Shown here piece by piece: positions 1-64,000 of a DNA stretch of 64,000 bases. How positions within the stretch are numbered: position 1 is the first letter of the stretch; every line of letters starts with the position of its first letter. This DNA comes from Candidatus Moanabacter tarae (GTDB taxonomy: Bacteria; Verrucomicrobiota; Verrucomicrobiia; Opitutales; UBA2987): assembly GCA_003226295.1 (NCBI GenBank), contig CP029803.1, positions 924,211-988,210 of the forward strand, read 5' to 3'. Both the position numbers and the translations under genes were made by a program. The notes under the pieces are model-generated. The model worked only from the letters and a program-made list of their open reading frames with translations, did no database searches and was not told where the DNA came from.

Positions 1-1
1 A

Positions 2-325
2 GCGGGAGCTGTTTCTTTAACCTTATTTGACGGATCGATGGGTGCAGAAGGGTTATGTGGTGGCTACTCGGAATTTCAACCTGGAACAGCTATTGCCTGT
101 CATTTTCACCCCTATGATGAGTCGATTTCCATTGTTAAGGGTGAAGCAGTTTGTGAGGTAGATGGACGCTCTTATAGATTGGCAGATTGCGACACAGCTA
201 TGATTCCTGAAGGTATCTGCCATCGCTTTCTTAATGATACGAATGAACTGATGGCGATGATATGGGTTTACGCCGGAGAACGACGGACCCGTACTGTTGT
301 AGATGAGTGTCGGTGTAGTAAATAA
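2..325 (+). CDS. Cupin-domain protein, 5'-truncated by window edge
   Basis: The reading frame is open from base 2, so the N-terminus lies outside the window; the first in-frame ATG is at 38 but need not be the start. The visible part has the small beta-barrel cupin pattern: a histidine motif (HFHPYDE) followed by a glutamate/glycine-rich turn (VKGEAVCEVDG), then a second motif (IPEGICHRFLN). Cupins of this size are often metal-binding sugar isomerases, dioxygenases or sensor domains, and the substrate cannot be told from this fragment. It precedes the metallophosphoesterase on the same strand but is separated from it by about 220 bp with inverted repeats, so cotranscription is uncertain. Confidence 0.75.
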   Translation, partial: AGAVSLTLFDGSMGAEGLCGGYSEFQPGTAIACHFHPYDESISIVKGEAVCEVDGRSYRLADCDTAMIPEGICHRFLNDTNELMAMIWVYAGERRTRTVVDECRCSK

Positions 326-422
326 GAATGTTCTTTGTGAAAATAGCTTGAAATTATCCTTAAACCGGAAATTTGCCTAAAGATTAATTTCCGTATATAT
401 TGATTTTGCGGTTTCCCTTATG

Positions 423-518
423 CCAGATGTCTGGTTTCTTCAGTCAAAGTTAAATTGTGTAACCAGGGTTTTTACACAATTGATCTGACAGTAAGTAATT
501 AATTGGTTGGTTACTGTC
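423..518. repeat. Three successive inverted repeats in a 224-bp intergenic region
   Basis: Three perfect inverted repeats follow one another: CCAGA/TCTGG at 423-434 (2-nt centre), AATTGTGTAA/TTACACAATT at 453-462 and 472-481, and GACAGTAA/TTACTGTC at 487-494 and 511-518. None is followed by a clean T-tract on the plus strand, so they are not convincing intrinsic terminators. They lie 30-130 bp before the metallophosphoesterase start and could be operators or RNA hairpins; the function is inferred only from position. Confidence 0.5.
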
Positions 519-549
519 TAACTCAATAGAAAATTAAGGAATTGAGGGT

Positions 550-2616
550 ATGTCACATTATTACGACCGGACGCAGCTCCTTCCTGCTGAATTCGAGTTT
601 GTGGTGTTGGCAGACACTCACTACACGCGAATTTCTCCGGATACTAGAGTCGAATTCGAGGGTCGTAGGAAGCAGTTGACGAGAATTGCTCATGTATTGA
701 ATCTAATTAATTCTCTAAACCCTGAATTTGTCATCCATCTTGGTGATCTCACCCAGGAGGCACCCGGATCAGAGAACTTTGAAATTTCTAGGCAAGAAGC
801 GTTAGATCAGATTGAACGCGTGGATTCTAAATGGCATCAGGTAGCAGGGAATCATGAGGTTGGAGATAAACCTGATGCAACAATGCCAACTCATCCTGTT
901 AGCCGAAGAATTCTTGCTGCCTATCACGAGAATATGCGATCTTCGTGGTATAGCTTTAACCATGGAAAATGTAGTTTCATCATCCTGAATTCTCAGATTT
1001 TTAACACAGGGATTCCTGAGGAAAATGAACAATGTTTTTGGTTGGAGAATCTTTTAGTCCAGTTGGAAGGACAGCGATTATTTGTTTTCATGCATTTGCC
1101 TCTTTTTATATTGGAAAGAACAGAGTCGTACACAGGCCACTACGATAATATAGGGGAACCAGCTCGATCTTGGTTGATAGAACTTTTTCAAAAACACAGT
1201 GTCGAGCTTGTAATAAATGGCCACGTTCATTTTCAATTTCTTAACTACATAGGACAGATACGATTATTAACCCTCGGATCAACATCCTTTACTAGACCGG
1301 GATTTGCCCATCTTTTTACAAGTGCTTCGCCTCCAGAAAATGCTCGCGAAGATGTAGCAAAGCTTGGGTTCTATCTTTTCCGTGTACTAAGAAATAAAGT
1401 GGATGTGCACTTTTTGCGAACAGGAGGAGATTGCAAAGATCTGAAGATCCTCTGTAAAAATCAACGCCTCATCACTCTATTAGCAAACAACTTAGAAGAT
1501 TCTCCTCTTGGTTTAACATTGCGAAATCCAATAACGAACGTTTCTCAAATTCCAATCGCGTATCCATCCACAATCCGCCAAGATGTTCGAAATGACTATC
1601 CTCTTCTCAGTTGTTTTGAGATCGGGGTAAAAGCGCTACGAGTTCCATTGAAGGACATTCGTGATAATGAACAATGGACTCGGCTTTCCTTATTGCATGA
1701 TCAAGGCATAGCTATCTGTGTATTTCTTTTCGAAAGCGAAATCCATAAACTCCCTACAATTATAGAAGAATTCATGGACACTGTATCCAATTGGGAGATT
1801 CAATTGCCAGGTTCTATTTTCCCCTTAGCTGAGACCATTGAGCTTCTTAAGGATTTACAAAACAAGGTAAAAATTGAGGTATCACTCTGTCCTGTAATAC
1901 CCGATCAAGTAATTCCAGGAAAGCAGCTTCCAAGAACGCGATTTGGCTACAGATTGAAAGAATTGGAGAATATTAAATCTCAATTAGATAAGATAAATCT
2001 GCAAATTATGAATATCTGTTGTCGAATTGGTTTAGATGAAAACCCTTGGGATGTTATCAGATTGGCTTATCGATTAAAGAATTTGGGAAAGGCTCGAAAG
2101 TTATATTTTCTGATTGAATTAGGGTATCAAGATGACAACAGAAATTCATGCCGCGCAGTGGAAGCTCTATTTGCGGCAGCACTTTTCCGTGGGACACGAA
2201 TTTTTTTTGATCCTTTGATCGACATCGATCGAACCATGGATGTCAGTCTCGGTATTCTTGACACCTTGTGTAATCCTCGTCCTGTGTTTCATGCTATCCG
2301 TTGCCTGAATACGATTCTCTACGGGCTTCTCCAATGGGAGATTAAGGAAGAAAACGAAATTCAATGGGATGGGGTAAAAGAATTACAATTTATTAATAAC
2401 GGGCGGAAATTATCCCTGTTGTTGCCAGGAAGCCCTAAGGATGAAAACCGTGATCCACCGTTAAAAGCAACCAGCTTACTTCTAAAAGAACAGAGTTTTA
2501 CTCTCTACCTCTTGAATCAGGGAATAGTCCTTCACGAAGCGAATGAGGGTCATTTTATAGAAATGGTAGCTAAGGTAAGAAATGGGGAACCATGTTTGAT
2601 TGATATAAAGTCATAG
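550..2616 (+). CDS. Two-domain calcineurin-like metallophosphoesterase
   Basis: This 688-residue protein begins with a calcineurin-type metallophosphoesterase domain (about residues 15-290). All dinuclear-metal motifs are visible: D22-x-H24, GDL with D66, GNHE with N101/H102, H182, and GHVH with H225/H227. Such domains hydrolyse phosphomono- or diesters. The remaining 400 residues match no family I recognise. They alternate hydrophobic strands and helices in a way that suggests a TIM-barrel-like fold followed by a small beta domain, which is only an inference from the pattern. No signal peptide is seen, so it is probably cytoplasmic. The ATG at 550 lies just after a GA-rich stretch (ggaattgagggt). 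The nearest downstream gene on the strand is an MBL-fold hydrolase. Confidence 0.88.
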   Translation: MSHYYDRTQLLPAEFEFVVLADTHYTRISPDTRVEFEGRRKQLTRIAHVLNLINSLNPEFVIHLGDLTQEAPGSENFEISRQEALDQIERVDSKWHQVAGNHEVGDKPDATMPTHPVSRRILAAYHENMRSSWYSFNHGKCSFIILNSQIFNTGIPEENEQCFWLENLLVQLEGQRLFVFMHLPLFILERTESYTGHYDNIGEPARSWLIELFQKHSVELVINGHVHFQFLNYIGQIRLLTLGSTSFTRPGFAHLFTSASPPENAREDVAKLGFYLFRVLRNKVDVHFLRTGGDCKDLKILCKNQRLITLLANNLEDSPLGLTLRNPITNVSQIPIAYPSTIRQDVRNDYPLLSCFEIGVKALRVPLKDIRDNEQWTRLSLLHDQGIAICVFLFESEIHKLPTIIEEFMDTVSNWEIQLPGSIFPLAETIELLKDLQNKVKIEVSLCPVIPDQVIPGKQLPRTRFGYRLKELENIKSQLDKINLQIMNICCRIGLDENPWDVIRLAYRLKNLGKARKLYFLIELGYQDDNRNSCRAVEALFAAALFRGTRIFFDPLIDIDRTMDVSLGILDTLCNPRPVFHAIRCLNTILYGLLQWEIKEENEIQWDGVKELQFINNGRKLSLLLPGSPKDENRDPPLKATSLLLKEQSFTLYLLNQGIVLHEANEGHFIEMVAKVRNGEPCLIDIKS

Positions 2617-2655
2617 TATAATATTTATCTATTAGGTGCTACGGGTTAGCAACTT

Positions 2656-2805
2656 ATTGAAGGAGGATAGCCTTCAATGAAATACATATCGTTACTTTGG
2701 GTTTTATCAATTCACTCCTCGGAAGATTTCAATGAATTTCATTCGTACCTTAAGATTAGGCGATATCGAACTCACCATTATAGGAGAGGGAACTTTATAT
2801 GGTGA
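2656..2805 (+). promoter_or_regulatory. Hairpin over a strong RBS, with a 42-codon overlapping leader ORF
   Basis: A perfect 8-bp inverted repeat (ATTGAAGG at 2656-2663, CCTTCAAT at 2671-2678) encloses a strong Shine-Dalgarno (AAGGAGG, 2660-2666) and the ATG at 2677. That ATG opens a 42-codon frame ending at 2805, which overlaps the start of the MBL-fold gene (2732) in another frame. Folding would hide both the RBS and the ATG. It may be a translated leader controlling the hydrolase gene or a chance ORF; the encoded peptide resembles nothing I know. Confidence 0.3.
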
Positions 2806-3592
2806 TCCTGCTTTGGTTTTTAAAGATATGGATGAATCAATCTGGAGAAACCTTGTTACACTCGATGATGTTGGCCGTTTAGTTTTTTCTCTAAATCTTA
2901 TCCTAGTTCGAACACAGAATCGGCTTGTTTTGCTTGATACTGGAATTGGCGAACCCAATAAGGCCCGTCAGAGTTTTGAAGTTCTGTTCCCTTTCAAGTC
3001 ACAACTTTCTCTACTAGATGCGTTAAATATCCTTAATATCAACCGGATGGATATTACCGACGTAGTCTTTTCGCATGTTCATGCAGATCATATCATGGGT
3101 GCTACTATAGAAAGAAACTGCGTAAGGATTCCAAGTTTTCCGAATGCTATGTATTTAATGCATGAGGCAGATGGTAGTAATGCGCCCGAACAACATCAAA
3201 GAAAGGTGAATTTTAACTTACATATTCCGATCCTAAAAAGCTATGGACTTTTTGGCCTAATAAAAGACCAGCATCGAATTGCTCCTGGTCTCACTGCTAT
3301 ACATGCTCCTGGAGAGTCCTCCGGACATATCCTTGTGCGCTTGGAGTCGAAGGGTTTAATAGCATATTATGTAGGTGATCTCTTTCATCACGCTTGTGAA
3401 GCTGAACATATTGATTTTGTCTGGCCCGGTCGTAATCGGAAAGACACAATAGAATCCAGAAGGAATTTGATTAGTAGAGCGATTGAAGAGGATGCCCTAA
3501 TCATCACAGCACATACTGTGTTTCCTGGAATGGCTAAATTCGAGGTCCGCGAAGGCAAGGTCTTTTGCAGAAACATGTCAGATTTTGACTAA
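2732..3592 (+). CDS. MBL-fold metallo-hydrolase
   Basis: The 286-residue protein carries the metallo-beta-lactamase-fold signature HVHADH at residues 115-120, followed by the further metal ligands expected for the family: H199 in GESSGH, D216 in GDLFHH, and a late histidine in TAHTVF. This layout is typical of lactonase/glyoxalase II-like hydrolases with two zinc or iron ions, and resembles quorum-lactonase-type members more than RNases. There is no signal peptide. The start at 2732 has a modest GGAAG about 8 nt upstream. The substrate is unknown; neighbouring genes for hydroxyacid and amide chemistry make a lactone or ester plausible but do not prove it. Confidence 0.88.
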   Translation: MNFIRTLRLGDIELTIIGEGTLYGDPALVFKDMDESIWRNLVTLDDVGRLVFSLNLILVRTQNRLVLLDTGIGEPNKARQSFEVLFPFKSQLSLLDALNILNINRMDITDVVFSHVHADHIMGATIERNCVRIPSFPNAMYLMHEADGSNAPEQHQRKVNFNLHIPILKSYGLFGLIKDQHRIAPGLTAIHAPGESSGHILVRLESKGLIAYYVGDLFHHACEAEHIDFVWPGRNRKDTIESRRNLISRAIEEDALIITAHTVFPGMAKFEVREGKVFCRNMSDFD

Positions 3593-3704
3593 CGGTTTCA
3601 ACAGTTTCTGGATTATCCCCCTTATTGTGAAAAGAATTTACTGGCATCTATAGTGGAGACCATTGTTGATGGGTTGACGATTGATTCCAGTATCTTAACA
3701 ACCC

Positions 3705-4646
3705 TTAAGTGGGATAACCTAATGATTTATCAACTACATTCTGTAATTCATCTCCTTTAAGATAACGTCGGAGATTTTCTGCAAAAAATCCAACGGTACG
3801 GTCGTGCCGATGAGGAGATCCACCAGCAGCGTGCGGGGTTATGATTACATTTTCTAATTCCCATAGATCACTCGACTCATCTAGAGGTTCTTCTTCAAAT
3901 ACATCTAACCCTGCGGCTCCAATTCCACCTTCTTTTAAAACTGCTACAAGTGCCTGTTCATCAACAATTTTACCACGGGCTGTATTAATTAGAATGGCGT
4001 CTTTTTTCATTATACCAAGCGTCCTTTTGTTAATTAACTTGATTGTTTTTTCCGTGCAGGGACAGGCAATGAAAACTACATCTGCTATTTCAAGAGCCTC
4101 ATCTAGACGTTCCATGGGCCAGATTGCATCAACTGTATCAACTTTAGCGATTGGATGAACATCAAGCGCTATAGTTTGTGTGTTATTGGGACGTATTAGT
4201 TCAGCGTAACGCCGCCCAATTCCCCCAAATCCAATAATTGCTACGTTCATACCATAAAAATCCCGTAGATCAGGTCTTTGCCATTTATGTTCCCGTTGTG
4301 CGCGAACCGAAAAATAAACACCGCGAATTATGGCTAAGGTTAGGGCAAAAGCTTGCTCGGCAACTTGAATAGCATGGACCCCGCTTGCATTGGTAAGAAT
4401 TAAGTTATCTCCCATAACTTCAGGAATTAGAGAAATATCCATCCCAGCGCTTGTTGACTGTACCCATTTAAGTAAAGGGCCACTAGAAATAATCTCTCCG
4501 GAGTAGCTCCCAAAGAGAATCTCAGCATCGCACATTTCATTCAACAATTCATCCGAACTTGGCATAACCACAGTAGCGTTAGGTGCCACTGCGGCAATCT
4601 GTTGGCGATAAATTTCCCCTATAGGGGGATTCATTACGATTTTCAT
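3705..4646 (-). CDS. D-isomer-specific 2-hydroxyacid dehydrogenase
   Basis: This 313-residue protein matches the NAD(P)-dependent D-2-hydroxyacid dehydrogenase family, which interconverts 2-ketoacids and D-2-hydroxyacids. The Rossmann motif GFGGIG is at residues 139-144, and the catalytic triad is in place: R224 in NTARGK, E253 in EEEPLD, and H272 in TPHAAGG. An aspartate in ALDVHP at the end of the second Rossmann strand favours NAD over NADP. The length is normal. It is the last gene of a minus-strand set (PhyH, racemase-like, DUF3830, glycosidase-like), separated from the previous gene by about 275 bp, so it may have its own promoter. The exact substrate (glyoxylate, hydroxypyruvate or another) cannot be decided. 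Confidence 0.9.
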   Translation of the reverse strand: MKIVMNPPIGEIYRQQIAAVAPNATVVMPSSDELLNEMCDAEILFGSYSGEIISSGPLLKWVQSTSAGMDISLIPEVMGDNLILTNASGVHAIQVAEQAFALTLAIIRGVYFSVRAQREHKWQRPDLRDFYGMNVAIIGFGGIGRRYAELIRPNNTQTIALDVHPIAKVDTVDAIWPMERLDEALEIADVVFIACPCTEKTIKLINKRTLGIMKKDAILINTARGKIVDEQALVAVLKEGGIGAAGLDVFEEEPLDESSDLWELENVIITPHAAGGSPHRHDRTVGFFAENLRRYLKGDELQNVVDKSLGYPT

Positions 4647-4922
4647 TCGATTAAGTTCCTTCCGTATTATTAAAGCTACTTAGCACTATTCAGATTCTCG
4701 GTTAATTCTTTATAGGATTTTTAAAGTAAATGACCATGGCTTCAATTAAAGAGATTTCAAAAATCGGCAATGGAGAGCCTTAAGCAAAACTATTTCTAGG
4801 AAAATTATGTCCATTAAGCATGCAACTCTGAAATAAGATGAAGGTTTGTAATGTTAATCTTTACCTAAGTGAGTATCTTAGAACTCGACACATGATGACC
4901 TAAATGCAGAAAGAAGCACCAA

Positions 4923-6563
4923 TTAATTGTAAATAACGTGTAATTCGAGTTTCTCAATGAAGATTTTAAGATCATCTCCAATTGGTATCTTACATGGTCT
5001 TGTCCCAATTAGATTTACGCCTAAGGCTAAATATTTGCTAGGAACCTTATATTGCAACCAATGGTCAAAAGTAGTATTAAGAGCTGTTTTAGTCTCTTTT
5101 ACCCGCTGAGGAGGATCCAATAAAAGATTATTAATCCTCACCTCCAGCAATATCTGGTCCTCTTTCCCAGATTGGGCTAGGGAGAAATCACTTTTAGATG
5201 CAATAGAATATGCCAAAAGCAGAAAAACGTCTTTTACATTCTCAGTAAGATTGCTAACATGGTCAGAGACCTCGATCTCTAGAAGTCTGTCCGTAGAAGA
5301 ATCCATGCAGAGATCCATGGGAAGGTTTGCTTGCATATTGCTCTGAAAGTACATGTGGCGAGGAGTATACCAATTATTAGGATCCGGTACGACTTCTGAA
5401 TTATGACCACCTCCTCGTCGTTCAACAAAAAAAATCTTGTTACAAAATTTTAGGGTTTCAGTGTTTCCGATTTCACTGAAAACTTGGCATTGTGTCTTCC
5501 ACTGATCGTTGACATCAGTGCAATCCTCCTCACCCCCACGATGTCTGGGAGCAGGCTTAATTCCTAAAGCTTGCTCTGATTTAGGAGATCCCATCATGAG
5601 GTTAAAAGTGTGCATGCCGTCAGCACCTTGTCTCCACCAGTTTGCACAAACTCCACGCCAAATTTCCAAAGAAGGGTGCCGATACCCATCAGAAGAGTGG
5701 TGATCGTCCCAACTAGGATAAATCTTTATTCGACTCCTATCAGTAATGTTCCGGAACCCCACGACGTCGGCTTTTGCTGTTCGAGTACCTACAACGATTA
5801 TATCTAGAATGCTTTCTTTAACCCATGTTTCAATGTCTATACCATCGAAATGACAGCCAACTAAATTTTCAGGAACACGAGCTGCGAGTAGGAATGGACG
5901 ATTGCGATGGCGTCCAATACTGAGCAATTTCGATCTCAGTTGACGCATGAAATCCGTAAGAAGATCACGACATTCCCATTGTTTTCCCTGTTTAAACAAG
6001 ATTGGGACTCGGGCAAAATCGATATTGATGCCATCAAAGTCATACATCTCAGCCATTTCCAGAAGAATTCTGAGCTTTAATTCTCTGACTTCAGCAACTT
6101 CAAAATTCCAATATGCATGCCATTTCCGAAGAAGCCATTCTGGATGTATCTTCTTAATTGGAATTGGCTGATCCATTGAATGAGGAGGGTCAAAAAGGCG
6201 ATCATTATCTGATCCATTGATTCGATAGGAGAGAAATACTTCCCGTCCCCTTTTTCGGGTTTCCTTGAGAAGAACATCAATAGGATCAACATCGATAGAC
6301 CACCAACCCGGAAATACATTTTCGGTCCTTGGGAGAATCTTACTTGGCCAAACAGCTGTATTCCCTTCACCCCATTCATGCCAAACACTGTCGATTTGAT
6401 TATTGTCCGAATCAAAACGACTCATGTAAAAGTCTACTATCTTTGTGAGACGGTCAGGTTTATGATTTTCCGATCGAAAAACAGAATTCGCTAAAATATC
6501 ATCCTGGAAAATTATTCGGCGTTCCCGATTTGTTGCTACGAGGTGTTCATTACTTAAATTCAC
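4923..6563 (-). CDS. Glycosyl-hydrolase-like TIM-barrel protein
   Basis: The 546-residue protein is not confidently assignable to a named family. Its middle looks like a (beta/alpha)8 glycosidase-like barrel: a strand-end motif FDGINIDFARVP at about residues 176-187, then LLAARVP near 225-231, IIVVGTR near 255-261, and IYPSWDD near 281-287, each with acidic or aromatic residues where barrel active sites usually sit. The C-terminal 200 residues look like a beta-rich domain. This resembles the hypothetical glycosyl-hydrolase-like (GHL) proteins common in Verrucomicrobiota and Planctomycetota. No signal peptide is seen. The predicted start is GTG at 6563 with an unclear RBS. It precedes the dehydrogenase and follows the DUF3830 gene on the same strand. 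Confidence 0.6.
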   Translation of the reverse strand: MNLSNEHLVATNRERRIIFQDDILANSVFRSENHKPDRLTKIVDFYMSRFDSDNNQIDSVWHEWGEGNTAVWPSKILPRTENVFPGWWSIDVDPIDVLLKETRKRGREVFLSYRINGSDNDRLFDPPHSMDQPIPIKKIHPEWLLRKWHAYWNFEVAEVRELKLRILLEMAEMYDFDGINIDFARVPILFKQGKQWECRDLLTDFMRQLRSKLLSIGRHRNRPFLLAARVPENLVGCHFDGIDIETWVKESILDIIVVGTRTAKADVVGFRNITDRSRIKIYPSWDDHHSSDGYRHPSLEIWRGVCANWWRQGADGMHTFNLMMGSPKSEQALGIKPAPRHRGGEEDCTDVNDQWKTQCQVFSEIGNTETLKFCNKIFFVERRGGGHNSEVVPDPNNWYTPRHMYFQSNMQANLPMDLCMDSSTDRLLEIEVSDHVSNLTENVKDVFLLLAYSIASKSDFSLAQSGKEDQILLEVRINNLLLDPPQRVKETKTALNTTFDHWLQYKVPSKYLALGVNLIGTRPCKIPIGDDLKIFIEKLELHVIYN

Positions 6564-6640
6564 CTTTAGTCGAATCCAAAATGTTTAGAAGTTTTTGCGT
6601 TAAGCTTCCTGTGTCTAGCTGAGTTAGATGACAAGAATCT

Positions 6641-7126
6641 CTATTTTAGTCTTCGGAAAATGAGTTGTTCTCCCGCAAACCCATGCCTCCAGATGTCATC
6701 GCAAGCTTTTTGAACTCCCAAAAGATTTTCTGTGATAGTGCCAAATCGGTTACCAGGAGTCGTGCCCATCGAAGGGGAAATTAACAAATTATCTCTATTG
6801 TAAAAGATCGCTAAATCGATCAATCCAGATTGGTCTGCTGTTTCCCGAATTTCGGGAAACTTAACCAAACCAGGCGGCAAGTGGAAGTAAAGAAGATCTC
6901 CTGAAGTTGGCGTTATAGTAGGGTTTTCCATTCCGGGTTCTTCGTAGGCAAAGGGTGGAACTAATATATAGACCTCATTACTAGCATACTTAGCGTGAAA
7001 AACGTTTCCTGACTGTGGAAGGTTTTGCCACACAGCTTCGCTAGTTTTTGGTGCTAGATCGTCCAACAACTCTGCAACGCATTTAACTTGTCGTTTTACG
7101 AATTCGATTTCGATTTTTCGTGCCAT
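6641..7126 (-). CDS. DUF3830 (cyclophilin-like fold) family protein
   Basis: The protein (161 residues from the chosen start) matches my knowledge of the DUF3830 family: an N-terminal strand with basic residues, then a helix with AELLDDLAP, a central YFHLPPG segment, and a late NRFGTI motif near the C-terminus. The structural family is cyclophilin-like with no established activity. I place the start at 7126 rather than the in-frame ATG at 7159 because a good Shine-Dalgarno (GAGAGGA) lies 4 nt upstream of 7126 and the extra N-terminal residues look non-native. DUF3830 genes often sit beside Asp/Glu-racemase-like genes, as here. Confidence 0.8.
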   Translation of the reverse strand: MARKIEIEFVKRQVKCVAELLDDLAPKTSEAVWQNLPQSGNVFHAKYASNEVYILVPPFAYEEPGMENPTITPTSGDLLYFHLPPGLVKFPEIRETADQSGLIDLAIFYNRDNLLISPSMGTTPGNRFGTITENLLGVQKACDDIWRHGFAGEQLIFRRLK

Positions 7127-7273
7127 TTTATCCTCTCTAGTTTTCTGCAATCCAGGCAAAGATGGTTATATTTACTCTTTAAAATAAAAAAGCGAGATCT
7201 TGAAAATGCCTTTAGGGAATATTCAGTTGTCACTAAGTTTGGATCAATCAAACACTTCCTGTTTTTCAACTTA

Positions 7274-8035
7274 TCATAATTCTCCCATTCTCCATGATAA
7301 AGATGTATCACAGGAGAAGAGACGCCCGAGTCTCATTTGGGGTTTAAAGGTTCCAGCGAGCCTTATTGCTTCCCAAAATGTTACCTGATTTGCTGTAAGA
7401 ACAATCTTCCCCAAAGATGCCTCAAGTTTGGGTAGAAGAGTTGCAGTACGAAGTGCTGTATCAGGAACTAAAACAGCTTCTGCATTCGGATGATCATTTG
7501 CCAAAACGAAATCCATAATCTTTTCTTCATCAAATTCTCCTACCTCTCGTCCCGACCAAATTTCTAAGGAATTAAGTGAAAGAACCTCTACCTCGTCATG
7601 CTCGAGAAAAGAACGAAATGCATTGGCTAGGTCCCGAGGGTATGTTGCAGCAATAGCGACACGTTTTAATCCTAGAGCTCGAATAGCACTCAAGAATGAT
7701 AAAGATGTGCTGGAAGTTGGAACACCTAGAATTTTTTCGATTTTTGATACTTGAAGACGAGCTCCTTCAACACCGAATGAAAAACTTCCGCTTGTGCAGG
7801 CCCACATGCAAGTTTCAACTTTATGACTTTTTAATTCATGTGCACCATTGGCTAGTATCCGCTCGCTTCCTGTGATAAGGCATTCATCCACTCTGTGAAC
7901 ATCCGGGCCTTCCGTATGAACAATTCTAAGATCAACAGGAGGTTCTATCATTGCTGCCAGCTGAGGATAATCATCTTCCGCGGCATTGCCGGGATAAAGG
8001 ATTCCAATTCTCGGGAACGGCGAGGTGCAACTCAT
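7274..8035 (-). CDS. Asp/Glu/hydantoin racemase superfamily protein (maleate isomerase/EutA-like)
   Basis: This 253-residue protein has the two-lobed fold pattern of the aspartate/glutamate racemase superfamily, closest to maleate cis-trans isomerase, arylmalonate decarboxylase and EutA. The first catalytic cysteine is present in the ACTSGSFSFG segment (C80). At the position of the second cysteine the sequence reads VPDTALRT (about 190-197), with no cysteine. A two-base racemase mechanism is therefore unlikely, and a lyase, isomerase or binding role is possible. The DUF3830 gene lies downstream on the same strand and PhyH upstream. It is likely cytoplasmic. Confidence 0.8.
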   Translation of the reverse strand: MSCTSPFPRIGILYPGNAAEDDYPQLAAMIEPPVDLRIVHTEGPDVHRVDECLITGSERILANGAHELKSHKVETCMWACTSGSFSFGVEGARLQVSKIEKILGVPTSSTSLSFLSAIRALGLKRVAIAATYPRDLANAFRSFLEHDEVEVLSLNSLEIWSGREVGEFDEEKIMDFVLANDHPNAEAVLVPDTALRTATLLPKLEASLGKIVLTANQVTFWEAIRLAGTFKPQMRLGRLFSCDTSLSWRMGEL

Positions 8036-8128
8036 GTCTGTATATTGGTTAGATCTGTCTTGATTTTAAAGAGGCTCGAAACATAGAAATTTTTGAGTCA
8101 GTTAGATTTAATCAAACCAAAAAGACCT

Positions 8129-8884
8129 CTAGGTTTTTGTTCCTGGAAGAGAATCAAAACCAATAAACCTTTTTAAAATGGGGGACGCCCTGTTTATCAA
8201 TTCAGGACTTGCAAGTTGAAGGTGATCTTGCTGGGGCTTCATGAAGGCACGGGTAAAAAACCCTAGGAGGATCAAGCGATCCTTATCGGTGCAGTTAGCT
8301 CCACTAGCATGCCAGGTACCTCCATGGAGAATAATGATATCACCAATGCGTGCCTTAAGTTGAACTGCATCCAGATAATCTCCTTTGGGATCTGGCCGAC
8401 TTCCCCGACGATGGCTCTGTGGGACAACCCATGTCGCCCCATTTTCGGCCTTAAAATCATCTAAAACAAAAATTGTGTTGGCACAGAAAGCGGTGGTTGG
8501 AATTGGATCGGGAAATTTTGCCAAAGGCGAATCTATGTGCCAATCACCAGCTGTAGAACCAGGTCCGATTAGATTTGCAGTGAAACTGCTCAACACGAAA
8601 TCATCTCCTAAAAGATACCCGTGGTATTTTAAAATCGTAGGTATTTGAATAATCTCCTCAAAAATCAATCCTTTGTTTAACAAATTCCAAACTCGTTGTG
8701 ATTTTCCGTTAAGGTAAAGGTCTGCTCCAGCTGCACGTTCCCTGGCAATTAATTCCACAGTTTTGCTTCTAAGCTCTGAAACTTGGTTTTGATTCAAAGC
8801 ATCTTTCAAAACGACGTAGCCTTTATCTTCGAGTTCAATAAAAAATCTATCCATTCCTGTTTTCTTTTCGACTTTTTCAATCAT
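8129..8884 (-). CDS. Phytanoyl-CoA dioxygenase (PhyH) family protein
   Basis: A 251-residue Fe(II)/2-oxoglutarate-dependent oxygenase of the PhyH family. The facial triad is visible: H116-x-D118 in DWHIDSP and the distal H192 in GGTWHASG. R203 in TDKDRLIL is suited to binding the 2-oxoglutarate carboxylate. Family members hydroxylate fatty acyl chains, ectoine, phosphonates and other small molecules, so the substrate remains open. It is the first gene of the minus-strand set running to the DUF3830 gene, divergent from the dimethylformamidase-like gene with about 120 bp between. Confidence 0.9.
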   Translation of the reverse strand: MIEKVEKKTGMDRFFIELEDKGYVVLKDALNQNQVSELRSKTVELIARERAAGADLYLNGKSQRVWNLLNKGLIFEEIIQIPTILKYHGYLLGDDFVLSSFTANLIGPGSTAGDWHIDSPLAKFPDPIPTTAFCANTIFVLDDFKAENGATWVVPQSHRRGSRPDPKGDYLDAVQLKARIGDIIILHGGTWHASGANCTDKDRLILLGFFTRAFMKPQQDHLQLASPELINRASPILKRFIGFDSLPGTKT

Positions 8885-9007
8885 TGATTAACCTTTTCAT
8901 AGGTTGAATCCCATAGCAATGGATTTAAAATCCGATAAGAACAAAAATTTTGCTCTTTTTTAAATGGGTATTTGCATTAGATCGTGTGCTAGACCACAGT
9001 TTTGGAA

Positions 9008-11212
9008 ATGAAAATTGTAGGTTACAGTGATCGATTAAGTGTTCGGCCTGGTCAGACGATTAAGTTCATGGTGAGTTGCGAAGCGTCTTCTTATCGGGCT
9101 GAGATAGTTCGATTACGACATACTGATGACAACCCGAATGGTCCTGGCTTTAAGACCGAGAAACAATTGACCTCCATAGAGGGAAAGTACAAAGGACATT
9201 ATCAGCCGATTCATACAGGATCATATGCATCTATTTCCCATGATCCATTGCTTAACTGTACAAATGGATTCACAATCCAGTCATGGATTTTTCCCACTAC
9301 ACCCAAGAGGGGAGTGCAAGGGATTTTAACGAAATTCTCCCGAGTAGATGAATCTGGATACGGTCTTTATATCGACGAGAATGGTTCCCTTTCATTATGG
9401 TTGGGATCTAGAGAAAATCTTATAAAAGTCGGAACAGGCTCAGCCCTTCAAGAGCGGGTTTGGTATTTTGTGGCGGCATCCTACGATCCAGCCAACAACG
9501 AGGTACAGCTTTTTCAGAAACAACAAACTCAATGGCCAGACCGAAAGGCTGAGGCCAGTATCCGAAAGAGTGTACATTCGGGAGCAGTTAATGCGAGTCA
9601 AGGGGACTTACTAATAGGAGCTAGTCGAACTCCCGTTTCTATGGATTCGGCGGCCCAAAATCATTTTAATGGGAAAATCGATAATCCACGAATCTACAGT
9701 TGTGTTATTGAAGATATAGGCAAGGAATTGACGAGACCTGTTTCGGTCGTTGGTAATTGGGATTTCTCATTGGATATAAGTTCAAATCGAATTAGCGATA
9801 CGGGACCAAATGGATTCCATGGAATCCTAATCAATTTACCGACACGGGCAGTAACAGGCCATAACTGGAATGGGAATGTATCTGATTTTAATGTGGAACC
9901 GAGCCACTACGCTGCAATTCATTTCCACGATGACGATCTTGAGGATGCTCGTTGGGATCTAGGGTTTGAATGGAAAGTTCCAGAGAACTTTCTTAGTGGT
10001 GTTTACTCCGTACATTTGGAGACGGAAGAAGAAGAAGATTATGTTACATTCTTTGTTGTGCCGGTTAAACCGCATTCTCGAATCGCATTCTTAGTTCCAA
10101 CTCTAACCTACCAAGTCTACGCGAATCACCGTTATATCGATTTGATGCGTGCAATGCTTGAGAGGGAGGGAATTGAATCTAATGTTCCCGAGGATAAGTA
10201 CATGAAGAAGCACTCCCTTTTGAGCGGTTACGATCTCCATTCTGATGGGAGTGGAGTTTGTTACTCATCTCAGTTGAGACCGTTTCTTAATTTTCGTCCA
10301 CGATATCGGATGCCATCTCAATCGCTGGCAGCATTCTCTCCTCGACATCTAAATAGCGATATGCATCTCCTGCACTGGCTTGATAATAAGAGTTTCGACT
10401 ACGATATTATTACCGACCACGAATTGCATAGCGAAGGATCTAAATTACTTTCCTCGTATCGAGTCATATTAACGGGTTCTCACCCGGAATACTGGACATC
10501 TCAGATGCTTGAGGCCATGGAACTGTATCAGACCGGCGGGGGGCGACTTATGTATTTAGGTGGGAACGGATTCTATTGGGTCACTTCCTTTGATCCTGAG
10601 AGGCCCCATATTGTTGAGGTTCGGCGTTGGCGAGGGACTAGGGCTTGGGAAGCTGCCCCTGGGGAGTGTTTCCATAGTACAACCGGAGAAATTGGAGGAA
10701 TATGGAGATTCCGGAATAGAGAACCACAGAAGATGGTCGGAGTTGGATTCACCGCTCAGGGTAGCGGGGAAAATCGACCATATATAAGAAAACCTGATAG
10801 CCTCAAAGATGAAGTTGCTTTTATTTTTGATGGAGTTGGGGAAGACGAACTAATTGGTGATTTCCCTGCGCTTGTTTTAGAGCACGGAGCAGGTGGATTC
10901 GAGATTGACCGATTGGACCATATTCAAGGTACTCCAAAGCATGCCCTGCTGCTTGCGAGCGCCGGAGGATTTTCGGACACGTACCAGATTACTATCGAGG
11001 ATCAACTTTGCTGTAATCCAAATACTGGCGGTTCTAGAAACGCAATGGTGCGTTCGGACATGATATATATGGAGGGGCAAAAAGGGGGTGCAACTTTTTC
11101 AGTTGGATCGATTAGTTGGTGCAGTTGCTTATCCTACAATGGCAGTAATAACAATGTTTCACAGATTACTGAAAATGTTTTACGGCGGTTTTCTGAGGAT
11201 TCTTACTCGTAA
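9008..11212 (+). CDS. N,N-dimethylformamidase large-subunit homologue
   Basis: The 734-residue protein resembles the large subunit of N,N-dimethylformamidase. It has an N-terminal beta region with SVRPGQTIKF, a LamG/concanavalin-like jelly roll (about 60-290, with FTIQSWIFPT and NHFNGKIDNPRIY), and a large C-terminal catalytic region rich in conserved tyrosine and tryptophan (GSHPEYWT, GGNGFYWV). Known homologues bind a single iron through tyrosine and glutamate and hydrolyse small amides. I chose ATG 9008; an in-frame TTG at 9002 is an alternative, and neither has a clear RBS. No small-subunit gene (about 130 residues in known enzymes) is seen nearby. The amide substrate is unknown. Confidence 0.85.
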   Translation: MKIVGYSDRLSVRPGQTIKFMVSCEASSYRAEIVRLRHTDDNPNGPGFKTEKQLTSIEGKYKGHYQPIHTGSYASISHDPLLNCTNGFTIQSWIFPTTPKRGVQGILTKFSRVDESGYGLYIDENGSLSLWLGSRENLIKVGTGSALQERVWYFVAASYDPANNEVQLFQKQQTQWPDRKAEASIRKSVHSGAVNASQGDLLIGASRTPVSMDSAAQNHFNGKIDNPRIYSCVIEDIGKELTRPVSVVGNWDFSLDISSNRISDTGPNGFHGILINLPTRAVTGHNWNGNVSDFNVEPSHYAAIHFHDDDLEDARWDLGFEWKVPENFLSGVYSVHLETEEEEDYVTFFVVPVKPHSRIAFLVPTLTYQVYANHRYIDLMRAMLEREGIESNVPEDKYMKKHSLLSGYDLHSDGSGVCYSSQLRPFLNFRPRYRMPSQSLAAFSPRHLNSDMHLLHWLDNKSFDYDIITDHELHSEGSKLLSSYRVILTGSHPEYWTSQMLEAMELYQTGGGRLMYLGGNGFYWVTSFDPERPHIVEVRRWRGTRAWEAAPGECFHSTTGEIGGIWRFRNREPQKMVGVGFTAQGSGENRPYIRKPDSLKDEVAFIFDGVGEDELIGDFPALVLEHGAGGFEIDRLDHIQGTPKHALLLASAGGFSDTYQITIEDQLCCNPNTGGSRNAMVRSDMIYMEGQKGGATFSVGSISWCSCLSYNGSNNNVSQITENVLRRFSEDSYS

Positions 11213-11567
11213 TCAAAAAGAGAATTAATAATTGGACATTTAATAAGATTATTTAGCTGATATCTGCATCTTGAAAATCGGCTTTTAGAATGAATATTAG
11301 AACTTTCTACGACCTCGTTATTAAGTGTGAACGAAAATAGATCTACTTCTTTTTTAACGACCTCTGTATTCATTGTGACTTAGAGGTAGATTTTAACTTC
11401 ATTGTCTTATGCGTTTTATACCTAAAACAGGAAAGGACACAAAGTGTAAAAGTCTAGTTGGGATTCCAAAGATTGAAATTTATATGAGACGAAGTTCCTT
11501 GATGTTATGTTGAGGTGAACTATGAAGGAGCCCAGATTTAACAAATAGCAATAAAATCAATGCCAGA
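11213..11567. other. 355-bp intergenic region without a recognised gene
   Basis: AT-rich sequence between the dimethylformamidase-like gene and the cyclase gene. Two imperfect copies of an ACGACCTC-initiated stretch occur near 11309 and 11359. I see no convincing ORF, RNA gene or terminator. A minus-strand frame that crosses into the cyclase gene looks like its shadow. Confidence 0.4.
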
Positions 11568-12581
11568 ATGATAATGATCGCGAATAAACGAAAAGTAGAA
11601 AATCCAGGACCCACAGCATCGGCAATATGGAATGCAATAGTTTTTCTATTAATAGTTTCTGTTAGCCCACTTGGAGGTAATGAGGAAACTCCTGTGGGTC
11701 CGGCATGGTGGCCTTCGGAATGGGGCAAAGATGATCAAAGAGGTGCTTTAAATCGTATTACTTCCTCCAAGGTTCTGGAAGCGATAAGTCTGATTAAGGA
11801 AGGAAAGATCTACCAATTGGGGAGAGTGTATGAATCAGGTATGCCATTATTCGGAGATCGACATTACAGTTTAACTATACCTGGCGTTCCCAGTGGAATG
11901 GTTGAAGCCGAAAATCAAATTATCTGGAATGACGAAATTTTCAGCGGTGAAATTGGTCAGGTAGGTACACAATTTGACGGACTCGGTCATATTGGAGTTC
12001 GGGTCAATGGTGAAGATAGGTTTTACAATGGATTCAGGCTTGAAGATTTCGGTGATTCCTACGGTTTGAAAAAACTGGGGGTTGAAAACGTTGGAGTATT
12101 TTTAACCCGAGGTGTATTACTTGATGTAGCAGCCTATAAGGGGGTAGACCGCCTTGAAGTTGGTTATGTTATAACGGTGAATGATATTAAAGGTACCTTA
12201 AAGATGCAGGATATTTTAATTCGCGAAGGCGATGTTGTTCTTTTCCGAACCGGTCACGGAAAACTCTGGATGAAGGATAACGAAACCTATAACAGCGGAC
12301 ACCCTGGGCCAGGTTTGCAAGCAGCTAAATGGCTAATCAAAAAAAAGATTGTCATGGTAGGTGGAGACAGCTGGGCAGTGGAGGCAGTTCCTGGAGAGGA
12401 TGAAAATCGTCCATTTGAAGTTCACCAGTGGTTGATAGCTAAGAATGGAATCCACATTATAGAGAATTTAAATCTGGATGAACTTTCTCAAAACTTAGTT
12501 TATGAGTTTGCTTTCTTCTTTGCACCAGTACCCTTAAAAGGTGCTACGGGTTCACCAGGTAATCCAATTGCAGTAAGGTAA
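11568..12581 (+). CDS. Putative cyclase family (PF04199) hydrolase, possibly exported
   Basis: This 337-residue protein fits the putative-cyclase/kynurenine-formamidase-like superfamily of metal-dependent amide and lactone hydrolases. The motif GTQFDGLGHIG at about 133-143 corresponds to the HxGTHxDxPxH metal site; the glutamine form is what I know from the longer subclade. Further hallmarks are FRTGHG near 218-223 and the GGDSWAVE motif near 263-270. The N-terminus has a basic stretch then a hydrophobic segment (AIVFLLIVSVS), consistent with a signal peptide or anchor. It may act on amides or lactones with the dimethylformamidase-like protein upstream, which is an inference from adjacency only. 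Confidence 0.85.
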   Translation: MIMIANKRKVENPGPTASAIWNAIVFLLIVSVSPLGGNEETPVGPAWWPSEWGKDDQRGALNRITSSKVLEAISLIKEGKIYQLGRVYESGMPLFGDRHYSLTIPGVPSGMVEAENQIIWNDEIFSGEIGQVGTQFDGLGHIGVRVNGEDRFYNGFRLEDFGDSYGLKKLGVENVGVFLTRGVLLDVAAYKGVDRLEVGYVITVNDIKGTLKMQDILIREGDVVLFRTGHGKLWMKDNETYNSGHPGPGLQAAKWLIKKKIVMVGGDSWAVEAVPGEDENRPFEVHQWLIAKNGIHIIENLNLDELSQNLVYEFAFFFAPVPLKGATGSPGNPIAVR

Positions 12582-12816
12582 GTTATTTCTGTCTTTTGTT
12601 CTCTGCCCCTAGAGTCTATCTATAAAACAGTGTTTGCTGTTACAGAAGGCTTGGGAAATCCTACCCTGTAATTCAACAGATTAATTAACTAAGTTCTAGA
12701 CCTTAAGTTTTGAATCCCCATCCAGCCTAAGTTCATTTATTTAGAAGGGTATTCAGGAACGTTCTCGGACTGGAAGGTCCCCGTGCATCGGAATATCTCC
12801 AAGAAGTTCAGTGTAC

Positions 12817-13686
12817 CTATATCTCCCGAATTGCCGTCTTAGGATCGAAAGCATCACGGAGTGCATCACCGAGAAAATTAAGCGATAATAAGGTAAAAGA
12901 AAAAGTGATGCTGGGAAAGATAAGGAGCCACGGATAAGCTTCCATAGCATCGGCCCCTTCCTTAATCAAGGATCCCCAGGAGGCCATGGGAGCCTGGACC
13001 CCTAGTCCGAGAAAGCTTACAAAAGCTTCAAGAAGCATTACGTTGGGAACAGTAAGAGTTGTATACACCACGATAGGGCCAAGCATATTCGGAAGTAGAT
13101 GTTTGCGAATTATACGATATGGGGGTTGTCCTAATATCTGGGATGCTAACACATATTCCTGTACTTTGAGGGCTAGTGCTTGGCCCCGAACAATGCGTGC
13201 CATTGTAAGCCACTCAGCTGCTCCAATTGCGATGAAAATTAAAAATATGCTTCGGCCAAAAAGGACAGTTAAAAGAATTACAAAAACAATGAAAGGCATA
13301 GAATAAATAATCTCAACAATCCGCATCATAATTCTATCAGTCCAACCACCAGCATAGCCCGATATTAGACCATAGGACACCCCAATAGTAAGAGACACGA
13401 GAGTCGCAAGGATGCCGACTAGGAGCGATATTCTTCCACCATAAAGAATGCGGCTTAGGAGATCGCGACCTAAAACATCAGTGCCTAATAAGTGCTCAGA
13501 AAGTGATGGGCCGATTGCACCGATGGAAAGATTAGTAGCATCAAATGGAAAAGGTGCGATTAATGGGGCTAATGCGCATAAGGAACTGATCGAAATCAGA
13601 TATACTACTCCGATTAAAGCCATACGGTTTTTGCTTAGGCGCCGCAAGGAGTCTGACCATAGTGAGTGATGTTGGGAAGAATTCAC
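12817..13686 (-). CDS. Peptide ABC transporter permease, OppC/DppC type (second pair)
   Basis: The 289-residue inner-membrane permease has an N-terminal transmembrane helix, the OppC-type extracytoplasmic segment HLLGTDVLGRD, and the BPD_transp_1 core with the EAA-like loop (YVLASQILGQPPYRII), ending near FGDALRDAFDP-type sequence. It is the last gene of a six-gene minus-strand operon. The predicted start is GTG at 13686, 11 bp after the preceding permease stop; the RBS is not clear. Together with the next gene upstream it forms a complete OppB/OppC-type heterodimer. The substrate is probably peptides or opine-like compounds. Confidence 0.92.
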   Translation of the reverse strand: MNSSQHHSLWSDSLRRLSKNRMALIGVVYLISISSLCALAPLIAPFPFDATNLSIGAIGPSLSEHLLGTDVLGRDLLSRILYGGRISLLVGILATLVSLTIGVSYGLISGYAGGWTDRIMMRIVEIIYSMPFIVFVILLTVLFGRSIFLIFIAIGAAEWLTMARIVRGQALALKVQEYVLASQILGQPPYRIIRKHLLPNMLGPIVVYTTLTVPNVMLLEAFVSFLGLGVQAPMASWGSLIKEGADAMEAYPWLLIFPSITFSFTLLSLNFLGDALRDAFDPKTAIREI

Positions 13687-13697
13687 CTTTCGTTAAT

Positions 13698-14615
13698 TTA
13701 ATCTATCCTAATCCTTGGATTGAGATAAATTTGTATAATATCGACGAGGAGATTTAGAAAGATAAGCAAGGTCGCGTAAAAGAAGACCGTACCCATTACC
13801 ATAGTGTAGTCGCGGTTGAATGCTGCATTAACGAAGAACCGACCGAGTCCAGGAATATGGAAGATAGTTTCAACAACGAATGACCCGCTTATCAAACCGG
13901 CTGCAGCTGGACCGAGAAAATTTACAACGGGAAGGATGCCGTTTCTCAACCCATGGTAAAGAGTTACTTTCCACTCAGGAAGACCTTTAGCACGCGCGGT
14001 TCGGATATATTCCTCATTGCGTACTTCCAGCATGCTTCCTCGAGTTAGCCGAGCAATATATGCAGCATAAAAGAGTCCTAGGGTCAGAGAGGGAAGGATT
14101 TTGTCATGAACAATAAACCATCCAGAGACGTTAAACCATTCCAAATGCAAAGCAAAAACAAGGACCAGTAGCGGGCCGAGCACAAAAGTGGGAAGACAGA
14201 TGCCTACCATGGCTCCTCCCATGGTGAGATAATCAGTAAAGCTGTTCGGTTTAAGGGAAGCGAGAAGGCCAGTTAGTATACCGACCGTTACCGCGATCAA
14301 AAGGGAGTAGAGGCCTAATTCAATTGAGACTGGAATTTTCGCTAAAATAAGCTCACTAACATCCCAACCTGGATATTTAAATGAAGGTCCAAGATCCCCT
14401 CTAATTAGATTCCATACATATTTTAAATACTGCTCCCATAATGGATCATTAAGGCCATAATGGTCATTAAGAGCCTTCGTAACCTCAGGTGGTACCACCT
14501 TCTCGTCATCAAAAGGACCTCCTGGTGTAAGATGAATTAAGAAAAAGGTAACGGTAATAATTACGAAAAGGAGGGGTATGGCTTCGAGAAAGCGCCTTAA
14601 GACAAGTTTGGTCAC
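13698..14615 (-). CDS. Peptide ABC transporter permease, OppB/DppB type (second pair)
   Basis: A 305-residue integral membrane protein of the OppB/DppB family. Visible hallmarks are the N-terminal helix, the HLTPGGPFDDE segment typical of OppB, several membrane segments, the EAA loop around YIRTARAKGLPEWKV, and the late FHIPGLGRFFV motif. It starts with GTG at 14615, almost directly after the stop of the fused ATPase gene (14618), so translational coupling is likely. It forms a permease pair with the gene downstream (12817-13686). The operon also encodes a YejB/YejE-like pair, so this is the second pair served by one ATPase gene. Confidence 0.93.
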   Translation of the reverse strand: MTKLVLRRFLEAIPLLFVIITVTFFLIHLTPGGPFDDEKVVPPEVTKALNDHYGLNDPLWEQYLKYVWNLIRGDLGPSFKYPGWDVSELILAKIPVSIELGLYSLLIAVTVGILTGLLASLKPNSFTDYLTMGGAMVGICLPTFVLGPLLVLVFALHLEWFNVSGWFIVHDKILPSLTLGLFYAAYIARLTRGSMLEVRNEEYIRTARAKGLPEWKVTLYHGLRNGILPVVNFLGPAAAGLISGSFVVETIFHIPGLGRFFVNAAFNRDYTMVMGTVFFYATLLIFLNLLVDIIQIYLNPRIRID

Positions 14616-14617
14616 TT

Positions 14618-16306
14618 TCAGGAATTAGTTAAAGAAAGTCGGCTTTGATCATCGCCCGGATTGGGAACTGCAGAGATTAGTTCTTTGGTGTAAAGCTCCT
14701 GGGGAGAATCGAGAACACTAGACGTGCTACCTTCTTCAATTATTTTACCATCTTTCATTACGGCAACCCGGTCGGCAATTTCTTTAACCACTCCAAGGTC
14801 GTGGGTAATGAATAAGTAAGAAAGGTTATATTTATTCTGCAATTCTATGAGAAGATCCAAAATTTGAGCTTGTATGGTAACATCCAGAGCACTTAAAGCT
14901 TCATCACAAACGACAAATTCCGGTTTCAAGGAAATTGCCCTGGAGATACATATCCGTTGTCGTTGTCCACCAGAGAATTCGTGGGGATACCGATACAAAT
15001 GATCTGCATTCAGACCTACCTCCTCGAGCAATCGAACGGCAGTATCTTCTTTTTTACCAATGAGGAGTTGGTGTTCTATCAATCCTTCTGTAACGATATC
15101 CGCAATCGTCATCCGAGGATTTAACGAGGAGAATGGGTCTTGAAAAATAATCTGAAGACTACGCCGAACAGATCTTAACTCACTACTCTTAGCTTTGTTC
15201 AGATTAAATTTCCTGAAAAAAACATCTCCATTGATTGCTTTATCTAGTCCAAGAATTGATCTGCCTAAAGTTGTTTTCCCACTTCCAGATTCCCCTACTA
15301 GTGCAAGAGTTTCCCCAGCATTAACGGATAGACTTACTCCGTCTACAGCTTTGACGAAACCAACAGTACGAGCAAATATTCCACGACGAACAGGAAACCA
15401 GGTTCTAAGGTTAGTTATTTGGACGACAGGTGATTTTTCTTCTTGTATTTCCGTCGGGGGAATGGTGTTTCGATCCGTAATCGCAATTCTGGATCGACGT
15501 GGAGGTGAATCAAGCCTAGGAACCGAACGTAGGAGCTCTTTCGTATATTCTTGAGCTGGATTCTTGAAGATTTTGTCAAGTAGGCCGTTCTCAATAATCT
15601 CGGCATCCTTCATTACAAGAACGCGATCACATAACTGCCAGACAACTCCCATATCGTGGGTAATTAAAATGAGGGAAGTTCTCCGCTTTTTTATTCTCAG
15701 GATAAGCTCAAAGATTCGGCGTTGGGTTGTCACGTCGACAGCGGTTGTTGGCTCATCAGCAATGATTATTCGAGGGTTTAGCATAAGGACCATTGCGATC
15801 ATTACACGTTGACGCATCCCCCCTGAAAACTGAAACGGATAGGCATTCATTTGTCTCTCTGGATCCGGTATTCCAACCTTCGCTAGCCATTCTATGCTCG
15901 TAATCCGAGCATGGTGTTTTGTTGTTTGATTATGTAGAATTAAAGATTCCATCAGCTGATCTCCAATCGTATGGAGTGGAGAAAGTGCTGTTATAGGCTC
16001 CTGGAATATTATCCCTATATCTTTACCACGAATTCGACGAAGTTCTTTGATAGGAAGATTAAGTAAATTACACTCATTGAAGAACACAGATCCGGATTCT
16101 ATTTTGCCGGGAGGAGTCGGGATTAACCGTAAAAGACTCATCCCGGTTACAGATTTCCCGCTTCCTGACTCCCCTACAAGACCGAGGATTTCGCCTTCAC
16201 TTAATTCAAAGCTAACATTCCTAACAGCTGTGATAGTTTTCTCTTCGGTCTCGAAAGTAACAGTCAGATTCTTAACAGAGAGAAGGGGTTTTTTTGTATT
16301 CAGCAT
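14618..16306 (-). CDS. Fused double ATP-binding protein of peptide ABC transporter (OppDF/YejF type)
   Basis: This 562-residue protein contains two complete ABC ATPase domains in tandem. The first has Walker A GESGSGKS at about 45-52, signature FSGGMRQR and Walker B IIADEPTTAVD. The second has GESGSGKT near 335, signature FSGGQRQR, and VVCDEALSALD, where the usual proline is alanine. Each domain ends with an oligopeptide-transporter C-terminal extension (Y-TKELL-R/S-AVP). The fusion replaces separate OppD and OppF. It sits 7 bp after the long YejE-like permease and 2 bp before the OppB-like permease, so it could energise both permease pairs. Confidence 0.95.
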   Translation of the reverse strand: MLNTKKPLLSVKNLTVTFETEEKTITAVRNVSFELSEGEILGLVGESGSGKSVTGMSLLRLIPTPPGKIESGSVFFNECNLLNLPIKELRRIRGKDIGIIFQEPITALSPLHTIGDQLMESLILHNQTTKHHARITSIEWLAKVGIPDPERQMNAYPFQFSGGMRQRVMIAMVLMLNPRIIIADEPTTAVDVTTQRRIFELILRIKKRRTSLILITHDMGVVWQLCDRVLVMKDAEIIENGLLDKIFKNPAQEYTKELLRSVPRLDSPPRRSRIAITDRNTIPPTEIQEEKSPVVQITNLRTWFPVRRGIFARTVGFVKAVDGVSLSVNAGETLALVGESGSGKTTLGRSILGLDKAINGDVFFRKFNLNKAKSSELRSVRRSLQIIFQDPFSSLNPRMTIADIVTEGLIEHQLLIGKKEDTAVRLLEEVGLNADHLYRYPHEFSGGQRQRICISRAISLKPEFVVCDEALSALDVTIQAQILDLLIELQNKYNLSYLFITHDLGVVKEIADRVAVMKDGKIIEEGSTSSVLDSPQELYTKELISAVPNPGDDQSRLSLTNS

Positions 16307-16313
16307 TCTTTAA

Positions 16314-17903
16314 TTATTCTAGATGGTTATTTGTACGTGGATCCAAAGCGCTTCTTGCTCCTTCTCCAATAAAGACACCTAACAGCACAACGACAAAGAG
16401 TGCGCTAGATGGGTACAATATTAACCACCATGCATATCGGAATTCTTGTGCCTGTCCGAGAAGTTCTCCCCAGCTAGGAGTGGGAGGCGGCATGCCGAAA
16501 CCTAAGAAATCAAGTGCTGCTAGAAGGCCAATAGCTCCAACAAGATAAAATGGAAAAAATGTAATGATAGGTACTAACCCGTTGGGAAGAATGTGCCGAA
16601 AGATTATCTTAAAATTGGAAAGACCCAGGCAGAGAGCAGATTCGACAAAAGGCAGTTTTCGGAGGCGGAAGAATTCTGCCCGCATATAGTAAGATATTCC
16701 GATCCAGTTGAATATTCCGTATATTAGAAGCAGGATGATAAAGCTTCTTCCATAGATTGAACCGATAAGAATCAGTACGTAAATAAATGGCAAAGATTCC
16801 CAAATTTCAATAAGACGCTGCCCAAACAGGTCTATTTTTCCTCCAAAATAACCCTGAAGAGATCCAAATATAATACCAAGGGCCATAGTGGAACAAACCA
16901 AGAGAAATCCGAAATTCAAGGATGTGCGGAGGGCATATACAATCCTGACAAATACATCACGGCCTGAACTATCCAGACCCATTATGTGGTTCTGATTCGG
17001 TCTGTATGGGAAATAGAGATCCTCTTTAAGAAAATTAACGAGGTACTGCTGGTCGATTATCTCAACAAATATTGAGGATACTTGGTTCTTAAATCTAGTT
17101 TTTACATTCTCTAAGATTATCGTCTTTTGGACTTCATTTAACGCATGCCATTCACCGGGAATTTCTGAAATTGCCTGTAGCATTGGGTTAAACTTTATCA
17201 CTGAAGTCCTACTGGAATTTATTAATTCCCTAAAGATTATCCTAACAGTTGATGGCTTCCGGGTCCTGGATTGGTATGCAGATATTGAAAGCGTAGCATG
17301 TTGTCCTGTTCTGCTAACAGTATCGATTGAGACAGATGGCATATTTCGGTTCTCAAATCGATTGTAGACAGCCTCCTCAATATCAGGTGTTAGTTTCCAG
17401 TGATTCTTTAGGTTCATCCTCCGCAGTGAATCCTCTTGTGTTTTACCGAAAAAGTAGGCGCTCCCATTTGACCGAGAAATACGATAATCGGAATGAATGT
17501 TGACGGTCCCTACCCGTTGAATGGATTCGATTTCGACAGTTACTAATTCCGGAATGTCGATTGATTCTTCAGATAAGCTTTCATTAGGTCCGTAAGGAAA
17601 CAGAGGAAAATAAACGATATTGGATGGATTGGATTTAAAGGCCCCAGATTCCGTTAGTTTTTTATAATTAGGCCGAGTAAGCCGACCATTGTTTAAAAAT
17701 TCTTCTTCCGGATAGTAGCGAAAGATTGGAAAATAGTGTTTACCCTCAAAATGAAGGTAAATTGGAAGATTGTTACACAATAAATTAGCTCCAAGCCCGA
17801 TAAAATAGATAAAAACAAGAAGCAAAAATGACCAATAGGAGCGCTTCATATCCTTGAAGCGTTGTAGCCGCTTACGGGTTATCGGATTAAGAATTATGCG
17901 CAT
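16314..17903 (-). CDS. YejE-like ABC permease with large periplasmic insertion
   Basis: The 529-residue permease is much longer than E. coli YejE (about 340). After a first membrane helix (SFLLLVFIYFIG region, about 25-45) come roughly 250 residues of soluble, likely periplasmic sequence. The C-terminal half is a standard BPD_transp_1 domain, starting with the OppC-type HIMGLDSSGRDVFVRI segment and ending with the EGARSALDPR motif. The insertion has no domain I recognise. The start is an ATG at 17903, 4 bp after the YejB-like stop. It should pair with the YejB-like permease. Confidence 0.92.
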   Translation of the reverse strand: MRIILNPITRKRLQRFKDMKRSYWSFLLLVFIYFIGLGANLLCNNLPIYLHFEGKHYFPIFRYYPEEEFLNNGRLTRPNYKKLTESGAFKSNPSNIVYFPLFPYGPNESLSEESIDIPELVTVEIESIQRVGTVNIHSDYRISRSNGSAYFFGKTQEDSLRRMNLKNHWKLTPDIEEAVYNRFENRNMPSVSIDTVSRTGQHATLSISAYQSRTRKPSTVRIIFRELINSSRTSVIKFNPMLQAISEIPGEWHALNEVQKTIILENVKTRFKNQVSSIFVEIIDQQYLVNFLKEDLYFPYRPNQNHIMGLDSSGRDVFVRIVYALRTSLNFGFLLVCSTMALGIIFGSLQGYFGGKIDLFGQRLIEIWESLPFIYVLILIGSIYGRSFIILLLIYGIFNWIGISYYMRAEFFRLRKLPFVESALCLGLSNFKIIFRHILPNGLVPIITFFPFYLVGAIGLLAALDFLGFGMPPPTPSWGELLGQAQEFRYAWWLILYPSSALFVVVLLGVFIGEGARSALDPRTNNHLE

Positions 17904-17907
17904 TGGT

Positions 17908-18951
17908 CTAATCGGCAGAGAAGGTTATTCTCGGATCGATCAGAACATAACAAAAATCGGACAGGATACGGCCGAGGAGTCCGAGCAAAGATGTAAGAGC
18001 CATAATTCCCATGAAGACCATATAATCTCTACTAATAATTGCGTCCAGGCTAAGGAGTCCCATTCCAGGTATCTCAAATACCTTTTCAATAAGAACCGAT
18101 CCTGCGAACATAACTGTCATTATACTACCAAAGCCGGTCGCAATTGGTACCAACGCATTTCGGAATGAATGGAACCATATTGCTCGCCGCAGAGTTGCAC
18201 CTTTTGCCAGAACAGTTCTGACATAGTCCTGTCCAATTTGTTCTAGGAGAGAGTTTTTCATAAGAAGAGTAAGAACGGCGAAATTTCCAATTACATAACA
18301 TAGAACTGGAAGGAACATGTGGAAAAATTGGTCCTTAACCTTTCCACCGAACGAAAGCACTTCGAAATTATCTGATCGGAACCCCCCTAAGGGAAAGATG
18401 TTGAAGAAATGTTCTGATGTCCCAGAGAAGAAAAGTTTGAGCAACATTCCAAAAGCAAAGGCCGGAATTGCATAGCCGATAAAGACAATTATACTGGAAA
18501 GAATGTCAAAAGCACTTCCGCTACGAAGAGCTTTAGCAATTCCAAGTGGAATACAAATAAGGTAGGAAAGCACGAAACCAGTAATTCCGAACGTGAGGGA
18601 GATTGGAAACCGTTCAACAATAAGCTGCCAGACAGTCTTGTTTGTGTATTTATAGGATGTTACGGTCATTCCCATCCGATGAACCCATAGCCATTCCCAA
18701 TACCTTTCGAAAATTGGTTTATCAAAGCCAAAATGGGCCTCAAGGGTTTCCCTTTGTTTCTGGGATATAGATTCAGAAGGTAGAACTGACCCTTCCGTCT
18801 CTATTCCACCCAACCCACGCATCTGAATCATTAATTGTTCGACTGGACCACCAGGAACAAACTGACAGAGCACGAAACAGCTAATGGTAATACCGATGAA
18901 GGTCGGGATGACTAGGAGAAGACGGCGAATGAAGTAGCTGATTCGGTCCAT
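17908..18951 (-). CDS. YejB-like peptide ABC transporter permease
   Basis: A 347-residue inner-membrane permease. The segment FVPGGPVEQLM after the first helix is characteristic of the YejB subgroup of OppB-like permeases. Six membrane segments follow, with the EAA loop DYVRTVLAKGATLRRA and the conserved FEIPGMGLLSL motif. The length is normal. It lies second in the operon, 31 bp after the binding-protein gene and 4 bp before the YejE-like gene. E. coli YejABEF imports short peptides such as microcin C; a peptide substrate is inferred here from family membership. Confidence 0.93.
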   Translation of the reverse strand: MDRISYFIRRLLLVIPTFIGITISCFVLCQFVPGGPVEQLMIQMRGLGGIETEGSVLPSESISQKQRETLEAHFGFDKPIFERYWEWLWVHRMGMTVTSYKYTNKTVWQLIVERFPISLTFGITGFVLSYLICIPLGIAKALRSGSAFDILSSIIVFIGYAIPAFAFGMLLKLFFSGTSEHFFNIFPLGGFRSDNFEVLSFGGKVKDQFFHMFLPVLCYVIGNFAVLTLLMKNSLLEQIGQDYVRTVLAKGATLRRAIWFHSFRNALVPIATGFGSIMTVMFAGSVLIEKVFEIPGMGLLSLDAIISRDYMVFMGIMALTSLLGLLGRILSDFCYVLIDPRITFSAD

Positions 18952-18982
18952 ATCAAAAAACCCGATCAGAATTATAGTTTAA

Positions 18983-20776
18983 TTAGTTGGCCTCGAGGTT
19001 GGCCTCGAGGCCAACTCCTTGAAACAACTCATCGAATACTATTTTGAAAGACTTTGAGGGAAGGCTATGTCCAGTTTCTTTTGATTCTACGAGATCAGCT
19101 TCAGAATCAGGGTCGAGCCACCAATAAGTATAGGCGCTATCCTCATCACCGTACTTATTAAGCACTGAATCAGGCATTCCAAATTTATTCCAATAAAGTA
19201 AACGAGTGTAGTTAATATTCCAAAGAAGAATGTAGGGTATATTATTTGCTATAATACCGTCGATTTCACGTAAAATTGCGTTCCGCAGATTAACATCGAA
19301 AATCTCTCTCTGCTGATCTATAAGCTGGTCAACACGACTGTTACTAAACCCAGTTATATTATTGCCTGAAGGTCGAACTGCTTCCTTCGAATGCCACATG
19401 CTTTCTGGATCCTTCCAGATTCCAGCACCCCACGCAGCCCATGTCATGTCAAAATTGTATTCATCCATATCACGAGCCCAGGCTGCCCAGTCCTTACGAT
19501 CTATTTCCATGATAATTCCAACATCACGAAGGTCTTCTTTGAAAATGACCAGAAATTTTTCAGCAGCTGTCGACCTAGTTAGGAATTTAATTCGAAAAGT
19601 TTTGTCTCCTTTTTCCAGAATCCCTGTAGTTGGATTTGCCTTCCATCCGGCTTCATTAAGTAATCGCCGAGCCTGTTCCTTGTTGAATTCGATAATTGGA
19701 TTCATGCAAGGATTTGAAGGATTATAGAGATCTTCGTAGTAGGAACGATGAAGAAAATATTGGTTGTGCATCAGAGTAGCATTCATCGTTCTTCTATCTA
19801 AAAGGTGTGCAAGCGCTTTTCTTACTTTAAGATCATCGAATGGTTCTCTCCTCATGTTCATAGCGAAGCCTTGGAATCCAACTGGGTTGTAATTGTAAAC
19901 TTCCTGCTTTATTATATGATTTCTTTTGAATGCCTCACCGAAGGTTTGTTGTACCCAACGATGTGATGTGTAGACAGCAAAGAAATCGATTTCCCCTTTT
20001 CTAAAAGCTTCAAAAGCAGTCTCTCTTTCGGCGTAGAAGCGGAATTCCAGTGTCTGAAAATTTCCAGATCCTTGATTTCGTTTCATATTTTTGGCCCACC
20101 AATTATTACGTCGCTCAAGCCGTACGTACTGGCCTTCCTTGATATCCCCAAGTTCGTAAAGCCCCGAGACCACTGGAAATTCAAAATTAATCTTGTTGAA
20201 ATCTTTGTTAGAGAAAACATGGGCGGGAAGGATGGTAAAAGACCCAAGTGAGAGCAGATTCCTCCAATGAACTTGATTGGCCTTAAACTGGATCCTGCCG
20301 TCCTCAAGGTGTTTGGGGGCTTCAAACCTTTCGAGAGATACCTTATGGGGTCCCGTTAGGTTTTCTGGCTTCATAATCGCTTCAAACGTCCACATCACAT
20401 CGGCAGCTGTGACCGGTTTCCCGTCGCTCCATTTTGCATGCTCGTCTATTTGAAATGTAAAAGTCTTTTTATCCTCGGAGATTTGCCACTCTTTGGCCAA
20501 ACCTGGCTGGTGACTTAAATTAACGGGATGAATCGAAAGAAGGCTTTCGAACATTAACCCAAACAAACGAGAATTAAGAATATTATTATCAAGGTAATAA
20601 TTAAAGCTTTTAGGATATTGAGAGGCGAATGCGATGAACTTTCCTCCAACCTGAGCATTATGATCAATAATTGGATTATAGAGATCCTTCCAATCTCTCT
20701 CTGGGAAAGTCTTGTATCCTTGTCCAAATGTTTGGACAGCCATTATTATGAGGAGAGAGACTAATGTTATTTTCAT
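18983..20776 (-). CDS. Extracellular solute-binding protein family 5 (YejA-like)
   Basis: This 597-residue periplasmic binding protein begins with a Sec signal peptide (MKITLVSLLIIMAVQTFG). It shows the SBP family 5 pattern: LAKEWQISEDKKTFTF, AKWSDGKPVTAADVMWTFE, and the later NMRREPFDDLKVRKALAHLLDR. The match is best to the YejA branch. No lipobox cysteine is seen, so it is probably soluble in the periplasm. It is the first gene of the transporter operon and would deliver peptides to the YejB/YejE-like and perhaps also the OppB/OppC-like permeases. The C-terminus ends in a short duplicated segment (LEANLEAN). Confidence 0.94.
   Translation of the reverse strand: MKITLVSLLIIMAVQTFGQGYKTFPERDWKDLYNPIIDHNAQVGGKFIAFASQYPKSFNYYLDNNILNSRLFGLMFESLLSIHPVNLSHQPGLAKEWQISEDKKTFTFQIDEHAKWSDGKPVTAADVMWTFEAIMKPENLTGPHKVSLERFEAPKHLEDGRIQFKANQVHWRNLLSLGSFTILPAHVFSNKDFNKINFEFPVVSGLYELGDIKEGQYVRLERRNNWWAKNMKRNQGSGNFQTLEFRFYAERETAFEAFRKGEIDFFAVYTSHRWVQQTFGEAFKRNHIIKQEVYNYNPVGFQGFAMNMRREPFDDLKVRKALAHLLDRRTMNATLMHNQYFLHRSYYEDLYNPSNPCMNPIIEFNKEQARRLLNEAGWKANPTTGILEKGDKTFRIKFLTRSTAAEKFLVIFKEDLRDVGIIMEIDRKDWAAWARDMDEYNFDMTWAAWGAGIWKDPESMWHSKEAVRPSGNNITGFSNSRVDQLIDQQREIFDVNLRNAILREIDGIIANNIPYILLWNINYTRLLYWNKFGMPDSVLNKYGDEDSAYTYWWLDPDSEADLVESKETGHSLPSKSFKIVFDELFQGVGLEANLEAN
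18986..19015. repeat. 12-bp tandem duplication and 18-bp palindrome at the binding-protein C-terminus
   Basis: GTTGGCCTCGAG occurs twice in tandem at 18986-18997 and 18998-19009. The second copy with the next 6 bases makes a perfect 18-bp palindrome (18998-19015). It encodes the duplicated LEAN residues at the end of the binding protein, so it looks like a recent small duplication; it could also form a hairpin at the end of the reading frame. Confidence 0.7.
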
Positions 20777-21036
20777 TCCTGAATTAGATTAAGCGGAAAG
20801 AAGGGGGACAACTTTAAATTATAACCGATGTGTTGAATGGGTACTTGGAAACTGAGGCTAGCCAAAACCCAAAGATGGGGCAGGGCGCTGTTCTAGCATT
20901 TTGTGTTTCACTTAATTTATAGAATAAAGCTATTAGAAGTTATAGTTTAACAACTATTAGATTATCTTGGACAACAAAACGCTGTTAAATTGACACCTAG
21001 AGAAAGTTCTGGGAGATATTAAATTAATATTTGGAC

Positions 21037-21531
21037 ATGGATAATTTCACATCACGGGAATTTAGGGACGCACTAGGAAAATATGCAACGGGCGTTACTG
21101 TTGTGACCGCCATCCAGGGGGAAAAGGAGAAAATCGGTATTACGATAAACTCATTCAGTTCAGTTTCTCTAGAACCACCCTTAATACTGTATTCTCTAGC
21201 AAAAACCTATCATCACTTCGAGGCCTTATCTTCAGTTAAGAATTTCGCGGTAAATGTTTTGGACGCAAATCAACGTCAGATTTCACAAACCTTTGCCCAT
21301 GCTGAAGAGAATCAATGGAATAATGTAGGCTTCGAAATTAGTTCTCGTAAGAATTTAATTCTGAAACCGAATCTAGCTGTATTCGAGTGTGTACCCTTCA
21401 GTCAAACAGATGGCGGAGATCATCTAGTTATTCTTGGTCGAGTAGTAGGGATATTTTCAGAAGAAGGAGATAATCCTCTCCTCTATTTCGGTGGGAAATA
21501 CCGAAGCATCAGCCCTATAGATGCTCAATAG
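21037..21531 (+). CDS. Flavin reductase-like domain protein (DIM6/NTAB family)
   Basis: A 164-residue protein of the FMN-binding flavin reductase family. Visible hallmarks are DALGKYATGVTVVTA at the N-terminus, GITINSFSSVSLEPPL near 36-51 (FMN-binding region), NFAVNVLD near 70-77, and the late GDHLVILGRVVG motif. Members supply reduced flavin to two-component monooxygenases or act as flavoenzymes themselves. No partner monooxygenase is seen next to it. I use ATG 21037; an in-frame TTG at 21031 is also possible, with a distant GGGAGA upstream. It is divergent from the peptide transporter operon. Confidence 0.88.
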   Translation: MDNFTSREFRDALGKYATGVTVVTAIQGEKEKIGITINSFSSVSLEPPLILYSLAKTYHHFEALSSVKNFAVNVLDANQRQISQTFAHAEENQWNNVGFEISSRKNLILKPNLAVFECVPFSQTDGGDHLVILGRVVGIFSEEGDNPLLYFGGKYRSISPIDAQ

Positions 21532-21586
21532 GTAATACTAAGTTAAAAGGCATTGGCCTATTCCTACGTCCAAACAAGATGGCTTG

Positions 21587-21712
21587 TTAATCTTTCCAAA
21601 GGATATAAACCAGCTGAAAGAGTATATAAGAAAGGATAGCAATGACGATCCAGATCATCGGCCAAGGCTTCGGATTATGATTTTTAGCAGGAGAGCCTTT
21701 ATCAAAATTCAT
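21587..21712 (-). CDS. Small membrane protein, 41 residues (hypothetical)
   Basis: A short frame from ATG 21712 encodes 41 residues with a soluble N-terminus (MNFDKGSPAKNHNPKPW) and a single strongly hydrophobic helix (about residues 18-39) ending WKD. This is a sensible single-pass membrane peptide. The RBS is weak (AAGAAACG). No homologue is recognised. It lies alone between the flavin reductase gene and the candidate 6S RNA, on the opposite strand to both. Confidence 0.4.
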   Translation of the reverse strand: MNFDKGSPAKNHNPKPWPMIWIVIAILSYILFQLVYILWKD

Positions 21713-21857
21713 TTCGTTTCTTAAGACTGGATTTTTCCTTTGTTCAAGATGTTCGTTTGATAGTTGAGGAAATAATTATGTCATTCTAATTACTTTCAAT
21801 CCTTACTAATTATCCCGGTTAGGAATTGACTTCATGTCTCGTTGAAGTCAATAAAAG

Positions 21858-22040
21858 CGCTTCCTGCAGTGTACGAAGGATTAATAATACACTCTAATCC
21901 TGTTATTTCATATAGGGAGCTAGATCTGAGAGGTGGATGCCATGCCGTAAATCGGAAGGCAAATCCCTTTTAGAAGGCACCCACTTTTACCTAAAAGAGG
22001 TAAATAGAGTAACTTAGTTTCTCCGGCGCAGGCGGGAATT
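21858..22040 (+). ncRNA. ssrS: Candidate 6S RNA
   Basis: This non-coding stretch of about 185 nt carries features I associate with 6S RNA, the RNA polymerase holoenzyme regulator. It has a 5' CCTGCAGTGTACG segment, an ATTTCATA stretch as in the E. coli molecule, a paired centre (GTGGATGCC with GGCACCCAC, one mismatch) around a small apical hairpin, and a 3' GCAGGCGGGAA end that can pair with the 5' TTCCTGC. It is followed at once by a strong intrinsic terminator. The length is right for 6S. A covariance-model search has not been run, and both ends are approximate. Confidence 0.6.
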
Positions 22041-22041
22041 A

Positions 22042-22073
22042 GAAGCCGAGCTAAAGCTCGGCTTCGTTTTTTT
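22042..22073 (+). terminator. Strong intrinsic terminator after candidate 6S RNA
   Basis: A perfect 10-bp stem (GAAGCCGAGC at 22042-22051, GCTCGGCTTC at 22056-22065) with a TAAA loop is followed by GTTTTTTT on the plus strand. It would end a plus-strand transcript, and the only candidate just upstream is the non-coding region. It touches the lpxI stop codon on the other strand. Confidence 0.9.
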
Positions 22074-22920
22074 AAGAGAAACCATAAATGCAAATTCCCC
22101 ATTCCGATGCGAAATCTAAAACTTTTGATTTTTCAAGAATAATAGTTTTCCCAGCTTCAAGACAGGCAACATTGATCTTCGATTTGTGCATTACTTTAAG
22201 CGTAGTTATTCCAAAAACAGGAACATCAAAGCGAAAGTCCTGACAAGGCCCAGATGTCTTAATAAAAATCATCTTATCAGTTGTAAAATTTCCGGCCCGA
22301 CGAAGCATTTCATCGGTTCCTTCAAATGCCTCCACAGCCATCACAGTTCCCTTTCTAATTACTACCCCCTGCCCAATATTCATCTGGCTACACTTTTTTG
22401 CAATTTTGATACCGTGGGTGATATGATCTTCCATCATGATTGGAAGACGACCGACCATTAGACCTTCTTCTGTAATTTCTTGGTCAAGGAACGCACGTGC
22501 ATCTAGAACTTTTACTCCTTCATTTTCAATCTCTCTAGAGATAGCTCCAAAAAGGCTGTGGGCATTTGTTTGTTTTAGGGTCTTTAAGATCTTAAGAGCT
22601 CTAAGATCCGGGTGAAGTCCTCGGAATATCCGACGCGGGGTAATTTGCCCAACCATGATTGCATATCCCACCTGTGTTCTCCGTATTGAGCGAATGAGAC
22701 GGCCCAACTGGCCAACTTTTATTATATCCACCCTGTCTGACGGAAACTTAGAGATTAAATCATGAGAGGTTTCGCCCTCGAATCCTATAAGAAAAACCTT
22801 TATACCATGGCTTTGGATAGCCTCAAATGTTAGGCGAGGATAAACGTCCTTCCCGGCTATAATAGCGATCGATCGTTGCCGATCAAACGAAGAGGGAAGA
22901 AATTGTGAAAGCAAATTCAA
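22072..22920 (-). CDS. lpxI: UDP-2,3-diacylglucosamine pyrophosphatase LpxI
   Basis: The 282-residue protein matches LpxI (DUF1009), which hydrolyses UDP-2,3-diacylglucosamine to lipid X in lipid A synthesis on the inner-membrane cytosolic face. Conserved segments include IAIIAGKDVYP at the N-terminus, MVGQITP near 90-95, the KILKTLKQTNAHSLFGAI region, and the family hallmark GTVMAVEAFEGTDEM near 190. LpxI substitutes for LpxH in many non-enteric Gram-negatives. The start is TTG at 22920, overlapping the leuS stop by 4 bp, so the two are probably translationally coupled. Confidence 0.95.
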   Translation of the reverse strand: MNLLSQFLPSSFDRQRSIAIIAGKDVYPRLTFEAIQSHGIKVFLIGFEGETSHDLISKFPSDRVDIIKVGQLGRLIRSIRRTQVGYAIMVGQITPRRIFRGLHPDLRALKILKTLKQTNAHSLFGAISREIENEGVKVLDARAFLDQEITEEGLMVGRLPIMMEDHITHGIKIAKKCSQMNIGQGVVIRKGTVMAVEAFEGTDEMLRRAGNFTTDKMIFIKTSGPCQDFRFDVPVFGITTLKVMHKSKINVACLEAGKTIILEKSKVLDFASEWGICIYGFS

Positions 22921-25520
22921 GAAGTGACGATGTTGAGAATCTTTCTTGGCACGTAAATAACCTTCTGGATTCCTTTTCCCGAAAGATGGGGGCTTACCCT
23001 TGGATGTTTCTTTGCAACCTCGATAACTTGCTCCTTCTGGGCATCCATCGATATCTTAGAATCTCCCCTGAATTTACCGTTCACCTGGAATACGATTGTC
23101 ACCTCTTCCTGGATAAGTTTTTGTTCGTCAAATTCTGGCCATGGATGATCTATAATTGAGGATGTTTCTCCTAACCGTTCCCAAACCTCTTCCGCAAAAT
23201 GGGGTGCAAAAGGTGCTAGGATTTGGCAAAATCGAGAGGCAGTGTCTTTAGAAACAGAAGGAACTTTTTGAAGATGATTTGCGAATATCATCAACTGAGA
23301 GACGGCAGTATTAAAGTGGAAATCTAGTATGTCAGAAGTAACCTTCTTAATCGTCGCGTGCAGGAGACGATTTGTTTCTGAATCATCTCGGTCTGCTTGA
23401 ATCTTTGAGGAGATTTTTCCCTTTCTGTCGAAATAAATCCTCCAAACTCGGCGAAGAAACCTAGAGATGCCTTCGACACTCTGTGTGCTCCATGGTTTGG
23501 AATCCTGGAGTGGCCCCATGAACATTAAATAAAGGCGCATGGCATCTGCTCCAAAAAGATTAATAACCTCATCTGGATTGACTACATTGCCGATACTTTT
23601 AGACATTTTTGAACCGTCTTCTCCGAGAATCATTCCTTGATGTATGAGACGTTTGTAAGGCTCGGGTTTTGAGACAAATCCGATATCATGAAGAAACATT
23701 TGCCAGAACCGAGCGTATAGTAAGTGGAGAACAGCGTGCTCAGCGCCTCCGATGTAATAATCGGGGCCTCCGCCCCAGTAACGGTCTAACTCTTCATCAA
23801 TTAACTTCGTAGTATTATTCGGATCGATATATCTCAAATGATACCAACAGGAACCAGCCCATTGTGGCATTGTATTCGTTTCCCGCCTAGCAAGAGCCCA
23901 ATCGTCTCTTGCTAAATCCTCCAAAGAATCAGAAACCGACCGAGTTTCTCCGGTAAGAATGTTGTAATATACATTTACCCAATCGGAAACATTTGCCAAG
24001 GGACTTTCCTCACTACCCGATGGTTCAATTATCTTAATCTCTGGAAGATTCAGAGGAAGTTCTGTAGGCGGAATAGGCATAGCGTAACGGCGAATACCAT
24101 TTTCTTCAAAGTAAACAGGTTCCTTCGGCAAATAGCTTGCCACTTTAGAATCCTCGAACCGTTTCGCTTTTAGATAATCTTCTTCCTTAATCCAAACTAT
24201 AGGAAAAGGTTCGCCCCAATAGCGTTGTCGAGAGAAAAGCCAATCCCTCAACTTGTAATTAATGGTCTGTTTCCCTTTCCCGGAATCCTTTAAATCAGCA
24301 ATGATTTTACCTAATGCTATATTAGATTGCATACCGTTATAGGAACCAGAATTAATCATTTTCCCGGTACCAATATACGGCGAAGGTTCTTTGCCCCCAC
24401 CATCAGTTGTGTCGTTTTTAGATATTACCTCAACAATGGGAAGCCGGTACTTTTTAGCGAATTCGAAATCCCTTTCATCATGAGCGGGAACCGCCATTAT
24501 TACTCCGGTTCCGTATGTCATCAGTACGTAGTCGGCAATCCATATCGGAATTCTTTTACCGCTAAGCGGATTAAGAGCAAAACTGCCAGTCGGTTCTCCA
24601 GTTTTTTCTTTCGCAAGGTCGGTGCGATCCAGATCACTTTTGTTAGAAGCTAGTTGGATATACCGATTAACCGCATCCCAATTCTCGGGTTTTGTTAATT
24701 TGGGTATAAGTGGATGCTCGGGTGCAAGAACCATGTAGGTTGCACCAAAAAGGGTATCCGGTCGAGTTGTAAAGGCCTCTAATTTTTCATTAGGACAATC
24801 CGTAATTTCAAAAATGATCTCAGTTCCTTCACTACGTCCAATCCAAGCTTTCTGTTGGCGTTTCGTTGAAGCCGGCCAGTCTAATTCTTCCAGTTGGTTT
24901 ATTAAGCGTTCCGCATAAGCAGTGATTCGGAGAACCCACTGTCGAAGATTCCTTCTTTCGACTGGATGATTTCCACGAAGTGATCGTCCATCTATGACTT
25001 CTTCGTTTGCCTGCACTGTACCAAGTGCAGGACACCACCACACAGGACGATCAGCGACATAGGCAAGTCCATGCTTGAACATTTGTAAAAAGGTCCACTG
25101 GGTCCACTTAAAGTATTTTTCTTTCGAAGTATCGATTTCTCGTTCCCAATCTATTGCTAAACCGTGGCGTTTTAGTTGGCTCCTAAATCGATCCTTGTTC
25201 CTTTCCGTAATTTTGCGTGGATGAATTCCTGTAGTAACAGCATATTGCTCAGTCGGTAGACCAAAAGCATCCCATCCCATCGGTTGAAGGATATTGCATC
25301 CGCGAGCTCGTTGGAAACGTGCAAAAATGTCAGGAGCAGTGTAATTCTCGCTATGTCCAATATGCAATCCTTCTCCTGAGGGATATGGAAACATACTTAA
25401 TACATAGACTCTTTCTCCGTCTTGGAAATCTTTGGCACGAAATGTACCGTTTTCCTTCCAAAAGGACTGCCAATAATCCTCAATCTTAAGGAAATCATAT
25501 TCTGTACTATTAACTGCCAT
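22917..25520 (-). CDS. leuS: Leucyl-tRNA synthetase
   Basis: The 867-residue class I synthetase charges tRNA-Leu. It has the HIGH-like motif GEGLHIGHS near residue 50, a CP1 editing domain with TTRPDTLFGATYMVL near 250, the catalytic-domain SWYHLRYIDP region, and KMSKSIGN near 636, followed by the anticodon-binding helical domain and a C-terminal domain. The length is typical of bacterial LeuRS. The start is an ATG at 25520. It is upstream of lpxI in a two-gene unit. Confidence 0.98.
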   Translation of the reverse strand: MAVNSTEYDFLKIEDYWQSFWKENGTFRAKDFQDGERVYVLSMFPYPSGEGLHIGHSENYTAPDIFARFQRARGCNILQPMGWDAFGLPTEQYAVTTGIHPRKITERNKDRFRSQLKRHGLAIDWEREIDTSKEKYFKWTQWTFLQMFKHGLAYVADRPVWWCPALGTVQANEEVIDGRSLRGNHPVERRNLRQWVLRITAYAERLINQLEELDWPASTKRQQKAWIGRSEGTEIIFEITDCPNEKLEAFTTRPDTLFGATYMVLAPEHPLIPKLTKPENWDAVNRYIQLASNKSDLDRTDLAKEKTGEPTGSFALNPLSGKRIPIWIADYVLMTYGTGVIMAVPAHDERDFEFAKKYRLPIVEVISKNDTTDGGGKEPSPYIGTGKMINSGSYNGMQSNIALGKIIADLKDSGKGKQTINYKLRDWLFSRQRYWGEPFPIVWIKEEDYLKAKRFEDSKVASYLPKEPVYFEENGIRRYAMPIPPTELPLNLPEIKIIEPSGSEESPLANVSDWVNVYYNILTGETRSVSDSLEDLARDDWALARRETNTMPQWAGSCWYHLRYIDPNNTTKLIDEELDRYWGGGPDYYIGGAEHAVLHLLYARFWQMFLHDIGFVSKPEPYKRLIHQGMILGEDGSKMSKSIGNVVNPDEVINLFGADAMRLYLMFMGPLQDSKPWSTQSVEGISRFLRRVWRIYFDRKGKISSKIQADRDDSETNRLLHATIKKVTSDILDFHFNTAVSQLMIFANHLQKVPSVSKDTASRFCQILAPFAPHFAEEVWERLGETSSIIDHPWPEFDEQKLIQEEVTIVFQVNGKFRGDSKISMDAQKEQVIEVAKKHPRVSPHLSGKGIQKVIYVPRKILNIVTS

Positions 25521-26026
25521 CTTTTTTAATCCACCAATTTTGGTTCATTTAGCAAACCCGTCAACCGAACAGGTTGTGTCTCAGGCTGTGGGGAATAAAC
25601 TCAGATACGTTATATACTGGATTTTTAAAATTTATCCAACTGCCTCCATATTAATGATAAGTCGACCTGAATTGGACAATTTTCCCACAAAAGTTAGTTG
25701 CCATGAGAGTTTTTTGAAAACGAGGAAGTATTTAATCCAATCTTTACGATAACAGAAATTATCACAAACGGAACCAAAGAAATAAATTTCCATATGGTAT
25801 AGTAGTTGGTGTCTATTATTATGATACAGGTGAAGGAAATGATTCTTTATCTATGTTAGTTACGAACCTTCTCATTGATTATTCAGGCTATTATTTAATG
25901 ATGTAGGGTAGGGAATAGGCAATATAGTAAAATATCTTAACGTTCATCTAAACAAATTTCCTCAGTTAAGCGCTATGGACACTTAGAATTATTCTATTAA
26001 AAGATAAGGCGAAAAGGAAACAAAAC
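25521..26026. other. 506-bp intergenic region, no confident gene
   Basis: AT-rich divergent spacer between leuS and the aldolase gene. It has a 70-codon plus-strand frame from a TTG at 25540 without RBS and some short frames around 25760-25910 with protein-like composition in different phases. These may be chance or decayed coding sequence. The promoters for leuS and the aldolase must lie here, but I cannot place them with confidence. Confidence 0.4.
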
Positions 26027-26788
26027 ATGGATCAACTAGAATTTCGGAAAAGGATTAAGAGTGGAGAATCATTGCTAGGTTGTGCGGTTGGTTTAAGCCA
26101 TCCTATGGCTGTGGAAATAGCCGGTTATGCGGGTTTCGACTTCGTGTTTCTCGACACCGAGCATAGCGCGCTTGGCATAACAGAGATTGAGGCTATGATA
26201 CTTGCTGCTCGGGTTGGGCAAATCGCTGCTATTTATAGAGTAAGACAACTTGATTCCGCAGAAATTGGTCGCGCTCTTGACATTGGGGCTAACGGTATTC
26301 TCGTTCCTCACATCAGGTCTGCCGAGGAAGGGCGGTTAGTTGTTGAAGCATCACGGTATGCTCCAATTGGTCGCCGTGGAATGGGACCAGGAAGACAGAT
26401 CAAATTTGGTTTAACAGATGCGAAAAATTATGTGTCTAATGCTAATGAAGACACTGTTATTGCTTGCATGATTGAAGACCGAGAAGCAGTTGAAGATATA
26501 GAGGCAATCGCCGCTGTAGATGGCATTGATGTCTTTAATATTGGAACTTGTGATCTTTCCAATTCGCTCGGTGTCCCATTTCAAACCAGGCACCCTAAAG
26601 TAATGGAAGCAATAGAGAGGATCATCGATGCTGCTCAGGCAAACAATATTGCTGTCGGAGTTCCGCCAGAGAGTGCAGAGGAAGTTCCAGAACTAAAGAA
26701 AATGGGGTGTAGTTTCTTTGAATGTTGCTCAGTCCAAGAGGTTCTGGCACACGGATTGAGGGAATTTAAATATAGGGCTGATTCTTGA
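26027..26788 (+). CDS. HpcH/HpaI family class II aldolase
   Basis: This 253-residue TIM-barrel protein belongs to the HpcH/HpaI aldolase family, which cleaves 2-keto-3-deoxy sugar acids or 4-hydroxy-2-ketoacids to pyruvate and an aldehyde using a divalent metal. The motif FLDTEHSALG (about 41-50) holds the catalytic histidine. The metal ligands are expected at the glutamate in CMIEDREA and the aspartate in GTCDLSNSLG, and RYAPIGRRGMGPGR matches the family's conserved loop. A GA-rich RBS (AAAAGGAAAC) precedes the ATG. With the mutarotase downstream, a 2-keto-3-deoxy-L-rhamnonate-type substrate is plausible. Confidence 0.9.
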   Translation: MDQLEFRKRIKSGESLLGCAVGLSHPMAVEIAGYAGFDFVFLDTEHSALGITEIEAMILAARVGQIAAIYRVRQLDSAEIGRALDIGANGILVPHIRSAEEGRLVVEASRYAPIGRRGMGPGRQIKFGLTDAKNYVSNANEDTVIACMIEDREAVEDIEAIAAVDGIDVFNIGTCDLSNSLGVPFQTRHPKVMEAIERIIDAAQANNIAVGVPPESAEEVPELKKMGCSFFECCSVQEVLAHGLREFKYRADS

Positions 26789-26921
26789 AGTAATCGGGAG
26801 GAACAGGCTATAGGTGTAACCTTCACCTAAAAATTAACTATTGGTAAGATAATGTTTTTATTTACTAATTCTGTGGTGTAAACGTGCAACCATCACTGAT
26901 CCAATAATCTACAATAGACCG

Positions 26922-27731
26922 ATGCTTATAATAGACACACATTGCCACGCTGGAGGAAATTGGTTTGAACCAATTGAGATTCTCGAATTCCAAATGAATC
27001 GGTGTGGAGTGAACGGTGCAATTCTTATTCAACATGGCGGCTCATATGATAATTCGTATCTGTTCGAGGAGGCTTCAAAAAGACATGGTCGTTTTAAAGT
27101 CGTAGGATTAATAGATCCACAAAGCCCAGATCCGGAAGGGGACTTGGAACGACTAGTGGTAGCGGGCGCTGCGGGTATTAGGTTAAACCCAGATCAAAAA
27201 TTTAACAACACCAGCACCATCGATCTCTGGATGAAAGCCGGAGATCTTGGTCTAGTCGTAAGTGTGATAAGCAATACCGTCAGGCTTGGGTCCACAGACT
27301 TTAAAGATATTATCCAAACGTGTTCTAATACCAATTTTGTAATTGAACACCTGGCTTTTGTAGGAATGGCATCTCCGCCTTATTATGAATACAAGTCGGC
27401 ACTTGAGATTGCTAAATATTCAAATACCTCGATTAAAATTCCCGGGCTAGCAGAGATTTGCATGCGACCTCCCGTACTAACTTCAGAATTCAAATTTGAA
27501 ACCATTCCGCCGTTATTTGAAATGGCGAAGGAAGCATTTGGAGTTAAGAGGATGATGTGGGGATCGGATTTCCCTCCATGTGCTGGTCGAGAAGGCTATT
27601 GGAATACCTTGAATGGAGTCTGTAATCACCCTGCCTTTCAGAATGGCGATGATGCCGATTGGGTCATGGGAAAGACAGCAGCACGTGTCTGGGGATTTGA
27701 GGAAAATCCTGATCTAGACACATCTAAATAA
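26922..27731 (+). CDS. Amidohydrolase (PF04909) TIM-barrel hydrolase
   Basis: The 269-residue protein has the amidohydrolase-2 pattern: an N-terminal metal motif IDTHCHAGG (residues 4-12), a central FVIEHLAF histidine, and a C-terminal MMWGSDFPP with the metal-binding aspartate. Family members include sugar lactonases (fuconolactonase/rhamnonolactonase type) and decarboxylases. The position between a keto-deoxy-aldonate-type aldolase and a rhamnose mutarotase gene suggests a lactonase in deoxysugar breakdown; this is inference. It is 133 bp downstream of the aldolase gene, and its stop lies 8 bp before the ABC exporter start. Confidence 0.87.
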   Translation: MLIIDTHCHAGGNWFEPIEILEFQMNRCGVNGAILIQHGGSYDNSYLFEEASKRHGRFKVVGLIDPQSPDPEGDLERLVVAGAAGIRLNPDQKFNNTSTIDLWMKAGDLGLVVSVISNTVRLGSTDFKDIIQTCSNTNFVIEHLAFVGMASPPYYEYKSALEIAKYSNTSIKIPGLAEICMRPPVLTSEFKFETIPPLFEMAKEAFGVKRMMWGSDFPPCAGREGYWNTLNGVCNHPAFQNGDDADWVMGKTAARVWGFEENPDLDTSK

Positions 27732-27739
27732 GAATCTTT

Positions 27740-29473
27740 GTGTCCTTTTTTTGCAAATTTTATGAGATTCTTTCAGGATGCCGTTTGCTTCTATGTTTTT
27801 CCGTGTTTTTCGGGTTCCTTTTTGCATGTACAAATCTTATTCCTCCTCTCCTAATTAGAGAACTTATCCAATCTCTAACAGAAGAAATTGAACAAGAATC
27901 ACGGATCGGAACCTACGGCATAACTTTTAGCCTTCTTGGCATTTATTTGATCCGAGGTTTTAGTCGATACAGTTACGGGAGGTACTCACATATAGCAGCC
28001 TATACGGTTCTTCACTTATTAATGGTCCGTACATATCGGCATATTCAACGCCTTCCTCACAGTTTTTTTGCTGAGGAAAGAACAGGGAACCTTATTTCTA
28101 GATCCGTGAATGATGTCGAATCCATTGAGGATTTTGTGGCTCACGGTATCCCGGAGACCGTTCTTTCATTCCTTATACCATCGTTGATGATGGTAGTCCT
28201 ATTTCTTTTGGATACTAGATTAGCACTGATAACTCTACTGCCTATTCCTGTGGTCGGGATTTTGGTTTATCGTTATGTCAGGCAAGTTCGCATTATTTGG
28301 CATGATGTCCGATCTCGACTTTCTAACCTGGTATCACAAATAGCGGATAACTTATCCGGAATTTCCGTAATAAAAAGCTTTGTCCAAGAAAAGTCAGCTG
28401 CCAGTGGTGTTGAAAAGTACAGTAAAACTTTTCGCGATGCATCAATCCAAGCAAACAAGATCTCGCTAATACCTGCTGGGATAGTCGAAGCCTCCGGAGG
28501 AATTGGAATTGTCCTAGTTGTTTGGTTTGGTGGAGGATCCGCTCTCAAGGGACATATATCTGTGGCCGATCTGTTTGTTTTCATTGTCTACCTGGGTCAC
28601 ATCTATCAGCCTTTCCTACATCTAGCATCTATTAACGATGTCCTACAGAAGGCCAGCGCAAGTGCTCACAGGATCTTTAAATTACTGGCTTTAAAACCTG
28701 ATATTGATGATGCGCCAAATGCCTGTATTCCTAGTGGTGAATTTCAATGGACGGTAAAGTTTCGTGATGTCTCATTTTTCTATAACAAGGGAATTCCCGT
28801 CCTTGATGGGATAAACTTCGATATTAATGAAGGCCAAATAGTTGCACTTGTGGGGCATACAGGGGCTGGAAAGTCTACAGTCTCTAATCTCCTTCCTCGG
28901 TACTATGACCCGACTAAAGGAAAGGTCCTTTTAGGTGGCCACGATATCCGAACACTTCCTTTAAATTTTGTCCGCAGCAATATTTCATCAGTAGAGCAAG
29001 ACGTTTTCCTTTTTCATGGTAGTGTTTACGACAATATTATTTTTGGTAGACCAATGGCGAATAGGTTGGATGTTGAACGTGCAGCTAAAAATGCCAATGC
29101 GCATGAATTTATTCGTAATCTAGACGACGGTTACGATACTCTTATAGGTGAACGAGGTATCCGCCTGTCAGGCGGGGAGAAACAACGTATTTCTATTGCT
29201 CGGTCACTTCTAAAGAATGCACCTATCCTGATTTTTGATGAGGCAACTTCATCTGTTGACTCAGAGACCGAATCTATTATCCAGGAAGCGATTTCCCGTC
29301 TTTTGAAAGACAAAACTACCCTGATTATCTCTCATCGACTTTCTACAGTCCGCAATGCTGACCGTCTCATTGTCCTAGAAAATGGACGGATTGTAGAGAC
29401 TGGCACCCATGATCAACTTCTATCCCAACGAGGGGTTTATTTCGGTATGATTGATGCACAAAATCTGATCTAG
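27740..29473 (+). CDS. ABC exporter, fused membrane and ATPase domains (MsbA/lipid A exporter-like)
   Basis: A 577-residue half-transporter: six membrane helices (about 1-300), then an ABC ATPase with Walker A VGHTGAGKST near 368-377, Q-loop region SVEQDVFLFHG, signature RLSGGEKQR and Walker B ILIFDEATSSVD, plus the H-loop in LIISHRLST. It works as a homodimer to export lipids, drugs or peptides. The start is GTG at 27740, 8 bp after the amidohydrolase stop, so it is probably cotranscribed. Its role inside a sugar-catabolic cluster is unclear, and the cargo cannot be told from sequence. Confidence 0.93.
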   Translation: MSFFCKFYEILSGCRLLLCFSVFFGFLFACTNLIPPLLIRELIQSLTEEIEQESRIGTYGITFSLLGIYLIRGFSRYSYGRYSHIAAYTVLHLLMVRTYRHIQRLPHSFFAEERTGNLISRSVNDVESIEDFVAHGIPETVLSFLIPSLMMVVLFLLDTRLALITLLPIPVVGILVYRYVRQVRIIWHDVRSRLSNLVSQIADNLSGISVIKSFVQEKSAASGVEKYSKTFRDASIQANKISLIPAGIVEASGGIGIVLVVWFGGGSALKGHISVADLFVFIVYLGHIYQPFLHLASINDVLQKASASAHRIFKLLALKPDIDDAPNACIPSGEFQWTVKFRDVSFFYNKGIPVLDGINFDINEGQIVALVGHTGAGKSTVSNLLPRYYDPTKGKVLLGGHDIRTLPLNFVRSNISSVEQDVFLFHGSVYDNIIFGRPMANRLDVERAAKNANAHEFIRNLDDGYDTLIGERGIRLSGGEKQRISIARSLLKNAPILIFDEATSSVDSETESIIQEAISRLLKDKTTLIISHRLSTVRNADRLIVLENGRIVETGTHDQLLSQRGVYFGMIDAQNLI

Positions 29474-29512
29474 GACCGCATTCTAATCGCACATCAAAAT
29501 AAGGAGTTCATA

Positions 29513-29836
29513 ATGAAACGAATCGGGTTTCTACTGAAAGTAAGAGAAGAGAAGATTGAGGAGTACAAAAGGCATCATGAGAATGTATGGTCGGAGATGC
29601 TTGATGCATTACGCCATACCGGTTGGCACAATTATTCCCTTTTTATGCGAAAAGACGGATTGCTGTTTGGATATTTCGAAACTCCTGAGAACTTTCAAAG
29701 TGCACTTGATGGTATGGCTAGAGAAGAAATAAATACCAAATGGCAGGACTTGATGGCGCCGTATTTCCAGGGGTTAGACGGCGCTCACGCCGATGACAGC
29801 ATGCTCGAACTTGAAGAAGTTTTTCATTTAGATTAA
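29513..29836 (+). CDS. rhaM: L-rhamnose mutarotase
   Basis: The 107-residue protein fits RhaM, which interconverts alpha and beta anomers of L-rhamnose. The small ferredoxin-like fold and conserved residues are visible: HHENVWSEM near 21-29 with the catalytic histidine, a conserved GWHNYSLF near 37-44, a FGYFETPENF segment, and late KWQDLMAPYF near 76-85. The RBS AAGGAG lies 7 nt before the ATG. Rhamnose isomerase and kinase genes are not in this window, so it may serve a non-phosphorylative deoxysugar pathway with the upstream aldolase and amidohydrolase. Confidence 0.9.
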   Translation: MKRIGFLLKVREEKIEEYKRHHENVWSEMLDALRHTGWHNYSLFMRKDGLLFGYFETPENFQSALDGMAREEINTKWQDLMAPYFQGLDGAHADDSMLELEEVFHLD

Positions 29837-29914
29837 AAGTGTGGTTCATACATAATTCTAAATTTCTCAAACAGGGTACTGCGTCATTCTATTTAGAATT
29901 TATTCTAAGAAAGT

Positions 29915-30712
29915 TTATCGCGAACCACAAGATTGAAGAGAAGCCTGGAGGTGTCCCTTAGTCTCGGCAGCGATAGCGATACATTCAGAGAGTTCATAAT
30001 CTTTGGCGCCGATAACTTCCAGGTTAATTGGTCCACTGAAGTTATGTTCATGGAGGACCCGAATGTACCCAACGAGGTCGATATCGCCTCGACCGTTAGC
30101 CTGAAATCTAGGTTTTCCTGGACCGGGGCCTCTGCCTTTACAGTCACGGATATGTACATGTTTTATTCTGTTAACGACGGCTTTAATTGCATTAACAGGA
30201 TTCTCTTTTGCACGGTGAATATGACTAGGATCCATATCGAGACCAAAGGCAGAAGAATTAATAGCATCAAGCACTTTTAAGGAAGTGGGAGTGTTGTAAA
30301 TAGCAGTTCCAACGTGGGCTTTGACACAAAGGGTTACCCCGTAGTACTCGGCGCGCTCAGAGAGTTTTCCCAGTTTCTCTATTTCGCTTTCGATTGATGA
30401 TGGATTATCGGATGACCCACCTGGCCCACAGTTAATTATGGGTATACCGATTGCTACGGCTGCCTGCATAGCAGCTTCCATAGTTCTGAAATCTGTGTTG
30501 GGCTGTTCCATTGAAAGCAATTCAAGTTCATAAGTAGCAGAAAGCCGTTTTATTTCCTCTAAGTTTTCTTTCCAACGATCAATAACGAGGTGCTCGCTCA
30601 TTCCATTAATCGCTGAAATTTCAATTCCATCGTAGCCACACAAGGCTGCATATTTAAAGGCAGTTTCTATATCATAACCGCCAAAAAGTACCGAATTTAT
30701 GCCGATCTTCAT
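29915..30712 (-). CDS. Sugar phosphate isomerase/epimerase (xylose-isomerase-like TIM barrel)
   Basis: A 265-residue protein of the AP_endonuc_2/xylose isomerase-like family. It shows GYDGIEISAI near 27-36, NCGPGG near 94-99, the metal-site segment LDMDPSHIHRA near 168-178, and HVHIRDCKGRG near 195-205, followed by a late INLEVIG. These are the usual metal-binding positions for ketose epimerases and inosose isomerases/dehydratases. It is convergent with rhaM and lies in the same orientation as a Gfo/Idh/MocA oxidoreductase, a common pair in inositol and uncommon-sugar metabolism. The exact substrate is unknown. Confidence 0.88.
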   Translation of the reverse strand: MKIGINSVLFGGYDIETAFKYAALCGYDGIEISAINGMSEHLVIDRWKENLEEIKRLSATYELELLSMEQPNTDFRTMEAAMQAAVAIGIPIINCGPGGSSDNPSSIESEIEKLGKLSERAEYYGVTLCVKAHVGTAIYNTPTSLKVLDAINSSAFGLDMDPSHIHRAKENPVNAIKAVVNRIKHVHIRDCKGRGPGPGKPRFQANGRGDIDLVGYIRVLHEHNFSGPINLEVIGAKDYELSECIAIAAETKGHLQASLQSCGSR

Positions 30713-30839
30713 TTAACGTAGTCTGTCCCTAACCCTGAGCTTTAATTTTCAAGCAATGAGAACCAAAGTTCATGAGGAAATTCAATAGACTAAAACAAAA
30801 GTTCATTAGATTCATTCGAACATTAAAGGAATCACCTCT

Positions 30840-31835
30840 CTACAAGTGGACTACGGACCCATTAGACCAACTTTGAATCGCAGCCTCAATAACACGTTGT
30901 ACATCAAGGGCATCTTCCGCTTTAGCATTTACTTGTTCAGGTAGAGTTTTGTTACTTAGATCAGCCACCCAAGCATCGAGCCTCGATTGAAAGGTTTCTT
31001 CAAAACTTCCCATTCCTCCTAGATGTTCGTAGGTTTCCTGTTCGAATGAAAACCGTGGACTAAAGATTAATTTCTCACATGCTTCTTCGATAATAATCCG
31101 GGCCTCAGATCCTATGATTTCACAAGTCTCAAGACCCCATGGAGAACTAGGTCCGCCTCCGTCGTAACTCCCATATAAATGACCGATAGTATTATTTTCA
31201 AATTGAAGATTAAGATGAACGTTTGACCAGATTTTCCTTCCTTTTCCCTTCTTAAAAAAAGCATTCACTTTTTTTACTTTGCCAGCGAAATAACGCATTA
31301 CGTCAAGAGAATGGGGATGCAGGGCACGCATGTGGAAATGTTCACTTGTCTCGTTCTTATTATTGATCCACATCCGCATTTGGATGGAATTCATTTCTCC
31401 AATGCGTCCATCATCGATCCATTGCCGCGCTAGTTGTGCAGCTGGAGTAAAGCGGTGATTTAAATTGATGCCATAACGAATCTTCTTCTTCTGTGCAAGA
31501 GCAACCATCTGTATTGCTTCATCAATATTATTTGAAATAGGCTTTTCACCTAAGATGGCCTTTCCGGCATTGAGTAACTCAATTGTTGGAGAATAGTGGT
31601 GGCTACCATTTTCCTGTCCGGAGGTGCAAATACTCGCTGCGTCGAATTCCAAACCTGAGCCAAGAAGATCAGCCACGGAGGAAAAGGAAGGGCAATTATA
31701 TGTACGTGCCGCATCCTTGGCTCGATCAATAATACAGTCACAGAATGCAATTACATGACTATTGGGATTATTTTGATAACATTCAGCATGTCTTTTACCT
31801 ATATTTCCTGAACCAATAATTGCTACTCGAATCAT
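30840..31835 (-). CDS. Gfo/Idh/MocA family oxidoreductase
   Basis: The 331-residue NAD(P)-dependent sugar or inositol dehydrogenase begins with the Rossmann motif IIGSGNIGKRHAE (residues 6-18) and has the family's GEKPIS motif near 95-100 with its catalytic lysine, then the RMRALHPHSLDVMRYF segment with the histidine/aspartate expected for the active site. The length is typical. It is upstream of the isomerase/epimerase gene by 127 bp and probably acts with it in oxidising or epimerising a sugar. No signal peptide is present, so it should be cytoplasmic. Confidence 0.92.
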   Translation of the reverse strand: MIRVAIIGSGNIGKRHAECYQNNPNSHVIAFCDCIIDRAKDAARTYNCPSFSSVADLLGSGLEFDAASICTSGQENGSHHYSPTIELLNAGKAILGEKPISNNIDEAIQMVALAQKKKIRYGINLNHRFTPAAQLARQWIDDGRIGEMNSIQMRMWINNKNETSEHFHMRALHPHSLDVMRYFAGKVKKVNAFFKKGKGRKIWSNVHLNLQFENNTIGHLYGSYDGGGPSSPWGLETCEIIGSEARIIIEEACEKLIFSPRFSFEQETYEHLGGMGSFEETFQSRLDAWVADLSNKTLPEQVNAKAEDALDVQRVIEAAIQSWSNGSVVHL

Positions 31836-31990
31836 AATAATAAATGGGGGATTAGATCTTATAATTAGGAAAAAGGAAAAGATCTGAAATAATTACCTTA
31901 ATAATTGGTTTATATATCTAAAATACAAATTAGACATAATATATATTGTGCGCCCCGCGTAAGATCCAATTCTATGGTCTATGACAGGAA

Positions 31991-33286
31991 TTACAATTCA
32001 GCTCCCCAACGTTTAGAAAATGGATAATATATAAACAGAGCCTTACCTACAACAGCTGTGTTCGGGACGGAACCCCAAATTCTACTATCTGAACTTTCAT
32101 CAGAATTATCACCCATAGCATAAAAATTATCCATAGGAACACTATCCATTCCTCCGATAGGCAGACGTTTTCGATTTGTATAGCCATGGTATTCGCCTGT
32201 TTTATTAGCGTTTAGATTGAATGGAACTGCACCTTCTATTGGCTTACCATTTCGGTAAAGTATCCCATCATCTATTGCAAGGGTGTCTCCTCCTATCCCT
32301 ACCAGGCGTTTAATATAATATTTATCGATAGGGATTCCATTATTTTGCTCAGTGATTCCATTTATTTTTCGAGTTCTAAATACAATTGGGTCTCCAACTT
32401 TGGGAGGGATGAAATTATATGAAAATCGGTCAACGAAAAGGGCATCTCCCGTAAGGATATCAAAGGATAAAAAGGTATTTCCATTTTTTACTTCCTCTCC
32501 TGTTTTGAGGAGAATCAGATCTTTTCTCCTAACAATTTCCCTCTGCTGCACTTTTATCCTTAGCCATCGTTCAAAGGCATCTGGGTTAGTAGTTTCCGGA
32601 GCATCCGGAAAGAAACGTTCTCGAAGAACCTTATCGAAATTAAATTCGAGAGGCATCTTTATCCTAACCGGTGTTACACCAACATAAATAGTAGCTTCTT
32701 TTAAGGTAGTTGGTAAAAGAAGCCATTTTCGGGCAGAAGTTTTTACAGTTGGGAATATTGATTTGATCGCGTTTGTTTTGGAAGCAGAGAAAATGGGAAC
32801 GAGGATTTCTCCATCATCTGGAGCGACAAATTTATGCTGGTTTGCTCCGTAAGAAAACATCCTAAACATTCGGAGCGGAAATGATGGCTCTCTCTTTTCA
32901 GCAGAAATTTTGTAGGTAAGTCCATTGAAAGAAGGATACATTGAATTTGTAGGTATTTTGAATGGTTGAATAAAGAAGGTACGAATACCAATCGCGAGAA
33001 TGGATGCCACCAGAAGCATCTCAACATTTTCAGCCCAACTCGTACGAGGATAGAGACAGCCTCCTGATTTTCGTAAGTGCTTCTCGAGAAATTGCAAAGC
33101 CGGGACGGTTTTCTCACTCGACCGTGTTCTTACAGCCTCGTTAAGCCTCTCCACACCACCACGTAGGCTTTCGATTTCTTCTTGGGTCATTAAGTCCCGC
33201 CTGTAATCATGAACCCTTTCAGCAATCCGGAGCAGATTTGTTGACTGATTAAAGAGACGTCGTTCTTTCTGCGATTTTCTAAACAT
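31991..33286 (-). CDS. lepB: Signal peptidase I with large insertion
   Basis: The 431-residue protein is an inner-membrane type I signal peptidase that removes signal peptides from exported proteins. The catalytic serine S115 is in IPTNSMYP just after a membrane segment (about 88-104). The catalytic lysine K326 is in YYIKRLVGIGGD, and MGDNSDESSDSR near 391-402 is the box E motif. Serine and lysine are about 210 residues apart, against about 55 in E. coli, so there is an insertion of roughly 150 residues in the periplasmic part. The N-terminus carries an extra 85-residue polar, charged region. It lies 31 bp downstream of lepA. Confidence 0.96.
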   Translation of the reverse strand: MFRKSQKERRLFNQSTNLLRIAERVHDYRRDLMTQEEIESLRGGVERLNEAVRTRSSEKTVPALQFLEKHLRKSGGCLYPRTSWAENVEMLLVASILAIGIRTFFIQPFKIPTNSMYPSFNGLTYKISAEKREPSFPLRMFRMFSYGANQHKFVAPDDGEILVPIFSASKTNAIKSIFPTVKTSARKWLLLPTTLKEATIYVGVTPVRIKMPLEFNFDKVLRERFFPDAPETTNPDAFERWLRIKVQQREIVRRKDLILLKTGEEVKNGNTFLSFDILTGDALFVDRFSYNFIPPKVGDPIVFRTRKINGITEQNNGIPIDKYYIKRLVGIGGDTLAIDDGILYRNGKPIEGAVPFNLNANKTGEYHGYTNRKRLPIGGMDSVPMDNFYAMGDNSDESSDSRIWGSVPNTAVVGKALFIYYPFSKRWGAEL

Positions 33287-33317
33287 TACTCGGATCCCAC
33301 TGCATAGATATAGATCC

Positions 33318-35114
33318 TTACGATTTGAGCAGGCTCATGAAAGCTTCCTGAGGAATAACTACGTCACCTATCTGTTTCATTTTCTTCTTTCCCTCCCTTT
33401 GGCGTTCGAGGAGTTTTCGTTTTCGAGTGATGTCTCCCCCGTAGCATTTTGCAGTAACATCCTTCCGTAAAGATCCAAGGGTTTCTCTGGCGATCACGTT
33501 GCCACCAATTGCTGCCTGTATTGCTACTTTAAACAACTGTCTCGGTAAGATATCTTTAAGCTTTTCACAAATCACTCGGCCCTTTTCTTCAGCACTTTTC
33601 CGATGTACAATTGAAGAAAAAGCATCTACTGTTTCACCATTAACCATTATGTCTAATCTCACAAGGTCGGACGAACGATATTCTGCATGCCTATAATCCA
33701 TCGATCCGTAACCGCGGGTTATGCTTTTTAGTCGATCGTTAAAATCGACTAAAATTTCATTCAGAGGCAGCGTAGCATTGAGAATTACTCGGGAAGAATC
33801 TACGGTTTCGGTTCGGTCGCAGATTCCGCGTTTTTCCATAATCAAGTTTAGAATGTCGCCAATATTTTTGTTAGGTGCATGAATAGAAACCTGGACCATT
33901 GGCTCCTTTATTTCATCGATTTTTTCTGCTTCTGGGAGGTTAATAGGGTTCTGCACCTCAATAGTTTCTCCATTATGAGAACGGACTTGAAGTATAACGC
34001 TTGGGTAGGTTGAAATGATATCCAGATCGTATTCCCGTCGGATTCGCTCCACTACTATCTCCATATGGAGCAATCCAAGGAAGCCACATCGAAATCCAAA
34101 GCCTAGGGCAACTGAAGTTTCGGGCTGAAATCCAAAGGCAGCATCGTTAAGGCGAAGTTTTCCAACACTAGTTTTTAATTTCCCGAAATCACCTGGATCG
34201 ACCGGGTAGATACCGCTGAATACCATTGGATGAACATCTTTATAGCCAGGCAGCATCTTTTTTGCTGGGTTTATGACACCCGTCATTGTATCCCCTAGAT
34301 TTACATCCGCTACATCCTTGATGTTTGTTACTACGTAGCCTACCCTACCAGTTCCTAAAGTTTCGGTAGAAGTCATTTGGGGGGTAAAGGTACCAACTTC
34401 CTTGATTTCGGCTTCACTTCCCAGGTTCATCATGAGGACACGATCGCCAGGGGTTATTTGGCCAGAAAAAACTCTAATGTAGCATATAACTCCTTTGTAG
34501 GGATCGTAGAAACTATCAAATATCAATATTCTGGTTTGCTCACATGATGCCCATCTCGGTTCAGGAACACGCTTCAGGATAGCATTCAACGTCTCTTGCA
34601 TTCCTTTCCCTTCTTTTGAGCTAACCTCAAGTGCTTCATCCCCAGGGATAGCAAGAACATCCTCAAGCTGCTGGCGAGTACGCTCGATGTCTGCACCCGG
34701 TAAATCAATTTTATTAATAATTGGAATTACAGCCAATCCCTGATTAATTGCCTGACTAGCATTAGCAACTGTTTGCGCCTCAATCCCTTGTGAAGCATCC
34801 ACTAAAAGAAGCGCTCCTTCACAAGCCGCAAGACTTCTTGATACTTCGTAGGAGAAATCCACATGCCCAGGGGTATCGATTAGATTGAGCAAATATTCTT
34901 CGCCATCTGGCAACCTATAGTTCATTGCAACAGGATGGCTTTTAATTGTAATACCTCGTTCTCGCTCGAGATCCATGGAATCCAATAACTGATTCTTCAT
35001 TTCGCGCTTCTCGACGGTATGGGTTAATTCGAGAAGTCGATCCGAAAGTGTAGTTTTCCCATGATCTATATGAGCAACTATACAGAAATTTCGGATATTC
35101 TTTATGGATATCAT
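33318..35114 (-). CDS. lepA: Elongation factor 4 (LepA), back-translocating GTPase
   Basis: The 598-residue translational GTPase has G1 AHIDHGKTTLSDRL (about 14-27), G2/G3 with ERGITIKS and DTPGHVDFSYE, G4 INKIDLPGAD, and the LepA-specific C-terminal domain ending with KCYGGDITRKRKLLERQ. The length and order match EF-4. Its ATG overlaps by 4 bp the stop codon of a small upstream frame (35111-35391), and lepB follows 31 bp downstream, so lepA is probably part of a three-gene unit. Linkage of lepA and lepB is common in bacteria. Confidence 0.98.
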   Translation of the reverse strand: MISIKNIRNFCIVAHIDHGKTTLSDRLLELTHTVEKREMKNQLLDSMDLERERGITIKSHPVAMNYRLPDGEEYLLNLIDTPGHVDFSYEVSRSLAACEGALLLVDASQGIEAQTVANASQAINQGLAVIPIINKIDLPGADIERTRQQLEDVLAIPGDEALEVSSKEGKGMQETLNAILKRVPEPRWASCEQTRILIFDSFYDPYKGVICYIRVFSGQITPGDRVLMMNLGSEAEIKEVGTFTPQMTSTETLGTGRVGYVVTNIKDVADVNLGDTMTGVINPAKKMLPGYKDVHPMVFSGIYPVDPGDFGKLKTSVGKLRLNDAAFGFQPETSVALGFGFRCGFLGLLHMEIVVERIRREYDLDIISTYPSVILQVRSHNGETIEVQNPINLPEAEKIDEIKEPMVQVSIHAPNKNIGDILNLIMEKRGICDRTETVDSSRVILNATLPLNEILVDFNDRLKSITRGYGSMDYRHAEYRSSDLVRLDIMVNGETVDAFSSIVHRKSAEEKGRVICEKLKDILPRQLFKVAIQAAIGGNVIARETLGSLRKDVTAKCYGGDITRKRKLLERQREGKKKMKQIGDVVIPQEAFMSLLKS

Positions 35115-35391
35115 CGGAAGATTATAGTGTTCGGATACCTTTCGTTTACTATCTTTTGAAATCTGAATATTAGATCCGTTGGATAATAATCTTCGGAGAG
35201 TGGATTTCGTTTAAAGGCTCCTAGGATGAGAAAGTACCTCTCGCATTCCTCGTCCGTCAAGTAATAGTAACAGAATAATTCAACTGTATTCCTCCACTCT
35301 CTATGGTTAAGGAATAGGATTAGAATTTCGTGTTGTCCTCTTTGATTTTTTTAACTAAATGATTAAAATATAATTCCTTATACTTTATCAT
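35111..35391 (-). pseudogene. Small frameshifted gene upstream of lepA, function unknown
   Basis: Two minus-strand frames join here. From ATG 35391 the first frame reads MIKYKELYFNHLVKK and runs to a run of seven A on the minus strand (35346-35352), stopping soon after. In the next phase an 80-codon frame is open from that run to a TGA at 35111-35113. That TGA overlaps the lepA ATG as ATGA, the usual form of translational coupling in this window. One extra A in the run would give a single 93-residue protein, rich in aromatic and charged residues (WRNTVELFCYYYLTDEEC). It could be a real mutation, a homopolymer sequencing error, or ribosomal frameshifting. No family is recognised. The first frame is also open upstream of the ATG (NPLAEYAKKQ) but lacks a standard start. 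Confidence 0.55.
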
Positions 35392-35517
35392 TTGTTTCTT
35401 TGCATATTCAGCGAGAGGATTCTGAGTATAAATTTAAAATTTACATTTCTTGCCAAAAGCACCTTTTTAGAAAATCCTAACTATTGAATCAGAGTATACC
35501 AAAACCTATTAATTTAG

Positions 35518-35523
35518 TATAAT
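35518..35523 (+). promoter_or_regulatory. Possible -10 element for dapA operon
   Basis: A perfect TATAAT occurs 25 bp before the dapA ATG. No good -35 hexamer lies at 16-18 bp upstream, so the assignment rests on the -10 match and position alone. Confidence 0.35.
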
Positions 35524-35547
35524 AACCGGAATTTACTCTTTCAAAAA

Positions 35548-36444
35548 ATGAGCACAGTTCAATTTTCAGGTACCTACACAGCGCTAGTGACGCCAATGTG
35601 CAATGGATCGGTCTCATTTAAAGACTTCGAAAATCTAATTGAATATCAGATCTCGGATGGAATCGACGGTATTGTAGTGGTAGGAACCACCGGTGAATCT
35701 CCCACGCTTAGCCACCAAGAGCATTGCGACATTGTAAGTTTTTCAATCGACAAAGTAGCCGGAAGAATCCCTGTGATAGCAGGAACGGGATCAAACTCCA
35801 CGAAAGAAGCAGTCTCTCTGACGCAACACGCTCACGAGGCTGGAGTAGATGGCATGCTACAAGTAGCACCATACTACAATAAACCGAGTCAAGAAGGCTT
35901 AATAAGCCATTTCAGTGCTGTAGCCGAGGTTACGGACAAGCCGATCGTACTCTATTCCATACCTTCTCGGTGCGGGATAGAGATTGGGGTAAAGACAGTT
36001 GAGAGATTGCGCTCCCTATATCCTAATATTAATGTAATTAAAGAAGCTGGTGGGAGTTGTGACCGTGTATCGGAGTTGGTTTCTTCCATGGGTGAAGATA
36101 TCACAGTTCTCAGTGGCGACGATAGCCTTACCCTGCCATTTATATCTGCTGGAGCCAAGGGTGTAATTAGTGTCGCATCAAATCTCATCGTCAAAGACCT
36201 TGTTAATATGTGCCGATCTGCACTCAATGGAGATTTAAAACCTGCAACCCAGATCCATCTTCGGTACTTCGATCTTTTCCGTACAATTTTCATCGAGCCA
36301 AACCCAGTCCCGATCAAGGCTGCTCTCGAGAATGCGAAAATTATTCTCTCTAGGGAAGTACGTTTACCCCTATGCGAAATGACACAAGATAACTCACGCC
36401 GCCTCCAGCAAGTCCTTGATAATCTTGAAATCAGTTCCAATTAG
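35548..36444 (+). CDS. dapA: 4-hydroxy-tetrahydrodipicolinate synthase
   Basis: This 298-residue TIM-barrel enzyme condenses pyruvate with aspartate semialdehyde in lysine and diaminopimelate synthesis. GTTGE at 46-50, Y136 in VLYSIPSRCG, and the Schiff-base lysine K165 in VIKEAGG are in place. The arginine in the YSIPSRCG loop corresponds to the conserved residue binding the semialdehyde carboxylate. Length and motifs are typical. dapB follows 25 bp downstream, so the two act as an operon supplying meso-DAP for peptidoglycan. Confidence 0.97.
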   Translation: MSTVQFSGTYTALVTPMCNGSVSFKDFENLIEYQISDGIDGIVVVGTTGESPTLSHQEHCDIVSFSIDKVAGRIPVIAGTGSNSTKEAVSLTQHAHEAGVDGMLQVAPYYNKPSQEGLISHFSAVAEVTDKPIVLYSIPSRCGIEIGVKTVERLRSLYPNINVIKEAGGSCDRVSELVSSMGEDITVLSGDDSLTLPFISAGAKGVISVASNLIVKDLVNMCRSALNGDLKPATQIHLRYFDLFRTIFIEPNPVPIKAALENAKIILSREVRLPLCEMTQDNSRRLQQVLDNLEISSN

Positions 36445-36469
36445 CTGGAAAATTAGAAACTGACAATTG

Positions 36470-37207
36470 ATGTCATTAAAGGTCTTATTGAATGGGGCTA
36501 AGGGGAGAATGGGAAAAACAATTTCCGCCCTCGCCAATGAACTCGATTTTGAAATTGTGGGCGCTATGGACTTGGGTGACGATCCCTCTAGAGAAATGTC
36601 TAAATGCGATGTTGCGATAGACTTCAGCTCCCATGACTCAATAATTTCCTTAATTGAACATACGAAAAGGGAGCAAAAACCAATGGTTATAGGTACCACT
36701 GGTCATACTGAGGAAGAGAGAAATTCAATCGTTGAGGCATCGAAATCTCTTTCCATTGTTTGGGCAGGGAATTACTCTATCGGGGTAAATTTGCTTTTTT
36801 ACCTTACCGAACAAGCTGCTCAAATCCTTGATACAAGTTACAACCCGGAAATAGTGGAATTACACCATCGTTTTAAAATCGATTCTCCGAGTGGAACCGC
36901 AGAAGGGCTTCGGGAAGTGATCGGTGAAACAAGGGGAATTAGTAAAAAAAAGACACGGTTGGGGCGTAGCGGCATTACAGGAGAACGGCCAGATGATGAG
37001 ATCGGAATGCATTCTCTTCGCGGAGGCGATGCGGTTGGCGACCACACTGTAAATTTTATAGGGAATGGGGAACGGATTGAACTCACCCATAGGGCCTCTG
37101 ATCGCCGCATTTATGCGCAAGGTGCAGTTGTTGCTGCCAGTTGGGTTGTTAATCGAGAGCCGGGCATTTATTCGATGAGAGATGTTCTGGGAATGAAGTC
37201 AGCGTGA
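36470..37207 (+). CDS. dapB: 4-hydroxy-tetrahydrodipicolinate reductase
   Basis: The 245-residue NAD(P)H-dependent reductase performs the step after DapA. The N-terminal Rossmann motif GAKGRMGKTI is intact, GTTGH appears near residue 80, and the substrate-binding/catalytic motif ELHHRFKIDSPSGTA lies near 130-144. I take ATG 36470; a TTG immediately upstream (36467) is in frame but less likely. It is cotranscribed with dapA. ruvA starts 99 bp after it and might share the transcript. Confidence 0.97.
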   Translation: MSLKVLLNGAKGRMGKTISALANELDFEIVGAMDLGDDPSREMSKCDVAIDFSSHDSIISLIEHTKREQKPMVIGTTGHTEEERNSIVEASKSLSIVWAGNYSIGVNLLFYLTEQAAQILDTSYNPEIVELHHRFKIDSPSGTAEGLREVIGETRGISKKKTRLGRSGITGERPDDEIGMHSLRGGDAVGDHTVNFIGNGERIELTHRASDRRIYAQGAVVAASWVVNREPGIYSMRDVLGMKSA

Positions 37208-37306
37208 ATCAATTTCTGCGGCTTACTTTACGATTTCAAAGCTCCAGTTGTTAACTGAATCTTACCCATAGTCCCAATACAATAACTCCCCTTTTTATAA
37301 CTCCTA

Positions 37307-37918
37307 GTGATCGCTACAATTAAGGGAACCCTTGTTGAGGCTAATCCCACGATTGCCCTCGTTGAAATTGGCGGTATAGGATACGAAGTCCACATTCCTT
37401 TAACGACGATGGAGAAACTTCCATCTCCCGGCGTACAAGTTTTTCTTTACACTCATACAGTATACCGGGAGGACTCACAGGCGATCTTTGGGTTTCATGC
37501 TAAGGACGAACGCGATTTTTTTCGCATGCTTATTGAGAAGGTATCTGGAATTGGGCCGAAGATAGCTCTTAGAATAATGAGTAAACTCTCAATCGCGATG
37601 CTTAAATCAGCTATAATTTCTTCCGACGTAAGCCTTCTTGCAAAATGTCCGGGAATAGGTGCGAAAACTGCAGAACGTCTTATTATTGAGCTTAAGGACA
37701 AAGTGAGCCCATCCATAGCCTCAAATAGTCGATTGCCCCATCAAGGTTTAGATGCGACAAGTTCTACTACTTCACGTGACCTTATGGTTGATGCCATTAC
37801 CGCACTATCTACATTAGGATTTAAGTTTCCCGATGCTGATAAGGCTATACGTCGTGCATCTCAAGAACTAGGACCTAATGCTACAATCGAAGAGCTAATT
37901 AAACAAGCGCTTGGCTGA
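37307..37918 (+). CDS. ruvA: Holliday junction branch migration protein RuvA
   Basis: The 203-residue DNA-binding subunit of the RuvAB complex starts with the OB-fold sequence IATIKGTLVEANP and GGIGYEVHIPL. It has the paired helix-hairpin-helix motifs (EKVSGIGPKIALRIM and KCPGIGAKTAERLI) around 70-125, and a C-terminal domain III that binds RuvB (ALSTLGFKFPDADKAI). The start is GTG at 37307, in keeping with the conserved N-terminus. ruvB and ruvC are not in the window. Confidence 0.97.
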   Translation: MIATIKGTLVEANPTIALVEIGGIGYEVHIPLTTMEKLPSPGVQVFLYTHTVYREDSQAIFGFHAKDERDFFRMLIEKVSGIGPKIALRIMSKLSIAMLKSAIISSDVSLLAKCPGIGAKTAERLIIELKDKVSPSIASNSRLPHQGLDATSSTTSRDLMVDAITALSTLGFKFPDADKAIRRASQELGPNATIEELIKQALG

Positions 37919-37975
37919 AGGAATCTGAGACAAGGAAGCAGTTACCTGATATTATTCAAATTACAAACAGCGATA

Positions 37976-38647
37976 TTAATACTGAACCGTAAATCTTCCT
38001 GCCTTGGAATTATATCCGGAATTTTTTTTAGTTTCAAAAAACATGGATCGATGTTTTTTCTGTCGTTCAGTATGCAATACTGAAGGGAAGTTTTTTCTAA
38101 ATCCATACTTGAATCTCAGATTTTCCTTCTGTTCGAACTGCGTTTTTTCGAAAAAAGGATTTATCGGATCACGATTACCAGTCATTACTGACAATTCTGA
38201 TTCTGAAACAAAAATTTCAGCGTCTACCGGGATAACGGCTTCCAAATCCGATGATTCAAGCTGTCTTACTGTGTTTTCTTTGGTTTCAAATGTACGGGAA
38301 ACATGGATCGGATAGACAGGTAGTCCCTCTTCCAGTAATGGGGATTTTTGAGATAAAGAGGGGAAGTAAATGAAAAATGCGATCACAACACAAACAGTTC
38401 CAATAGCAAATTGAGTCGCAAAAGAGAAATTCCATATCCTACAATTGCGATGAGGTCGGACGTGAATTCGGTTTTCAGATTTACGGAGAACGGAACAAGA
38501 GGCCTGATGCAATTGATAATAGGATTTAAATTTCCTACGACGGATTGGAACAGTTCTTAATTCCCTACTAAGCTCACGGAGTTGCTCTTCTCTTATCTCA
38601 TTGTCGAAGTAGAGGTTTACTAGTTCTTTAAATTGTGAATCTTTCAT
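37976..38647 (-). CDS. Putative anti-sigma factor, single-pass membrane protein
   Basis: The 223-residue protein starts with a helical segment (MKDSQFKELVNLYFDNEI) that looks like an anti-sigma domain: a short acidic helix region followed by a basic stretch. It has one membrane helix near 74-95 (FAIGTVCVVIAFFIYF) and a C-terminal periplasmic part without recognised domain. The ATGA overlap with the ECF sigma gene (4 bp) strongly suggests a sigma/anti-sigma pair. I do not see a zinc-binding HxxxCxxC motif, so it is not a ZAS-type factor. The call rests on topology and operon position rather than a family match. Confidence 0.65.
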   Translation of the reverse strand: MKDSQFKELVNLYFDNEIREEQLRELSRELRTVPIRRRKFKSYYQLHQASCSVLRKSENRIHVRPHRNCRIWNFSFATQFAIGTVCVVIAFFIYFPSLSQKSPLLEEGLPVYPIHVSRTFETKENTVRQLESSDLEAVIPVDAEIFVSESELSVMTGNRDPINPFFEKTQFEQKENLRFKYGFRKNFPSVLHTERQKKHRSMFFETKKNSGYNSKAGRFTVQY

Positions 38648-39246
38648 ATGAAATCTACCCCCATTTTCTCACGTAGATTTTCCCTTGCTCTCGCAATTCG
38701 ACTTTTTACAGTACCTACGCTGATATGAAGTTTCTGAGATATTTCCTCGTATGAAAGATCTTGGACTGTTCGCAATGTGAGAATTTCTCGATGTTTTTCA
38801 TTTAAATTTCCTATACATTCGGATACTCGATCGACAAATTCTTTGTTAATTGATAAATATCTTGGATCCTCTCCTTCAGCAGGTATCATGTCGATAAGAG
38901 TAGTATCTCCACCATCCAGGGCACTTTGTTCTAGAGCAATTGATTCGTGCCGTTTACGTCTTACCCAATACCAATACTTGTTGTGGGCGAGATTGGTCGC
39001 GATCTGAAAAAGCCATGTTGAGAATGAAGAATCACCTCTAAATTTCTCTAACCCTCGACGGGCCCTTAGAAAAGCATCCTGAGTAACTTCCTCAGCATCT
39101 TCTCGATTCTTAAGCAAATATAGGACTCGAGCATATATTCGGTCCCAATACCTTCCCACCAATGCATCAAATGCTGTATGATCCCCATCTTTGGAACGAG
39201 CAACCAACAATTTGTCCAAGGCAATGTCTTTTGTTTTCGATGCCAT
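38644..39246 (-). CDS. ECF RNA polymerase sigma factor
   Basis: This 200-residue sigma-70 family protein is of the extracytoplasmic-function type. Region 2 is at about 18-85 with DAEEVTQDAFLRA and FSTWLFQIATNLAHN; region 4 at about 140-195 has EKHREILTLRTVQDLSYEEI and the helix-turn-helix HISVGTVKSRIARARE. Region 3 is absent, as expected. It is cotranscribed with the putative anti-sigma gene (4-bp overlap). The signal and regulon are unknown. A GGAACC stretch near 39290 on this strand could belong to an autoregulated promoter, but a matching -10 is not clear. Confidence 0.95.
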   Translation of the reverse strand: MASKTKDIALDKLLVARSKDGDHTAFDALVGRYWDRIYARVLYLLKNREDAEEVTQDAFLRARRGLEKFRGDSSFSTWLFQIATNLAHNKYWYWVRRKRHESIALEQSALDGGDTTLIDMIPAEGEDPRYLSINKEFVDRVSECIGNLNEKHREILTLRTVQDLSYEEISQKLHISVGTVKSRIARARENLREKMGVDFI

Positions 39247-39814
39247 TTGATTTGAATTTCTTTAATTTTGATTCTCTCAGAGAGAAATGGTTCCATATTC
39301 CTTTATTGTTTTAATTAGACGGTGTACCTAAAAATTCATTCAAGATTTTGTGAAATTTTACTGGGAGTCCCTTTTTACAATGTTTAGGGGCTATTCTCTA
39401 AGCAGTCTTCTCTTTAAAAAGTGAGAGTTCAGGGTTTATTAAGCGATATAGATTGGTCTCAAATTCTTTAGTAATCGTTTAAAATACCTAATCCATTTCT
39501 ATCGATTATTTTCTCTATAAAGAAGTCATCCTGTGTAGTATCCCTTTTTCCTTCATTGGCCATTTGTATATAGAGTTCTTAAACGGCATACCCTCCTATT
39601 CTACAGGATACCTATTTCTACTTGCCACCAGCTTTAAAAGCCAATTAGTAGTTCCCGCTTGCTTATTAATCGAGAGAGGTCCTCCTTACTTTTGTTCTTT
39701 TCCATACTGTCGAATTACCTCTGTTTTCCATTTGGCTAGTTTTTTCTGTAGGCACGTAAATGCTGAAAAGAATTTATAAGGTAGGTTTTATCTGGAATTA
39801 GCTGATAGAATTTC
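39247..39814. other. 568-bp intergenic region; possible decayed coding sequence on the minus strand
   Basis: No intact gene is recognised between the ECF sigma gene and tRNA-Lys. On the minus strand, about 39595-39790, one frame is open for two blocks of over 30 codons interrupted by a single TAA, with protein-like sequence (QKKLAKWKTEVIRQYGKEQ, then GTTNWLLKLVASRNRY). It lacks a start and may be the tail of a decayed gene. A 71-codon plus-strand frame over the same stretch starts at TTG without RBS and looks like its antisense. Confidence 0.3.
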
Positions 39815-39887
39815 GGGTCGATAGCTCAATCGGTAGAGCAGTGGCCTTTTAAGCCATTGGTTCTGGGTTCGAGTCCCAGTCGACCCA
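39815..39887 (+). tRNA. tRNA-Lys (UUU anticodon)
   Basis: A 73-nt cloverleaf: acceptor GGGTCGA (39815-39821) pairs with TCGACCC (39880-39886), discriminator A. The D-arm region is AGCTCAATCGGTAGAGC, the anticodon loop CTTTTAA with anticodon TTT, and the T-arm CTGGGTTCGAGTCCCAG. The 3' CCA is not encoded. TTT decodes AAA/AAG lysine. Confidence 0.98.
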
Positions 39888-40047
39888 AACCTTTTATCGA
39901 CCACTGACTACAATCCTGTGATTAAATTTGACCGAAAGAGCAACTTGGACCGATTATTTTATTGCAGATGCAATAACATTGAATATACACAGATTCGTGT
40001 GGAGATCTAGCAGTTGCCGTTAGTAAATGAACAGGAGGGTTACAGGA

Positions 40048-40614
40048 ATGTTTTCAGTGAGGCGTTTTTTAGAAAGGGTTTGTTGTATCTCTGTTTTGGC
40101 AACAATTCTCTCGGGGTGCCAAGTGCGAATCCCTCCTATTCCCGATGACACTGTAGGTGGAGAAGGATCGACCGGTAATATTAGCTATGTAGCTCACAGT
40201 GGACAATATGGACCGGATGGAGAAATCCTTTCACCTCGGGATTCGAAATTCAATACGATGACTGGCCCCGGATCTGTACCTGTTCGTGTACTTTCATCCG
40301 TTTACTTTGAACTTGATCAAGCTTCTATTGATCCTGCAGAACGCGAAAAATTACGTGAGTCTGCAAATCTGATTCTCGATAATCCAGCATGGAATATACT
40401 TATTGAAGGACACTGTGACTGGCGTGGAACTTCCGAGTATAATATTGGCTTAGGGGATCGCAGAGCCAATAGCGTCAAGGAGTACCTTATATCCTTGGGG
40501 ATTCCTTCAGGACGCGTTGAAACAAGATCAAAAGGTGACCTAGAGTCGACACCAGAGGGAACAGAAGAAGAGATGTCCTACGATCGAAGAGCTGATCTTT
40601 TCGAACTTCAATAG
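40048..40614 (+). CDS. pal: Peptidoglycan-associated lipoprotein (Pal/OmpA family)
   Basis: The 188-residue outer-membrane lipoprotein has a lipoprotein signal peptide ending at LSGC (Cys24) and a C-terminal OmpA-like peptidoglycan-binding domain (about 80-188) with VYFELDQASIDP, IEGHCDWRGTSEYN and IGLGDRRANSV. The aspartate and arginine in these motifs bind the diaminopimelate of peptidoglycan. I choose ATG 40048, not the in-frame ATG at 40027, because AGGAGG lies 9 nt before 40048 and nothing precedes 40027. Pal normally works with TolB and the Tol complex, which are not in this window. Confidence 0.93.
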   Translation: MFSVRRFLERVCCISVLATILSGCQVRIPPIPDDTVGGEGSTGNISYVAHSGQYGPDGEILSPRDSKFNTMTGPGSVPVRVLSSVYFELDQASIDPAEREKLRESANLILDNPAWNILIEGHCDWRGTSEYNIGLGDRRANSVKEYLISLGIPSGRVETRSKGDLESTPEGTEEEMSYDRRADLFELQ

Positions 40615-40833
40615 AACCTACAGTTCCTAGGTTGAACATTTGTTCTGACAAGCAGATTGCTCTAAAGTTTTTTTGGTCCATTAGATCAGTCATTTCCTCT
40701 AATGATATGATTAACTGGTAGCGTATCAGGCCCCCGGGACACGATCGGGCTCCTATAGCAGTGTCAGAGATTCGCAAATGAAGCACCCAACTTGGAACTA
40801 ATCTCGAATATTGATACCTGAAAGCACAAAATT

Positions 40834-41613
40834 TTAAGGGGTTTTTTCAACCGCAATTTCGACGATCCGGATAAATTCACGGGAATCTAGAGATGCCCCG
40901 CCAATTAAGCCTCCATCAATATCTGGCTGGCTGAGAAGACAAGACGCGTTTTGTGACTTCATAGACCCACCGTAAATTATACGAATTCGATTTGCTATAC
41001 AGTCTGAAAACATACGGCTAAGAATATTCCGGATTCTCTTATGGATCTGTTGAGCTACCTTGGGAGTTGCATTTTTTCCTGTTCCAATAGCCCAGATTGG
41101 TTCGTAGGCAATAATGATCTTTTCGGCTGATCTCGGATGAATGGATGCCAAGCCAGACTTTACTTGGTGTTCAATTAATTCCTCAGTTTTACCCTCTTCT
41201 CTTTCTTTAAAAGACTCACCTACACAGAGAATAGGTTTTAGATTATTCCCTAATGCTGTTTTCACTTTTTCGTTAATAACAGAGTCGCTTTCAGCAAATT
41301 GATTACGACGTTCGCTATGCCCGATAATGACGAAGCTACAAAATAGACTGCGAAGCATACCGGCAGATATTTCACCTGTATAGGCGCCACTAACAACCTG
41401 ATGCATGTTTTGAGCACCCAGGCGGATATTGGAATTTTTGACTAAGCGAGAAAGTGACTCAATCGCTGTAAAGGGCGGGCAAACGGCAATAGAAACCTCG
41501 GAAAATTGACCAACTTTAATATTTATTTCATTAAATAGCTCAATAGCTTCAAAGGAAGTATTGTGCATCTTCCAATTTCCTACAATAAGGCTCCTGCGGA
41601 CACTATTCTCCAT
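40834..41613 (-). CDS. tpiA: Triosephosphate isomerase
   Basis: The 259-residue glycolytic enzyme interconverts dihydroxyacetone phosphate and glyceraldehyde 3-phosphate. Catalytic residues are visible: K15 in GNWKMH, H99 in IIGHSERR, and E171 in AYEPIWAIGTGK, followed by the loop-6/7 region. It follows pgk on the same strand with 80 bp between, so they probably form a two-gene glycolytic unit. The length is normal. Confidence 0.98.
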   Translation of the reverse strand: MENSVRRSLIVGNWKMHNTSFEAIELFNEINIKVGQFSEVSIAVCPPFTAIESLSRLVKNSNIRLGAQNMHQVVSGAYTGEISAGMLRSLFCSFVIIGHSERRNQFAESDSVINEKVKTALGNNLKPILCVGESFKEREEGKTEELIEHQVKSGLASIHPRSAEKIIIAYEPIWAIGTGKNATPKVAQQIHKRIRNILSRMFSDCIANRIRIIYGGSMKSQNASCLLSQPDIDGGLIGGASLDSREFIRIVEIAVEKTP

Positions 41614-41693
41614 TGAATGATAAAATCTAGATAATTATCGGATTTATTCTTTTTGAACCGGGAACGCGATTTTAAAATACGTAGCAAGGGTTA

Positions 41694-42896
41694 TCAATCT
41701 ATCCTGTGCAACACCCTCACTCCTGGTAGTTCTACCCCTTCCAGAAATTCAAGAGCAGCACCTCCTCCTGTACATATATGGGTGATTTCATTCTCATAGC
41801 CGCTGCTCTTTAAAGCCTTAATCGAATCACCGCCGCCGACTATAGATGTAGCATTCGTGTTTGAGGCAATTAGTCCAGCAATCGCTAAAGTTCCATTTCT
41901 GAATTTTTTATTCTCAAAGATACCAAGAGGCCCATTCCACAAAATTGTTCGTGCAGACTGAATGCGTGATTTATAAGAATTAATAGTCTCGGGGCCTATA
42001 TCTACCCCAATCCAACCTTTTTGAATCGAACCCCTAAGGATCTTATTCCCAACTAATTCTTTTCCAAAGTTAACCTTCCGAGAAACGACATGATCAAGAG
42101 GAAGGAGCAGCTCTGTTTCTTGATCCATTGCCGTTTCAATAGCACCGGATGCTACATCGATTTGATCTGGCTCCCAAAGACTGTCTCCGACTTCATACCC
42201 TTTACTAAGAAGAAAAGTATAGGCCATTGCCCCGCCAATCAGAATAGAGTCTGCTTTCTTAAGAAGTGTGCTCACAACTTTGATTTTATCGCTGACTTTG
42301 GCCCCGCCTAGGATCGCAACAAATGGCCTTTCGGGATTCCTCGTTTTTTCACCGAGGTAATTCAACTCACTTTCCATAAGGAATCCAGCTACCGCTTCAG
42401 CAACATGATTAACGATCCCATGAGTAGAGGCATGAGCGCGGTGTGCGGTGCCGAAGGCATCATTTACATATACCTGTGCAAAACGGCCAAGTTCTTTACT
42501 AAATTCCGGATCGTCCGCTTCCTCTTCAGGATGAAATCTGAGATTTTCTAAAAGAAGGATTGATCCTTCTTGCATCTTTTCAGCAGCAGAAAATGGTATG
42601 GTTCCCACGCACCCTTCTATAAATGTTATAGGCTGACCCAACTTTTTTGCTAGGTTCGCTGCTACTATCCGAAGAGATAATTCAGGTACTGACCTTCCCT
42701 TAGGCCTACCAAGATGGCTAGCAAGAATCACTTTTGCTCTCTGACTAACGAGATAGCGGATCGTAGGAATAGCTGCAGAAATCCGTGTATCGTCCACTAT
42801 TTGTCCATCATCATCCATAGGTACATTAAAGTCCACCCGCACAAATACTTGCTTCCCTTGTAGCGGTATATCTTTGATTGTTTTTATTCTAGTCAC
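41694..42896 (-). CDS. pgk: Phosphoglycerate kinase
   Basis: The 400-residue protein transfers phosphate between 1,3-bisphosphoglycerate and ADP. It starts with the family signature VFVRVDFNVPMDDDG near 16-30, has LASHLGRPKG near 59-68, the NDAFGTAHRAHAS motif near 160-172, and the nucleotide-binding SIVGGGDSIKAL near 358-369. The start is GTG at 42896 with a GGGG stretch upstream. tpiA lies downstream. Length and motifs are typical of bacterial Pgk. Confidence 0.98.
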   Translation of the reverse strand: MTRIKTIKDIPLQGKQVFVRVDFNVPMDDDGQIVDDTRISAAIPTIRYLVSQRAKVILASHLGRPKGRSVPELSLRIVAANLAKKLGQPITFIEGCVGTIPFSAAEKMQEGSILLLENLRFHPEEEADDPEFSKELGRFAQVYVNDAFGTAHRAHASTHGIVNHVAEAVAGFLMESELNYLGEKTRNPERPFVAILGGAKVSDKIKVVSTLLKKADSILIGGAMAYTFLLSKGYEVGDSLWEPDQIDVASGAIETAMDQETELLLPLDHVVSRKVNFGKELVGNKILRGSIQKGWIGVDIGPETINSYKSRIQSARTILWNGPLGIFENKKFRNGTLAIAGLIASNTNATSIVGGGDSIKALKSSGYENEITHICTGGGAALEFLEGVELPGVRVLHRID

Positions 42897-43151
42897 TTGG
42901 TTAAACCCCTAAAGAAGATCTACACATTGTGACAATATTAAGCGCTAGACTTGGAGTTTGGCACTGGACAGGAATAACAAATCAAATTGATAAGCAAAAG
43001 GATAATTCCTTAATCTAAATCGACAAATCATCTCAAACCTCAATATTCTCCTTCTTTGTCATACCAGCTAAATCGATTTGAAGCAGGTATTGTGTTGCTT
43101 TAAAGTAGTGATAAATCCTCTTCTCATAGAAAATGAAGCCATAAATTCTTG

Positions 43152-44255
43152 ATGTCCTTTGATAAAAGGAAAGCCGAGTTAAAAAAACCCAAACTGCTCG
43201 TTGCGATATCGGGGGGGGTGGATAGTTCCGTGGCAGGTGTTCTCTTGAAGGAGCGAGAATACAATATTACGGGAGCTTACATAAGAACTTGGATGAACGA
43301 ATATTCTATTTCAGCTAATTGTCCCTGGCAAGAGGAACTAGATTTAGCACGTAGAATAACTCAAATAATCGGAATACCATTCCACCTTGTAAATTTGATT
43401 GGCGACTATCGTGAAAAAGTCGTACAATATCTTTTGGATGGCTATAGTAGGGGTTTTACACCCAATCCAGATGTTATATGTAACCGCGAAATAAAGTTCG
43501 GTTGCTTCCTAGACTATGCCCTTCAAAATGGCTACAATGGAGTAGCTACTGGGCATTATTGTCGGAAGACCGAAAACGACGATGGGACATTTAGTCTTTT
43601 TGAAGGGAAAGATAAAAACAAGGACCAGTCTTACTTTCTGGCCCTTATTTCTCAATATCAACTTAGTCATTCGGTTTTTCCGCTGGGAGATCTTGATAAG
43701 AAGAAAGTCCGTCAACTCGCTCGAAACAACATGCTCCCAAATGCAGAACGAAAAGACAGTCAAGGGATTTGCTTTCTCGGAAAAGTTAAAATAAACGAGT
43801 TTCTTGAATCGTACATACCCGATAATCCGGGTGAGATTATTAACATCTCTGGCCAGAAAATTGGGACCCATAAAGGTTTACATCGCTACACACTAGGACA
43901 ACGCAAAGGCATTGGAATTCCTTCCAATACCTACAATGAATCCTATGTAGTAATCTCTAAAAACCATACCCAGAACCAACTAGTTATTGGATTTGATCGA
44001 TCTTCGTCTGACGGTCTCTATGGAAGGAGATTCCGAATTAATAACTTAAACTTCTTAAATCAGCCCCTCGACAATAATGATAAGCTTTTATCTAAACCTC
44101 GCTATCGGGATCCTTCAACCCCTATCCTCTTTCGCCAGACCGGGACTGCAGAAGCAGAAATTGAATTTAAGTTGCCTCAACGAGCATTAGCACCAGGTCA
44201 AATATGTGCTTTATATGACGGTGAAAGACTTGTAGGCGGCGGTACATATTATTAA
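43152..44255 (+). CDS. mnmA: tRNA-specific 2-thiouridylase MnmA
   Basis: The 367-residue enzyme forms 2-thiouridine at the wobble position of tRNAs such as tRNA-Lys(UUU). It has the PP-loop SGGVDSS near 20-26, a first catalytic cysteine near residue 110 in NPDVICNREIKF, and the second near 207 in GICFLGK. The C-terminal beta-barrel contains HRYTLGQRKGIGI. I choose ATG 43152; the TTG just before it is less likely. A substrate tRNA gene (tRNA-Lys UUU) lies 3.3 kb upstream in the same window, though they are not linked as an operon. Confidence 0.96.
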   Translation: MSFDKRKAELKKPKLLVAISGGVDSSVAGVLLKEREYNITGAYIRTWMNEYSISANCPWQEELDLARRITQIIGIPFHLVNLIGDYREKVVQYLLDGYSRGFTPNPDVICNREIKFGCFLDYALQNGYNGVATGHYCRKTENDDGTFSLFEGKDKNKDQSYFLALISQYQLSHSVFPLGDLDKKKVRQLARNNMLPNAERKDSQGICFLGKVKINEFLESYIPDNPGEIINISGQKIGTHKGLHRYTLGQRKGIGIPSNTYNESYVVISKNHTQNQLVIGFDRSSSDGLYGRRFRINNLNFLNQPLDNNDKLLSKPRYRDPSTPILFRQTGTAEAEIEFKLPQRALAPGQICALYDGERLVGGGTYY

Positions 44256-44360
44256 TAAACTTCATAAAGGATATTAGAACAAAACAATTCAATCTCCATA
44301 ATGAGATCTTTCCTTTATAGTCCTCATCTAATATAGCAAACGGAGTACAGATCTACTTGG

Positions 44361-44416
44361 GTTTCTCAGGCTTAGAATAAAATGAATTTAAATTCTACCT
44401 TTTAAGCCTGAGAAAC
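44361..44416. terminator. Long hairpin between convergent mnmA and obg
   Basis: A perfect 14-bp inverted repeat (GTTTCTCAGGCTTA at 44361-44374, TAAGCCTGAGAAAC at 44403-44416) with a 28-nt loop lies between two converging genes. There is no strong T-tract on either side, so it may be a bidirectional terminator or an RNA-stabilising hairpin. A short palindrome (AGTCAC/GTGACT) follows. Confidence 0.4.
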
Positions 44417-44474
44417 TCCAGTCACTGTGACTAATTAGAGTGTGAAAAATTCCTATGAATTTCCTTGGGAGAAC

Positions 44475-45467
44475 TCAATCACCCCTAACCACATTGTACA
44501 GAAATCCCTTTAACTCCATAATTCCCTTTCCTGTTTTACAGGAAATAGGAAAGACAGGAATATCGCATTTAAGCAGAAAACTCTCAAGGTTTTCCCGGCT
44601 CCCACTAAGGTCCATTTTATTTGAGACGATCAGTCTAATTTTGCCACCTAATCCAGATTTAAAAAGTTCGAGTTCCTGCAGGAGGGTCTTATATTGGTCT
44701 CCTACCTTACGCCCATCAATTTGAGCCATATCAATCACCAATAGAAGTCCATGGCAGCGTTCAATATGACGCAAAAATTGATGTCCTAATCCCCTATTCA
44801 CATGAGCCCCTTCAACCAATCCAGGTATATCTGCTAAAAGGAGACGATCGAAATTTTCTTCATACTCGATCACACCAACATGTGGATTTAGAGTAGTAAA
44901 CGGGTAGGTGCCAATCTTACATTGAGCCCGAGTCAAATGATTCATAAGTGAAGACTTTCCAGCATTCGGGAACCCAATGAGCCCAATGTCGGCAATTGTC
45001 TTAAGGACTAGTCGATATCTACCTTCGGCTCCAACTTCACCCATTGTCGACCGGCGTGGAACTTGATTTATTGAGCTTTTAAAACGTATATTGCCCAATC
45101 CCCCTTTGCCGCCTTTTAAAAGATACGAACGATGTCCGTGATCAAGAAGTTCAGTCTTCGATGATTCATCTGAAATCTCTGTTGCTTCCGTCCCAGGGGG
45201 GATCCTGAGAATCCGATCGTCGCCGTTTCTTCCATTTTTATCACCACCCTGACCATTAGTTCCATTTTTCGCTATAACTTGAGAGTTGTACTTGAATTCG
45301 GACAAATCAGCTACGTTTTCATCACATTCAAGAATTATATCCCCTCCATTTCCACCGTCGCCACCGTCAGGTCCTCCTTTCGGCCGATGCCGTTCTCGTC
45401 GAAAACTAACGCATCCATCTCCTCCTTTCCCCGCACGCAGTTGAATTTCAACTTCATCCACAAACAT
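44475..45467 (-). CDS. obg: Obg family GTPase ObgE/CgtA
   Basis: The 330-residue GTPase acts in ribosome (50S) assembly and stress control. Its N-terminal glycine-rich Obg fold (residues 1-158, with CVSFRRERHRPKGGPDGGDGG) precedes a G domain with G1 GFPNAGKSSLMN near 166-177, G3 DIPGLVEGAH, and G4 SNKMDLSG. The C-terminal OCT domain is absent, which is common outside Firmicutes. It follows ahcY by 6 bp and is the last gene of the pckG-metK-ahcY-obg unit. Confidence 0.97.
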   Translation of the reverse strand: MFVDEVEIQLRAGKGGDGCVSFRRERHRPKGGPDGGDGGNGGDIILECDENVADLSEFKYNSQVIAKNGTNGQGGDKNGRNGDDRILRIPPGTEATEISDESSKTELLDHGHRSYLLKGGKGGLGNIRFKSSINQVPRRSTMGEVGAEGRYRLVLKTIADIGLIGFPNAGKSSLMNHLTRAQCKIGTYPFTTLNPHVGVIEYEENFDRLLLADIPGLVEGAHVNRGLGHQFLRHIERCHGLLLVIDMAQIDGRKVGDQYKTLLQELELFKSGLGGKIRLIVSNKMDLSGSRENLESFLLKCDIPVFPISCKTGKGIMELKGFLYNVVRGD

Positions 45468-45473
45468 TTTAAG

Positions 45474-46898
45474 CTAATATTTATAGTGCGTAGGTTTAAA
45501 CGGGCCTTCGGTTGGAACACCAATATAAGAAGCTTGATTGTCCGTTAGAATTGTTAGTTTGGCACCGATCTTTCCGAGATGTAAACGTGCTACTTCCTCA
45601 TCAAGATACTTAGGTAGGATATAGACCCCTGGGGAATATTTTTCTAAATTCTCCCAGAGATCCATCTGTGCCAAAACCTGGTTAGAGAAGGAATTCGACA
45701 TAACAAAAGACGGATGTCCAGTAGCGCAACCGAGATTTACTAGCCTGCCTTCCGCAAGCAAATAAATTGAATGACCCTCTGGAAAATGGTAACAATCAAC
45801 TTGTGGTTTGATGGTTTCCCTTAATACACCCGGTGTTTCATTCAACCGAGAGACTTGAATCTCGTTGTCGAAATGACCAATATTCGCGACGATGGCTTGA
45901 TCCTTAAATCCCATCATGTGTTCCAAAGTGATAATATCCTGGTTTCCTGTAGCGGTAACATATATATCACCCTTTCCAAGCGTCTCTTCGAGTGTTGTAA
46001 CCTGAAATCCCTCCATGGCAGCTTGAAGAGCACAGATTGGATCGACTTCTGTGACAATTACTTGAGCTCCTTGGGATCTAAGAGCTTGCGCACATCCCTT
46101 TCCTACATCCCCGTAGCCGCAAACGACGGCCAGTTTTCCCGCTATCATTACGTCAGTGGCTCTTTTGATTCCATCAATAAGAGATTCCCTACATCCGTAA
46201 AGATTATCAAATTTAGATTTTGTTACTGAATCGTTAACATTTATAGCAGGAACCAACAGGCTCCCGTTCTGCTGCATCTGGTAAAGACGATGCACCCCAG
46301 TTGTGGTTTCCTCGGACACACCCTTCCACTCTTTAACAACGCTGTGCCAATGTAATGGATTTTCTATCCTGACCCGTTTTAGAAGGTTCTTAATAACCTT
46401 TAACTCTTCATTGTCAGATGGTTCGTTAACCCAATTGCTTCCCTCCTCGTATTCGAAACCACGATGGATTAGAAGAGTCGCATCTCCCCCATCATCAACC
46501 ACAAGCATAGGACCTTTTTCATCTGGCCAAGTAAGGGCCTGGTAAGTACACCACCAGTATTCCTCAAGGGTTTCACCTTTCCAGGCAAATACTGGTGTAT
46601 CTCCAAGGGCTATTGCGGCGGCAGCGTGATCCTGCGTTGAGAAAATATTACAACTAGCCCAACGAACATCCGCCCCTAGGGCCTTTAAAGTCTCGATTAG
46701 CACAGCGGTCTGAATCGTCATGTGCAGGGACCCCATAATCCGCACTCCAGACAAAGGCTTTTGATCCGAATGCCTTTCCCGGATTGCCATGAGTCCCGGC
46801 ATCTCTTTCTCAGCAATAGAAATCTCGCTTCTTCCCCATTCTGCGAGAGAAATATCTTTTACTTTATAGTCTTGGATGAGGTCTGTGTCTGTTGTCAT
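45474..46898 (-). CDS. ahcY: Adenosylhomocysteinase
   Basis: The 474-residue tetrameric enzyme hydrolyses S-adenosylhomocysteine to adenosine and homocysteine, with bound NAD. The NAD-binding motif [13 protein letters not shown] is near 260-272, the substrate region [13 protein letters not shown] near 220-232, and the protein ends with the conserved KPTHYKY tail. It follows metK with 9 bp between; together they make and recycle S-adenosylmethionine. An RBS (AAAGGAAA) precedes the ATG. Confidence 0.98.
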
Positions 46899-46907
46899 TC
46901 GTTTCCT

Positions 46908-48077
46908 TTATCCAATAGCCGCCTTTTCCAATTCCTTGGCCTTAGCGATACTCTCCCAAGGCAGTCCACGTTTTGCAAAATGTCCATAATTAGTAGTCTT
47001 TCTGTAAATAGGCCTAATCAAATCCAACTGGCCAATAATATCTGCCGGTTTGAGACTGAACACTTCTGAGATCGCAGATGCAATTATTTCGTCTTTGATC
47101 ATTCCAGTTCCAAAAGTTTCGACATGAACACTTGTTGGATCGGGATGACCGATCGCGTAGGCCACCTGTATTTCAACCCTTTCAGCCAATTTTGCTGCAA
47201 CCACACATTTAGCAATCCATCGGCACATGTAAGCCGCTGAACGATCGACTTTTGAAGGGTCCTTCCCACTAAAACATCCGCCACCATGTCTTCCCCAACC
47301 TCCATAGGAATCCACGATTATTTTACGACCGGTCAAACCACTGTCACCTTCTGGACCGCCAATCACGAATCGCCCTGTTGGATTAACTAGAAACTCCGTT
47401 CTTGAATTTAGGAGTGATTCAGGGAGGACTTTGCGGATAATCTCATCGATACAGAATTTTCGTATCATCCGATGAGTAGAATCTTTACTATGCTGAGTTG
47501 ACACCACCACAGATGTGATTGCCTTGGGTCTCCCATTCTGGTATCTGACTGCCACCTGTGATTTGCAATCAGGACGAAGCCAACTGATTTTATCAATTTT
47601 CCGGACATGCGCTAGCCTCCGAGTAAGTCGATGGGCAAAGGTTATTGGTGCCGGCATTTTTTCTGGTGTTTCATTGCATGCATAACCAAACATAAGTCCT
47701 TGGTCGCCAGCCCCCTGTTCCGCCGTCAGTTTCCCCGGAGCTTTAGATGCATTTACACCTTGTGCTATATCGGCGGACTGACGAGTTAAGAGATTGGTAA
47801 TAAATACTCGATCAGCATGAAAACTGTCATCCTTATTTGTATAACCTATCTCTCGGATCGCCTTACGCACCACAGCTTCGTAGTTTACATTAGACTTTGT
47901 CGTAATCTCGCCTGCCAAGATCACGGTGTTACTTTTAACAAGTGTTTCACATGCCACACGACTTCGCCGATCATCAACCAAGCAAGCATCGAGAACGCTA
48001 TCTGAGATATAATCTGCGACTTTGTCCGGATGCCCCTCCCCTACAGATTCCGATGAAAATATAAAATTATCTGGCAT
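46908..48077 (-). CDS. metK: S-adenosylmethionine synthetase
   Basis: The 389-residue enzyme makes S-adenosylmethionine from ATP and methionine. It has the N-terminal [17 protein letters not shown] motif, [15 protein letters not shown] near 120-134, [18 protein letters not shown] near 232-249, and the [19 protein letters not shown] motif near 262-280. The start codon is 1 bp after the pckG stop, with AGAAGGAA just upstream, which suggests translational coupling. No SAM riboswitch can fit between the two genes. Confidence 0.98.
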
Positions 48078-48078
48078 T

Positions 48079-49899
48079 TTATTCCTTCTCCAATCGAGAG
48101 ACTAGTTGCTCTTGTTCGGAAACCATCTCCTTTGGGAGATATTCCCCTAGTTTTGAAAAAAAATCTTGATGACGAGAAGCCTCTACACCCATCGATGAAT
48201 TTGTGATTTTCATAAGTTCATTCCATCTTTCTTCAGTGTAGTCAAGCCCCTCAAGATTCATGTCTTCGAACCTAGGTATCCAGCCAATTGGTGACTCAAG
48301 CCCCTGGGCTTTACCTGCTATCCTATCCGCAATCCATAAAAGAACTCGGATATTGTCTCCATAACCAGGCCAGAGGAATTCACCTTTTTCGTTCCTTCGA
48401 AACCAGTTAACATGGAATATTAATGGAACTGGATTAAGTCCTGATACCATATTCAACCAATGTTGGATGTAATTCCCAATATGATAACCGCAAAAAGGAA
48501 GCATAGCCATAGGATCCTGTCTCATTTCTCCAACGGATCCTTCTGCAGCCGATGTCATTTCTGATCCCATTGTTGCACCCAAATAAACTCCGTGTTTCCA
48601 ATTGAATGCCTGGCATACAAGAGGAATATCGTTCATCCTCCGCCCTCCGAAAATAAAAGCACTAATTGGTACGCCAGAGGGATCATCCCAAGCAGGATCA
48701 ATAGTCGGGCATTGAGATGCTGGAGCTGTGAAACGTGAATTTGGGTGTGCCGCAAGTCGCCCGCATTCGGGAGTCCATTCATTCCCCTTCCAATCAATCA
48801 GATGGGCAGGTGGTTCATTAGTCATCCCCTCCCACCAAACATCACCATCATCCGTGAGTGCCACATTTGTGAAAATTGAATTCTCACGAAAAGATTCCAT
48901 CGCATTGGGATTTGTCTTATAAGAGGTTGAAGGAGCGACACCAAAGAATCCCGTTTCAGGATTAATTGCATAAAGTCGGCCATCTTTCCCCTTCTTTATC
49001 CAGGCAATATCGTCACCAACGGTAGTAATTTTCCATTCAGTGAAATTATCTGGAGGAATCAACATAGAGAAATTTGTTTTACCGCAAGCGCTAGGGAAGG
49101 CAGCCGCAACATAGCTCTTCCCTCCTGCTGGAGACTCTATTCCTAAGATAAGCATATGTTCTGCAAGCCAGCCTTCATCTTTTCCCATGCAGGAAGCAAT
49201 GCGTAGGGCGAGACACTTTTTCCCTAATAGAGCGTTCCCTCCGTAACCACTACCATAAGAAAAAATCTTTCGTTCTTCAGGAAAATGAACAATGTAACGA
49301 TTGTCTAAATTGCAAGGCCAAGATGAGGAATCCTCCCCTGAAGTGATAGGGGCTCCGACTGAATGCAAACAGGGAATAAAAACCCCATCTTCTCCAAGGG
49401 CATCTAAAACCTCACCACCAATTCTCGTCATGATTCTCATGCTGACAGCAACATAAGGAGAATCCGATACTTCTACCCCAATCTGTGAAATGGGTGAAGA
49501 AATGGGGCCCATGCTGAAAGGGATTACATACATAGTGCGACCCCTCATACATCCCTGGAATAGTCTTTCTAGTGTTTTCTTCATCTGATCTGGATCCACC
49601 CAATTGTTGGTCGGACCTGCTTCAGATTTTGTTCGACTACAAACGAAAGTCCGATCTTCAACCCTGGCAACGTCGCGGGGATCCGATCGACAAAGATAAC
49701 TATTTGGTCTTGTTTCGGGATTCAGACGAATGAATGTTCCGCTTTGTACCATCTCCTCACAAAGAGTATTATACTCCTCCTGAGAACCATCGCACCAATG
49801 GATTCTTGCTGGTTGGCATTGAGTCTCCAGATCCTCAATCCATTTATTCAATGCAAAATGTTTAGTTGCGGACTCAGCCTTAGTCCTTTGAACTTCCAT
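48079..49899 (-). CDS. pckG: Phosphoenolpyruvate carboxykinase (GTP)
   Basis: The 606-residue enzyme converts oxaloacetate and GTP to phosphoenolpyruvate and CO2 at the start of gluconeogenesis. It has the family's P-loop with reactive cysteine in [16 protein letters not shown] near 270-285, a metal-binding region with [14 protein letters not shown], and [11 protein letters not shown] near 410-420. Length and motifs match the GTP-dependent, not the ATP-dependent, family. It is the first gene of the unit leading to metK, ahcY and obg, linking gluconeogenesis and one-carbon methylation genes on one transcript. Confidence 0.98.
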
Positions 49900-50018
49900 T
49901 TTTATATTTTCCTTCAGGTTATATTGGAGCTGAAATTCCCGCTTTTACCTACCAGCATAAGGGATGCCCTTTTTCCTAAACATTTAATACGCGATACGAA
50001 TTTAATCGGAAGATTGCA

Positions 50019-50420
50019 ATGATTGTTGCCCACACCAAGGTGCGTGTAAGATATGCTGAAACTGACCAAATGGGAATTGTTTATCACGGTGTTTACCTAA
50101 CATGGTTTGAGGTGGGAAGAATCATTCTCCTTGATGAGATTGGTCTCCCCTATCGAGAACTAGAGAATGCGGGATATCGCCTTCCGGTACTTGAGGCCAA
50201 TCTTAAATATCTAAAACCTGCCTACTTCGATGATATAATTAAAATAGAAACTTTGATTAAAAATCGGCCTTCAGCAAGAATCAAAATTGAATACCATCTT
50301 TTCCGTAAAGATGAACTGATCTGTAGCGGATATACAGGTCATGCTTTCATAACCGACAAAGGTAGGGCGACGCGCCCACCATTAACTTTCGTTGAAAAAA
50401 CTTCCCACCATTTCAACTGA
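50019..50420 (+). CDS. Acyl-CoA thioesterase, YbgC/4-hydroxybenzoyl-CoA thioesterase family
   Basis: This 133-residue hotdog-fold protein has the family motif RYAETDQMGIVYHGVYLTWF at about 11-30, with the catalytic aspartate in TDQMG and the conserved histidine in YHGVY. The later LKYLKPAYFDD motif is also typical. It hydrolyses short-chain acyl-CoA thioesters. In many bacteria YbgC sits with tol-pal, but here pal is 9 kb away. It is divergent from pckG. Confidence 0.9.
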   Translation: MIVAHTKVRVRYAETDQMGIVYHGVYLTWFEVGRIILLDEIGLPYRELENAGYRLPVLEANLKYLKPAYFDDIIKIETLIKNRPSARIKIEYHLFRKDELICSGYTGHAFITDKGRATRPPLTFVEKTSHHFN

Positions 50421-50536
50421 CTGCGAATTGGAGTTTAAAATTCTAAAACCACAACATATATTAATTAGGTAAAACATTATCTCCCCTGAATTTCAGCAGC
50501 AATGATTCCATTAATTTTTGATGTTGAGATACAACA

Positions 50537-51073
50537 TTAAGATTTTATCTGGTCAGAATAAACCTCGGAAACACAAGCTGCAACTTCTTGAATGTCAAGG
50601 TCATCTGTAGATATTTTGACATTGAAACTCCCATATGCATCCTCCCGCTCCAATATTAGGTTTTTGATTCGGTTTTCTGGGTCCGAAGTATTCAGAAGTG
50701 GCCGGGTTTGATTATTCGAAGTGCGCTGAAGGATCGTCTCAACCGATGCATAAAGACACACAACAACACCCTTCCGAATCAGGAGTTCAGGCAATTCCGA
50801 TTGGGTAATCATTCCACCTCCACAAGCTACCACACACCCCGAATTCGGATGCCCTTCAACAATAAAATCGCGTTCTAACTTACGGAACGTAGCTTCACCT
50901 GATTTCTCAAATATTTGTGAAATTGTCCGCCCAACTGAGTTTTCAATTTCGCGATCCGAATCTATGAAAATCATTCCCAAGCAATCTGCTACCAACCGAC
51001 CGACTGACGATTTACCTGTCCCCATAAAGCCAACAATATAAAGATTCGGCCGTTCTTTTTTCTTTGAGCACAT
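50537..51073 (-). CDS. aroK: Shikimate kinase
   Basis: The 178-residue P-loop kinase phosphorylates shikimate in aromatic amino-acid synthesis. The Walker A GFMGTGKSSVGR (about 16-27), the shikimate-binding DSDREIE near 38-44, and the CGGGMI motif near 84-89 are all present, as is the lid-region R in NQTRPLL. Length and motif order are normal. It is flanked by genes on the opposite strand, so it is probably monocistronic. Confidence 0.95.
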   Translation of the reverse strand: MCSKKKERPNLYIVGFMGTGKSSVGRLVADCLGMIFIDSDREIENSVGRTISQIFEKSGEATFRKLERDFIVEGHPNSGCVVACGGGMITQSELPELLIRKGVVVCLYASVETILQRTSNNQTRPLLNTSDPENRIKNLILEREDAYGSFNVKISTDDLDIQEVAACVSEVYSDQIKS

Positions 51074-51153
51074 GGTAATAGATTAAGTTCAGAGTTTGGA
51101 GATTTCTCCCGTATTCACTTGCTGTTGTTTCCAATTATGCCGACGATAGAAGA

Positions 51154-51597
51154 ATGAAGAACGACACAGTGGAGGCTACCATTAAAGCTGTAGTTCCAGT
51201 TCCTAATGGATATGCTATATTTCTCGGTCCTAGGGAAAAGACTATAATGATCCATGTGGATCTTTTTATTGGGAACGCAATCACTATGGCAATTAATGAG
51301 GAAAAAAAAGAGAGACCACTAACTCACGACCTTATTGTTAGTATGTTTCAGGGACTCGGAATCGAACTTGAACGTATTGTTATTTCTGAAATGAGTAACG
51401 ATACCTTCTTTGCTCGTATCATTTTGCGGATGGAAAACGAATTGGGCTGCAAATTTCTAGAAATCGATGCCCGTCCAAGCGATTCTCTAGTGCTAGCCCT
51501 ACAACGAAAACGACCGATTCTTGTAGCGAAAAATGTGTTGGATGGAACTGAGGACATGACTCAAATTCTAGAGAAAATTTCCAAGCAGGACGGCTAA
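51154..51597 (+). CDS. Bifunctional nuclease (DUF151) domain protein
   Basis: The 147-residue protein matches the BFN/DUF151 domain family. The hallmark EIDARPSDSLVLALQ is near 108-122, preceded by FFARIILRMENE, and an N-terminal strand region with NGYAIFLGPREKTIMIHVD. Proteins of this family have been described with RNase and DNase activity and are often fused to UVR domains; no UVR motif is present here. It is divergent from aroK and convergent with uvrA. Confidence 0.9.
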   Translation: MKNDTVEATIKAVVPVPNGYAIFLGPREKTIMIHVDLFIGNAITMAINEEKKERPLTHDLIVSMFQGLGIELERIVISEMSNDTFFARIILRMENELGCKFLEIDARPSDSLVLALQRKRPILVAKNVLDGTEDMTQILEKISKQDG

Positions 51598-51682
51598 AAG
51601 CATTTTACTATCTGGATAAACAACCCGAACTAATCGACTTAAGTCAATTTTTCCAACGAATATAAAAGACAACTGAAACGGT

Positions 51683-54544
51683 TTATTCTCTTAAAAACCT
51701 TCGAAGGTAAGTCGCAGTGTATGATTCTACTGTTGTGGCAAATTCGCTCCGGGTTCCAGAATAGAGTAATTGGCCTCCCTTCTCTCCGCCCTCTGGACCT
51801 AAATCTACAACCCAATCTGCTACATTGATTACATCTTGAAGGTGTTCAATTATGATAATTGTGTTCCCTGCGTCGCGTAGTCTGAAAAGCAAGTCCATTA
51901 ATTTCTGTACATCTGCCCAATGAAGTCCAGAGGTCGGTTCATCAAGCAAGTAAAGAGTGTCCCCTTGCTGGCGCTTACTCAACTCGAGCGCTAATTTTAT
52001 CCGTTGAGCTTCACCACCCGAAAGTGTATTGGAGGATTGGCCTAGACGCAAATATCCCAAGCCAACTTCCTCCAAAGTTTTTAACTTTTCCATAATCCGA
52101 GGTTGTCTGCTAAACAGCTCAAGAGAATCTGAGACCGTTAACTCCAGAACATCTGCAATGTTGTATCCCTTGAATCTCACATCCAAAGTTTCACGGTTAT
52201 AACGGTTTCCCAGACAACTTGGGCATTCGGTGTAAACATCCGAAAGAAACTGCATGTCGAGACGAATCATCCCGTCTCCTCGGCAACGCTCACATCGGCC
52301 ACCCATAACATTGAAACTAAATCGTTTGGGTTTGTAACCTCTTATTTTTGAAAGGGGGCAAAGGGAAAATAAATTTCTAAGCAGGTCGAAAAGTTTTACA
52401 TATGTGGCAGGATTCGATCTGGGACTTTTACCTATGGCTGATTGGTCAATTCTGATTACTCTCTTGAAATTATCAAACCCATCAATTCTTCCATATGCAC
52501 CAGGAACGACTCGAGATCTATTTAATCTCAAGGCAGCTGATTTGGCTAAAATATCGTTAACTAGAGAACTTTTCCCAGACCCTGAAACTCCGGTTACACA
52601 GGAGACCAATCCGACAGGAAACTTGACGTCAAATCCCTTGAGATTATGACAACGTGCACCATATATGCGAAGCCAACGATCTGATGGAGATAAATCATCA
52701 GCATTCTTATAGACTGCTGAACGACCACTCAGGTACTTCCCCGTCAGAGATTGCTTTGATTTTTCTGCCTCCTTAGGAGTTCCTTGGAAAACTAATTGAC
52801 CACCTGACCTTCCAGCACCTGGTCCCAATTCAATCAGATGATCAGCAGCGCGAATTGTTTCTTCATCGTGTTCCACAACAATCACGACATTACCCCTTTC
52901 CTGAAGATCCCGTAGGTTAATTAGCAACTTAGCGTTATCATGGGGATGCAAACCTATAGTAGGTTCATCAAGAACGTAAACTACCCCAACCAAACCCATT
53001 CCAAGTTGAGTCGCAAGTCGTACCCTTTGGGCCTCACCACCGCTTAATGTGGAATAGGGTCGATCTAGAGAAAGGTATCCAAGGCCTACTTCCTCTAGGA
53101 AACGCAAGCGTTGATCCAACCCAATCACTGCTTCTGAAAGCTTTTCTGCCACTCCAACCGTATTTTGGAAGTCGCGAACTAGACGCAACCCATTCGCAAT
53201 CGTGCATTTCATGAAATTAGGGAAGCTGGTTCCGTTCAAGAAAACCGAACGGCTTAAATCATTTAACCGTTCCCCATTGCACGTCGGACACTGGCTAGAA
53301 ACCTGATACGATAGAAGACGCGCTTTGAGCCCTTCGCTAGAGGTCTTACCTCTGATTTCGTCTAATTCTGCGACGACTCCTTTAAATGGCACCATCTCAG
53401 ATTTCCGATTCCCTCCCCTTAGCTTAAAACTGAAAAGTCTACTTCCGGTTCCGTGAAGTATTTGGTTGCGAATCTCGTTATCCAGGTTTTTCCAAGGAAC
53501 TTCCGGATCAAATGGAAGTTGCTCAGCCAATTGTTTCAAGAGGGCATTATTTCGAATAACCATTCTTTTTGATCCAAATCGAAATGGTTTAATAGCCCCC
53601 TTTTTTACGCTCTTTTCAGGATCTGGAACCAATAGCGAATCAGAAAATTGACGAGTCTCTCCCATTCCACCACAGGTAATACAAGCGCCCTCTGGACGAT
53701 TGTATGAAAATGACTTGGGTAAGATCGGTTCGTAAACCCGACTACACTCAACGCAGGCAAGATCCTGGCTCAAAACAAATTCACATTGATCCAGATCCCC
53801 ACTACTCTCTACAACGATAACTGCTTGGTTGTTTCCTTCTCGAAAAGCAAGTTCCAAGGAATCAGCAACACGGCTACGTTGATCCGTCCTCAAGACAATC
53901 CGGTCGATTACAATCTCTACAGGTATTTCTAAAGGCGAGTACTCTATTAAACCTTTGTTATCTAGATTTTTGATTTCACCTCCAATCCGTACCCTCTGAA
54001 AACCTCGTTGTTGTAATCTCGGCAACTCTTCGCGAAGAACAGCTGCTTTTGCTTCCAAATAAGGAGCTAAAAGCATTATTCTGCTGCCCTCTGCCTCCTT
54101 GAATATCCTATCGATACATTGATCAAGTGACCGTCGTTCAATAACACCACCATCTAATGGACACTTAACCGTTCCCCCGATAGCCCAAAGGAGACTAGCG
54201 TAGTCGCTAATTTCCGTTGCTGTAGCTACAGTACTACGAGGATTAACCCCTGTCCCCGTTCTCTGCTCAATGGCTATTACGGGAGAAAGCCCATGTATAA
54301 AATCCACATCAGGATTTTTTACTTGCTCTAGAACTTGACGTGCCTTTGTAGAGAGACTGTCAATGTATTTACGATATCCTTCCGCATAAACAGTGTCAAA
54401 AGCAAGGGATGATTTCCCTGAACCACTAACTCCAGTAATCGCTATAAAGCTGTCTCTTGGAATACGCAATTCAATGTTGGCAAGATTGTGCTCGCGTGCA
54501 CCCTTTATGTGAATGAATTTAGACTCTCCTTTCTCAGCACTCAT
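51683..54544 (-). CDS. uvrA: Excinuclease ABC subunit A
   Basis: The 953-residue DNA damage-recognition ATPase of nucleotide excision repair has two ABC domains. Walker A motifs are [10 protein letters not shown] near the N-terminus and again near 655. Signature motifs TLSGGEAQR occur twice. Zinc modules are visible as [14 protein letters not shown] with the following CITCGG, and as CERCRGDG with CPSCLG. I choose ATG 54544; an in-frame TTG at 54556 would add four residues. uvrB and uvrC are not in the window. It is divergent from the glutaredoxin gene. Confidence 0.98.
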
Positions 54545-54586
54545 TATTGGTCGCAAAGATAAATCACTTCATCGTTGAGTTTCAGT

Positions 54587-54877
54587 ATGAATGAATCAAA
54601 ACCCAAGCTATACGTCAAACAGGGCTGCCCATGGTGCAGTCAGGCAATTCGATTCCTGCAAGATAAAGCTATCGATGTAGATCTGCGTGACGTAAACAAA
54701 AGTTCCACTGATTTCCAGCGGTTGATCGAGATCAGTGGTCAAACACTTACTCCGACACTTGAATTCGAAGAATTTATGGTTGTCGACTTTAGTGTGCCAG
54801 AATTTATTAGGGCCATCAACGAAAGACCCGACGTGAAGCGAAAACTCGGGATAGGCCCAAACTTTGATCAAACCTAA
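54587..54877 (+). CDS. Glutaredoxin-like protein
   Basis: A 96-residue thioredoxin-fold protein with the dithiol active-site motif CPWC at residues 14-17 (GCPWCSQAI) and the family's TLTPTLEFEEF segment holding the cis-proline near 60. The C-terminal extension (KRKLGIGPNF) is longer than in classical glutaredoxin. It probably reduces disulfides. I use ATG 54587; a TTG 12 bp upstream is in frame. It is divergent from uvrA. Confidence 0.9.
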   Translation: MNESKPKLYVKQGCPWCSQAIRFLQDKAIDVDLRDVNKSSTDFQRLIEISGQTLTPTLEFEEFMVVDFSVPEFIRAINERPDVKRKLGIGPNFDQT

Positions 54878-54950
54878 CAACAAAAAAGAAATAGGATTGT
54901 TTGATATAAGCGATAGCCAAAACAGAATGGATCACTCCAAACAGTATAGC

Positions 54951-56159
54951 CTACATTTGATCAACAATTGTCCTGGCAAATTCGGAACACTTAACCTCTT
55001 TCGCACTTTCCCTAAGTCGGGCAAGATCATAGGTCACAGTACCTTCACTAATGGTATTCTCAAGTCCCTTTATGATCAGATCTGCCGCTTCGTGCCAACC
55101 GAGGTATCGAAACATCATCTCTCCAGATAAAATAAGTGAACCAGGATTTACCTTATCTTGCCCTGAATACTTTGGTGCAGTGCCATGAGTGGCTTCAAAA
55201 ATCGCATGCCCAGTATCATAGTTAATGTTTGCTCCTGGAGCCATTCCAATACCTCCAACTTCCGCCGCTAGTGCGTCGGATATGTAGTCCCCATTAAGAT
55301 TCAGAGTAGCAATTACATCATACTCCGATGGTCGCGTCAAAATTTGCTGAAGAAATGCATCAGCAATAACATCCTTAACAATGAGACCATTCGGTAGTTG
55401 GAGCCAAGGACCACCGTCAATTTCCTGAGCCCCAAATTCCCGTTTCACAAGATCATACCCCCAGTCACGGAAAGCTCCTTCCGTAGATTTCATGATATTC
55501 CCCTTGTGAACTAAGGTCACGCTGTCGCGATTCTGTTGCAGCGCGTATTGTACCGCTGATCGAACAAATCTAGAAGTTCCCTCAATCGAAACTGGCTTTA
55601 ATCCAATTCCTACTGACGATGGGAATCTAATCTTGCGAAACTTCTCAGGGAATCTTTCCAAAAGAAACTTCTTCAATATCTCAATGTCTTCGCCTCCTTC
55701 TTCAAATTCTATACCGGCATAGATATCCTCAGTGTTTTCTCGGAAAATGACCATGTCGACTAATTCAGGCATTTTAAGAGGGCTTTCAACACCTCGGAAA
55801 TACCGTACTGGTCTTAGACAAACAAAAAGGTCAAGTTCTTGCCGAAGAGCTACATTTAACGAACGAATACCTCCTCCAACGGGTGTAGTAAGAGGACCTT
55901 TTATACCGACTCGATATTTCTTAAAATCAGACAGACTTTCTTCTGGTAGCCAGGTGTTGAACAAGTCAAAAGCCTTCTGCCCAGCGTAGACTTCTTTCCA
56001 TTCGATAACTCGGCTTTGACCGTAGGCTTTAGATACCGCACCTTCGAATACTTCCCTAGCTGCAGACCAAATATCCGGCCCGATTCCGTCTCCTTCAATA
56101 AAGGGAATTATCGGTTGATCAGGGACCTTTAGCTTTCCATTTGAGAATTCGATTTCCAT
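54951..56159 (-). CDS. icd: Isocitrate dehydrogenase (NADP)
   Basis: The 402-residue enzyme converts isocitrate to 2-oxoglutarate in the TCA cycle. The substrate-binding serine S100 in [12 protein letters not shown] corresponds to the serine phosphorylated by AceK in E. coli. The metal-binding [10 protein letters not shown] and [14 protein letters not shown] segments are in place, and [17 protein letters not shown] carries the lysine-tyrosine pair of NADP specificity. Length is typical of the bacterial homodimeric type. It lies downstream of the histone-like gene with hairpins between. Confidence 0.97.
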
Positions 56160-56461
56160 TTCAAGTATTACTGACTGGCGATTGTGTCCACACTAGCTAT
56201 TACTAAATTATCAAATAATTCAATACTATCTTCTTACAACGGGTCGGGTTTAAAGTATCGAAAGACACATAGTATTTCCAATTCACCATACTTTACCAAC
56301 CCAAAGACAAATTCCCAGCTATTCTTTGGGCTGAAGTCATACAGCCCCCCACCAAGGATGGGGGGCTGTATACACCATCGATTATCTCCTAACCGACTGC
56401 TCCAAAAGGATAACCAGATAATAGAATTACCTGGATCCAAGATAAGGTGTATCCTAGCGGA
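56160..56461. other. 302-bp intergenic region with hairpins
   Basis: Spacer between the histone-like gene and icd, both on the minus strand. Besides the two hairpins at 56300-56371 I see nothing recognisable; the plus-strand frames crossing it are shadows of the repeat gene. Confidence 0.5.
56300..56371 (-). terminator. Two adjacent hairpins after histone-like gene
   Basis: A perfect 13-bp inverted repeat with six G-C pairs in a row (56339-56351 and 56359-56371, 7-nt loop) is followed on the minus strand by an 8-bp one (56323-56330 with 56300-56307). There is no T-tract, so this is either a factor-dependent terminator for the histone-like gene or an RNA-protecting structure. The first is very stable. 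Confidence 0.5.
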
Positions 56462-56980
56462 TTACCTTTTTTTTCGAGTGACCGCCTTTTTAGCCGGTGC
56501 CTTCTTCGCCGCCTTCTTAGCCGGTGCTTTCTTCACCGCCTTCTTAGCCGGTGCTTTCTTCACCGCCTTTTTAGCCGGTGCTTTCTTTGCCGCCTTTTTA
56601 GCCGGTGCTTTCTTCGCCGCCTTCTTAGCCGGTGCTTTCTTCGCCGCCTTCTTAGCCGGTGCTTTCTTCACCGCCTTTTTAGCCGGTGCTTTCTTCGCCG
56701 CCTTCTTAGCCGGTGCTTTCTTCGCCGCCTTCTTAGCCGGTGCTTTCTTCACCGCCTTTTTAGCCGGTGCTTTCTTCGCCGCCTTCTTAGCCGGTGCTTT
56801 CTTCGCCGCCTTCTTAGCCGGTGCTTTCTTCACCGCCTTCTTAGCCGGTGCTTTCTTCACCGCCTTCTTAGCCGGTGCTTTCTTCGCCGCCTTCTTAGCC
56901 GGTGCTTTCTTCACCGCCTTCTTAGCCGGTGCTTTCTTCTTCGTTGCAGGTCTTTTGGCTGATTTCTTTTTTGCTGCCAT
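56462..56980 (-). CDS. Histone H1-like lysine/alanine/proline repeat protein
   Basis: The 172-residue protein consists almost wholly of repeats. After a basic N-terminus ([15 protein letters not shown]) come 17 nonapeptide units KAPAKKA(V/A)K, and the protein ends TRKKR. It is extremely basic and resembles the C-terminal domain of histone H1 and bacterial Hc/AlgP-like proteins, which bind and compact DNA without sequence specificity. A good RBS (TTAAGGA) is 5 nt before the ATG. The two residues at the variable position differ by one base (GTG or GCG). Very long plus-strand frames over it are repeat artefacts. Confidence 0.9.
56480..56939. repeat. 27-bp tandem repeat, about 17 copies
   Basis: Near-identical 27-bp units (core gccggtgctttcttc on the plus strand) run through the histone-like gene. 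Variation is limited mainly to a T/C change giving Val or Ala and to a cttctta/cttttta change. This tract is prone to copy-number change by slippage; since the unit is a multiple of three, changes keep the frame. Confidence 0.97.
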
Positions 56981-57126
56981 TTGTCCTTAACGTTGGGTTC
57001 TATTTCTTTTGGTTTGTTTTAAAGGAGGCCTCTCGAAATCATAGGATAATCCGTTGACTGGGAAACCTCAATAAATTTACCTCACCTGGTCGCTCCTTAA
57101 AGGTAAATCAAATTGGAATCGCGACC
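56981..57126. other. Upstream region of the histone-like gene
   Basis: Holds the histone-like gene RBS and presumably its promoter. An inverted repeat (TTTACCT / AGGTAAA, about 57076-57108) is visible. No gene is seen. Confidence 0.4.
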
Positions 57127-57402
57127 TTGACTTTCAATCAACATTTGAAATACCCATTCGGTAAGGAGATAAAAAATACCGCGTATATTGATCTGGAACC
57201 GGGTTTGATTGAGCCACCATTACCTATAGTATTTTTGCCCAGAGTAAACTGTCAAAGATTCAAAATCTACAAAAGGACAAAAGGTGTAAATCGAGTTGCT
57301 GTGCTAACTGAACAAACTGTCAGTGTTTATTTGAAATTAGTATCAATGTTATCGATTTCAACAAAAAAATTTGCCTGCGGAAAATTTGAAATCAGGGAAT
57401 AA
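57127..57402 (+). CDS. Doubtful hypothetical protein, 91 residues
   Basis: A frame from TTG 57127 encodes 91 residues with no recognised motif. The same frame is open without ATG from about 57059, giving some 115 stop-free codons. There is no RBS. It could be a decayed gene or chance. The amino-acid make-up is ordinary (DLEPGLIEPPLPIVFLP). It precedes the sugar ABC ATPase gene by 55 bp. Confidence 0.22.
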   Translation: MTFNQHLKYPFGKEIKNTAYIDLEPGLIEPPLPIVFLPRVNCQRFKIYKRTKGVNRVAVLTEQTVSVYLKLVSMLSISTKKFACGKFEIRE

Positions 57403-57457
57403 TCTGGCTACTCTTTAATGTTCGATGTAATGGTTACCATAGAGCTAGGAAATTTTA

Positions 57458-58579
57458 ATGGCTAAAGTAATTCTAAACAACTTAACGAAGGATTACACCG
57501 ATGGGAAGACAGGAATAGTCCGTGCAGTTAATCAAGTATCTCTTGAGATAAAAGATCAGGAATTCATGGTGCTGGTAGGCCCCTCTGGATGTGGCAAATC
57601 TACGACATTAAGAATGATCGCTGGACTAGAAGAAATCTCTGGAGGTTCGATTACAATTGGCAATCACGTGGTGAACGAAGTTCCCCCAAAGGATCGACAA
57701 ATAGCAATGGTATTTCAGAACTATGCTCTTTATCCTCATATGTCTGTATACGACAATATGGCCTTTGGACTAAAAATAATGAAGTACCCTAAATCGCAGA
57801 TTCGCGAACGAGTTTTGGAAGCTGCGGGTATTTTAGGGATTGGGGATTTACTGGAACGGAAACCGAATGCCCTTTCTGGAGGGCAACGCCAAAGAGTTGC
57901 TGTAGGTCGTGCAATTGTTCGTAAACCGAAGGTATTTTTATTTGATGAACCTCTATCTAATTTGGATGCAAAGATGCGTGTTTCAATGCGCGCTGAAATA
58001 TCAAAACTTCATTCCCGGCTTAATTCTACAATGATTTATGTAACTCATGATCAAGTGGAAGCAATGACCATGGGTGATCGTATTACAGTGATGAAGGACG
58101 GTGACATAATGCAAGTCGCCGAACCACTTACCCTCTACAATAAGCCAGCCAACATTTTCGTTGCAGAATTTATTGGCAGTCCTCCAATGAATTTCCTAAA
58201 TGGAAAAGTAAATCGTGAAACCAATCAATTACGATTTACTGAAAATGGGGAAAGCCCAGTTTCGTTTGTTTTAAGTCCAAAGTTGGAAGACAAAATCAAG
58301 AACCATATCGATCGCGAAATCATCTTAGGCATTCGACCAGAAAACCTCTTTGATGCGGAGTCGGCTCCTGATTTAGACCCTTCCCGTTTGATATCAGCAG
58401 AGATTGAAGTATCCGAGCCGATGGGGGCAGAAACCTATCTGTATCTTAGAACGGGATCGCATTCTCTTGTTGCCCGGGTGGAAAGTAACATCCGATACAC
58501 AATTGGGCAAAAAATTTCCATGAGCATTGATCAAGACTTCGTCCATTTATTCGACCTAGATACGGAATTAGCGCTGTAG
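57458..58579 (+). CDS. Sugar ABC transporter ATP-binding protein, UgpC/MsmK type
   Basis: This 373-residue ATPase has Walker A GPSGCGKST at 41-49, Q-loop MVFQNYALYPHMSV, signature LSGGQRQR, Walker B VFLFDEPLSNLDAK and H-loop YVTHDQ, then a C-terminal MOBP/TOBE region (about 240-373, with LGIRPENLFD). This fits the CUT1 family that powers import of sugars or glycerol phosphate. No permease or binding-protein gene is next to it; such ATPases are often shared among several transporters encoded elsewhere. The RBS is TAGGAA. Confidence 0.95.
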   Translation: MAKVILNNLTKDYTDGKTGIVRAVNQVSLEIKDQEFMVLVGPSGCGKSTTLRMIAGLEEISGGSITIGNHVVNEVPPKDRQIAMVFQNYALYPHMSVYDNMAFGLKIMKYPKSQIRERVLEAAGILGIGDLLERKPNALSGGQRQRVAVGRAIVRKPKVFLFDEPLSNLDAKMRVSMRAEISKLHSRLNSTMIYVTHDQVEAMTMGDRITVMKDGDIMQVAEPLTLYNKPANIFVAEFIGSPPMNFLNGKVNRETNQLRFTENGESPVSFVLSPKLEDKIKNHIDREIILGIRPENLFDAESAPDLDPSRLISAEIEVSEPMGAETYLYLRTGSHSLVARVESNIRYTIGQKISMSIDQDFVHLFDLDTELAL

Positions 58580-58638
58580 TAATTGCGTCCTTCTACATCT
58601 ATATCCGAAGGAAGAGGTCTATTGAACCATATAGAATT

Positions 58639-59478
58639 TTAAAAGTGCTCAAATCGATTCGAAGGGCGAGGGAGCCTTTCTTCTAGCAATGTATCGGGTC
58701 TAAAAAAAACATCGTCAATAACTAGAGACAAGTCTGCCCCAGTGACTATAAAGCGCGTTTTATTGCGCGAAATCTCATCAAGAAAATCAATACGTTTAAT
58801 TATTACCTGGTTTTGGATTTTTTTCAGGCTAACGATTTTAAAGCTTTTAAGCGTTTGTCTCCTTGGCCCAAGAATTTGGGCTTTAATCAGCACCTTGAAT
58901 TTGGTATCGATAGAAACTCTAACTGCTTCCATATCGGGATTAGCCTTTCGAATAGCCAGAGGAGGTATCATCAAAAACATGAAGGCCCTTCTCCCTTTCA
59001 ATTTCGAGACACCTTCATATATGTAATCTTCCCAAAAAAGAAATGGCATCTGTAATTCAAAAGGGGTAAGAACCAGCCCCGGGAATAATGGGAAAAAGAG
59101 AGAAGCTCCTTTTATCATTCGGAGCGTTTTAGTACCCTTTCTAATCCTCCAGGCAACTGGATCGATTCCATTTTCTAAGAACAGACGAATTTCGGCTTCT
59201 CCATTGCCTGCAACCGGTTCTAATCTTATAACCGTCCTTGTCCCGTCATTTTTAGAATTTCCCCAAATTTGCCCTCTGTGATAAGTTTCTTCGCCTTCAT
59301 TTGGAATATTAAGAAGAAGAAAACTAAGACTGTATTTCTCGGAAATACCCTGGTATCGAAACTCCTCCAAAGCTGAGAAAGCATCTACCTCGTCCAGCCT
59401 TAATTCATCCCCTTTCGCATTAAACAAGAAAAGAAAAAGGAGAATAAATATCCCTCCGTTGCGGTGATTATCAGTCAA
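58639..59478 (-). CDS. LolA-like outer-membrane lipoprotein-sorting family protein
   Basis: The 279-residue protein starts with a hydrophobic segment (GGIFILLFLFLFNAKG) that looks like a signal peptide. The rest is beta-rich and matches the LolA-like sorting-protein family in general pattern: strand-rich stretches such as KLKGRRAFMFLMIPP, an aromatic FELQMPFLFWEDYIYEG region and a late KNKTRFIVTG-like strand. It should be periplasmic. The start is probably TTG at 59478. The assignment is by fold pattern rather than strict motif. It is downstream of secG. Confidence 0.6.
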   Translation of the reverse strand: MTDNHRNGGIFILLFLFLFNAKGDELRLDEVDAFSALEEFRYQGISEKYSLSFLLLNIPNEGEETYHRGQIWGNSKNDGTRTVIRLEPVAGNGEAEIRLFLENGIDPVAWRIRKGTKTLRMIKGASLFFPLFPGLVLTPFELQMPFLFWEDYIYEGVSKLKGRRAFMFLMIPPLAIRKANPDMEAVRVSIDTKFKVLIKAQILGPRRQTLKSFKIVSLKKIQNQVIIKRIDFLDEISRNKTRFIVTGADLSLVIDDVFFRPDTLLEERLPRPSNRFEHF

Positions 59479-59638
59479 TTATAATACAGATAATCGAGAA
59501 TGTTTTAGGTTAATTGAAGGAAGTTTTTAGAGAAATATCTAAAAACAATACAATATTACGGAAAACTCATTTTCCTAATATCAAAAGCTGAATAGAACCT
59601 AATCCTAATTTCCCACAACTCTTCTGTTATAACGCAAT

Positions 59639-60037
59639 CTAAGGTTCAGTAGTAAAAGAGTCTTCTACCGATGGAGATGATTCAATCACAGTATCCGAAT
59701 GGACTGAATCATACGCATTTTCATCAATTTGGATAGGGAGTTTTTCCGATGAAAGCTGGGGCAGGATTTCCCCTGAATTATTCGGGTTTTCTGAGTTCAG
59801 AATGTACCCAAGATAAAGACCAAAACTGATTATAAAAAATGCACATGATGCAATAATGGTGCTTTTGGTTAAAATATTACCAGTGTTGGCACCGAAGGTC
59901 GATTCAGCAATTCCTCCACCAAAAGCAGTGCCCAAACCTGCATTTGTATTAGCTCTCTGTAGTAGAACAACAAAAACAAGAAAAAGGCACACAATGATCA
60001 AGAGAAAGGTGAATATAGTAATTAGTATATTTGCCAT
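59639..60037 (-). CDS. secG: Preprotein translocase subunit SecG
   Basis: The 132-residue inner-membrane subunit of the Sec translocon has two membrane helices: one at the N-terminus (ILITIFTFLLIIVCLFLVF) and one after the conserved LLQRANTNAGLGTAFGGG loop (ASCAFFIISFGLYLGYI). An acidic, serine-rich tail of about 50 residues follows. I choose ATG 60037; a TTG at 60049 is in frame, but the GGGAG upstream fits the ATG better. It follows parB by about 130 bp with its own likely promoter. Confidence 0.93.
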   Translation of the reverse strand: MANILITIFTFLLIIVCLFLVFVVLLQRANTNAGLGTAFGGGIAESTFGANTGNILTKSTIIASCAFFIISFGLYLGYILNSENPNNSGEILPQLSSEKLPIQIDENAYDSVHSDTVIESSPSVEDSFTTEP

Positions 60038-60105
60038 AATCGTAATCAATCTCCCAGAACTTTTGTTTTGATAAGCTATCCTTTTTTTTGAAAGTAATCC
60101 GAGAG

Positions 60106-60135
60106 TCTATAGGGTAGATTCCTTTTTTCATTCAA
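60106..60135 (-). promoter_or_regulatory. Likely sigma-70 promoter of secG
   Basis: On the minus strand TTGAAT (-35, 60130-60135) and TATAGA (-10, 60106-60111) are separated by 18 bp and lie about 70 bp before the secG ATG. The match is good but unconfirmed. Confidence 0.45.
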
Positions 60136-60167
60136 CCTGGACGGCCATCAAGATAAACTCAAGGCAT

Positions 60168-61115
60168 TTAGAAACCGTTAATACCTATAACTTCCAAGAT
60201 TCTTTGTAAATCCTCGTTTCCAAAATACTCGATTACAATTCGACCCTTACGACTTGAATGGCGGATATGAATTGGAGTATTTAACTGCGTTGCCATTCTT
60301 TTTTCGAGATCCTTTAAAGCAGTTAGCTCTTCCTTTGGTCGTGGATTAGATGTTCTTGAGTTTCTTCCATCACGATATCTAGAAACTACCTTTTCTAATT
60401 CGCGAACACTCATATTTTCTTCGAGAATCTTTCTTGAAACCAAAACTCTTTGGTTCGCATCTTCAATCTGAAGCAAGACCTTTGCATGGCCAACTGACAA
60501 AAGACTGCGCCCCAGGTATCCCTGAATCTCTTGATCCAATTGCAAAAGCCGGAGAGCATTGGCCACCGTCGCCCTTCCTTTCCCCACTCTCTCAGCGACA
60601 GCCTCTTGCGTCAGATCAAAATCACAAACCAGACTCGCATACCCTTTAGCTTCTTCTATAGGATTCAGACCTTCCCTCTGAAGATTCTCAATCATCGACA
60701 TTACGGCACTAGAGGTATCACTAGCTTCGATAATCCGCGCGGGGATTGTTTTCAGTTTTAACTTGAGGCAGGCTCGATACCGTCGCTCACCAGCAATTAT
60801 CTGATACTTGTTCCCCACTTTACGGACTACAATAGGTTGCAACAACCCTTCTGACCGAATACTCTCTGCTAAATCAGAGATACTCTCCTGATCCATATTT
60901 GTCCGTGGTTGATAAGGGTTTACATCAACTGATTCTACTGCGACTTCTGACATCGCTCCCCCACCAATCATAGAATTGCTCTCAGATATACTAACCGTTG
61001 TTTCGGGGGCATTAACGGGTTCACTTTCGGCAACAGTCGTATCCTCAGGCTGGGTTACCCCACCCCGAATTAACTCAACCAATCCCCTGCCAAGTCTTCT
61101 CTTTTCAGTCGCCAT
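60168..61115 (-). CDS. parB: Chromosome-partitioning protein ParB
   Basis: The 315-residue protein loads at parS sites and helps segregate the chromosome. It has the N-terminal RRLGRGLVELI motif that contacts ParA, the ParB/Srx CTP-binding core with NPYQPRTN, IVVRKVGNKYQIIAGERRYRA near 105-125, a helix-turn-helix with TQEAVAERVGKGRATVANALRLL, and a C-terminal dimerisation part. I start at ATG 61115, 1 bp after the LysM gene's stop (TAG at 61117-61119), rather than the longer frame to 61157, because MATEKRRLGRGL is the usual ParB start. parA is not in the window. Confidence 0.96.
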   Translation of the reverse strand: MATEKRRLGRGLVELIRGGVTQPEDTTVAESEPVNAPETTVSISESNSMIGGGAMSEVAVESVDVNPYQPRTNMDQESISDLAESIRSEGLLQPIVVRKVGNKYQIIAGERRYRACLKLKLKTIPARIIEASDTSSAVMSMIENLQREGLNPIEEAKGYASLVCDFDLTQEAVAERVGKGRATVANALRLLQLDQEIQGYLGRSLLSVGHAKVLLQIEDANQRVLVSRKILEENMSVRELEKVVSRYRDGRNSRTSNPRPKEELTALKDLEKRMATQLNTPIHIRHSSRKGRIVIEYFGNEDLQRILEVIGINGF

Positions 61116-61116
61116 T

Positions 61117-61776
61117 CTAGAATTTTTTTTCTTTCTGAGGTATGAATATTGTCTCACCCGCCATCAGCCTTGTAGGATCCAGAATCTTATTCGCATTCTG
61201 AATATCCTGGACAGTTGCATCAAACTGCTTGGCTATCTGAGAGAGGGTGTCACCAGCCTGGACGGTATAGGCCAATCCTTGTTTTGGATATTTATCGGAA
61301 AATTTAAATTCTGTCTTAAAATATGACTTATTGTCGATCGACTGAGCAAGAAGATTAAGAGCTTCCTCGGTCTGGGATGCGAGCTTAACGATTTGACTTC
61401 TCACTTCAGAAATTTGCTCCAAACCGACTTCATCAGTTTGTTTTTGGAGATTCCTTTGAAATTTTTCTAATCTTTCATTTAGCCTATTAAAAGATACATA
61501 GTTCTCTGAAAGAAGTTCCTTGCTTTTCTCGATCTCGTTGATCCTACCTTCCAAATTCGAGTTTTCTCTTCGCAATCCTTCACTCTCAATGCGGAGTTTC
61601 CCAACTTCCTGTCTTAAAACCTCCATGTCTTGCTTAAGATTAGCCCACTCAATTCTAGGAACCTCCATTGTGTTTGAATATGGAGAGTTTCGAGCTCCTT
61701 CAGCACTAACAATGTTAAGCATCAAAATCACGAGTATCGTCGAACGATAACCTGAAAATATTTCCCACATGCTCAT
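61117..61776 (-). CDS. LysM-domain protein with coiled coil
   Basis: The 219-residue protein has a signal peptide (STILVILMLNIVSAEG), a long coiled coil (about 40-150, heptad-rich with LRQEVGKLRIESEGLRREN), and a C-terminal LysM domain (about 170-215, YTVQAGDTLSQIAKQFD) that binds peptidoglycan. It is probably periplasmic and involved in wall organisation. It lies 38 bp after fmt and directly before parB. Confidence 0.9.
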   Translation of the reverse strand: MSMWEIFSGYRSTILVILMLNIVSAEGARNSPYSNTMEVPRIEWANLKQDMEVLRQEVGKLRIESEGLRRENSNLEGRINEIEKSKELLSENYVSFNRLNERLEKFQRNLQKQTDEVGLEQISEVRSQIVKLASQTEEALNLLAQSIDNKSYFKTEFKFSDKYPKQGLAYTVQAGDTLSQIAKQFDATVQDIQNANKILDPTRLMAGETIFIPQKEKKF

Positions 61777-61814
61777 CCAGAATTCTAATTACTCTTTCCG
61801 TCCATAGTGATACT

Positions 61815-62843
61815 TCATTCACTTCCCCTTGTAAACGCGATTTTGGAACCAAAAGGTTTCTTTGCGAACAGAGGAACCATCTGCATGCTTGTGACAACTG
61901 TACCGTCTGTTATTTTGAATCCCCTTAGAAACTCTGAGGCAGGAAGCATCCTACCACCTGGTCTTTGCATCTCATCAATCCTTAAAACACCTTCTTTAGT
62001 TGCAACTGTCAGATAATTGCTATGCAACCGTAACGTTCCTGGAGGGTCTTTCGAAATTCGAGGCATAGCAACTGCTTTCCCAATTCTTAACTTCGAACCC
62101 TGGAGTTCAATGAAACTTCCTGGCCAGCCATGAAGAGCCCTGATTCTGTCTCCTAAGGTTTTAGCCGAATTAAAAAAATCGAGTTGTCCATCCATTTTAT
62201 TAAGGATTCGAGTGTAGCTGGCCTTGTCATGCCATTGCTCTTCCCAGTTTGCTCTACCAGAAATAATTAAATTCTGATTCCTCTCCCAAAGGGAAACGCT
62301 AGCATCCGCTAGCTTTTCCCGTAAACATGGAGCTGTATCGCTTTTTTCAATAGCTACTTTTTCTTGATCAACGACCGGCCCTGAATCGAGTCGAGCTTCC
62401 ACTCGCATTAGAGATACTCCAGTAACAGTTTCTCCCGCCGCAATTGCCCCTTCTATTGGGCTTGCGCCCCGATAAAAAGGTAGAAGCGAGCCATGAATGT
62501 TTACCGTAACTAATCGAGGCTGTTCTAGAACAGCCTTGGGAAGGATATGCCCATAAGCCATAACCAGTAAAATTTCGCATCCACTTGTCTTGAGCCAATC
62601 AATTTCATTTCTGGAGATCTTGGCTGGTTGTAATAGATTTAACCCTTTAATAAGTGCCCACTTTTTAATCGGGTTTTCTGTAACCTTCATTCCGCGTCCG
62701 GTAGCCCGATCAGGATTGGTAAATACACCGATTACATCCATAGCTCCGCCATTAGCGGAACCCAGGTACTTCAACAGCGGAAGCCCAATCGGATCCGAAC
62801 TCATAAATGCTATTCTAGTTGGTACCTTTGCTAGATTCTTCAA
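61815..62843 (-). CDS. fmt: Methionyl-tRNA formyltransferase
   Basis: The 342-residue enzyme formylates initiator Met-tRNA. Catalytic residues are visible: N115 and H117 in VNIHGSLLPFYRG and D153 in RLDSGPVV. The N-terminal Rossmann-like IAFMSSDPIGLP is followed by the C-terminal OB-like domain with IRALHGWPGSFI. Length is normal. The start is probably TTG at 62843, within the der coding end (29-bp overlap), consistent with coupled translation. Confidence 0.95.
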   Translation of the reverse strand: MKNLAKVPTRIAFMSSDPIGLPLLKYLGSANGGAMDVIGVFTNPDRATGRGMKVTENPIKKWALIKGLNLLQPAKISRNEIDWLKTSGCEILLVMAYGHILPKAVLEQPRLVTVNIHGSLLPFYRGASPIEGAIAAGETVTGVSLMRVEARLDSGPVVDQEKVAIEKSDTAPCLREKLADASVSLWERNQNLIISGRANWEEQWHDKASYTRILNKMDGQLDFFNSAKTLGDRIRALHGWPGSFIELQGSKLRIGKAVAMPRISKDPPGTLRLHSNYLTVATKEGVLRIDEMQRPGGRMLPASEFLRGFKITDGTVVTSMQMVPLFAKKPFGSKIAFTRGSE

Positions 62844-64000
62844 ATTGAATTGGGCAGCCCTTCAATTGGAATTCCGATATGAAACCATTCTCAAGATATC
62901 TGCGGTAATTATCTTCAAAGTATACGGATCGATTACAGAAAAGACGTATTCGGATTGGGCGCTTACCGACCTGGACTGCGTAATAAATCTTCAATCGCTT
63001 CCCTTTAACCAAAGATGGCGAATTCCTAAGCATCAGGCCTTTTATCAACGAATTAATGCGAGAAGTTGAAAACTGCCTATTTTGAATCTCTTCGAGTCTG
63101 CGGGCGCAAATTAAAATCTGACCTAAATCTATTTTTTCAAGGGCAGAAACATAAATAATTGGGCTTTGGGGCAGGAAAAACAACTCCTTGCTAATCGCAT
63201 TTGAATAAGTTTCTAGAAACCCCGCTAAATCTTTGTGTTGGCCTGGAGGATCTCGTTCAAATAATTCATTTGCTAAATCCCACTTATTAACCACCACCAC
63301 GAGGGCACGGCCAGCTTTGATCGCACGGCCAGCCAAAACTTTATCCTGACGAGTAACACCACTTAGGGCATCCAGTACCAGGAAAACAACATCTGCTTTT
63401 TCTATCGCCTGATCTGTTCGAACAGCAGAAAAAAACTCGACAGATGAATTCTCCCTGCGTCGTTTTTTGATTCCAGCAGTATCGACAAGTCGAAACCCCC
63501 ATTTGTTACCATCTGAATCTGTGTGATCGAGATCTAACTCAATTACATCTCGAGTTGTTCCAGCAACCTCATTGACGATAAGTCTTTCCGATTCAAGCAA
63601 ACCGTTACAGAGCGCAGACTTTCCAACGTTTGGCCTCCCAACAAAACAAATCTTGATACGTTCCGTAGTTGATTCTATTTCGTTTTTAGGTCTTTTATTT
63701 AAGAAATTTCGAATGCTTCTTTTAAGATCATTAATTCCACGACCATGTTCTGCGGAAACCAGAAAATTTGCATCTAAACCAAAATGAGAAAACTCAAGGA
63801 TTTGCTCTTCTAAGCTGGATGAATCTATTTTGTTGATAATAAGATAGGGAATCTTACCGCTTTTTCGCAGTTGCTCCAATATCTCTTCATCAAGAGCAGT
63901 ACATCCTTCCCTTCCATCAACTACAAATAGAATAAGTTCCGCCGCATTTATAGCCACAAAAACTTGATCTTCAATCGCTTCAGAGATACCTGGCAAATCT
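62815..64000 (-). CDS. der: GTPase Der (EngA), 5'-truncated
   Basis: The visible 394 residues cover part of the first G domain and all of the second. They include the first G domain from its DLPGISEA (G3 region) and NKIDSSS G4 motif, then the second G domain with G1 GRPNVGKSALCN, G3 VDTAGIKKRRR and G4 VNKWDLANE, followed by the KH-like C-terminal domain. Der is a double-GTPase essential for 50S ribosome assembly. The N-terminus with the first P-loop lies beyond the window. It overlaps fmt by 29 bp and is the first gene of the der-fmt-LysM-parB run. Confidence 0.95.
   Translation of the reverse strand, partial: DLPGISEAIEDQVFVAINAAELILFVVDGREGCTALDEEILEQLRKSGKIPYLIINKIDSSSLEEQILEFSHFGLDANFLVSAEHGRGINDLKRSIRNFLNKRPKNEIESTTERIKICFVGRPNVGKSALCNGLLESERLIVNEVAGTTRDVIELDLDHTDSDGNKWGFRLVDTAGIKKRRRENSSVEFFSAVRTDQAIEKADVVFLVLDALSGVTRQDKVLAGRAIKAGRALVVVVNKWDLANELFERDPPGQHKDLAGFLETYSNAISKELFFLPQSPIIYVSALEKIDLGQILICARRLEEIQNRQFSTSRINSLIKGLMLRNSPSLVKGKRLKIYYAVQVGKRPIRIRLFCNRSVYFEDNYRRYLENGFISEFQLKGCPIQFEESSKGTN

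Follow-up and report, generated by a model that had tools for sequence, protein, structure and literature searches.

The 64,000-nucleotide stretch of DNA analysed here (the window) carries on its forward strand, at 9008..11212, a gene encoding a 734-residue protein of the N,N-dimethylformamidase (DMFase) large-subunit type, which putatively functions as a single subunit. Translation from the ATG at 9008 agrees with the MKIVGY sequence that opens its close relatives. In Pfam, the PF20254 profile (DMFA2_C) matched residues 281-713 with an E value of 3.9e-89 and 300 bits against a curated cut-off of 27, and Laminin_G_3 matched residues 73-236 (E 1.3e-13). The protein aligned by phmmer over residues 3-734 with 6lvb_A from Paracoccus DMFase (E 1.3e-150) and with 8huy_A, an N-acetyl-(R)-beta-phenylalanine acylase (E 7.7e-137). 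An AlphaFold2 model built from 55 aligned sequences (mean pLDDT 92.1, pTM 0.92) superimposed on 6lvb_A with a Z score of 54.4 and an rmsd of 1.9 over 720 residues at 38% identity, covering all three domains, and on 8i5a_B with a Z score of 51.5. Unrelated structures followed at Z 18.6 and matched the pentraxin-like part alone. Pfam, phmmer and structure comparison thus confirm the large-subunit homologue starting at the ATG at 9008 that was proposed in the preliminary description.

Domain II, which is pentraxin/LamG-like, comprises residues 69-311 (9212..9940, forward strand) as mapped from residues 74-337 of 6lvb, the domain II of PMC7686228; pentraxin and LamG structures align to model residues 69-289. 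The catalytic alpha/beta domain III extends from residue 356 (10073..11209, forward strand), mapped from residue 384 of 6lvb. According to PMC7686228, the iron ligands of parDMFase are Y399, Y440 and E521, with H519 essential and N547 in the active site. All five residues are shared with the window protein, the equivalents in the alignment being Tyr371 (10118..10120), Tyr408 (10229..10231), Glu494 (10487..10489), His492 (10481..10483) and Asn520 (10565..10567), respectively, all on the forward strand. The ligands and the histidine are retained in 39 of 39 aligned rows of the clade to which the protein belongs (see below) and in all 54 of the rows that have a small subunit (paired rows). The 2-Tyr-1-Glu iron site is therefore predicted from its residues to be intact, and the loss of iron ligands, named beforehand as an outcome that would count against the proposal, did not occur, since Tyr371, Tyr408 and Glu494 are all present.

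The protein differs from Paracoccus DMFase (6lvb; DmfA1/DmfA2) in other respects. Relative to 6lvb, it lacks two loops in domain II (182-190 and 281-284) as well as residues 434-435, and contains a two-residue insertion, Ala621-Leu622 (10868..10873, forward strand), that is present in 62% of its clade and in none of the 54 paired rows. Phe693, which narrows the DMFase pocket according to PMC7686228, is not conserved; in a poorly aligned loop, the window protein has Cys668 as its equivalent and the residue varies across the clade, with Phe in just 25 of 54 paired rows. The genome also encodes a second PF20254 protein (C1:2519803-2520822; L002) of 527 residues without LamG, in which the Tyr, His and Glu site residues are apparently retained.

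Genes flanking the large-subunit gene

The divergent neighbour, separated by a gap of 118 bases, is a PhyH-type oxygenase gene on the reverse strand (8129..8884; Pfam PhyH, E 6.5e-23). A divergent PhyH gene lies at the same 118-base gap in L025, where the enzyme is 60% identical, an arrangement that makes a functional link between the two genes possible. Next in L025 come genes for a 2-hydroxyacid dehydrogenase and an HpcH aldolase, relatives of which are found in the window at 3708-4646 and 26027-26785. PhyH-like genes were found near 6 of 37 loci of the clade versus 0 of 53 paired loci, a comparison confounded by the host phyla. The neighbours in the window include the PhyH oxygenase, an Amdase/EutA-like protein, a DUF3830 protein, a 2-hydroxyacid dehydrogenase and a peptide-type ABC transporter. 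A scan of the neighbours recognised no gene of a formamide or dimethylamine pathway. The Amdase/EutA-like gene (7274-8035, reverse strand) lies beside the DUF3830 and PhyH genes; its EutA match is below the curated cut-off.

Located 355 bases downstream on the forward strand is a cyclase-family gene (11568..12581; PF04199 Cyclase, E 1.4e-21), the nearest solved structure to its product being 5ibz (E 3.1e-31). The product has a hydrophobic, signal-like N-terminal stretch, judged by eye, of a kind not found in the 734-residue enzyme. These properties fit the earlier description of the next gene on the strand as a cyclase-family gene with a possible signal peptide; the suggested association with the enzyme is not supported, a cyclase relative being found near only 1 (L030) of the 84 homologous loci giving matches. 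The cyclase-family protein was also considered as a partner and rejected, since the linkage is not conserved and its start is signal-like, unlike that of the enzyme. The gene is probably unrelated to the enzyme, and positions 9008-12581 hold two genes that do not necessarily belong together.

Search for a small subunit

In PMC7686228, the large subunit of parDMFase is described as inactive alone, given there as data not shown. The statement in the preliminary description that known DMFases need a small subunit therefore holds for parDMFase; it does not extend to the related acylase 8huy, which has no small-subunit chain. The 8huy crystal contains chains A and B of one sequence, which describes the crystal content only, and the cell could still hold a small subunit.

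Inspection of all open reading frames of at least 30 residues at 8000-13000 revealed no small-subunit candidate, as had been reported for the surroundings of the gene. The family sought is represented in plasmid records by a short gene directly upstream of known and probable DMFase-type large genes. These short genes were assigned to the small-subunit family through 6lvb_B (L003, E 6.6e-64; L007, E 1.2e-15); the small subunit of L021 alone reached just E 0.41, and the family profile matched 6lvb_B at E 2.3e-28. The genome searched is a single contig of 2,633,965 bases, 98.2% complete. A 4-sequence model at E values up to 10 gave no match, and neither did an 11-sequence model at E values up to 0.01. 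A 42-sequence model gave one match, at E 0.1 within a 1942-residue frame, which was taken as chance. As a control, the 11-sequence model matched 11 of 11 genomes that carry a small subunit, none of which had contributed a sequence to it, with best E values of 3.7e-25 or better. The suggestion of a partner encoded elsewhere in the genome is thus not supported, since a model that recovered every control gave no match here. A small-subunit gene elsewhere had, like the loss of iron ligands, been named beforehand as counting against the proposal, and neither outcome was observed.

Distribution of the small subunit in the family

Among 84,980 species genomes scanned, 575 relatives were found, of which the best 80 loci were used; these were chosen by likeness to the window, so that proportions among them are biased. 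Small-subunit matches at the 80 loci were bimodal, with either an adjacent gene at E <1e-18 or none at E <1, and the gene was present at 43 loci and absent at 37. At paired loci the known small subunits directly adjoin the large gene. Trees were obtained by quick searches without bootstrap, leaving out L047, L098 and L100 (truncated or broken) and distant loci. The tree of 95 rows comprised 54 paired rows, 40 unpaired rows and 8huy, which was unlabelled. Thirty-nine of the 40 unpaired rows, the window included, formed one clade with SH-aLRT 100, apart from 6lvb, which falls in a paired clade, and the remaining one, L096, joined 8huy; one clade row, L032, has only 142 bases upstream, too short to judge. 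With domain III alone and 23 outgroup rows, the window's clade was recovered with SH-aLRT 99. The small-subunit label required 2 changes on the 94 labelled rows versus 30.5 in shuffles, and again 2 changes on 96 labelled rows in a set enlarged by 11 plasmid loci. L140 and the fusion protein (below) lie on long branches.

The plasmid loci L131-L136 grouped with 8huy and L096. A small gene is absent from all six, and upstream of L131, L134 and L135 the space is too short for one. The acylase-type clade, with 7 of 7 labelled rows lacking the small gene, is thus a second unpaired clade. The acylase (8huy, 8i59 and 8i5a) resembles the window protein in its three-domain fold, its iron-site residues and the absence of a small-subunit chain from the structure entries; it differs in belonging to another clade, in lacking the two-residue insertion and in being only about 37% identical. 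The shorter PF20254 proteins (about 460-620 residues, for example L002) mostly have no domain II and show about 30% similarity to the window protein. In the outgroup drawn from them, Y399, H519 and E521 are conserved in 23 of 23 rows and Y440 in 20, and no small subunit was found near such genes at the 22 loci searched.

Members of the window's clade occur in Gemmatimonadota, Latescibacterota, Acidobacteriota, Pseudomonadota, Binatota, Chloroflexota, Actinomycetota, Bacillota and Nitrososphaerota, nine phyla of which one is archaeal, the names coming from mostly metagenome-derived records. Three-domain copies are rare in the window's own phylum, and the nearest relatives (L023, L024 and L025; 60-65% identity) belong to other phyla and are also without the small gene. 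No small-subunit match was found in 22 of 24 genomes with clade members. Of the two exceptions, G094 has two matches, each adjoining its own separate large gene, and the match in G110, weak at 6e-8, is fused to another large subunit. Most genomes with clade members therefore have no small subunit to borrow. Apart from the enzyme itself, no gene family was shared by more than 6 of the 37 neighbourhoods compared in the clade, the widest being an ABC ATPase (6 of 37), and an alternative partner encoded nearby is thus unlikely.

Several further arrangements were observed. The fusion in G110 (Streptosporangium saharense, L143:3789-6362) is an 858-residue frame in which degenerate small-subunit-like residues 14-106 precede the large subunit at the N-terminus. 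At L051 (4301-4813, Paenibacillus filicis) the small-subunit match and the large gene are on opposite strands, which is the case at no other paired locus. Directly downstream of the large gene, an additional and weaker match to the small subunit (E 1e-3 to 1e-11) is found at L061, L077, L089, L090, L092-L094, L097, L101, L102 and L005, as if these operons had two small subunits. The N-termini of clade members L029, L038, L043, L049 and L087 resemble signal peptides by eye, and on this resemblance some enzymes of the clade may be exported. Clade members of Paenibacillus (L071, L076, L085 and L091) lie beside a conserved four-gene set, which we take to include an apparent FkbH-type HAD protein and an acyl carrier protein and which is possibly a biosynthetic cluster.

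Function and origin of the single-chain form

Overall, the results indicate, with a probability of roughly three in four, that the gene product is a mononuclear-iron amide hydrolase with the DMFase fold that works as a single subunit. At the family level, a 39-row clade that lacks the small gene and retains the full iron site throughout supports the suggestion of a large subunit working alone. The protein would fold and act as a homomer without a small subunit, and, by the mechanism proposed for DMFase, a ferric iron would activate both the amide carbonyl and a water molecule. The substrate is probably not DMF; a larger N-acyl amide would be consistent with the single-chain relative being an N-acetyl-amino-acid acylase, with a pocket Phe that is not conserved, and with the peptide-type ABC transporter and catabolic neighbours, the neighbourhood being read as one for catabolism of a larger amide. 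A change of activity relative to DMFase, also raised at the outset, is plausible.

An unlikely alternative is that a partner persists, encoded elsewhere and too diverged from, or too unlike, the known family to be detected by sequence models. Known small subunits are short and, even within the family, share only about 19-38% identity with the first row of their alignment, and the 42-row model did give its E 0.1 match, in the unrelated 1942-residue frame. The recovery of all 11 controls by the 11-row model argues against such a partner, as do the 22 of 24 clade-member genomes without any match and the finding that no gene recurs beside the clade, whereas known small subunits adjoin the large gene. 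A genuine N,N-dimethylformamidase or formamidase able to do without a small subunit is less probable again. The iron site is complete and 6lvb is the closest solved structure, but the clade differs from that of 6lvb, the solved single-chain relative acts as an acylase on a large substrate, the Phe693 equivalent is Cys668 (in a loop of uncertain alignment), and the scanned neighbours held no recognised formamide or dimethylamine pathway gene. Least of all do we expect an orphaned large subunit whose partner was recently lost from this genome and which is now inactive or decaying, a reading in keeping with the reported inactivity of the parDMFase large subunit alone (PMC7686228) and with the rarity of three-domain copies in the phylum, which makes a recent transfer without the partner conceivable, but opposed by the intact frame and catalytic residues and by L023, L024 and L025 in other phyla, whose shared lack of the small gene marks the state as old and not a local accident.

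The trees root differently on whether the small subunit was lost in this clade or gained elsewhere. In the full-length tree the two-row outgroup joined the clade without small subunit. An unconstrained tree of domain III that included 23 outgroup rows nested the unpaired clade inside the paired rows; when the clade was held together with the outgroup the lnL was 11.3 higher (p-AU 0.775), so that this grouping is not rejected. Trp occupies the second position after the Glu ligand in 20 of 23 outgroup, 24 of 35 clade and 3 of 43 paired rows, a sequence pattern that leans towards the single-chain form being the older. Tentatively, and with somewhat more doubt than belief, the single-chain form may be the ancestral three-domain DMFase, the small subunit having been added later in one branch and lost again in the acylase branch.

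Among the titles and abstracts that searches on DMFase or DMFA2 outside subscription journals brought up, none describes a single-subunit clade. Some homologues in the clade carry the label "DMFase beta subunit" (for example L006), which should not be taken to indicate DMF degradation. The ferric 2-Tyr-1-Glu amidase site of DMFase is unusual, and the large subunit that has been characterised shows no activity unless the small one is present. A clade that naturally combines this site with the absence of the partner allows a direct test of the role of the small subunit, be it in stability, substrate entry or specificity, and offers simpler, single-gene amidases. If the single-chain form is ancestral, the dependence of the DMFase large subunit on its partner would be derived, and the window protein would represent a class of single-chain iron amidases that is widespread and as yet uncharacterised.

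Follow-up and report, generated by a model that had tools for sequence, protein, structure and literature searches.

6S RNA (SsrS; Rfam family RF00013) is a widespread small RNA. It mimics an open promoter and sequesters RNA polymerase that carries the housekeeping sigma factor, until a short product RNA made on it sets it free (PMC8876501). Free 6S-1 RNA of Bacillus subtilis can fold a small hairpin within its 3′ central bubble (PMC8876501). Another RNA of this kind, Ms1, is likewise 6S-like and polymerase-associated, but its binding partner is core polymerase lacking the primary sigma factor, and it has been described from Actinobacteria (PMC9130861). A literature search of limited scope brought up nothing published about verrucomicrobial 6S RNA. 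The window analysed here, a stretch of 64,000 nt from an Opitutales bacterium, almost certainly contains the single 6S RNA (ssrS) gene of that organism, which lies on the + strand and extends from a −35 box at 21826–21831 to an end at the terminator at 22042–22073 (Table 1). Like SsrS it combines a full-length match to the family model with a closing stem, a central bubble, an apical stem with a conserved GCCGUAAAUCGGAAGGC end, the CACCCAC motif and a single gene copy, and Rfam scans gave no match to the Ms1 family at this locus. Its setting differs: ssrS of E. coli lies at zapA–fau, whereas the host gene stands beside lpxI, with leuS beyond.

Identity and fold of the RNA

Two matches exceeded their thresholds when the window was scanned against all Rfam families: one is a tRNA at 39815, the other 6S RNA at 21858–22042 (+). 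The 6S match covers model positions 1–187 of 187 and scores 56.4 bits, where the gathering score is 46.4 (E-value 1.6e-8 for the window). The host genome, a single contig of 2.63 Mb, has no other 6S match. An RF00013 search was the test that the initial annotation, which had proposed a candidate 6S RNA in a non-coding stretch of about 185 nt, had itself asked for, and the full-length match above the curated threshold bears the proposal out, as do covariation and homologues in 46 of 52 genomes (the host's own and relatives from its order), the score passing the cut-off in 42 of the 46. The motifs listed in that annotation are in place: CCTGCAGTGT at 21863–21872, ATTTCATA, GGCACCCAC at 21976–21984 and GCAGG at 22028–22032. 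The RNA is non-coding, with no + strand ORF of at least 60 aa inside it, and is flanked by a conserved −35 box and a terminator.

Table 1. Features of the 6S RNA locus, numbered from the first position of the window.
Feature	Position	Strand	Description and basis
Perfect 10-bp inverted repeat, ATTGACTTCA N8 TGAAGTCAAT	21825–21852		Overlies the promoter
−35 box (TTGACT) of the 6S promoter	21826–21831	+	TTGAC recurrent in relatives
Probable −10 region (CAATAA or AATAAA)	21849–21855	+	Spacer of 17–18 nt from the −35 box; weak consensus match
6S RNA (ssrS)	21858–22042	+	185 nt; exact ends subject to processing; RF00013 match and covariation
ATTTCATA of the 5′ central bubble	21905–21912	+	Rfam alignment
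Local hairpin UUUACCU/AGGUAAA in the 3′ central bubble	21986–22004	+	Possible fold
Intrinsic terminator	22042–22073	+	10-bp stem, 4-nt loop, T-run

A score of 56.4 bits is moderate, and most relatives score higher. One reading of this moderate score is that the locus encodes a different structured small RNA that merely resembles 6S, and weak matches of other families, made via the terminator stem, point the same way. These matches (MicC, AbsR28, AaHKsRNA41, STnc430, SorY and others) all fall far below their own gathering scores, however, and are driven mainly by that stem; even at permissive settings, an all-Rfam scan of the locus ranked 6S first and brought no other family near its own threshold. 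The compelling match to another RNA family that the initial annotation had named as fatal to its proposal is absent from these scans. Full-length coverage of the model and covariation fit 6S in particular, and we consider a look-alike very improbable. A score below that of most relatives might also be taken as the mark of a pseudogene decaying in the host species, but the −35 box, the conserved loop motifs, the fold and the terminator are all intact, and we give decay the least credence of all. On comparative evidence, the 6S RNA at this locus is an expected, ordinary gene that is well supported by its relatives. The analysis confirms it as a standard gene of Opitutales, and the host locus yields a promoter, a terminator and a likely start of the product RNA; the understanding of 6S RNA itself is unchanged.

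The 185-nt RNA is more stable than each of 200 dinucleotide shuffles (200/200; z −3.4), and z falls to −4.4 once the terminator is included. The consensus fold was counted on an alignment of the window RNA with 24 relatives (n = 25), in which 91.1% of the pair cells of the shared 6S fold are standard. Double-sided changes occupy 142 cells, versus 46.3 ± 7.5 in shuffles and 34–52 in slid structures, and 0 of 500 shuffles reached the observed covariation on any of five measures. Such changes affect 21 of the 37 pairs of the consensus fold, and are found in the closing stem, the bubble-side helix (columns 70–73 with 134–137) and the apical stem. Covariation therefore supports the predicted rod fold, with its closing stem, central bubble and apical stem. 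The minimum-energy fold departs from the family model in one respect: a 5′-side hairpin, GGAUUA/UAAUCC, replaces the downstream helix of the model. This hairpin, absent from same-family relatives, counts against the 6S reading.

The closing pairing, CCUGC (21863–21867) with GCGGG (22032–22036), is the same whether read from the family alignment or from the minimum-energy fold. The partner first proposed for the 5′ CCTGC was GCAGG, and that assignment has to be corrected. The U-G wobble of this stem is present in 22 of the 25 sequences. In the 3′ central bubble, where B. subtilis 6S-1 RNA can form its small hairpin, a local hairpin is also possible in the host RNA, and hairpins of other sequence can form there in most relatives, with a mean stem of 5.9 bp versus 4.6 bp in shuffles.

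Promoter, inverted repeat and terminator

Upstream regions from 31 genomes, the window included, were aligned on the 6S start. TTGAC is found 32–36 nt before the start in 14 of the 31, the window copy lying at −32, where chance would provide about 0.15 (an estimate, 31 × 5 positions × 4^−5). Recurring at this distance far above chance, the motif is therefore assigned as the −35 box. From its spacing, 21849–21855 is the probable −10 region, and the distance between the two elements is identical in the same-family relatives L006, L018 and L029.

The same DNA carries a perfect inverted repeat, with arms at 21825–21834 and 21843–21852; the left arm contains the TTGAC of the −35 box, and the right one reaches as far as the probable −10 region. 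This had been described as a separate perfect 10-bp hairpin immediately upstream, and the repeat does exist, but it is promoter DNA outside the RNA; a role as an RNA hairpin of the 6S gene can be dismissed, since the repeat covers the promoter and the 6S RNA begins downstream of it. It could instead be an operator, at which a regulator bound across the −35 and −10 elements would control transcription of the host 6S gene, an addition to the 6S reading rather than a replacement for it. The exact fit of a perfect dyad to the promoter suggests as much, as does the excess of such repeats in the window (eight perfect 10-bp repeats with loops of 3–20 nt, versus 1.25 expected under a first-order Markov model). 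Conservation and genomic distribution argue otherwise. In 30 relatives, the 60 nt upstream of 6S never contain an inverted repeat of at least 8 bp, which excludes a conserved element, and the left arm is already accounted for by the −35 box. Nor did a search of the whole host genome yield a convincing second copy of the kind that a regulon site would have: allowing up to 2 mismatches gives none, and allowing 3 gives 3 sites in all, close to the 2 obtained with a reversed-pattern control. Because it is unconserved in the 30 relatives and lacks a good second genomic copy, we read the dyad as probably either a chance palindrome in promoter DNA or a species-specific operator; taken by itself, control by a dedicated regulator seems unlikely. 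Were it true, such a regulator would replace or supplement growth-phase control of 6S production.

At the 3′ end of the RNA, the perfect 10-bp stem and T-run that had been noted are both present, the stem formed by 22042–22051 and 22056–22065 and followed by the tail GTTTTTTT. This is the only terminator-like site in 21500–22300 (shuffle mean 0.6). It had also been remarked that the terminator is explained by no ORF, a fair statement as far as the + strand goes; on the − strand, lpxI has a stop codon that abuts the T-run. Among relatives, the terminator scan was positive in 6 of 31, a count from a scan that overlooks A-rich stems with long loops, like the ones following the 6S RNAs of L006 and L029.

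Predicted mode of action and product RNA

By analogy with the family, the host RNA would fold into a rod whose central bubble imitates an open promoter, and under nutrient shortage it would capture the RNA polymerase holoenzyme containing the housekeeping sigma factor. A housekeeping-type sigma-70 factor is encoded in the host genome. When nutrients return, the polymerase would use the 5′ side of the bubble as template for a short product RNA, and 6S RNA would be released. The product RNA is predicted to start opposite U21904, giving 5′-AACAGGAUUAGAGUG..., because the shared AUUUCAUA was aligned with that of E. coli ssrS; the start on the E. coli RNA we take to be U44, of which U21904 is the equivalent. 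By this alignment the first nucleotide of the host product RNA is predicted to be A, whereas that of B. subtilis is G (PMC8876501).

Gene neighbourhood and distribution

Upstream of the 6S gene lies a flavin-reductase-like gene (21031–21531, +), and downstream lpxI (22072–22920, −), followed by leuS; 6S and its terminator occupy the convergent gap before lpxI. In 13 of the 52 Opitutales genomes (G000, G001, G002, G003, G011, G016, G025, G029, G030, G038, G043, G046 and G048), no more than 5 kb separates 6S from lpxI; the two are convergent in 11 of the 13, the exceptions being G011 and G025. For genomes of 2–5 Mb, such proximity would be expected by chance in well under one genome; its recurrence beyond chance therefore supports the orthology of the RNAs. 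Being recurrent, the lpxI neighbourhood could also guide the search for diverged 6S copies. In G046 there are two 6S copies and two lpxI copies, each 6S near an lpxI.

The closest LeuS proteins in named genomes come from Opitutae/Opitutales, at 55–56% identity, and assign the window to Verrucomicrobiota, in or near the order Opitutales. No 6S match above threshold lies near leuS in the named LeuS relatives L031–L033, L041, L090 and L037. The genomes without a 6S match are G008, G019, G020, G031, G035 and G045, four of the six being small (0.8–1.0 Mb); 6S may have been lost, or be very diverged, in reduced Opitutales.

Upstream, at 21590–21712 (−), lies an ORF of 41 aa (MNFDKGSPAKNHNPKPWPMIWIVIAILSYILFQLVYILWKD) that probably has a single membrane span. 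It matched nothing in Pfam or NCBIfam. Relatives of this ORF occur in 12 of the 52 genomes, the host's own included, and in G000, G001, G048 and G041 it is divergent from 6S and at most 200 nt upstream of it. They share a core of K-x-W/I-P-M-x-W-I/V followed by a hydrophobic stretch, and the ORF may encode a small, conserved membrane protein whose association with the 6S locus is old.
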